From the IMG/VR virus record IMGVR_UViG_3300039251_000001, positions 1 to 24,508 of that record: a DNA stretch of 24,508 nucleotides; one strand, 5' to 3'. This DNA comes from a virus. The notes beneath the pieces were generated by a model. That model had not been told where the DNA came from and ran no database searches. It worked only from the letters and a program-made list of their open reading frames with translations. How positions within the stretch are numbered: the first letter of the stretch is position 1; every line of letters begins with the position of its first letter. Shown here piece after piece: positions 1 to 24,508 of this stretch. The position numbers and the translations under genes were made by a program.

Positions 1-370
1 TGGCAATGCTCGACAGGGCTGCAGCGCCCTGCGATGAGCCGGTTAGCCACTCGTAGATCGGGCCGGATGGCGGCTGCTTACCGGACGAGGAAGCCCAGCC
101 AAACTCCAGCGGCCTTCCCTCCGGAGCGAGCCCGCCATGGATACCGACCGTCACCGAAGTGGACGTGCCGGATGACACCGGGCTTGAAACCGTCGTAGCC
201 ATCTCCGCTGTGCCGTGGAAGTGGTGAGAGTGGAGGTTCTGTCTCGCTTGCGTCTGCACGACCTGGCCCCACGCCATAAGCCCGGTGCCCATGCGGGCAT
301 CGAGCTCCGGGCCGCTCCACTGCGCGAGAGTGGCCTTCACCTTGTCCATCCCGACGATTACGACGCTCAT
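1..370 (-). CDS. HK97 gp10-like tail-completion protein (partial, runs off the left edge)
   Basis: The first 123 residues are visible; the C-terminus lies beyond base 1. The protein starts MSVVIVGMDKVKAT and has an amphipathic helix around residues 8-45. It then shows a beta-rich part with the LEFG motif near residues 88-91 and a PPSGPIYEWL segment near 100-109. This layout fits HK97 gp10-like proteins, which sit at the neck and help join the tail to the head. The ATG overlaps the stop of the upstream connector gene by four bases (ATGA), so translation is probably coupled. The position just after the connector supports the call. The exact subfamily cannot be settled from a fragment. Confidence 0.72.
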   Translation of the reverse strand, partial: MSVVIVGMDKVKATLAQWSGPELDARMGTGLMAWGQVVQTQARQNLHSHHFHGTAEMATTVSSPVSSGTSTSVTVGIHGGLAPEGRPLEFGWASSSGKQPPSGPIYEWLTGSSQGAAALSSIA

Positions 371-1305
371 GACCGGAACCACGCCGCGCGGCGAGCGTAG
401 CGGTTGAGGATGCGCGCAGAGCGCGGGGTGAACGAGTCGGACACGGAGGTTGCACCGCCGAGAGGCGAGACACCACCCGAGCCGCTATCGCCCGAACGCG
501 CTGACATGTAACTTCGGACCGACTCAGTGATCGCCACGTCATGCAGGTCGGGGGGCGTGGAAAGGGCGTAGCCCGGCGTGAGGGATACCTGCACGGCGCC
601 GTACCACTCGGGCCACATCGGGTACTGCCCGGTCGAGATCGCTTTGAGACCAATGATCGGGAGGCCGCTCCGTCCCATGCCTGAGTAGGGGAGATAATCG
701 TTCCCCGACACCAGCGTCGTGTAGAGGTTCCCTTGGGTGTCGAGGATGGCAACGGAACTCACCGCTATCGCATCGTCGATGTAGAGCAGATCGCTTCCCC
801 CCGGATAGCCGGTGTAACGTCGGGACGTGGGGGCACCGGGCAGGATCGTGTAGCCGTCGGGCTGCGCTCGCATCGACGCGATCTCGGAGTTGATGCCGTC
901 GCAGGTGTCGATGATGTGGGTCGTGAGAGTGGCGTCGAACTTGGTATCCATGTTCGGTACGTCGCCCGACAAACGTTGCTTGACGTCTAGCAGGGAGCAG
1001 TAGCCCGCCGTCACGTTCAGGTTGTCCTCGAAGGTGGCGAGGGTTCCCGTGATCGTGAGAGTGCCCGACCAGACGGCGCTCCATACGCCCTGCATGGCGA
1101 CGGCCGGTACCGTCCAGGGGTAGTGATACTTTCCGAGCGAGTCGTGAATGATCGCAGGGGAGACGACCGGGAACCCGGATGCCAGGGCCCCGGTCGGATC
1201 GTGGACGGAAAGGCTCAGGCCGGCGGAGTCGGCCAGGGTATGGGTGCCGTCATATAGCACGGCACTCCACGTCCAGACCTGATTTTGTAGCGCCTGCCCA
1301 GGCAT
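367..1305 (-). CDS. head-tail connector (gp6-like adaptor) with N-terminal beta-sandwich-like extension
   Basis: 312 residues. Residues 1 to about 95 are beta-rich with many Ser/Thr/Val (VWTWSAVLYDGTHTLADSAG region) and look like an added sandwich domain. From about residue 103 (CSLLDVKQRLS) it resembles gp6/gp15-type connectors: a helical start, a strand-rich centre with VSGNDYLPY, then VQVSLTPGYA and a closing helix (AITESVRSYMSARSG). Such proteins form a ring under the portal and receive the tail. A strong ribosome binding site (GGAGG, 7 bases before the ATG) marks the start. The gene lies between the decoration-like genes and the gp10-like gene, as expected. The extension makes it longer than the usual 100-200 residue connectors. 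Confidence 0.7.
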   Translation of the reverse strand: MPGQALQNQVWTWSAVLYDGTHTLADSAGLSLSVHDPTGALASGFPVVSPAIIHDSLGKYHYPWTVPAVAMQGVWSAVWSGTLTITGTLATFEDNLNVTAGYCSLLDVKQRLSGDVPNMDTKFDATLTTHIIDTCDGINSEIASMRAQPDGYTILPGAPTSRRYTGYPGGSDLLYIDDAIAVSSVAILDTQGNLYTTLVSGNDYLPYSGMGRSGLPIIGLKAISTGQYPMWPEWYGAVQVSLTPGYALSTPPDLHDVAITESVRSYMSARSGDSGSGGVSPLGGATSVSDSFTPRSARILNRYARRAAWFRS

Positions 1306-1314
1306 CGCAGCCTC

Positions 1315-2346
1315 CTAACTGAGTCCGCACCAGACGGAGTTGACTCCGGGGGTGATGGTGGAAAGGTTGGCCGGGAGAGTTCCAGACGCATAGCCGGTCG
1401 CGTTGATGCCGGCCATGATCGGAGCGCCCGCGTTTAGCGAGCCGTCCGTTCTCGCCGTCATGCCCTTCAGGCTCGGGACCGCGACACTGGCAAGAGACGA
1501 GTAGGCCACGTAGTACAACCCCGAAGTGGTGATTGTGATGGGGCCGCCCGAGATGGCGAGCGTCTGGAGAGTGTTCGCGCCCCAGGCAGTGGTCGTCTGG
1601 TCGGCGGTCGAGCCGAGCAGTGAGGGCGACGTGGCGCTGAACGTGTACAGCCCGAAGGCCCAGTGGGTCGGAGAGCTTGCCGCTACGGTGGCGGACCAGA
1701 ATGAGATGTTGGTGACGACCGTGCCGCCGGGGATGTAGATGAGCTGGTTGAATATCTGCCCTGTCGTGGTGGCGATTATGTTGGCCTCAGGGCAGAGTTG
1801 CCGTGGAACGGTCTCAGCGACGAAGCCCGTCAGGCCGTACTGTGGCGCCCCGACGATCATGGCGTGCGTGTTGATGAGGTCCTGCTTGGTAATCCCCGAG
1901 CCGCTCAGGGTGTTGAACTCCGCGCCGGTAGTGGTTATGGTCGTGCCGACGCCCGAGCCGATCCGAAGACCGCTCTGTGGCAGTACGATGATGTCGAGGT
2001 TCTTGTTGGCTCCCAAAACGGCAGCCTTCAAGGCGGCCGACACGCCGGGGGTGACCCCGTGGAGTTCATTTATCTCGGCTGGAGTAGAGGTAATACCGCC
2101 GGACAGTACCAGGCCGGTGTTTGAGCCGACGAAGGTAGCCGTCGCGTCAACTACGGCGGCGCCAGAGGCATGGCCCGCGATGATCGTGCCGAACGCCCCG
2201 CGGGAAACGAGGACGCTCGTATTGCCCTGAGACAGCACGAGCATTGCCTCACTGTCAACGAAGATAGGCCCCGGCCCCGGATTAGCGGCGACCGGCAGTA
2301 CGCCTTCACCGATACCGATAGTTGCGGTGAGAACGGTATCTGGCAT
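1315..2346 (-). CDS. decoration/fibre-like structural protein, third of three tandem paralogues (with insertion)
   Basis: 343 residues from the ATG at 2346. That ATG is chosen because it overlaps the upstream stop as TAATG; a GTG 18 bases earlier is also open. The first 70 residues share the layout of the two upstream paralogues: an alternating TATIGIGEG start, VDSEAMLVLS, VLVSRGAFG and GHASGAAVV. The last 190 residues also match (GLYYVAYSSL, LKGMTARTDGSL, YASGTLP, final WCGLS). Between them is an insert of about 95 residues with two related motifs, TPAEINELHGVT and TGAEFNTLSGSG, a pattern I associate with phage fibre and capsid-decoration proteins. Placement among head genes suggests a virion surface protein. 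The exact role is unknown. Confidence 0.62.
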   Translation of the reverse strand: MPDTVLTATIGIGEGVLPVAANPGPGPIFVDSEAMLVLSQGNTSVLVSRGAFGTIIAGHASGAAVVDATATFVGSNTGLVLSGGITSTPAEINELHGVTPGVSAALKAAVLGANKNLDIIVLPQSGLRIGSGVGTTITTTGAEFNTLSGSGITKQDLINTHAMIVGAPQYGLTGFVAETVPRQLCPEANIIATTTGQIFNQLIYIPGGTVVTNISFWSATVAASSPTHWAFGLYTFSATSPSLLGSTADQTTTAWGANTLQTLAISGGPITITTSGLYYVAYSSLASVAVPSLKGMTARTDGSLNAGAPIMAGINATGYASGTLPANLSTITPGVNSVWCGLS

Positions 2347-3101
2347 TAGCTCAGCCCCGCCCACCAGCTCTTGGTGGTTGCGCCTGCGGCCACGGGAACG
2401 ATGGTGGCCGGAAGGGCGCCAGAGGCGTAGGTCGTGCTTGTGACGCCGTTGAGAGACGGGGCCGAGCCGGCGAGCGTGCCATCGGCGGCTCGGGCGACAC
2501 CCTTGAGAGTGGGGACGGTTGTGGCGACGCTGCCGATGGCGACGTAGTAGATGCCGCTATTCGCGACTATGTATGGCGTCGTCATGGCGAACTTGTAGAG
2601 GGTTTGAGCGGCCATCGCCGCCGTGAGCTGGTCAACGCTTGAGCAGCAGAGGTTGCCGAGGATGTCGTACAGCCCGATAGCAAAGTTGAGCGGCGTGCCC
2701 GCCTGCGTGGCAGAGACGCAGACCGAGATGTTGCTGACCGTCTGCCCGGCGCTGAGCCAGATGGCCTGACAGCCGATGTGGGTCGTGGTGCATACGACCG
2801 TCGCCGTCTCGGGGATCTGCTCTCGGGGGAGCGTCTCGGCGATATAGCCGGACGGCCCGAGGGTTTGCACGATGGGATATGGAGCGAGAGGCAGGACGGT
2901 CGCGCCGGAGGCGTGACCCGCCGACTGAGAGTTGAGCTGGCCCCGGACGACCTGCCAGAACGTGAGGCCGCCAGCGATGACGGTCATGATCTCAGAGTCC
3001 ACCTGGGCGTTGAATGGAACCACCCAGGGGCCGGGGACGTTGCCATTGACGGGGAGGAAGCCCTCGTCGTAACCGATTGCGGCGGTAAGTGCTACAGCCA
3101 T
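2346..3101 (-). CDS. decoration/fibre-like structural protein, second of three tandem paralogues
   Basis: 251 residues. The N-terminal part contains VDSEIMTVI, WQVVRGQ and GHASGATVL, a small beta domain seen repeatedly in phage virion proteins. The C-terminal part is a beta-rich sandwich-like domain with TVSNISVCVS, FAIGLYD, LYKFAMTTPY, GIYYVAIGS, LKGVARAADGTL and a final WWAGLS. It is clearly related along its whole length to the 252-residue protein just upstream (for example the shared TTAMAA/TAAMAA-LYK block and SNISVC). A good ribosome binding site (AGGAGAATGAG) precedes the ATG. The encoded protein is probably exposed on the capsid or neck. No catalytic motif is seen. Confidence 0.65.
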   Translation of the reverse strand: MAVALTAAIGYDEGFLPVNGNVPGPWVVPFNAQVDSEIMTVIAGGLTFWQVVRGQLNSQSAGHASGATVLPLAPYPIVQTLGPSGYIAETLPREQIPETATVVCTTTHIGCQAIWLSAGQTVSNISVCVSATQAGTPLNFAIGLYDILGNLCCSSVDQLTAAMAAQTLYKFAMTTPYIVANSGIYYVAIGSVATTVPTLKGVARAADGTLAGSAPSLNGVTSTTYASGALPATIVPVAAGATTKSWWAGLS

Positions 3102-3110
3102 CTCATTCTC

Positions 3111-3869
3111 CTAGCTGACCGCAGCCCAGAAACCACCGACCGTCTGAGCGCCAGCGGCCATCGGCGTGTACGGGCCCGTGAGTGGACCTGACACGTAGGT
3201 GACAGTCGAGACACCGAAGACCGGAGGGGTCGTGCCGTAGAGGACGCCGTTGGTCACGGCGGTCTGACCCTTGAGGGTCGGCTGACCGGATGAGGTCATG
3301 CTCCAGGCGATGTAGTACGCACCCGTCGTCGGGACGGTGTACGGCGTGGTCATGGCGATCTTATAGAGCGTGTTGGCCGCCATCGCGGTCGTGAGTTGGT
3401 CGGCGGAGGTGGCGAGCACGGCGCCGGTGAGGGAGCAGAGCCCGATCGCGGCGTGCGTCGGCGTGTTCGCAGCAGAAGTGGCGGTGCAGACCGAGATGTT
3501 GCTGACGGTGGTCCCGGCCCGAAGCCAGATCAGCATCAGAGAAACCTGGCCGGTCGTGCCCACGGCGTTGTTCGTTTCGGTGCAGACGTTCCGCGGAATA
3601 GTCTCAGCCAGGGTGCCCGTCGGACCCCAAACCGCATTGGCCGGGACGACGGCGTAAGGGCCTACCACCGCGCCGGCAGCATGGACGGCAGGCATCGAGC
3701 CCTGCTGGGCCCGCACCACCGACCAGCCGGTGCCACCGGCCGAGAGGACTTGAATGAACTCGCTGTCAATGACAACGAGGCAGGGAGCTCGCCACGGCAA
3801 CGGCAGATCGCCGCTGGTCGGGAGCACGCCATCGTTGTACCCGATGGCCGTGGTTAGAGTGATTGCCAT
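3111..3869 (-). CDS. decoration/fibre-like structural protein, first of three tandem paralogues
   Basis: 252 residues, starting at an ATG with an AGGAGAAACGCA leader. The N-terminal beta domain has IDSEFIQVLS, WSVVRAQQGS and VHAAGAVVG. The C-terminal domain has IWLRAGTTVSNISVCTA, HAAIGLCSLTG, TTAMAANTLYKIAMTTPY, GAYYIAWS and LKGQTAVTNGVL. Together with the next two genes it forms a triplet with the same domain order, so the set arose by gene duplication. Ser, Thr, Ala and Gly dominate, as in phage surface proteins. Capsid decoration, neck appendage or short fibre are all possible; position alone cannot separate them. Confidence 0.65.
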   Translation of the reverse strand: MAITLTTAIGYNDGVLPTSGDLPLPWRAPCLVVIDSEFIQVLSAGGTGWSVVRAQQGSMPAVHAAGAVVGPYAVVPANAVWGPTGTLAETIPRNVCTETNNAVGTTGQVSLMLIWLRAGTTVSNISVCTATSAANTPTHAAIGLCSLTGAVLATSADQLTTAMAANTLYKIAMTTPYTVPTTGAYYIAWSMTSSGQPTLKGQTAVTNGVLYGTTPPVFGVSTVTYVSGPLTGPYTPMAAGAQTVGGFWAAVS

Positions 3870-3884
3870 TGCGTTTCTCCTGTT

Positions 3885-3924
3885 CGGGTACCTTCACCCG
3901 CTGAGGGGAGTGGAAAGCTCCCTC
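3885..3924 (-). other. two small stem-loops in the intergenic leader
   Basis: In the 59-bp gap between two structural genes there is an imperfect stem (GAGGGGAG at 3903-3910 against CTCCCTC at 3918-3924) and a five-pair stem (CGGGT at 3885-3889 against ACCCG at 3896-3900). There is no U-run, so this is weak evidence for a terminator. It may only be local RNA structure before the start of the first triplet gene. Confidence 0.25.
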
Positions 3925-3928
3925 GCTG

Positions 3929-4813
3929 CTAGTTATGAAGTGGCAGCGCCGATAGCGTTGCCGTGACGATGATGTTGGTGGAGGAGCTGTAGCCGACCCG
4001 GAAGAACCGCCACGGGATGTAGTTGGGCGCACCTGGGCCAGTCAGCACGTATGTGGTAGTGACGGCAGTAGTGATCGTCAGCGCGGCCACCGCGAGCGTT
4101 TGAGGCGCGGCCATCGTGCCATAGGCGACGTTGTACCAGGTCGCCCCGTCCATGCTGCCTTGTAGGTTCGTCGAGACCGTGGGCGGGTTGGTACCGATGA
4201 CGGAGACGAGGGTGATCAGCCCGTGAGTCGGGATGTATTTGTTATCGAAGACGTCGCTGTTGAACGTCGTCTTCGAGAAGTGACCCGCCGTGGCGGAGCC
4301 TGGCACGGTGACGTTTGTACAGGCGCCGACGGTGAAGCTGCGCGGGTCGGGGATGGCGGTTACGGTATTGGCACCGTCGATTGTGCCGACTGCCGAACTC
4401 GCACCCGTGGCGACGATGGTCACGCTGTCACCGACCCGAAGGCCGTGGTTGACGCCGGTATAGAACGTCGCCGGGACGCCGGTAGTTGTAACCGGGACCG
4501 AGAGGATCGAGAACTCATACGCGCCCGCGGTAGCGGCCACGGTGACGTTGACCGGCATCGTGAACGTCGTCGGGCTGACAACCGTTACGACCTGCTGGGG
4601 GCTGGTTGTCAGGGCCGGGGTTGATCCGGTCGAGGCGGTCCAGAAGATCGTGTCGCCGCTATTGAGGCCGTGCGGGCAGAGCGTCGTGACAAGAGTCGGA
4701 TTAGCGGCAGAGGCCGACACGATTACGAGTGAGCCGCCGGGGTAGCACTGCCCGAGGTTGAACGTGCCCGGACCGACCAGGGGTGATACCGGGCTGGGAA
4801 GTGAACCGGGCAT
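3929..4813 (-). CDS. virion structural protein with two HGL-type repeats and a C-terminal beta domain
   Basis: 294 residues. Two units of about 65 residues repeat the pattern HGLxxGD, then a valine/threonine strand, a VTxVxxxTFT-like strand and a closing TAG: PHGLNSGDTIFW with VVSPTTFTMPV, and NHGLRVGDSVTI with VTAIPDPRSFTVG. This repeat is common in phage tail and neck proteins and looks like a small beta barrel. The remaining 100 residues hold a separate beta domain (NLQGSMDGATWYNVAYG and IPWRFFRVGYSSST). The ATG follows AAAGGAAAGG. It is the first gene after the capsid gene and its hairpin. A surface or decoration role is inferred; the ligand is unknown. Confidence 0.6.
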   Translation of the reverse strand: MPGSLPSPVSPLVGPGTFNLGQCYPGGSLVIVSASAANPTLVTTLCPHGLNSGDTIFWTASTGSTPALTTSPQQVVTVVSPTTFTMPVNVTVAATAGAYEFSILSVPVTTTGVPATFYTGVNHGLRVGDSVTIVATGASSAVGTIDGANTVTAIPDPRSFTVGACTNVTVPGSATAGHFSKTTFNSDVFDNKYIPTHGLITLVSVIGTNPPTVSTNLQGSMDGATWYNVAYGTMAAPQTLAVAALTITTAVTTTYVLTGPGAPNYIPWRFFRVGYSSSTNIIVTATLSALPLHN

Positions 4814-4836
4814 CTATTGACCTTTCCTTTGGAGTG

Positions 4837-4866
4837 CCCGGGGGCGGGTTATTCTCCGCCCCCGGG
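4837..4866 (-). terminator. strong stem-loop directly after the major capsid gene
   Basis: Eleven perfect base pairs, CCCGGGGGCGG at 4837-4847 against CCGCCCCCGGG at 4856-4866, enclose an 8-base loop. It begins 10 bases beyond the capsid stop codon and ends 24 bases before the next start codon. No U-run follows on the transcribed strand, so it may be an attenuator or a 3-prime mRNA-stabilising hairpin rather than a full terminator. Confidence 0.6.
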
Positions 4867-4875
4867 GCTTACGGA

Positions 4876-6483
4876 TTAGGACGCCTGAACCCCAACCAGG
4901 CACGCCGTGCCGGCGGGGAAGTAGCACTTGAGACACTCGCGCCCATACACGCCGAACTCCCAGCGTCGCTGAACGTTGGCCCAGTCGTAGCTCGTATACT
5001 CGCGGAGCACTTCGAGCTGGAACGGGGTCGGGACGTTGGTACGCGGGAAGGGCAGCCGCTCGGACAGAGCAACAACCGTGCCGGGGGCAAGATACGGATG
5101 GATCTCGATCGGGACGATCCGTGGGCTGGTGAACTTATTGCGGTAGCTGTCCGCAACGAGTCCGCCGGTCACGGCGCCGTCCGGACCGATCTGCTGGTTC
5201 CATCGGACGGTGCCAAGACCGACGCCGCCCTGCGTCAGGAGCTTGCCCATGGACTCGGCTTCCTGGCTGTTGACGATGATGCGCGTCGGACCGATGCGGG
5301 AGGTATCCCAGAGGGTCTTTAGCATCAGATCGATCTCGTTGATACCGTTGGCGTTGTCAGCGGTGAACTGAGCGCCGAGCATGTCGCGGTAATAGCCGCC
5401 GCCGAGGAAGAGCGAGCCCGCCGTCGCGTCGCGATACTGGCTGTTGGCATTGGCCTGGAACTGCGGGATCATGCCGTCAAAGGACAGCGCGTCGCCCGTC
5501 AGGTCGTTAGTATTGGGGACGTTGCCCGCGACGGGGAGCGCCGCGAGGATGACCGGCGTGCCGTAGGTCGCGACCGGATAAGTAGCCGGAGCGCCGACGA
5601 ACGTGGCATAGCCGGCGGCCGTAACGATCGAGATGCGGGTTGCGGTGGTGGTGAAGGCGTAGTAGCGCGTGCCGCCACTGGTGCCGATGAAGACGTTGTA
5701 GGCGACTGCGCCGCGAGTGGCGTAGCCGGTGAGGAGCCAGGAAGTGACGCCACCTCCAGAGGTGTGCGTCGCCACCAGAACCTGGCCCTGCGTCTCATCA
5801 GGGGAGTCGGCCGTGCCGTGTCCGGTGGCGCCGTTTAGGTAGCCGTACTGAGTCAGTGCGGTCACAGAGACGTCGAAGGGGGTGGCTGCGGTCAGGGGAC
5901 CGACGACTGCACCGGGCACGTCGGTTATGTTCGCGGATACGAAGGCCGGGGGACCGAGGGCCGTAGTGTTGCCACCGAGGATGAGCTTCTCTTCCTCGAC
6001 CATGACCGCGGCGAGCAGGTTTGCCGTCGCCTCGGCACGAAGGTCCATGAAGCCCTGAGCGGTGTCCTGGGCGTCGTACGTCACGAAGTCGTCCAGGCCG
6101 AAGGACTTGAAGGCTTGCGTCCGGTCACGCTCGGACGAGCTGATAACCGCGTTGCGCAGTCCGTCAGCCACGCCAGCTTTGAGGCCGGAGACATTGATAC
6201 CGGTGATGGCTCGCCACTGGACAGCCGAGGCGCCATTCGGGGCACCGTGGCGGCTCATCCAATTGCGGATTGGGGACAGGACGGGGAACAGGTTCTTGGC
6301 GGGGCTTTCGAGCAGGAGGCCGACCGCACCTGTGGCAATCGACCAGCCCTGTGTCGTGGCCTTCGCCAAGACGTCAGGATCGCCGGGGACGCCGCGACCG
6401 GACGATAGAGCCGCCTTGACCGCATCGATGGTCCGCTGGCTCACGTCCGGGCCGGTCGGCTGGCCCGGGTAGGTATCAGGCAT
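4876..6483 (-). CDS. major capsid protein, HK97 fold with an inserted Ig/FN3-like domain
   Basis: 535 residues, longer than the usual 300-400. Residues 45-175 carry the N-arm and early core (SPIRNWMSRHG, AVQWRAITGIN, the helix DLRAEATANLLAAVMVEEEKLIL). Residues 330-510 carry the rest of the core (GGGYYRDMLG, INEIDLMLKTLWD, PTRIIVNSQEAESM, FTSPRIVPIEIHPYLAPGTV, LREYTSYDWANVQRRWEFGVYG). Between about 178 and 325 is a Thr/Ala/Gly-rich beta insert with GAVAYNVFIGTSGGTRYY. An insert here is known in relatives of this capsid type and probably projects from the shell. The C-terminus holds Cys 517, 520 and 528. Position after the protease/scaffold gene and two flanking hairpins support the call. Confidence 0.88.
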   Translation of the reverse strand: MPDTYPGQPTGPDVSQRTIDAVKAALSSGRGVPGDPDVLAKATTQGWSIATGAVGLLLESPAKNLFPVLSPIRNWMSRHGAPNGASAVQWRAITGINVSGLKAGVADGLRNAVISSSERDRTQAFKSFGLDDFVTYDAQDTAQGFMDLRAEATANLLAAVMVEEEKLILGGNTTALGPPAFVSANITDVPGAVVGPLTAATPFDVSVTALTQYGYLNGATGHGTADSPDETQGQVLVATHTSGGGVTSWLLTGYATRGAVAYNVFIGTSGGTRYYAFTTTATRISIVTAAGYATFVGAPATYPVATYGTPVILAALPVAGNVPNTNDLTGDALSFDGMIPQFQANANSQYRDATAGSLFLGGGYYRDMLGAQFTADNANGINEIDLMLKTLWDTSRIGPTRIIVNSQEAESMGKLLTQGGVGLGTVRWNQQIGPDGAVTGGLVADSYRNKFTSPRIVPIEIHPYLAPGTVVALSERLPFPRTNVPTPFQLEVLREYTSYDWANVQRRWEFGVYGRECLKCYFPAGTACLVGVQAS

Positions 6484-6517
6484 TCGAGGTTTACTCCAGC
6501 GGTATGGAGGGACCGAT

Positions 6518-6544
6518 CCCTACGGCAACCGCATTCCCGTAGGG
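6518..6544 (-). promoter_or_regulatory. stem-loop in the leader of the major capsid gene
   Basis: Eight perfect pairs (CCCTACGG at 6518-6525 with CCGTAGGG at 6537-6544) enclose an 11-base loop. The hairpin fills the gap between the protease-scaffold stop and the capsid start, ending 34 bases before the capsid ATG. No U-run follows, so processing or protection of the capsid mRNA is more likely than termination. The RBS (GGAGTAAACC) lies between hairpin and ATG. Confidence 0.55.
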
Positions 6545-6550
6545 CGGGGC

Positions 6551-8155
6551 TTATCGCATGAGAGCAGCGATGCCCTCTTGTGCGGAAATCTTGCCGAGCG
6601 CCTCACGCTCGGCGGAACCCACGGGGAAGCGTTCGGCGGCCTTGGCGAGGATCTTCTCTTCAACCGAGGCATCGTTGGCGCCACCGCGGGACGGGGCCGA
6701 TAGGGGACCGCCACCAGCCGGCATCTTCTCGACCTTTGCGAGCCTGGCGCCTAGATCGCTCAGGATCTCAGCCTTTGCCGAGTCAAGCTGCTTTGCGAGC
6801 GGACCACCGATATCGGAGCGGATGCGACTGATGAGAGCGTCGAAGGCGGTCTCTTCCGACTTCGCCATGCTCTCGGGATTGACGACGATGGGAGCTGCGA
6901 TGGAGGGATCGAGCGGCGTGCCAGTCGCCTGCTTGGCAAGGCACTTCTGCGAGCCCAGGGCCACCGCTGAGTCATGGATGCTATCGATGATGCCGGCGTC
7001 GGCCGAGCTGTTACGGGCGCCCACCTTGGCGAGCGGCTTGACAGCCACCTTCGCAGCCCGCCGGATCGTCTGCGCCATCTTCGCCAGCTTGATCGTCTTG
7101 CGGGCAGTCCGGGCGGACTTGCGGAGTGCGCTCCGCTGCGACTTGACGGCCTTGCGCTCAGCTTTCTTGGCGAGCTTATCCGCGTCGTCTCCGTCATCGT
7201 CGGGCGGATTGGCGGCGGCATCTACGGCATCGTGCGCCTCGCCGAGAACGTCTGCCACGTCGGAGTGGGCAGTGCCCACGGTGTCGATGGCGGCGTGCGC
7301 GTCGGCGGGCCTGAACTTCTTCTTCGTGAGCGCGGCGGCTTTCTTCTGGAGCTTGGCGGTGCGGATCTGGCGCTTCGCAAGCTTGGTCGCAGCTTTGGTG
7401 CATTTATTGCACTTGCCGCACTTGCCGTCGGCGCATGCCTTACCGAAGGGCGGAGCGGCGCCGGGGAAGGCTGCCTTTGAGAGCTTCTTAGCCACTACGG
7501 GCTCCTGCTGTTCTGGAGCCAATGGTGTCCCCTTAGCTCCGGTGTAGGTCTGGGCGGCCTCCGCGACCGCCGTAGTCGTGTCGGCCACGGTTGACTCCTT
7601 TCTCTTTGCGAGTACGTACATCTCACGGTCTGCCTTCGCCAGCAGAGCGTCGGGGTTGGCGGGGCGGTCGCACAACGACAGTTCGTTGATCACCGCCTTG
7701 ACGATGTGGCGGACCTTGCCGGTGGCGGTATCGACCCACGGGCCGACCCACTTCGCCCCGCCCCAGCTCACGCCCTTGTAGGTGTTGGTCTTTACCTTCG
7801 TGATCGCTACCGGATCAACGACGTGGAGGTCGGCCTCGATCTTGCGGGCGTCGTCGTCGAAGGTGGCCTTAAGCACCGTGCCCGACGCCTTGGAGTCGTG
7901 CATCTCTCGCAGGTTTGCGCCAGACGCCATGAAGTCGGTGATGGCCGCCTTCATGGGCTCGTAGTCGGCAATCTCCCTTTCGCTGTCCGGCGCCTCTGAG
8001 GTCGTGTTGGTATGGACTAGGATCGTACCGTCAGGCAGCTCTACGATGCCGCTGATGGGCGTCCAGATATCCACACCCGGCGGCGGGTCCGGGGCGACCA
8101 CGGTTTCTGTGGCTTTGGCGAGCGCGTCGATGTTGCGCTGCTTACGTGTACTCAT
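6551..8155 (-). CDS. capsid maturation protease (XkdF-like) fused to a scaffold-like C-terminal region
   Basis: 534 residues. Residues 30-175 match the XkdF-type prohead protease pattern: SGIVELPDG, a probable catalytic His86 in LREMHDSKASG, VVDPVAITKV, a probable catalytic Ser130 in YKGVSWGGA, and the typical ELSLCDRPANP at 158-167. Residues 240-252 hold four cysteines spaced C-x4-C-x2-C-x2-C. Residues 250-400 are rich in Lys and Ala (KLAKR, KKAAALTKKK) and charged helices. Residues 430-534 look like a coiled coil (FDALISRIRSDIGGPLAKQL, ILSDLGARLAKVEK). Protease plus scaffold in one chain would let the enzyme enter the prohead and digest its own scaffold. The gene lies directly before the capsid gene, as usual. 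The start follows the stop of a decayed short frame by an ATGA overlap. Confidence 0.75.
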   Translation of the reverse strand: MSTRKQRNIDALAKATETVVAPDPPPGVDIWTPISGIVELPDGTILVHTNTTSEAPDSEREIADYEPMKAAITDFMASGANLREMHDSKASGTVLKATFDDDARKIEADLHVVDPVAITKVKTNTYKGVSWGGAKWVGPWVDTATGKVRHIVKAVINELSLCDRPANPDALLAKADREMYVLAKRKESTVADTTTAVAEAAQTYTGAKGTPLAPEQQEPVVAKKLSKAAFPGAAPPFGKACADGKCGKCNKCTKAATKLAKRQIRTAKLQKKAAALTKKKFRPADAHAAIDTVGTAHSDVADVLGEAHDAVDAAANPPDDDGDDADKLAKKAERKAVKSQRSALRKSARTARKTIKLAKMAQTIRRAAKVAVKPLAKVGARNSSADAGIIDSIHDSAVALGSQKCLAKQATGTPLDPSIAAPIVVNPESMAKSEETAFDALISRIRSDIGGPLAKQLDSAKAEILSDLGARLAKVEKMPAGGGPLSAPSRGGANDASVEEKILAKAAERFPVGSAEREALGKISAQEGIAALMR

Positions 8156-8187
8156 CGGATCGCCACTCTTCCCTCGTAGCGGATGAT
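8136..8187 (-). repeat. direct repeat, copy 1 (start of protease gene)
   Basis: 52 bases matching 8306-8357 at an offset of 170 with about five differences. It covers the codons for MSTRKQR at the protease start and the end of the short frame before it (EGRVAIR and stop). Confidence 0.85.
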
Positions 8188-8325
8188 GGCCACTTGCGCT
8201 GTGCGTAAGTCGTGATACTATCTAGTGCATGACTGGCGAGATAGTGTCACAAACTGAACAGCGAGCGTGACCGCGATGGTGGCCTTGCCTCTAAGCGCAG
8301 TGCTACGCTGCTTACGTGTGCTCAT
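8152..8325 (-). pseudogene. decayed tandem duplicate of the 46-residue upstream gene
   Basis: A 58-codon frame starts at the ATG at 8325 with MSTRKQR, identical to the first seven residues of the protease, and ends with QVAIIRYEGRVAIR, nearly the end of the 46-residue upstream protein (RVVIRSEGRVAIR). A single in-frame TAG at codon 36 interrupts it. Its start overlaps the stop of the 46-residue gene and its final stop overlaps the protease start, both as ATGA. It therefore keeps the junctions of a real gene but not an open frame. A 35-residue product could still be made, or the TAG could be read through. Decay after duplication is the simplest reading. Confidence 0.6.
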
Positions 8326-8357
8326 CGGATCGCCACTCTTCCCTCGGAGCGAATGAC
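8306..8357 (-). repeat. direct repeat, copy 2 (end of 46-residue gene)
   Basis: Partner of 8136-8187. It spans the last codons of the 46-residue gene and the start of the decayed frame. Copy and partner differ at about five of 52 positions. Confidence 0.85.
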
Positions 8358-8462
8358 GACGCGGGTGACCCCGTAGCGCCAGAGCCGTTCCAGCTCGGTT
8401 ACGCGCGCCTCGGCATCTGCCCAGACGATGCGCGGCACCCTGAACTGTGTCCGTTTACTCAT
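8322..8462 (-). CDS. 46-residue basic protein of unknown function
   Basis: The frame encodes MSKRTQFRVPRIVWAD, then AEARVTELERLWRYGVTRVVIR and EGRVAIR. A good ribosome binding site (GAGGG, 7 bases before the ATG) supports the start, which lies inside the end of the MuF-like gene with an 8-base overlap. The middle is a likely helix and the end a beta strand. It is basic and small enough to be a nucleic-acid or scaffold partner, but I recognise no family. Its stop overlaps the next frame as ATGA. A decayed second copy follows it. Confidence 0.6.
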   Translation of the reverse strand: MSKRTQFRVPRIVWADAEARVTELERLWRYGVTRVVIRSEGRVAIR

Positions 8463-9216
8463 GGTCGATCCCTCGGCTCTGGGCTTCTTCATCACTGATC
8501 GCGGAGGCGACGCGCGAACAGTTGGGGTGCTCGCTGTCATTGGCTTCGTAGTAATCGACGCTCCACACCTGACCGTCCGCGTCCGCGCAAGCTTGGTCGA
8601 AGTAGGTTCCGTCGCTGATCTCAACGTAGTTCACATCTGTCTCACGGAACCCGGCGATATCTCCGTTGGCAGCAGCCTGCTGTGTCTCGGTACGGGCGAT
8701 CATCTCGGCCCGGTAGTCGGACATGTTGGCGAAGTTGTCTTTGAGAGCGTCGGCCAAGTCGTCCAGCGAGGCGTCTGGGTCTGCCATCGTGGCGGCTACC
8801 AGTTCGCCCACCGTCTCGCGCGTGGTGGCGTCGATGCCGTCGATGAGCTGGCCGGCATAGGGCAGCGCCCAGTCGGAGGCCCTATCGAGAGCAACGGCGA
8901 AGTCCGCCACCGGATCGGCCCCGGTTACGGCGATGAAGCCGTGCGCACTGATCGTCGCCAGCAGCTTCGCCGTGGGCGCCGTCAGGGTATCGATGTCGCC
9001 CCAGTTGGTAATGATCGGCACCGATCCGGCTACGCCCTCGATCGACCCAGCCACGAGGTTGCCCTGCTGTCGGAACCAGACGGCCCAGACTTGGGCGAGT
9101 TCGTCTCGGGCCTTCTGCTGGCCGGGGAGCAGCGGGCGCTCCGGCTCTGTTATCGGGTTGGCCTTGCTCATCCGCCAGAGATCCACGAGTCGCAGGAAGT
9201 CAGGCACGGTGATCAT
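8455..9216 (-). CDS. MuF-like (SPP1 gp7-like) minor head protein
   Basis: 253 residues. The N-terminal two thirds are helical (QQKARDELAQVWAVWFRQQG and a middle helix DDLADALKDNFANM). Then comes the MuF signature: a helix RAEMIARTETQQAANGD, with AGFRETDVNYVEISDG, and the closing HPNCSRVASAI. In the family this domain acts in head assembly and is carried inside the head next to the portal. The usual Cys pair is partly kept (QACADADG and HPNC). The gene follows the portal by two small genes. The ATG has no clear Shine-Dalgarno but lies 3 bases after the preceding stop, so coupling is likely. No toxin domain is attached. Confidence 0.75.
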   Translation of the reverse strand: MITVPDFLRLVDLWRMSKANPITEPERPLLPGQQKARDELAQVWAVWFRQQGNLVAGSIEGVAGSVPIITNWGDIDTLTAPTAKLLATISAHGFIAVTGADPVADFAVALDRASDWALPYAGQLIDGIDATTRETVGELVAATMADPDASLDDLADALKDNFANMSDYRAEMIARTETQQAAANGDIAGFRETDVNYVEISDGTYFDQACADADGQVWSVDYYEANDSEHPNCSRVASAISDEEAQSRGIDHE

Positions 9217-9219
9217 GTC

Positions 9220-9714
9220 TTAGAGGGTCAATTGCATGATGTAGCCGCCATTCCACGCGATCGTGAACGATCCGAGGGTGACCGATTGTGTACCGCCGTA
9301 GTAGTTGAAACAAATCCCCTGATCGGTCACGCCTGCCGGGGAGGTCGCGGTGTGGTCGTAGACGTGGCAACCGAAGACGGCCAGCAGCGTCGTTACGCTG
9401 TTCGCGCTCGCCGTGTTCGCTGCGCCGTACGAGTAGACGTTGGATGCGAAGGTGGAGGTTATGGTACCGAGCGGACGCCCGAGCCACGGCCAGCCCGCCG
9501 GTGTGGACGAGCCGGTGTCCACGACGTTCGGGGCGCTGCCGCCGGTCCACACGCCCGCGGCGTAGGCGCTGTTGGCAGCGGTGACTGTCTGGTCCGGCGT
9601 CATGGTGCCGTACTGCGCCACTTCGATGGTGTCGGAGAGGAGGTTGAAACCCTTGACGTTATTGAACGATGTCGTCGGGAAGGCCGTAAAGATTTTCGAG
9701 TTGCTCCAGGCCAC
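9220..9714 (-). CDS. conserved-type virion structural protein of unknown role
   Basis: 164 residues, starting at a GTG preceded by a strong AAAGGAGC site. The frame begins MAWSNSKIFTAF, continues with SDTIEVAQYG near residue 27 and ends with DQGICFNYYGGTQSVT, SFTIAWNGGYIMQLTL. Beta strands rich in Thr, Ser, Ala and aromatic residues dominate and no enzyme motif is present. I recognise this pattern from head regions of tailed phages, where it appears as an uncharacterised structural protein. It lies between the zinc-ribbon-like and MuF-like genes. A head decoration or head-fibre role is a guess. Confidence 0.55.
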   Translation of the reverse strand: MAWSNSKIFTAFPTTSFNNVKGFNLLSDTIEVAQYGTMTPDQTVTAANSAYAAGVWTGGSAPNVVDTGSSTPAGWPWLGRPLGTITSTFASNVYSYGAANTASANSVTTLLAVFGCHVYDHTATSPAGVTDQGICFNYYGGTQSVTLGSFTIAWNGGYIMQLTL

Positions 9715-9717
9715 AAC

Positions 9718-10110
9718 TTAGCTCCTTTGGCTTGCGGAGCCGGTGCCAGTGGCAGTCCCGGCGCCTATGACGTGTGAGCGCGTTACCCCGAGGGCTTCGC
9801 CCGATCCGTGCGCTGTGGGCGCGAACACCAGAAGGTCGTTCCCCTCGTCTCGGACGGTTTCGACGTTCATCACCGGGCGGCCATTCCCATCGAGGGTCGT
9901 ATAGCCAGCGTCCTCGCTTTCGTAGTCCTCGCGCTCGTGCACGACTACCTTCGCCTTCGTTCCCCACGGGATCATCGGTGCGGTCAGCATCCGGAGTTTC
10001 GGGCAGGTGTGGAAGCGCGTATGTGGGCCGCCGACGGAAGGGATGATCTCCTCCCGCTTGCAGTTGGGGCAGTACCACTTTTCGATTAGACTGAGAACGG
10101 TCCCGGTCAT
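9718..10110 (-). CDS. zinc-ribbon-like small head-region protein
   Basis: 130 residues. The first 40 residues carry WYCPNCKREE and HTRFHTCPKLR, giving Cys14, Cys17, His32/35 and Cys37 as likely zinc ligands. Then follow MLTAPMIPWGTKAKVVVHEREDY, a short segment GNGRPVMNVETVRDEGNDLLVFAPTA, and a Gly/Thr-rich tail. Similar short proteins with this CPNC start occur next to portal genes in tailed phages; their function is not established. The ATG overlaps the portal stop as ATGA, so it is translated in step with the portal. Confidence 0.6.
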   Translation of the reverse strand: MTGTVLSLIEKWYCPNCKREEIIPSVGGPHTRFHTCPKLRMLTAPMIPWGTKAKVVVHEREDYESEDAGYTTLDGNGRPVMNVETVRDEGNDLLVFAPTAHGSGEALGVTRSHVIGAGTATGTGSASQRS

Positions 10111-12416
10111 GCGCTACTCCTCTCGAGGTCGGACACCGCCTTCGCCAGCGGCTCAGCATGCTCAGGCGCGACCACCTTGATCGTTCGCGCCAGACGTAGC
10201 AGCTCCGTCGCTACGGGGTCAGGGGCACCGGCGAACGCGCGGTGCACGTCTGGGATCGTCCGTGCACCGCATAGCGCCGCCGAAACGCGCTCCTGAGTAG
10301 GAAGTGGGATAACGGCGCTGCTGAACGGCACCGCTGCGCTCTTGCCGAGCCGCAGGGCCGTGCGGGCCTTGCGCTCCCAGCGGGCTAGATCGGCCTTGGC
10401 GGCCGGCTCTTGGTACTTCGGAGACTGCATCTCCACGATGGCCGCGTGCACCGTGTCTACATCTTCGGCTGCGACAGTGCCGATGTAGGCTGGCAGCTTC
10501 TTCACGCCCTGCTCTTCGGCGGCCGCATACCGCTTGTTGCCGTTGGCGACGGCGAGCTCGCCGGGAAACTCCACGAGCACGAGCGGATCGATGGGCGCGT
10601 CGGCCTGCATCGCGAGACCGATGGCGTCGATGATCTTGCGGCTCTTGCCGTCGCCAGCCTCACCGTGCATGTCAGCGACCTTCACGCCATCGTCAAAGCG
10701 CCACACCAGCTTGGAAACCCAGTTCGTGAGCTTGGCCGGGTACTGGTGGGACAGGTCGGCCTGCACCACCTTGACCAGCTCGACCTGGGATAGATCGCTC
10801 TTGGCGAGCTTCGTAGAGGGCGCGCCGGGCGAGTCACTGGTCGCCACGCCAGGTTCGGCGGACGGCGCGGGAGGAGCGGCGCGGCTGGTGGGTGCGGGGC
10901 TAGGAGCGCCGAACGGCGGAGTGCCAGGCGGTGGCCCCTTGAGAAAGTCGGATACGAGCACGACTTGGCCCTGACCGGTGACGATCGTAGCCTCGAGACC
11001 GGGGCCGTCAATCTTGTAGCGGTTCTCGGCGAGCCAATCCGTAGAGACCACGCCCTTCTTCCACGCGAGGTCATCCACCGTTGCCTGTGCAACCTGGTCC
11101 TCTTCGGGCACGAGATCCGTGAAGATAAACTCCAACTGAGGATCCCAATACGTCGCGAGGATGCGATCGAGCACCGCCCACTTGATATGATTGGCCAGGG
11201 CAACATCGCGCTCCTGAGAGGCGGTGGATTGCGTTCCGGCGGCCGTCTTACTGCCGCCCAATCCACCAGACGGTCCGCGGACAAAGCCCATCTCAATCGG
11301 ACTCTGGCCGTAGGCGGCGCAGCCGATGTGCAGTAGCCACTCCTCAGCCGTGATATCCGGCGTGGCGTTGATATGCTCGACGCCGCTGTTCGGGCCGCCC
11401 GGAATCGGCATGAGTCGCGAGCGGGCCACGTCATTGCCGGCGAACATGGAGTTGACGGCGGCGAGGAAGTCCAGTCCCTGCTGAGTCGTCCATGACTCGG
11501 GGAACTTGACGAAGGCCGCGGGGATCGTGCCCTCGGTGAACAACGAGAGGTCGAGGCTCTGGCGTCGCAGCGCGCGGTTGACCGAGAGGATGATCCACTC
11601 AGCCGGCGGATGCCCGTAGGGGCCCTGGCGGAGCCAACGCGGCTGCCAGAGGATCTCGTCGCTTCCGAACCACGTCCAGTTCATGCCCTTGATAACCTGG
11701 GCGAAGGCCGGCGCGCAGCCGCACACCGCGCAGAACATGCCCGATGCGAGCGAACCCTGCCAGTCGTGTAGATGACGTTCGGTATCAGGCGGAACCAGCG
11801 GTCGGCGACCCCAGAGGTCGATCACCGGTCGGAACGTCTGCCCGTCCGGGATCTCCGCGGCGTACAACTTGCCCGCCCGGTTGGGATGCAGATAGACCGT
11901 GCCGCAATCGCCCTTCCACAGATCGCGCATGTACTTGCCGATCCACGCGGACCACGGGTTGATCTGATCGGGTGTCAGGAAAAAGCCCGTAGCCTCGGCG
12001 ATCGCATCTTCGTACTTGGCCTGTCGAACGAGCGCATCCTTGCGGTTCTGCCCTTCGATGGCACGCGGCCGGATCTCCCACGGGTGCTTGATGAAGTCAT
12101 CGATCCGCTTCTCGATGCAGAGCCCCGCTACGTCCCAGTTGTCCGCGAGCGAGAACAGCGTCGTGTAGTCGAACGTCTCGTATGAGCGCGGCCGGATGCC
12201 GATGTTGTAGCCGGGCGTGTAATCCCAGAGTCGCGGGAACTGCTCTTCGGGGTGCGCCGGCCCGATCGGGATACCGGGGCCAAGAGACGTTATGGCATTC
12301 GGTCCGCCAAGGGTGACGGCGAGCCCGGAGAGGTCGGTCGATTGGCGCGCCATCGCGGCGAGCGGGTCGTTGGCCTGCTTCGCGAGCCGTTTTATCTCGA
12401 AGCCTAAGAGCTTCAC
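10107..12416 (-). CDS. portal protein with inserted CxxC cluster and C-terminal ParB-like domain
   Basis: 769 residues from a GTG (RBS AGGGAG). Residues 60-480 form the portal core (NIGIRPRSYETFDYTTLFSLADNWDV start, DEILWQPRWLRQGPYGHPPAEW, EHINATPDITAEEWLLHI, GQSPIEMGF). Portal subunits form the 12-fold ring through which DNA enters the head. An unusual insert at about 213-236 has HLHDW and CAVCGC (Cys229, 232, 234), which looks metal-binding. Residues 505-540 are a Pro/Ala linker. Residues 595-665 match a ParB N-terminal fold: IDPLVLVEF, a GxxR-type box in NGNKRYAAAEEQG, and LPAYIG. The last 90 residues (LARWERKARTALRLGK to PFSSAVIP) resemble a tail found on many phage portal and MuF proteins. 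Activity of the ParB-like part is unknown. Confidence 0.85.
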   Translation of the reverse strand: MKLLGFEIKRLAKQANDPLAAMARQSTDLSGLAVTLGGPNAITSLGPGIPIGPAHPEEQFPRLWDYTPGYNIGIRPRSYETFDYTTLFSLADNWDVAGLCIEKRIDDFIKHPWEIRPRAIEGQNRKDALVRQAKYEDAIAEATGFFLTPDQINPWSAWIGKYMRDLWKGDCGTVYLHPNRAGKLYAAEIPDGQTFRPVIDLWGRRPLVPPDTERHLHDWQGSLASGMFCAVCGCAPAFAQVIKGMNWTWFGSDEILWQPRWLRQGPYGHPPAEWIILSVNRALRRQSLDLSLFTEGTIPAAFVKFPESWTTQQGLDFLAAVNSMFAGNDVARSRLMPIPGGPNSGVEHINATPDITAEEWLLHIGCAAYGQSPIEMGFVRGPSGGLGGSKTAAGTQSTASQERDVALANHIKWAVLDRILATYWDPQLEFIFTDLVPEEDQVAQATVDDLAWKKGVVSTDWLAENRYKIDGPGLEATIVTGQGQVVLVSDFLKGPPPGTPPFGAPSPAPTSRAAPPAPSAEPGVATSDSPGAPSTKLAKSDLSQVELVKVVQADLSHQYPAKLTNWVSKLVWRFDDGVKVADMHGEAGDGKSRKIIDAIGLAMQADAPIDPLVLVEFPGELAVANGNKRYAAAEEQGVKKLPAYIGTVAAEDVDTVHAAIVEMQSPKYQEPAAKADLARWERKARTALRLGKSAAVPFSSAVIPLPTQERVSAALCGARTIPDVHRAFAGAPDPVATELLRLARTIKVVAPEHAEPLAKAVSDLERSSA

Positions 12417-12516
12417 CGTTTGCTCCCTGCGAGTAGGGGGGACCGACCCGCTGCTTCACCCGCGCTCGGCAGCGGTGGTATGGGACGTTAGCGATGTTCC
12501 CTCATGCCCTCGCCAC

Positions 12517-12663
12517 TCATGAGAGTTTCTCTAGCCGATCGGTCATCGTGCGCCACAAGATCGTGTGTAACCAGTCAGGCATCCACCAAGGCCGGGAAAC
12601 GATTACGCGCCACTGCTCGGATCTATCGGCGGGGCCGCAGAACAAATCCCAATGCTTCCTCAT
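12517..12663 (-). CDS. 48-residue aromatic-rich protein of unknown function
   Basis: The frame encodes MRKHWDLFCGPADRSEQW, then RVIVSRPWWMPDWLHTILWRTMTDRLEKLS. Six tryptophans in 48 residues are unusual. The ATG overlaps the large terminase stop as ATGA, which supports translation. No transmembrane segment or known motif is clear; the WWMPDWL part may form an amphipathic helix. The roughly 100 bases between it and the portal hold only the portal ribosome binding site and a ten-codon frame that I do not call. Confidence 0.5.
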   Translation of the reverse strand: MRKHWDLFCGPADRSEQWRVIVSRPWWMPDWLHTILWRTMTDRLEKLS

Positions 12664-14000
12664 GCCACCGCTCTCCCTGCCAGGACAGCACGATACAGCC
12701 CGAGGATGCCGGGCTCGCCTAACATCAGTTCCGTGAGCGCCCATACAAGCGCATCGAGACGATCCGGGGACTCGCCCTCATCGGGAACCCACGTGCAACA
12801 CTGGTCCTCTAGTGTCGGCAGCGGCCCCACGTGAATTACTCGGTGTTGCTCGTATAATTGCGAGATGGGTTCGGCACGGGTGCGCTTGCCACGCGACGCC
12901 GTAACGCCCCTGACGGCGACAGAGACCGGAGCGCCAACATTCCGACGCCGTTCCAGCTCATTCTCCAACACGAGCTTGCACATATCGCCGCCGTTGTTCG
13001 TCTCGACGATGATGGCTTCGGCCCTCATCTCATCCGCAAGTTCAACAGCGCGACGCGCCCAACCATCGGGGGTATAGCGTCCCGAGGCATCGGCGAGAAC
13101 GTACCCCTTGCGATCGGCCCCCTTGCCGGCCGCGATTATCCCAGTCTCATCGCTCGCCTCGCCACTCGTAACGGCGGGATCGATACCGACGACAATGCGC
13201 ACCAGATCGGGCGGTTGGTTGTACTCGAAGTAACTGTGACGCCAGAGCGCGCCCTCCATCTCTTCGATGAGTTCGCCGCCGAGCTCCTGGCGGCCGAGCT
13301 GTGTGCCGCCATACTTCTCATACAACTCCGCGATAAAGTCGGCGTCGAGGTTCGCCACATTATCGATGGTGCGCAGTAGTGACTTGTGCACGCTGTCGTC
13401 GGACATGAGCGAGCGTACCAGCGGATGGCCGGCTTTCGGCGTGCCCGTGGCGACGATACGAGCCGGCGCCAGGCGCACGGCGTAGCGGATCGACTCATTC
13501 CACGCCTGCTGCCAGCGCCGCCACAACCCCACCTCGTCAGCCCACAGGCCGCGGAGGTTCTTGCCCTGAATGGTGGGCGCGCCGTCATCCGCGCCGTCGC
13601 CGTAGATTATCGAGCCGTTGCGAAGGCGCAATATCGCCGTGCTGAGATTGTAACTCTCCACGAGCTGGCTAGCACCGCGCTTGATATCACCGAGGTTCGT
13701 ACCGAAGGCGCGTATCAAGCCCGAGCGAGGCCCCTCGAAGCAGACGGTACGCACGGCCTCGAAGGTGGGCGCCACCACGCCGTACTCGCCGGGCTCGGCG
13801 CGGGCCATCTCGGCGAGGATGTTGGCACCCGTCCAAGTCTTCCCCGATCCCCGACCGCCGCGGACGTACCACGTGCGCCACTCATCGGGCGGGAGCTGAC
13901 TGGGCCGCGCCAGCTCGCGCCAGGAGAGCGGCGCCGTCTTTCGGCGGGCCTTCGCTAGCGCCGCCGCCGTAATGGCGATGGTGTCGGCGTAGGTCATCAT
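12660..14000 (-). CDS. terL: terminase large subunit
   Basis: 446 residues, starting at the ATG at 14000 that overlaps the upstream stop as ATGA. The ATPase half has a Walker A motif GGRGSGKT at residues 48-55, a Walker B motif LWADE at 152-156 and a coupling motif ATGTP at 184-188. The nuclease half has the RNase H-like acidic set: Asp274 in GIDPAVT, Glu333 in VETNNGGD and Asp416 in SPDRLDALVWAL. The protein powers DNA packaging through the portal and cuts the concatemer. Length is typical for the family. It follows the small subunit with one small gene between them. Confidence 0.93.
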   Translation of the reverse strand: MMTYADTIAITAAALAKARRKTAPLSWRELARPSQLPPDEWRTWYVRGGRGSGKTWTGANILAEMARAEPGEYGVVAPTFEAVRTVCFEGPRSGLIRAFGTNLGDIKRGASQLVESYNLSTAILRLRNGSIIYGDGADDGAPTIQGKNLRGLWADEVGLWRRWQQAWNESIRYAVRLAPARIVATGTPKAGHPLVRSLMSDDSVHKSLLRTIDNVANLDADFIAELYEKYGGTQLGRQELGGELIEEMEGALWRHSYFEYNQPPDLVRIVVGIDPAVTSGEASDETGIIAAGKGADRKGYVLADASGRYTPDGWARRAVELADEMRAEAIIVETNNGGDMCKLVLENELERRRNVGAPVSVAVRGVTASRGKRTRAEPISQLYEQHRVIHVGPLPTLEDQCCTWVPDEGESPDRLDALVWALTELMLGEPGILGLYRAVLAGRAVA

Positions 14001-14326
14001 CGGGGCACCTGGTAGTCGCAGCCATGATCGCAAGGCTTCCCGTAGGGGTAGTCCCGGCACATGGCGGGCCGCGACTCGTACTGAACGCACAGCCGAGTCC
14101 GCTCGTCGAAGTAGCGGCAGCTGTAAGTGTGGCCCACTTCCTCGGGTGGCTCCAAGCAGTCGTAACCCCGGCGCATCGCTGCCGCGTCGGCTGTCAACGG
14201 CAGTACCATCTGACGAATGTACTGCCCCTCTATGATGTGACTCATTCTCGGTGGTGTCATCTCATCGGGGGTAAACGGCAGGTAGAACGCCTCACAACAG
14301 TACCCAGGGCACGTCCGTGGGGTCAT
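13997..14326 (-). CDS. YkgJ-type cysteine-cluster protein
   Basis: 109 residues with cysteines at 6, 10, 11, 57, 70, 80, 90, 99 and 103. The pattern YSCRYFDERTRLCVQYE, RPAMCRDYPYGKPC is the signature of YkgJ-family proteins, thought to bind zinc or an iron-sulphur cluster; their biochemical role is unclear. ATGA overlaps at both ends tie it to the two terminase genes. The location between the subunits suggests a link to packaging or nuclease control, but this is only inferred from position. Confidence 0.75.
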   Translation of the reverse strand: MTPRTCPGYCCEAFYLPFTPDEMTPPRMSHIIEGQYIRQMVLPLTADAAAMRRGYDCLEPPEEVGHTYSCRYFDERTRLCVQYESRPAMCRDYPYGKPCDHGCDYQVPR

Positions 14327-14838
14327 CGGGTACGCACTAATCGCTGCGCCTCTGCCACGGCGGCTTCCTCCTCGGTGGGCTCGAGGCCGAGGCGTTTGAT
14401 CGCAGCCGTCACGTCCATCATCACGTCGATACGCTCACGACGCCCCCAGTTCTCCGGGTCGAGCCGTTCCAGAGCCGCCAATGCGGCACGCCAATCGTGC
14501 GCAGCACCAGCCGCCAGCTGACCAACAAACCGCTGCCGAGCCTTCGCCCGCGCACGCTCGACCTGAGCTGCGAACGATGGCTTCTCACGGCACCATTCCC
14601 GCAGGGTGCTCTCCCCGATCCCTGCTGCGAGAGCCGAGTCCTTGGCGGTGTTGCCGATCTCGAGAGAGGCCAGGATCTGCTGGACGATCTCGGGGGTGAA
14701 GAGCGTCGGGTGACCCTCCGGTTTCGGGGGTGGCTTGAGCCCGGCCTTACGGGCCCTGGAGCGGGCCTGACGAACCCGATCCTTCTCCCGCCGGACTGCC
14801 GTGACATCTGTCACGTCTATGTCACGCCGTCGCGTCAC
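14323..14838 (-). CDS. terS: terminase small subunit
   Basis: 171 residues from a GTG preceded by GAAGAAGGCGG. A basic N-terminus (residues 1-35, RREKDRVRQARSRARKAG) leads into a helix-turn-helix at about 47-85: FTPEIVQQILASLEIG, DSALAAGIGESTLREW. The rest is helical (FAAQVERARAKARQRF, ENWGRRERIDV), ending in an acidic helix. Small terminases recognise the packaging site and load the large subunit. Order and overlap with the following YkgJ-like and large terminase genes support the call. A packaging site is often near this gene; none is identified by eye. Confidence 0.8.
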   Translation of the reverse strand: MTRRRDIDVTDVTAVRREKDRVRQARSRARKAGLKPPPKPEGHPTLFTPEIVQQILASLEIGNTAKDSALAAGIGESTLREWCREKPSFAAQVERARAKARQRFVGQLAAGAAHDWRAALAALERLDPENWGRRERIDVMMDVTAAIKRLGLEPTEEEAAVAEAQRLVRTR

Positions 14839-14936
14839 TGGACCGCCTTCTTCCCCGTGAAGTTCTCCCGGCGCTTTCTATTCTGCCACGCCCGTTCCGC
14901 CATCATTCCACTCGGCCAACGCCTCGCCAATCTCAT
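14835..14936 (-). CDS. possible 33-residue overlapping ORF before the small terminase
   Basis: A frame starting MRLARRWPSGMMAERAWQNR, then KRRENFTGKKAVQ, ends exactly in a GTGA overlap with the small terminase start. Its first 20 codons are identical to a frame in the second copy of the 113-bp repeat (15180-15305), which also ends in a 4-base overlap with its next gene. That is suggestive, but the frame runs antiparallel to no known protein and has only a weak ribosome binding site. It overlaps the broken gene copy in another frame. Confidence 0.3.
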   Translation of the reverse strand: MRLARRWPSGMMAERAWQNRKRRENFTGKKAVQ

Positions 14937-14989
14937 GGCGCGCTACGATACGCGCGATTGTCGTAGCATCCTTGACGAAGTGACGTTCT
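14877..14989 (-). repeat. 113-bp direct repeat, copy 1
   Basis: Partner of 15246-15358 at an offset of 369. The left 91 bases are identical; the remaining 22 hold six mismatches. Confidence 0.95.
14878..14988 (-). pseudogene. broken C-terminal copy of the 87-residue gene
   Basis: In the frame of the 87-residue protein this repeat copy encodes its last 36 residues (ERHFVKDATTIARIVARHE and on to GVAE), then TAG. It has no start codon, and TGA and TAG stand just upstream. Against the intact copy the codon changes are silent except one Lys/Arg exchange, so the frame was under protein-level selection before it was broken. A separate 19-codon frame from 14992 crosses it and ends as ATGA at 14936. 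Confidence 0.65.
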
Positions 14990-14994
14990 CATGC

Positions 14995-15183
14995 CTACCA
15001 CCACTCGGGATTTGGCGGGATGTAGCGGTACTCGCCCGGGGCCATAAACCGGACAGCTCGTGGCCCAAAGACGTGGGAGCGACCATGGTGCTTTGCCCAA
15101 TGGCGTTTGCACCAGGCGTTGTTGCCATCGAGGACGGCGGGTCGGCTGCACCGCGGCATCAAACAGAGCAGGACTATGTTCAT
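14995..15183 (-). CDS. 62-residue zinc-finger-like protein
   Basis: The frame reads MNIVLLCLMPRCSRPA, then WCKRHWAKHHG and ends YIPPNPEWW. Cys7, Cys12, Cys25 and His28 (or His32) form a likely zinc site of the C-x4-C-x12-C-x2-H kind. A good ribosome binding site (GAGGGAGC) lies before the ATG. The His/Trp-rich centre is basic and could bind nucleic acid. I do not recognise a named family. It is placed between the two copies of the 113-bp repeat, so it may be cargo of the duplication or recombination. Confidence 0.6.
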   Translation of the reverse strand: MNIVLLCLMPRCSRPAVLDGNNAWCKRHWAKHHGRSHVFGPRAVRFMAPGEYRYIPPNPEWW

Positions 15184-15305
15184 ATGTTGCTCCCTCGGAC
15201 GACGACCCGGCCCGTCGCCGTGTAGACGATCACGATCGTCGTGCGTCTATTCTGCCACGCCCGTTCCGCCATCATTCCACTCGGCCAACGCCTCGCCAAT
15301 CTCAT
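15180..15305 (-). CDS. possible 41-residue overlapping ORF
   Basis: A frame starting MRLARRWPSGMMAERAWQNR, then RTTIVIVYTATGRVVVRGSNI, overlaps the end of the 87-residue gene and finishes as ATGA on the start of the zinc-finger-like gene. It shares its first 20 codons with the frame at 14835-14936. The hydrophobic IVIVYTATGRVVV strand looks protein-like. The weak ribosome binding site and the dual coding with the 87-residue gene keep confidence low. Confidence 0.3.
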   Translation of the reverse strand: MRLARRWPSGMMAERAWQNRRTTIVIVYTATGRVVVRGSNI

Positions 15306-15358
15306 GGCGCGCTACGATACGCGCGATTGTCGTAGCGTCTCGCACGAAGTGGCGTTCT
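15246..15358 (-). repeat. 113-bp direct repeat, copy 2
   Basis: Partner of 14877-14989. This copy lies at the 3-prime end of the intact 87-residue gene. Confidence 0.95.
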
Positions 15359-15510
15359 AGCCAACGCACTCGTTTCTCCAGATCATTAGGGCTCCGGCGG
15401 CGCTTCGGCCTTGGCGCCGCGTGCTTCACGGACATACGAAACGGTTGGGCAGACCACTTGTAACGCGCCGTCTGCCAGAGCGCGAGGGACCGAAAGCGTC
15501 CTTTCGGCAT
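15247..15510 (-). CDS. 87-residue basic helical protein of unknown function
   Basis: The protein begins MPKGRFRSLALWQTARYKW, has a basic middle (PRPKRRRSPNDL) and a long helix EKRVRWLERHFVRDATTIA followed by RIVARHEIGEALAEWN. The helix has heptad-like spacing of Leu, Val and Ile, so a coiled coil is possible. The ribosome binding site is weak; Met26 is an alternative start. Its last 36 codons are duplicated as a broken copy before the small terminase. Position ahead of the packaging genes hints at a late-operon role, but no family is recognised. Confidence 0.5.
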   Translation of the reverse strand: MPKGRFRSLALWQTARYKWSAQPFRMSVKHAAPRPKRRRSPNDLEKRVRWLERHFVRDATTIARIVARHEIGEALAEWNDGGTGVAE

Positions 15511-15733
15511 CCATAATTGGCCCTGGCCCCAGCCGATGCGCGGATGGCGAGTCGCTGCGGCTCAATCGGCGTGGGACTAAGCACGAGCCGCCTCACCGTG
15601 GACGCAACCACGATGGCAATAGTGACACGCGCAACCCAAGGGGGCCAGGGCGGGACGGGCGCCACCCGTCGCGGAACTAGACCTCAGCCGCATACCCTTA
15701 TGGGCAGAGGCGCATCCGAGGTGATCACCAAGG
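15511..15733. other. 223-bp stretch without a confident gene
   Basis: No frame here has both a good start and a protein-like sequence. The best is a 38-codon minus-strand frame at 15577-15693 containing CACHYCHRGC, a possible metal site, but its leader is poor and it does not overlap its neighbours. No tRNA fold or clear terminator is seen. Confidence 0.4.
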
Positions 15734-15952
15734 CTATGGAGCGGAGTCTTCGCTGTAGTCGTCCTCGATGGAGTCGCCGAGTTGCTTCCGTAGACGAAGC
15801 GGAAGCAGGCTCATCGGGGTCTCATGCGCCCGAATGTCCGACTCTACCTGCGGTGTCAGTATCCCGATGGCCCGCGAGTATTCCCGCCGCGAGAGACGCT
15901 GCGCCGCTGGGTCGTTGGCTAGGAGCCAGTCGAGAGCCGGATCAGACGACAC
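15734..15952 (-). CDS. 72-residue protein of unknown function, first gene of the packaging operon
   Basis: Starts at a GTG with GAGAGG 7 bases upstream. The sequence MSSDPALDWLLANDPAAQRL, SRREYSRAIGILTPQVESDI, MSLLPLRLRKQLGDSIEDD is helical with an acidic end. Spacing of Leu and charged residues looks protein-like. It is the first frame after the gene-free, less GC-rich region, so it probably heads the late transcript. No family is recognised; a small DNA-binding or terminase-accessory protein would fit the place but is not shown. Confidence 0.55.
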   Translation of the reverse strand: MSSDPALDWLLANDPAAQRLSRREYSRAIGILTPQVESDIRAHETPMSLLPLRLRKQLGDSIEDDYSEDSAP

Positions 15953-16109
15953 AATATGCCTCTCATATGTAATCCACTCTTGTCAAGTCCCCGTGTCAAG
16001 CGCCGTTTACATTCGCCCCCAAACGACCCAAATGCAAATAACCCTTCACAACGGACCCCTTTATTCAAGGCTTACCCCGTAAGGTTGAATATAGGGCTCC
16101 GGCGCGCCT
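15953..16109 (-). promoter_or_regulatory. less GC-rich intergenic region, candidate late promoter or operator
   Basis: The largest clean gene gap before the head genes. On the minus strand it holds two TTGACA hexamers (15999-15994 and 15986-15981) 13 bases apart, one of them inside the near-palindrome CTTGACAAG. No good TATAAT lies 16-18 bases beyond either; the best at 17 bases from the first is TGGATT. It may be a phage-specific promoter, an operator pair, or both. A short stem CTTAC/GTAAG near 16070-16082 has no U-run. Confidence 0.4.
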
Positions 16110-16811
16110 TCACGGCACCACCGGATACTCTCGGATATTGAACTCGGGCGGCAGCGGACCGCCAGGACGTAGGCCGCCCATCTGCTTGACAAACACCGCC
16201 ACGCCAGCAGCGCGAGCACGCTCTATCAAGTCGCGCGCCCACGCCGGGTCCATCGGGCGCGCCTTCGGCCCCGACTCTCCGCCGATGATGAGCCAATCAA
16301 TGCCCGTCAGATCGAGCGAGGGTAACGGGCCGAGTAGCGGTTCGGCGCTGATGAAGCGAACGGCGGCAGGGGTCTGACGCAGGATGTCAGCACGGCCGAC
16401 CCAACGGTTATTCTCGATGCTGACGCCGAGCCAGACGTTGGGGAGCACCCATTTCCGACCCCCGAGGCAGGACCACTCCAGGACCTCTCGCATCCGTTCC
16501 GGCCGTTTGGTGAGTACCTGGAAGGTGTGCTCTTTTGCGGCATCCATGATCAACCAGACACGATGAATGAACTCCTCAGGCACTTCCTCGTGAAACAGGT
16601 CGGCCATCGAACAGACGAACACCCGACGAGGCTTGCGCCAGTGAAGAGGTTCGTCCAGCCGTTCGGGGTGTAGCGTCACCTCAAAGGAGCGACCGAACCG
16701 TTTGGAAAGTGTTTCCGCGTAGCAATGGGCGCAGCCGGGTGAAACCTTGGAGCAACCCGTCACGGGGTTCCAAGTGGCATCGGTCCACGCGATGCCCGTA
16801 TGGTCGCTCAC
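16110..16811 (-). CDS. phage Gp37/Gp68-family (DUF5131) three-Cys protein
   Basis: 233 residues from a GTG at 16811 that overlaps the upstream stop as GTGA. The N-terminal signature is IAWTDATWNPVTGCSKVSPGCAHCYAE in pieces: WTDATWNPVTGC then SPGCAHCYAE, giving Cys20, Cys27 and Cys30 (C-x6-C-x2-C). Then come RRVFVCSMADLFHEEVP, FQVLTKRPERM, LPNVWLGVSIEN and a closing LIIGGESGPKARPM and VFVKQMGG. This is the full Gp37/Gp68 pattern. The Cys triad suggests an iron-sulphur or radical-SAM-like site, but function is not established. It ends the DNA-metabolism operon. Confidence 0.85.
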   Translation of the reverse strand: MSDHTGIAWTDATWNPVTGCSKVSPGCAHCYAETLSKRFGRSFEVTLHPERLDEPLHWRKPRRVFVCSMADLFHEEVPEEFIHRVWLIMDAAKEHTFQVLTKRPERMREVLEWSCLGGRKWVLPNVWLGVSIENNRWVGRADILRQTPAAVRFISAEPLLGPLPSLDLTGIDWLIIGGESGPKARPMDPAWARDLIERARAAGVAVFVKQMGGLRPGGPLPPEFNIREYPVVP

Positions 16812-17770
16812 GGCACCACCACGCCGCGCGAGCTCCACTGCTCGACTACCTCACGGCTGATCTTGTGGTCCCAGTCGTCCTCTCGTGGCTGATAGCAGAC
16901 GACCTCATGTCGAACCCGGCCAACCTCTCCTGAGTCGGTCATCCAAACCTCCATGATGATGCCGCCCACGAGTGAGTGGATGCCCTTGGCGGTGAGCCAC
17001 GGATAGTCCGCTTGGAAGCTCGGCGCCGAGACGCGGACGATGCCGTGAGTCTTTCCCACGTCATACCCGTGCCAGTGACCGCAGACGAGGATGTTCACGG
17101 GGGGCGTGTGGGGTAGGTTTTCAGCGATCCTCTGGGGTCGGTAAGAGTCCGCGTACGCCTTCCCGCCCGAGGGGTGCATGACGTAGAGCTTCATGTTGCC
17201 AACCGTGAGATACGTCGCCGTGCGGCCAAGATAGACCAGATCGTCCCGCGACGAACAGATGCGCCGCGCCACGTTGATGTCGTGGAATGAGTCGTCGTGG
17301 TTCCCGCCGATGACGCGCCACGGAATGCCGACTTGCGGCAACGTCCGAGCGGCGTATTCGATCTGCTGATCGGCGCCGTGGACATGGACCTGATAGGGCT
17401 GATCGCGGTGCATCGGATCGGAGCCCTGGGTCAGATCGCCAGGATGGAGAATGAAGTCAACGGGCTTGATGCGCTCGCCCGTATCGGGGTGCTTGCCACG
17501 GTCCGCAGCGTAGCGCACGAAGTGGCGCAGCGCCGACTCTTGTGCGAAGTGTGAGCCGGCGTGCGTGTCTGAGACGACGGCAAACCGATGGCAGGTCTTG
17601 CCAGAGTCGATGACAACCTCTTGGTCGTGCTCCATCGAGCCTAGGAGCAGTTGCCCGTGCTCCACGCGGAAGTCGTGACCGTCTGCGTATGCCTTCGCTG
17701 CGAGTTCTCCGAGACGATCAAGGTCCGACTTAGCGGAGGCGTCCTCTAGCGCGTCGTCAACCCTTGACAC
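16808..17770 (-). CDS. calcineurin-like metallophosphoesterase
   Basis: 320 residues from a GTG that lies 14 bases inside the upstream gene. The metal-binding set is complete: DTH at 68-70 (VVSDTHAGS), GD at 111-112 (LHPGDLTQG), GNHD at 156-159, His199 (VMHPSGG) and GHWH at 231-234. This fold hydrolyses phosphodiester or phosphomonoester bonds in nucleic acids, nucleotides or proteins; the substrate is not evident. The first 60 residues form an added N-terminal part. The neighbouring nuclease, methyltransferase and DUF4406 genes suggest nucleic-acid or nucleotide metabolism. It is much shorter than SbcD/Mre11. Confidence 0.85.
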   Translation of the reverse strand: MSRVDDALEDASAKSDLDRLGELAAKAYADGHDFRVEHGQLLLGSMEHDQEVVIDSGKTCHRFAVVSDTHAGSHFAQESALRHFVRYAADRGKHPDTGERIKPVDFILHPGDLTQGSDPMHRDQPYQVHVHGADQQIEYAARTLPQVGIPWRVIGGNHDDSFHDINVARRICSSRDDLVYLGRTATYLTVGNMKLYVMHPSGGKAYADSYRPQRIAENLPHTPPVNILVCGHWHGYDVGKTHGIVRVSAPSFQADYPWLTAKGIHSLVGGIIMEVWMTDSGEVGRVRHEVVCYQPREDDWDHKISREVVEQWSSRGVVVP

Positions 17771-18023
17771 AACGCACCACCCGATGGTAGCGCCGATGGC
17801 GCTTCACAGACTGCTCGCTGACTCCGAGGCTTGTAAGGTTCGACAGCGCCTCCGCAACTTGCGCCGAGGTGTACAGCCAGCCCTTTTCGTCGCGCGCCCG
17901 TAACGCTTCCTCGAACTCCGCGGCCTCACCGTGGAACAGGCGGGCATAGGCGAGCCCGACGCTGCACTGTACGCCGCCCTTGCGCGCCGTCGTGGCGTCG
18001 AGCGCGGCTTGCACTACGGTCAT
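17757..18023 (-). CDS. helix-turn-helix protein, 88 residues
   Basis: Starts at the ATG at 18023 (ATGA overlap with the upstream stop): MTVVQAALDATTARKGG. Residues 50-80 (LYTSAQVAEALSNL, LGVSEQSVKRHRR) look like a helix-turn-helix with a basic recognition helix. The segment before it (CSVGLAYARLFHGEAAEFEEAL) is helical. Similar small proteins in phages are annotated as helix-turn-helix DNA-binding proteins. It may regulate this operon or the next one. No ligand domain is seen. Confidence 0.6.
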   Translation of the reverse strand: MTVVQAALDATTARKGGVQCSVGLAYARLFHGEAAEFEEALRARDEKGWLYTSAQVAEALSNLTSLGVSEQSVKRHRRYHRVVRCVKG

Positions 18024-18358
18024 GACGTCACACAGACCGAGGGCTTTAGATAGGAGCCCTTGCCCACGTAGTCTCCCAGCCACTCGTCCTGAATAACCAT
18101 GAAACTCCCATCTTTGATGATGTGGCGGCCGTCTAATTCAACGTCAACGGCTAGTTTGCCCCGATGTAAGGTCGCGCCCGTCGTTTCCACGTCAAGATCG
18201 TCGGCATGGATCGCGAACTCATACGTCGTCTTTTCTCCGTCGATGCGGACCGAGACGGGCGGCCCCATGTCGATATCGCCCTTCGTCGTATGTACGACCT
18301 CCCAAACGCCGCGAACAAATGGCGGGGTTTTGCGAGTCCTGAACCAAGGTAGTCTCAT
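18020..18358 (-). CDS. 112-residue beta-rich protein of unknown function
   Basis: The start is the ATG at 18358, chosen for its ATGA overlap with the upstream stop. It begins MRLPWFRTRKTPPFVRGVWEV and has alternating strands (SVRIDGEKTTYEFAIHADDL, TLHRGKLAVDVELDGRHII, SFMVIQDEWLGDYVGKGSYL). No motif or membrane segment is seen. Its place between the DUF4406-like and helix-turn-helix genes, with overlaps on both sides, supports it as a real gene. Function unknown. Confidence 0.55.
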   Translation of the reverse strand: MRLPWFRTRKTPPFVRGVWEVVHTTKGDIDMGPPVSVRIDGEKTTYEFAIHADDLDVETTGATLHRGKLAVDVELDGRHIIKDGSFMVIQDEWLGDYVGKGSYLKPSVCVTS

Positions 18359-18957
18359 GTCTTCCTCTGTTCTCGTTCTTCGTGGACCATATCGACGCAC
18401 CCCGCATAGCCCGCCGCGTCCATGAGATTGTCTCTCTTGTGGTGCCGACCCTCTCTCGCGAGTTTCAGCGCGGCCATGCAGAGCCCCACCGTCTCGGGAA
18501 GCACGTCGGGGATGTCCATGATGGCGCCCCACATTCTCCCCGCCGCCGTGAAGGCGTCCAGCGGGTGCAGGTAGTCGTCCAGTCGTTCTCCGTGAATTGT
18601 CAGGTGCGCTTCGATGAGCAGCGGTAGACCTGCGATAGGTTTGCCGGTCGAGTGGAGAACGATCGGGAGTCTCAGCCTCTGGGCAATCCCTACCTCCCAC
18701 GTCGCGCCCGGTGAGCCACGCCAGCCGTCGAGCAGCTCGATACGGTCGGCCTGGGCGAGCAGCGCCAGGTCGTCGCGGAGGTAATGCGCCCGTACCAGGT
18801 CAGGATCGTCGGCGTGCTCGTGTGCGAACGTCAGATCTTCGTCAGCTGGGTTCAGCGGCTCGTCGCCGCGCGCCGCTATCGTGGCGGCCGCTGCGAAAAA
18901 CGCGGGGCGGTTGTAGTCCTGCATTCCGGTCATGGGACCTGCGATGTACGCTTTCAT
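18355..18957 (-). CDS. DUF4406-like (deoxyribosyltransferase-related) and DUF6378-like two-domain protein
   Basis: 200 residues from an ATG at 18957 that overlaps the upstream stop as TGATG. Residues 1-105 start KAYIAGPMTGMQDYNRPAFF and continue with GDEPLNPADED and LLAQADRIELLDGW, the DUF4406 pattern, which is related to nucleoside 2-deoxyribosyltransferases. Residues 110-200 (YLHPLDAFTAAGRMWGAI, CMAALKLAREGRHHKRDNLMDAAGYAGCVDMV) match the DUF6378 helical pattern common in phages. Joining the two suggests a nucleotide-handling role, perhaps hypermodification or salvage. Substrate and activity are inferred only from family. Confidence 0.72.
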   Translation of the reverse strand: MKAYIAGPMTGMQDYNRPAFFAAAATIAARGDEPLNPADEDLTFAHEHADDPDLVRAHYLRDDLALLAQADRIELLDGWRGSPGATWEVGIAQRLRLPIVLHSTGKPIAGLPLLIEAHLTIHGERLDDYLHPLDAFTAAGRMWGAIMDIPDVLPETVGLCMAALKLAREGRHHKRDNLMDAAGYAGCVDMVHEEREQRKT

Positions 18958-19100
18958 CAATTCACGCACAGATGATACAGGGGGTGCAGGTGGGTGGTGA
19001 GAAAGTTCTGATAGTCCAGCCACGCCCAGATAGCGAATAAGACAACAGCCGCTACCAGTAGCACCACTCCGAATATCGCCGAAGCCTTGATCTCATCCAT
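18957..19100 (-). CDS. 47-residue single-pass membrane protein
   Basis: Begins MDEIKASAIFG and has a clear transmembrane segment VVLLVAAVVLFAIWAWL at about residues 13-29. A short tail ends in LTTHLHPLYHLCVN. A strong ribosome binding site (AGAGGAG) lies 5 bases upstream. Charge placement suggests the N-terminus faces the cytoplasm. The gene stands in an operon of DNA-metabolism genes, so it may recruit a partner to the membrane or alter the host envelope; lysis genes of this size exist, but nothing shows that here. Confidence 0.6.
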   Translation of the reverse strand: MDEIKASAIFGVVLLVAAVVLFAIWAWLDYQNFLTTHLHPLYHLCVN

Positions 19101-19135
19101 TTCGATCTCCTCTGCTATCTCAGTGTCGCGGCTTC

Positions 19136-19471
19136 CTACTCGTCTCTCCCGAACTTGTCCAGCCAATCACGGCCCCGGACCACGATGTAATCATCGGCCG
19201 GGATGCCCACGCCGGGCAGGTAGCGCAGCACCAAACGGTTGGTCCGGCTGTCGTGCCGCGTCTCCATCGCCGCGAATGCCTTAGTCCATTCGACCGGCGG
19301 CAATCTCTGGTGTGTCTTCACCTGTGTCCGCCACTCTGCGCCGCGGATATCTTCGGGCAGCCCGAGCGGACCCACCTTTTCGCCGCCGTAGCGCCGCGCT
19401 ATGGCGAGCTCAGCGGCATTGCCACGTTTGCGGTTATTGCGTCCGCGACGAACGGCGGCGGGGTCGGTCAC
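19136..19471 (-). CDS. PD-(D/E)XK-like nuclease, Holliday-junction-resolvase type
   Basis: 111 residues from a GTG that overlaps the upstream stop as GTGA. The pattern is that of small resolvase-like nucleases: RRGRNNRKRGNAAELAIARRYGG in pieces, with Glu21, then Asp41 in EDIRG, then QVK at 50-52 in WRTQVKTH. The usual second acid is replaced by Gln, which occurs in some family members. The basic start fits DNA binding. Role would be junction resolution or end processing during replication and packaging. Active-site details should be treated as tentative. Confidence 0.65.
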   Translation of the reverse strand: MTDPAAVRRGRNNRKRGNAAELAIARRYGGEKVGPLGLPEDIRGAEWRTQVKTHQRLPPVEWTKAFAAMETRHDSRTNRLVLRYLPGVGIPADDYIVVRGRDWLDKFGRDE

Positions 19472-19626
19472 GTCGCCACCTTCGGCCGGCGCCGCGTAGG
19501 CGCCAGGCAGTTGTACGGGTGGACGTAGGCGCCGAGCGCGCTGTCGAACACCGCGGCCGTCATGGGCTTACCGCAGACGGCACACTTCGGAACGATCGGG
19601 TGATAGTCGCGCATGCCCTTCTTCAT
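19468..19626 (-). CDS. 52-residue Cys-rich microprotein
   Basis: Reads MKKGMRDYHPIVPKCAVCGK, PMTAAVFDSALGAYVHPYNC and LAPTRRRPKVAT. Cys15, Cys18, a His and Cys40 make a plausible single zinc site. ATGA and GTGA overlaps join it to the methyltransferase before it and the nuclease after it. Such zinc-ribbon microproteins are frequent in phage accessory regions with unknown targets. Confidence 0.55.
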   Translation of the reverse strand: MKKGMRDYHPIVPKCAVCGKPMTAAVFDSALGAYVHPYNCLAPTRRRPKVAT

Positions 19627-20243
19627 TTCAGCCCCAACACTTCCTGAGAGCAACGCTCGGCAGCGATCTCGCAGTAGCGTTCCTCGATCTCGATGCCGAT
19701 GGCGTGTCGGTTCAGGCTCTTGGCGGCTACCAGGGTTGTGCCGGAGCCCATGAAGGGGTCGAGGATCGTGCCGGGAGGAGCGCCGGTCATGAGGCGGCGC
19801 ATCAGCAGCGTTGGCTTCTCGTGAACGTGCGCGGGGTTGTCGAGCGGCGTATGCCGAAGGACCGAGGGGATGCCGGGTTTGTTGCTCCACCCTCCCCGGA
19901 CGAAGATCAGTTCGTGCTGCCACCTCCACGGCGAACCTAAGCCGGGGCGCTGCTTGTCCCAGACCAGCACGTCCCAACAACCATTGGGGGCTGGGGCGCG
20001 CGGCGACCCGAAAACGAGCACCGGTCGGTCGCCCCATAGAGCCAGGACGGCATCCCTGACCGATGCGTCCGAATCGTTGGCTATCGTGTGCAGTCCCAGT
20101 TGCCGCCGCCCGTAGCCGCCCCAATCGTCCGTGCCATACGGCGGGTCCGTGACGATCACGTCTGCCTCGATGGACGGCAGCAGCTCGCGGCAGTCGCCGT
20201 GGTAGATCGTCACCAGCTCGTCAGAGTAGTACGGTTCAGCCAC
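19623..20243 (-). CDS. DNA N6-adenine or N4-cytosine methyltransferase (orphan)
   Basis: 206 residues from a GTG at 20243, overlapping the upstream stop. Catalytic motif DPPY at residues 33-36 comes first, and the AdoMet-binding motif LDPFMGSGTT at 161-170 comes late, the beta-class order of N6A or N4C enzymes. The end AIGIEIEERYCEIAAERC is typical. The central target-recognition part is short. No partner restriction enzyme is present, so it may protect phage DNA or regulate genes. The nearby small nuclease is more like a resolvase. Target sequence is unknown. Confidence 0.88.
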   Translation of the reverse strand: MAEPYYSDELVTIYHGDCRELLPSIEADVIVTDPPYGTDDWGGYGRRQLGLHTIANDSDASVRDAVLALWGDRPVLVFGSPRAPAPNGCWDVLVWDKQRPGLGSPWRWQHELIFVRGGWSNKPGIPSVLRHTPLDNPAHVHEKPTLLMRRLMTGAPPGTILDPFMGSGTTLVAAKSLNRHAIGIEIEERYCEIAAERCSQEVLGLK

Positions 20244-20580
20244 GACAGGCCTTCGTGTGCTTGTCAGAGTGCCCCTGACAGTCGGGACAAACGTAGACGA
20301 GTCTCTTTGAGTCAACGTCGAGGTCGCGGTAGTCCGTGACGGTTTCTAGGAACAGGCGGCTCACGGCGAAGCGCAGGAACCACACCCCATCGGAGCGCTC
20401 GTCAACGCCCGTCGCGAGGTATTCGTCGGGCCAGCCGCGCGCACCTGTCAGGGCGAGGGAGTCCAGCACGTGCCAGGGCACCGCCGTTCCGTTCGCTTCG
20501 TGGCCCGGCGTGCCGACGTAGCTCCCCACCTTGACGTAGGGGGCGAGCTTGCGATACGTGGTGCGGATAATATCTATCAT
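20236..20580 (-). CDS. 114-residue protein with C-terminal zinc ribbon
   Basis: Begins MIDIIRTTYRKLAPYVKVGSY and continues with TPGHEANGTAVPWHVLDSLA and GVWFLRFAVSRLFLETV. The end, VCPDCQGHSDKHTKAC, gives Cys98, Cys101, His and Cys112 as a likely metal site. ATGA overlap with the replisome-organiser gene and an 8-base overlap with the methyltransferase tie it to the replication operon. No family is recognised. A DNA-binding helper is possible. Confidence 0.5.
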   Translation of the reverse strand: MIDIIRTTYRKLAPYVKVGSYVGTPGHEANGTAVPWHVLDSLALTGARGWPDEYLATGVDERSDGVWFLRFAVSRLFLETVTDYRDLDVDSKRLVYVCPDCQGHSDKHTKACRG

Positions 20581-21362
20581 GGCGTCACCTCCCCGGCGGC
20601 CAAGCGCCGCCTGTTCTCCTGATACTTTGCCTCTTCCTCGGGATCGCGGGGTTTCCTGGTAGGGCTCCGGCGGCTCTTATCAGCGTCGCGCGCCCGGATC
20701 ACGAGCAGCGTCTTCGTCCTCCCGAGCAGGTCATTCGTTCCTTCGAGGGAGGCCGTTCCCAGAGCCTCGGTGGTCCACTCCTGACCGTACTCTCTCACCA
20801 GGTCATCCAGCCACTTGAGGGCCTTGGGTGAGACGTTGATAACCAGCCTCTGATAAGCCTCTAGGGCGGCGTCCTCGCGCGCGCGCGCGACGGACTCCTT
20901 CCCTCCGTCTGTTAACTCTTCTACGGAAGGAAGGAAGGACGCGGTTAGCATAGGCACCCCATCGTTACCCATCGATTGCTGTATGTGGGGCGCCTTCGAT
21001 TGCTGTATATGGGGTGCCATTGGCACCCCATTCTTACCCATCCGCGCGCGTCGCATATTCCAGCCACGGAGGGCATTGGCGCGCCCCTCTTCGGAACGCC
21101 GCCTCCGCTCCGTAACCATGCCATGCACCACGAAGCAACCGTGGCGCCGCGGCTCGATAATCCCGTCCGCCATCAGTTGCGCGGCGGCGTGCGCGTCGAG
21201 GTTCGCCGGTAGACTGGCGGACGCTGGGAACGCCGCCTCGGCGTCCATCAACAGGCGGGAGTAGGCCGCCCAGCAGGCGTCGCAGGAGTAGGCGTGCTCG
21301 AACCGCGGATCGTCGCGGACCCGGAGATAGATCCGAATGTACGGGTCCGACTGACCGCTCAT
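20577..21362 (-). CDS. replisome-organiser/DnaD-like replication protein
   Basis: 261 residues from the ATG at 21362 (GAGAGGG ribosome binding site); an ATG 21 bases earlier is less likely. The first 100 residues (YIRIYLRVRDDPRFEHA, CWAAYSRLLMDAEAAFP, VVHGMVTERRRRSEEGR) resemble the N-terminal winged-helix part of phage replisome organisers and helicase loaders. Residues 108-138 are an internal repeat (GVPMAPHIQQS, APHIQQS, GNDGVPM). The end is helical and basic (RSPTRKPRDPEEEAKYQENR). In relatives the protein binds the origin and loads the host helicase. The repeats and hairpins in its own gene would fit an origin inside the gene, as in lambda O. Confidence 0.55.
   Translation of the reverse strand: MSGQSDPYIRIYLRVRDDPRFEHAYSCDACWAAYSRLLMDAEAAFPASASLPANLDAHAAAQLMADGIIEPRRHGCFVVHGMVTERRRRSEEGRANALRGWNMRRARMGKNGVPMAPHIQQSKAPHIQQSMGNDGVPMLTASFLPSVEELTDGGKESVARAREDAALEAYQRLVINVSPKALKWLDDLVREYGQEWTTEALGTASLEGTNDLLGRTKTLLVIRARDADKSRRSPTRKPRDPEEEAKYQENRRRLAAGEVTP
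20876..21042. repeat. cluster of repeats and hairpins inside the replication gene; candidate origin
   Basis: Four elements lie within 167 bases. A (CG)7 run fills 20876-20889. An inverted repeat has 13-base arms at 20896-20908 and 20923-20935 with one mismatch and GTTAAC in its loop. A 23-base direct repeat stands at 20951-20973 and 21020-21042, and a 24-base tandem repeat at 20971-20994 and 20995-21018. A perfect 8-pair hairpin GGGGTGCC/GGCACCCC fills 21011-21029. Iterons and hairpins in an initiator gene are a known origin layout in phages; function here is inferred. Confidence 0.45.
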
Positions 21363-21532
21363 GGAACCCTCTCTATTACCCATCGGAACGGCTTAGCCCA
21401 CGCGCAAACCAACATCCCAAACAGGCCATAGTCTGTGAGGAAGAGAAGGGCGCGACGATCTTGTTTAGGAACCAGTAAACAGAACAGTCGCAACCACGCG
21501 AACCGCACGCGCCAGAATGGATCGCCGCTCAT
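21359..21532 (-). CDS. 57-residue hydrophobic protein of unknown function
   Basis: The frame reads MSGDPFWRVRFAWLRLFCLL, VPKQDRRALLFLTDYG, LFGMLVCAWAKPFRWVIERVP. It opens and closes with ATGA overlaps to its two neighbours, which fills the only gap in this part of the operon and argues it is real. Two hydrophobic stretches (FAWLRLFCLLV and LFGMLVCAWA) may be membrane segments or amphipathic helices; the positive residues between them suggest a hairpin. No family is recognised. Confidence 0.55.
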   Translation of the reverse strand: MSGDPFWRVRFAWLRLFCLLVPKQDRRALLFLTDYGLFGMLVCAWAKPFRWVIERVP

Positions 21533-21864
21533 CTCTTCCGGGCCCTCTCCCGCTCACGATTACATGGCCGACAGATGTGAGAATGGCCGTCTGTTCGGCT
21601 GCTATCAAGGCCAAACTCCTCGATGGGCTTGTGGCTCTTGCAGCGCCAGCAGCGCCGCTCCAGGGGCGCGTTACGCCGCAATCGGAGTGCCTGGTCGAGA
21701 CGACCTACCTCTCTCTGCAACAGCCCTATCAGGAGCTCGTGGCGCTCCAGCCTCGCCGCGCAATCGCAGGTCACGGGCGCGGCGAACACTCCCGGCGTGG
21801 CCATTCTCTGCGGCGGGTAGGGGCGTCGCCGGCCCTCCGAGGGGCGCCGCGAATACTCGATCAT
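21529..21864 (-). CDS. 111-residue zinc-knuckle protein, HNH-like C-terminus
   Basis: Starts at the ATG at 21864 (ATGA with the upstream stop). The first half is basic and holds a helix (RLERHELLIGLLQREVGRLDQ) that may be a coiled coil. The end has CWRCKSHKPIEEFGLDSS, then HICRPCNRERERARKR, two CxxC pairs about 25 residues apart. This is the zinc-binding part seen in many phage HNH-type nucleases and recombination endonuclease VII relatives, but no catalytic His-Asn pair is obvious. It may bind DNA rather than cut it. Its first 10 codons are duplicated as a dead frame at 22870-22911. Confidence 0.55.
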   Translation of the reverse strand: MIEYSRRPSEGRRRPYPPQRMATPGVFAAPVTCDCAARLERHELLIGLLQREVGRLDQALRLRRNAPLERRCWRCKSHKPIEEFGLDSSRTDGHSHICRPCNRERERARKR

Positions 21865-21894
21865 GGCAGCTTCTCGTTCAGCGCGGCGAGGGCG
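21834..21894 (-). repeat. 61-bp direct repeat, copy 1
   Basis: Matches 22881-22941 with one mismatch at an offset of 1047. It covers the junction of two genes: the last residues LAALNEKLP of the 121-residue protein and MIEYSRRPSE of the 111-residue protein. Confidence 0.95.
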
Positions 21895-22226
21895 GCGCGA
21901 GCCCAGCACGGATCGCACATCTCTTTGAACGGCGCGCCGGGGCATCGGCCCGCGCAACCGCCCTCAAGATGGTACGCACAGCCATCCTGAGCAACGCTTT
22001 CTGCCGCCGCAGCGAGCGCCGCCAGTTCGGGGAGGACGTAGTGATAGGCGGCGAGGGCAACCACGCTGGGATGCGGAATACCATCCTCAGAGGTGTCGGG
22101 GCCTTCGAACAGTTGCGGCTGGTCAGGCGGTCCCAACCAACAGCACCGGCAACCAGCCGAACTAATAACCCACGGGCCTCTCGGCATGGCCGCGTCGAGG
22201 GCGAACAGCTTTTCAGAGGCGTTCAT
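21861..22226 (-). CDS. 121-residue Ea22-like accessory protein
   Basis: Begins MNASEKLFALDAAMPRGPW, a start pattern of small phage Ea22-like proteins. Residues 15-50 hold CRCCWLG, the middle is a helix-rich part (PSVVALAAYHYVLPELAALAAAAE), and the end has HLEGGCAGRCPGAPFKEMCDPCWARAALAALNEKLP in pieces, with six Cys. Metal binding by the Cys-rich end is likely. ATGA overlaps join it to both neighbours. It is a paralogue of the 79-residue protein at 22908-23147, with the same start (MSASSKLLALLAA) and the same last residues. Function unknown. Confidence 0.5.
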   Translation of the reverse strand: MNASEKLFALDAAMPRGPWVISSAGCRCCWLGPPDQPQLFEGPDTSEDGIPHPSVVALAAYHYVLPELAALAAAAESVAQDGCAYHLEGGCAGRCPGAPFKEMCDPCWARAALAALNEKLP

Positions 22227-22447
22227 TCGGGCACGCTCCTCTTCGTGGCGCCACACCCGCAAAGGAGGTAGACGACGGGGTGATAGGACATATTGGCCCA
22301 GTCGGACTCAGTTGTGACCGCTCCAATCCGCCAGTCGTGGACATGAGGTAGCGGGGGAGAGGGAGGCGGTGGGGGATCGGGGGGCCGGTCATTGACAATC
22401 AGGTGCGGATTACGCTCTCGCAGTCTTTCCGTCTCAGCGTCGTTCAT
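22223..22447 (-). CDS. 74-residue protein with Pro-rich linker and CxC motif
   Basis: Begins MNDAETERLRERNPHL, then a proline run (PPDPPPPPSPPLPH), then HVHDWRIGAVTTES and YLLCGCGATKRSVPE. HxHDW followed by CxC about 30 residues later resembles the H/C ligands of small phage zinc ribbons and the insert in the portal. The leader contains GGACGACATGA, part of the start cassette reused by neighbours. Its role is unknown. Confidence 0.5.
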   Translation of the reverse strand: MNDAETERLRERNPHLIVNDRPPDPPPPPSPPLPHVHDWRIGAVTTESDWANMSYHPVVYLLCGCGATKRSVPE

Positions 22448-22453
22448 GTCGTC

Positions 22454-22873
22454 CTACAACGCCGAGAGTTCAGGGTAGTCCGCCTCGACCGCCTCGCGGC
22501 GTATCCGGGCGTCGTGCTCCGCTGCGGCCGCGGAGAGGTCGGCGACTGCGTCGCACGCATCGACGATCACACGAAACAGCGATAGCGGGTACACACCCCA
22601 TCGTTCCTCAGACTGGCAGTCGTTGCATTCGTTCGCGATCTTCGTTAGCGCCTCGAGCAGCGCCGCCACCTGCGCCTCGGCAGCGTCGGCACGAGCCTTC
22701 TCTGCCAATACGCTGTCGGCCAGAAACAGGATGCGATTGGCCTGCCCAAGCTTGTCTGCCTCGGCAGCGTCGAGAGCGGCGAGAACAACAGCCGTGTCGC
22801 AGGCGGGATCTTTGTGGTCAGCGTGTCCCTTGCGGAGCCGCTCTAGCGCGGCGCGGAGTTCAGCATCGTTCAT
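22454..22873 (-). CDS. 139-residue Ea22-like helical accessory protein
   Basis: Begins MNDAELRAALERLRKGHADH with an AGAGGAGACGAC leader, a strong ribosome binding site. The body is mostly helix (ALDAAEADKLGQANRILFLA, AEKARADAAEAQVAALLEALTKIA) with Ala/Glu heptads that predict a coiled coil, followed by CNDCQSEERWGVYP and a closing helix. Two close Cys (CNDC) may hold a metal. Such genes sit in accessory regions of phages and often have no known function. Start MNDAELRA is shared with the gene at 23619-24086. Confidence 0.5.
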   Translation of the reverse strand: MNDAELRAALERLRKGHADHKDPACDTAVVLAALDAAEADKLGQANRILFLADSVLAEKARADAAEAQVAALLEALTKIANECNDCQSEERWGVYPLSLFRVIVDACDAVADLSAAAAEHDARIRREAVEADYPELSAL

Positions 22874-22911
22874 GTCGTCTCCTCTGAGGGGCGCCGCGAA
22901 TACTCGATCAT
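22870..22911 (-). pseudogene. 13-codon remnant of a duplicated gene start
   Basis: Reads MIEYSRRPSEETT and stop. The first 10 codons equal the start of the 111-residue gene at 21529-21864. It overlaps the preceding stop (ATGA) and the following start (ATGA). It is best read as the join left when a copied gene was deleted down to the next ribosome binding site. It could still act as a translational coupler. Confidence 0.55.
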
Positions 22912-22941
22912 GGCAGCTTCTCGTTCAGCGCGGCGAGGGCG
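22881..22941 (-). repeat. 61-bp direct repeat, copy 2
   Basis: Partner of 21834-21894. It covers the end of the 79-residue gene and the 13-codon remnant. Confidence 0.95.
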
Positions 22942-23147
22942 CGACCCTCAGAGCACGGCCACTCTCCGCCGCAATGGCTGCAATAGCCGTTTGTGTCGAA
23001 GTGCAATTCCTCGGTAATTGCGAGGAGCGCCGCTATGGAGGGGAGGGCGTCGAGTACCTGAGCGTTGGCCTCCCATGCGGCCCTGACAGTAGTGCCGTAA
23101 CGTATGGCCGCAAGGAGAGCTAGCAACTTCGATGAAGCGCTCATCAT
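22908..23147 (-). CDS. 79-residue Ea22-like accessory protein, paralogue of 21861-22226
   Basis: Begins MMSASSKLLALLAAIRYG and ends RALAALNEKLP, the same end as the 121-residue paralogue. Between them lie a helix (WEANAQVLDALPSIAALLAITE) and LHFDTNGYCSHCGGEWPCSEG, with CSHCGG and a third Cys, a likely zinc site. The ATG overlaps the upstream stop as ATGA. The shared 3-prime end and flanking repeat show that one of the pair arose by duplication. Function unknown. Confidence 0.5.
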   Translation of the reverse strand: MMSASSKLLALLAAIRYGTTVRAAWEANAQVLDALPSIAALLAITEELHFDTNGYCSHCGGEWPCSEGRALAALNEKLP

Positions 23148-23350
23148 CGCAGCGCCTCCCGTATCAATATCTCGCGGTAGGCAAGTTCCACAGGGCAGGA
23201 GTCACTGTGGCGCACAGCCCAGCCGCCGTGATAGCCCACCGCCCTCAGGCCGCAGATACACTCGACCTTTTGCTCGGCCTCTTCGTATATGTCCTCTGCC
23301 GATCGCGGCACCATGGCCGGTGTGCAATAGACCGTTTGTGCATCGCTCAT
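23144..23350 (-). CDS. 68-residue Cys-rich accessory protein
   Basis: Begins MSDAQTVYCTPAMVPRS with leader GAGGAGACGAC. The helix AEDIYEEAEQKV leads to ECICGLRAVGYHGGWAVRH and SDSCPVELAYREILIREALR. Cys31, Cys33, His and Cys50 form a likely metal site of a kind often seen in small phage proteins. The end is a helix. No named family. Confidence 0.5.
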   Translation of the reverse strand: MSDAQTVYCTPAMVPRSAEDIYEEAEQKVECICGLRAVGYHGGWAVRHSDSCPVELAYREILIREALR

Positions 23351-23359
23351 GTCGTCTCC

Positions 23360-23635
23360 TCATATGTAGGTTGGCTCACGCCAGAATCCCTGGTCCCCGA
23401 ATACGTCCGCCTCATAGTAATCGTGCGACGGGATACCGAGGTCCCAGAGACGACGCCACCAAACGCGGTTCTTCGGGCAGCTAATCGTCGGAACCCAGAC
23501 GTAGAAGCCGGTTGAGGTTCGGCCCCGTTGCCGCTCCCCGCGCACCAAGGGTCCACCACAAGTGCGGCAGTACATCGGCGGCTCCACAAACGTGGCCCCC
23601 TTCAGGCGCTCATACCACTCATCGGGCTCCGCCAT
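23360..23635 (-). CDS. 91-residue zinc-ribbon protein
   Basis: Begins MAEPDEWYERLKGATFVEPP with a very strong leader (GGAGGTGAAGG) that lies inside the end of the upstream gene. MYCRTCGGPLVRGERQ and VPTISCPKNRVWWRRLW supply Cys23, Cys26 and Cys53. The end has several aromatic and acidic residues (SHDYYEADVFGDQGFWREP). Probably a small nucleic-acid or protein binder. Function unknown. Confidence 0.5.
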   Translation of the reverse strand: MAEPDEWYERLKGATFVEPPMYCRTCGGPLVRGERQRGRTSTGFYVWVPTISCPKNRVWWRRLWDLGIPSHDYYEADVFGDQGFWREPTYI

Positions 23636-24086
23636 CCTTCACCTCCCTAGTCAGTTGGATGAGAAGCCGGGCCGCATCGGCGTGGGCGGCACGCGACCGG
23701 ATCTGGTCGAGCCACTTGCCACAATGGGCGCAGAACAGCCGAGGACGACCGGAGTTGAGGGGATCGAACCAAGACCAGCCACGATGGCGGCAAGTGGGAT
23801 GATGAACAACCCATCGGCCCTTCACATTCGTCTCCCTAGTCAGCTCGGCACGGAGGGCGGCGGCGAACTCGCCAGTCGTCTCGGCATCTGTCGCAGCTAG
23901 GACGGCGGGACTATGCAGCGCCGCCGCGATCCGCTCCACTGAAGGCACCTCGGCCGGCTCGACAACCGAGAGGACTTCCTCAAGGTCAGTCAGCCGAACC
24001 TCGACAAACCACTCGCCTGCTCGTTGCGTCAATTGGCCGTCCTTGTGAGGCCGCTTTAGCAGTGCCCGGAGTTCGGCGTCGTTCAT
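23619..24086 (-). CDS. 155-residue accessory protein with Ea22-like start and C-terminal zinc ribbon
   Basis: Starts at the ATG at 24086: MNDAELRALLKRPHKDGQLT. The N-terminal half is helical with acidic turns (LTDLEEVLSVVEPAEVPS, IAAALHSPAVLAATDAE). The end has HHPTCRHRGWSW, then RLFCAHCGKWLDQI, a probable four-ligand zinc ribbon. An earlier Met at 24125 is in frame but lies inside the upstream gene and lacks a leader. The gene overlaps the next one by 17 bases. Function unknown. Confidence 0.5.
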   Translation of the reverse strand: MNDAELRALLKRPHKDGQLTQRAGEWFVEVRLTDLEEVLSVVEPAEVPSVERIAAALHSPAVLAATDAETTGEFAAALRAELTRETNVKGRWVVHHPTCRHRGWSWFDPLNSGRPRLFCAHCGKWLDQIRSRAAHADAARLLIQLTREVKDGGAR

Positions 24087-24090
24087 GTCG

Positions 24091-24255
24091 TCACCAGCCT
24101 CCCCCAACCCAAGAGATGCGGCCATAGCGATCGCAGGAGGTCAGCCCAGACTCGGAGTAGTTATGGTCGAAACGTCGGCAATACCACCGGCGTAGACGGT
24201 CGAGGCGTCGCCGCTTGCGGTCGTAACCGACTTCGAGCTGTTTCTTGAGTCTCAT
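24091..24255 (-). CDS. 54-residue basic protein
   Basis: Begins MRLKKQLEVGYDRKRRRLDR with a GGAGGAAACGAC leader, continues LRRWYCRRFDHNYSE and ends GLTSCDRYGRISWVGGGW. Eleven Arg and four Lys in 54 residues make it strongly basic; two Cys and one His might hold a metal. Overlap with the upstream partial gene (ATGA) supports translation. It may bind nucleic acid. No family is recognised. Confidence 0.5.
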   Translation of the reverse strand: MRLKKQLEVGYDRKRRRLDRLRRWYCRRFDHNYSESGLTSCDRYGRISWVGGGW

Positions 24256-24508
24256 GTCGTTTCCTCCGAAACAGCCTGCTCTGCCAGAGCTACGAGATCT
24301 ACTTTGGCTGGGTCGGCGGGGCAGGCGGCGGCGAAGGCGGCGTAGGCGGCGTTGACGGCAACGAGGGCGGCGTCGGCGTCGAGGGCGGCGGTGGCGGCGT
24401 GGGTGGCGGCGTGGGCGGCGTGGGTGGCGTAGGCGGTGGCGTCGATTTCGACGGCGTTGGCGGCGGCGAAAGTGGCGGACCGATCCTTGCCCGACAGCCA
24501 ACCGTCGG
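24252..24508 (-). CDS. alanine-rich repeat protein (partial, start beyond the right edge)
   Basis: 84 residues are visible before the stop. The centre is a run of short units with Ala-Ala separated by Tyr, His, Thr, Asp or Asn (ATAYATHAAHAATHAATAAL, ALVAVNAAYAAFAAA), followed by VDLVALAEQAVSEETT. This is a typical low-complexity helical repeat found in phage accessory proteins and gives the GGC-rich look of bases 24300-24480. The helix likely packs as a coil or bundle. The gene continues to the right, so length and function cannot be judged. Confidence 0.5.
   Translation of the reverse strand, partial: DGWLSGKDRSATFAAANAVEIDATAYATHAAHAATHAATAALDADAALVAVNAAYAAFAAACPADPAKVDLVALAEQAVSEETT

Follow-up and report, generated by a model that had tools for sequence, protein, structure and literature searches.

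The portal gene and its layout

The window, as we call the whole analysed stretch of 24,508 nucleotides (IMG/VR virus record IMGVR_UViG_3300039251_000001, positions 1 to 24,508), a virus contig from an uncultured soil phage, carries on its minus strand a gene at 10107..12416 that begins with GTG and encodes a protein of 769 aa. The protein was identified as a portal by the PHROGs profile phrog_2662 (E 9e-22, portal residues 59-461), by tblastn similarity to the portals of the Arthrobacter phages Sonali (E 5e-48) and Mufasa8 (E 1e-51) and by its neighbourhood, since the large terminase gene (12660-14090) adjoins it; the fusion of a ParB-like segment to a true portal, as proposed in the first-pass annotation, is thereby confirmed. 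Near-identical copies of the window are present in other metagenomes (L002-L006).

The aligned portal core covers residues 45-470 (11007..12284, on the minus strand like all other parts of this gene) and was the basis for the segment identities. It is followed by a linker (residues 471-545, 10782..11006) that is Pro/Ala-rich in sequence, with P and A making up 45% of residues 490-540, and then by an N-arm of 28 conserved residues (546-573, 10698..10781; YPxK...W...W.YD), which was delimited by our family alignment A5 and the segment identities and which travels with the next element, the ParB/Srx-fold domain (residues about 572-665, 10422..10703). Behind the domain come a conserved helical tail (residues 673-735, 10212..10400; DLxRWERKAxxALRxGKxAxVxFxSxxIP), which is also found in portals without ParB, and a 34-residue extension that ends the protein. 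Given this order, the domain is internal: a C-terminal placement, as first proposed, does not hold, because 104 portal residues lie downstream, the conserved RWERK tail among them. The Pro/Ala linker described earlier is real, but the domain does not follow it directly, the N-arm lying in between.

A separate MuF-like minor head protein is encoded at 8455..9216 (minus strand; Pfam MuF 0.002, second half of phrog_2662 2.6e-17), and its N-terminus resembles the portal/MuF junction of two related loci, L007 and L008. In the window, the portal and MuF genes are separated by two small genes (9220-10110), one of 130 aa with a CxxC zinc-ribbon-like motif and one of 164 aa; at this place the portal/MuF junction of L007 and L008 is an overlap. 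Three adjacent minus-strand ORFs of the window (1315-2364, 2346-3101 and 3111-3869) look by eye like tandem paralogues, and the two of them that were searched in Pfam gave no match.

A ParB/Srx fold inside the portal

Searched alone, the window domain matched Pfam ParB_N with an E value of 0.0072, below the curated cut-off (profile positions 37-92 of 95), and phmmer related it to KorB (0.0096) and Noc (0.034). A 7-row profile of the family, searched against solved structures, matched Noc (4.5e-7), KorB (4.6e-6) and SerK, a kinase of free serine (0.0025), and aligned GNKR with the GxxR boxes of Noc (GERR) and KorB (GARR). Nine of 11 family members matched ParB_N in Pfam (best 4e-5) and four of the 11 matched DUF1015; PHROGs recognised the portal and not the ParB/Srx domain. 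The reported similarity to a ParB N-terminal domain is thus real, but the matched Pfam positions belong to the second half of the profile and not, as had been stated, to the first.

AlphaFold was run on the 11-row alignment A5 and yielded a model with a mean pLDDT of 85 and a pTM of 0.66; the model from the single sequence (pLDDT 39) was useless and was discarded. With this model, Foldseek retrieved ParB-CDP (8e-6) and sulfiredoxin (TM 0.71 on target), and the top match in VIA-align was sulfiredoxin (Z 10.3, rmsd 2.0 A, 87/89 residues; model residues 33-126, portal residues 572-665), with further matches to Noc (Z 9.7), ParB-CDP (8.9), PadC (8.4) and SerK (7.8). Nearly all of the best 32 VIA-align rows were ParB, Noc, KorB, PadC, sulfiredoxin, SerK or SbnI. 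By this model the window portal domain has the alpha+beta ParB/Srx fold, which the first-pass annotation had suggested looking for in a predicted structure. Chance similarity, with no ParB/Srx domain present at all, could be argued from the single-sequence Pfam score and the poor single-sequence model; it is largely refuted by the profile match to Noc, the pLDDT of the alignment-based model and the composition of the best 32 rows, and we give it almost no credit. Sulfiredoxin (PDB 6ky4, 3cyi), the closest fold match, differs in that its catalytic Cys lies in GCHR, whereas neither GNKR of the window nor the DGxHR of its relatives contains a Cys.

The earlier coordinates (10422-10634, minus strand, for portal residues 595-665) were exact, and IDPLVLVEF was correctly located, at residues 609-617. 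The end of the domain at 665 also stands, but its start does not, the fold beginning at about residue 572, so that the earlier span misses the first strand and the Box I loop. In the model, strand 81-86 ends at the GNKR box and helix 88-97 starts within it, right after the strand and the Gly. Such a junction from strand to helix is the usual site of the phosphate-binding GxxR. GNKR (residues 626-629, 10530..10541) thus takes the place of the GxxR box (P motif, Box II) in the profile alignments and in the ligand-free model alike, as had been claimed.

A ParB-type CTP clamp loading on phage DNA, for partition or for packaging, would agree with Noc and KorB as top sequence matches, with the location of the GxxR box in the same place as in these CTPases and with the resemblance of G-x-K-R-Y to the ParB motif GERRYRA. 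However, the Box II Glu of GERR is replaced in GNKR, AIVEMQSPK stands where Box III has ENxQR, the domain is fused to a portal, no helix-turn-helix after the domain was matched by Pfam at the sequence level, and no second ParB_N match was found elsewhere within the window. The helices after the domain were considered as the ParB helix-turn-helix and, at the sequence level, rejected, since they form the portal tail that also occurs where ParB is absent. We regard a clamp as very improbable; the domain is very probably not a partition ParB, and the ParB-like DNA-binding role proposed at first is not supported. Structural matches of the tail were weak (best Z 4.5) and little informative.

No match to the window domain or the L008 domain was found by tblastn among cultured phages, the L018 domain gave weak matches there (E 0.01-0.9), mostly to annotated ParB-like proteins, a plasmid search with the domain gave no match, and PADLOC did not match the window domain.

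Relatives of the domain and an exchangeable slot

The N-arm and the domain were found together in 11 further non-identical portals, giving 12 in all with that of the window. The carriers are L007, L008, L012, L013, L014, L016, L017, L018, L023 and L083 from IMG/VR and L024 from a Chloroflexota MAG, among which L012, L013 and L023 are mutually close; all recovered genes of the domain family are portals. The MAG that contains L024 suggests, but is no proof, that the hosts are Chloroflexota.

The usual form of the family reads MARRPGGRNEDKV...ASMDPIVLADFGEPKLRIADGFHRTLG...VPAFIG...MQDDS. Most carriers have DGxHRT (e.g. DGFHR in L016 and DGNHR in L012), and NGNKRY is confined to the window and its nearest relative, L007, where the upstream RRPGGRN is also replaced (GEAGDGKS in the window, GEAGDGKS or SEGGDGKS over the two portals). 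The G and R of the box are invariant in the 11-row family alignment. The Asp and His that SerK and Tox-ParB have in DGxHR, probably catalytic, are present in the other members and have been lost from the window and L007, with G and R retained. The possibility that the NGNKR form was taken up independently from a cellular ParB, considered in view of the ParB-like G-x-K-R-Y, was rejected because the N-arm is common to both forms and a profile made from DGxHR members only matched the window domain with an E value of 2e-13, 200 shuffles giving no better than 6. Rough dN/dS values by the Nei-Gojobori method were 0.33 for the window and L007 and 0.08-0.57 for other pairs, which indicates that the domain is maintained; the N-arm and domain evolve under purifying selection.

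Segment identities differ strongly along the protein. Among the window, L007 and L008, the portal cores show 78-84% identity (L007-L008 84%, window-L007 78%), whereas the ParB domains are 67% identical between the window and L007, 24% between the window and L008 and 27% between L007 and L008. The N-arm behaves like the domain, with 71% versus 32-36% identity, and the tail has a different pattern again, being 82% identical between L007 and L008 and 44-45% between the window and either of them. The L008 domain shares 45-57% identity with domains from other portals, although the cores of these portals match the L008 core at only 39-50%. From these discordant identities of core, arm and domain it follows that the N-arm and the ParB/Srx domain move together as one cassette.

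Other domains occupy the same position in related portals. A NUDIX domain lies in this slot in the cultured Arthrobacter phages Mufasa8 (1.6e-19) and Sonali (3.7e-20), followed by the tail and MuF, and a 2H phosphoesterase (PF13563) lies between linker and tail in L053 (5e-10; the same protein as L026, with weak Acb1 similarity of 0.002) and L065 (7e-8) by Pfam. The slot is empty in L054, L055, L059, L060, L062, L068 and L069 and in the Chloroflexota loci L028 and L037, and no insert of such a kind was found in the portals of THSA-485A, Polewnik and MMB025. A profile search of 400 Chloroflexota genomes retrieved portals with only the tail in common, and a scan of viral contigs by the tail retrieved more tail-bearing portals. 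As read from these alignments, the layout is core, Pro/Ala linker, N-arm plus ParB/Srx, RWERK tail and MuF, the last either fused or in a neighbouring gene, and the slot is exchangeable, holding ParB/Srx, NUDIX, 2H phosphoesterase or nothing. The exchangeable slot with NUDIX or 2H in relatives, and the status of the window copy as a divergent GNKR form, had been missed in the first-pass annotation.

According to the main rival of the cargo or effector reading set out below, the domain is a portal-resident nucleotide switch that stays on the crown, where NTP binding gates packaging, head filling or DNA retention, and is never delivered. Covalent fusion to the portal core, the purifying selection on N-arm and domain, and the existence of known NTP switches among ParB-fold proteins (PMC12704722) would all fit. 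It would be unexpected, however, for a needed gating part to be missing from portals of the same type or to be substituted by unrelated NUDIX or 2H domains, and the domain has been swapped for a diverged version beside a nearly unchanged core; we therefore consider a resident switch possible but rather unlikely. A catalytically dead remnant or spacer, in which the NGNKR form is inactive and merely joins linker and tail, is suggested by the loss of Asp, His and the RRPGG motif in the window and L007. It is doubtful in view of the dN/dS of 0.33 and the retention of the box Gly and Arg, the fold and the N-arm, and a spacer is unneeded since the portals of other phages manage without any insert.

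Several further arrangements were noted among these loci. L065 encodes a 1962-residue portal polyprotein (1269-7154) with a 2H phosphoesterase before the tail and NUDIX after it. In L061 (1-1665) the RWERK tail ends a MuF-type protein instead of a portal, so the tail itself seems mobile between head proteins. The Mufasa8 portal (L070, 2134-5136) is labelled MutT/NUDIX hydrolase in its RefSeq copy, NC_049478, a name apparently owed to the NUDIX insert, and the NUDIX part of this portal is matched by the PADLOC model PDC-S07.

Possible roles of the slot domain

Fusions of PBECR, 2H and InPase to portal or MuF proteins (PMC5512222) and of NUDIX and 2H (PMC9503650) have been published, and portal-fused 2H, NUDIX and InPase have been read as injected effectors, their presence in the virion and delivery to the host being deduced there from the attachment to head proteins. 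The window portal is alike in bearing a domain of the nucleotide- or RNA-processing kind on a head protein of a terminase-portal phage, and shares with the NUDIX and 2H portals the slot between linker and tail, but its occupant is different, being ParB/Srx. DdrB-like ParB domains (phage P1 DdrB; PMC5512222) likewise belong to the ParB/Srx superfamily in phages and are tied to virion packaging; unlike the portal-borne window domain they occur in large polyvalent proteins or alone, and Pfam gave no DdrB-type match to the window domain at E up to 1. Tox-ParB, SerK and DUF1015 proteins (DGHHR; PMC3482391; PDB 5x0e) have the DGxHR that most members of our family share, and the window differs from them by NGNKR and by its portal context.

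No portal-ParB/Srx fusion was found in the literature text searched, which does not prove absence, and a survey from 2025 that covers the ParB-CTPase fold (PMC12704722) does not mention portal, capsid, MuF or terminase in its main text.

The reading we prefer, with about even confidence, is that the domain is a swappable, virion-carried, nucleotide-handling cargo or effector held in a portal slot inside the head. Since portal subunits direct their C-terminal regions towards the interior of the head, at most 12 copies of the domain would be suspended there by flexible linkers; the C-terminal barrel of the P22 portal putatively extends inward (PMC4992974). A nucleotide would be bound via the GxxR box, and the target of the domain would be nucleotides themselves or something that nucleotides control, reached either after delivery with the DNA or at the moment of ejection. 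Cleavage of the linker might free the domain for delivery, which is a guess. As a common theme, nucleotide handling is drawn from three domain types, and the small size of the sample may account for part of it.

Motif conservation suggests that the DGxHR relatives are metal- and phosphate-handling enzymes of the SerK/Tox-ParB type. The window copy is probably a nucleotide/phosphate (NTP) binder rather than a phosphotransferase, as its Asp and His are replaced, and with these conserved residues gone and RRPGGRN changed to GEAGDGKS its activity could have been lost. Members of the fold bind CTP, ATP or GTP with a specificity not predictable from sequence, and ParB-fold proteins with the GxxR Arg changed to Ala have been used as controls that do not bind (PMC12704722). 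A bolder proposal, which we consider unlikely, is that many soil-phage portals have a dedicated in-head cargo slot with interchangeable enzymes neutralising host nucleotide signals, that ParB/Srx is an NTP binder or enzyme carried in the virion against host defence and not recognised before, and that NGNKR is a second active-site type for a different ligand.

Portals are usually seen as purely mechanical DNA channels. The swapping of unrelated nucleotide-handling domains beside a near-constant core suggests that cargo is carried, or a signal sensed, at the DNA exit site, the portal-fused ParB/Srx domain places the ParB fold in a further setting, and a slot with ParB, NUDIX and 2H versions offers a compact, testable system.

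The portal/MuF junctions of L007 and L008 have features of their own. The heptamer CCCTTTA (8310-8316 in L007, 8274-8280 in L008), read as C_CCT_TTA in the portal frame, is a canonical -1 slippery heptamer that occurs once per locus at this junction, with the MuF frame at -1; the candidate shift would join portal, ParB and MuF in one protein, with a match to the N-terminus of the separate MuF protein of the window. In L007 the MuF protein (8301-9821) is split by an intein-like insert that starts with AVFAGS and ends with VVSN before a Cys; Pfam Intein_splicing matched the insert with an E value of 0.01, and the flanks without it match HPNCGRSAS of L008.
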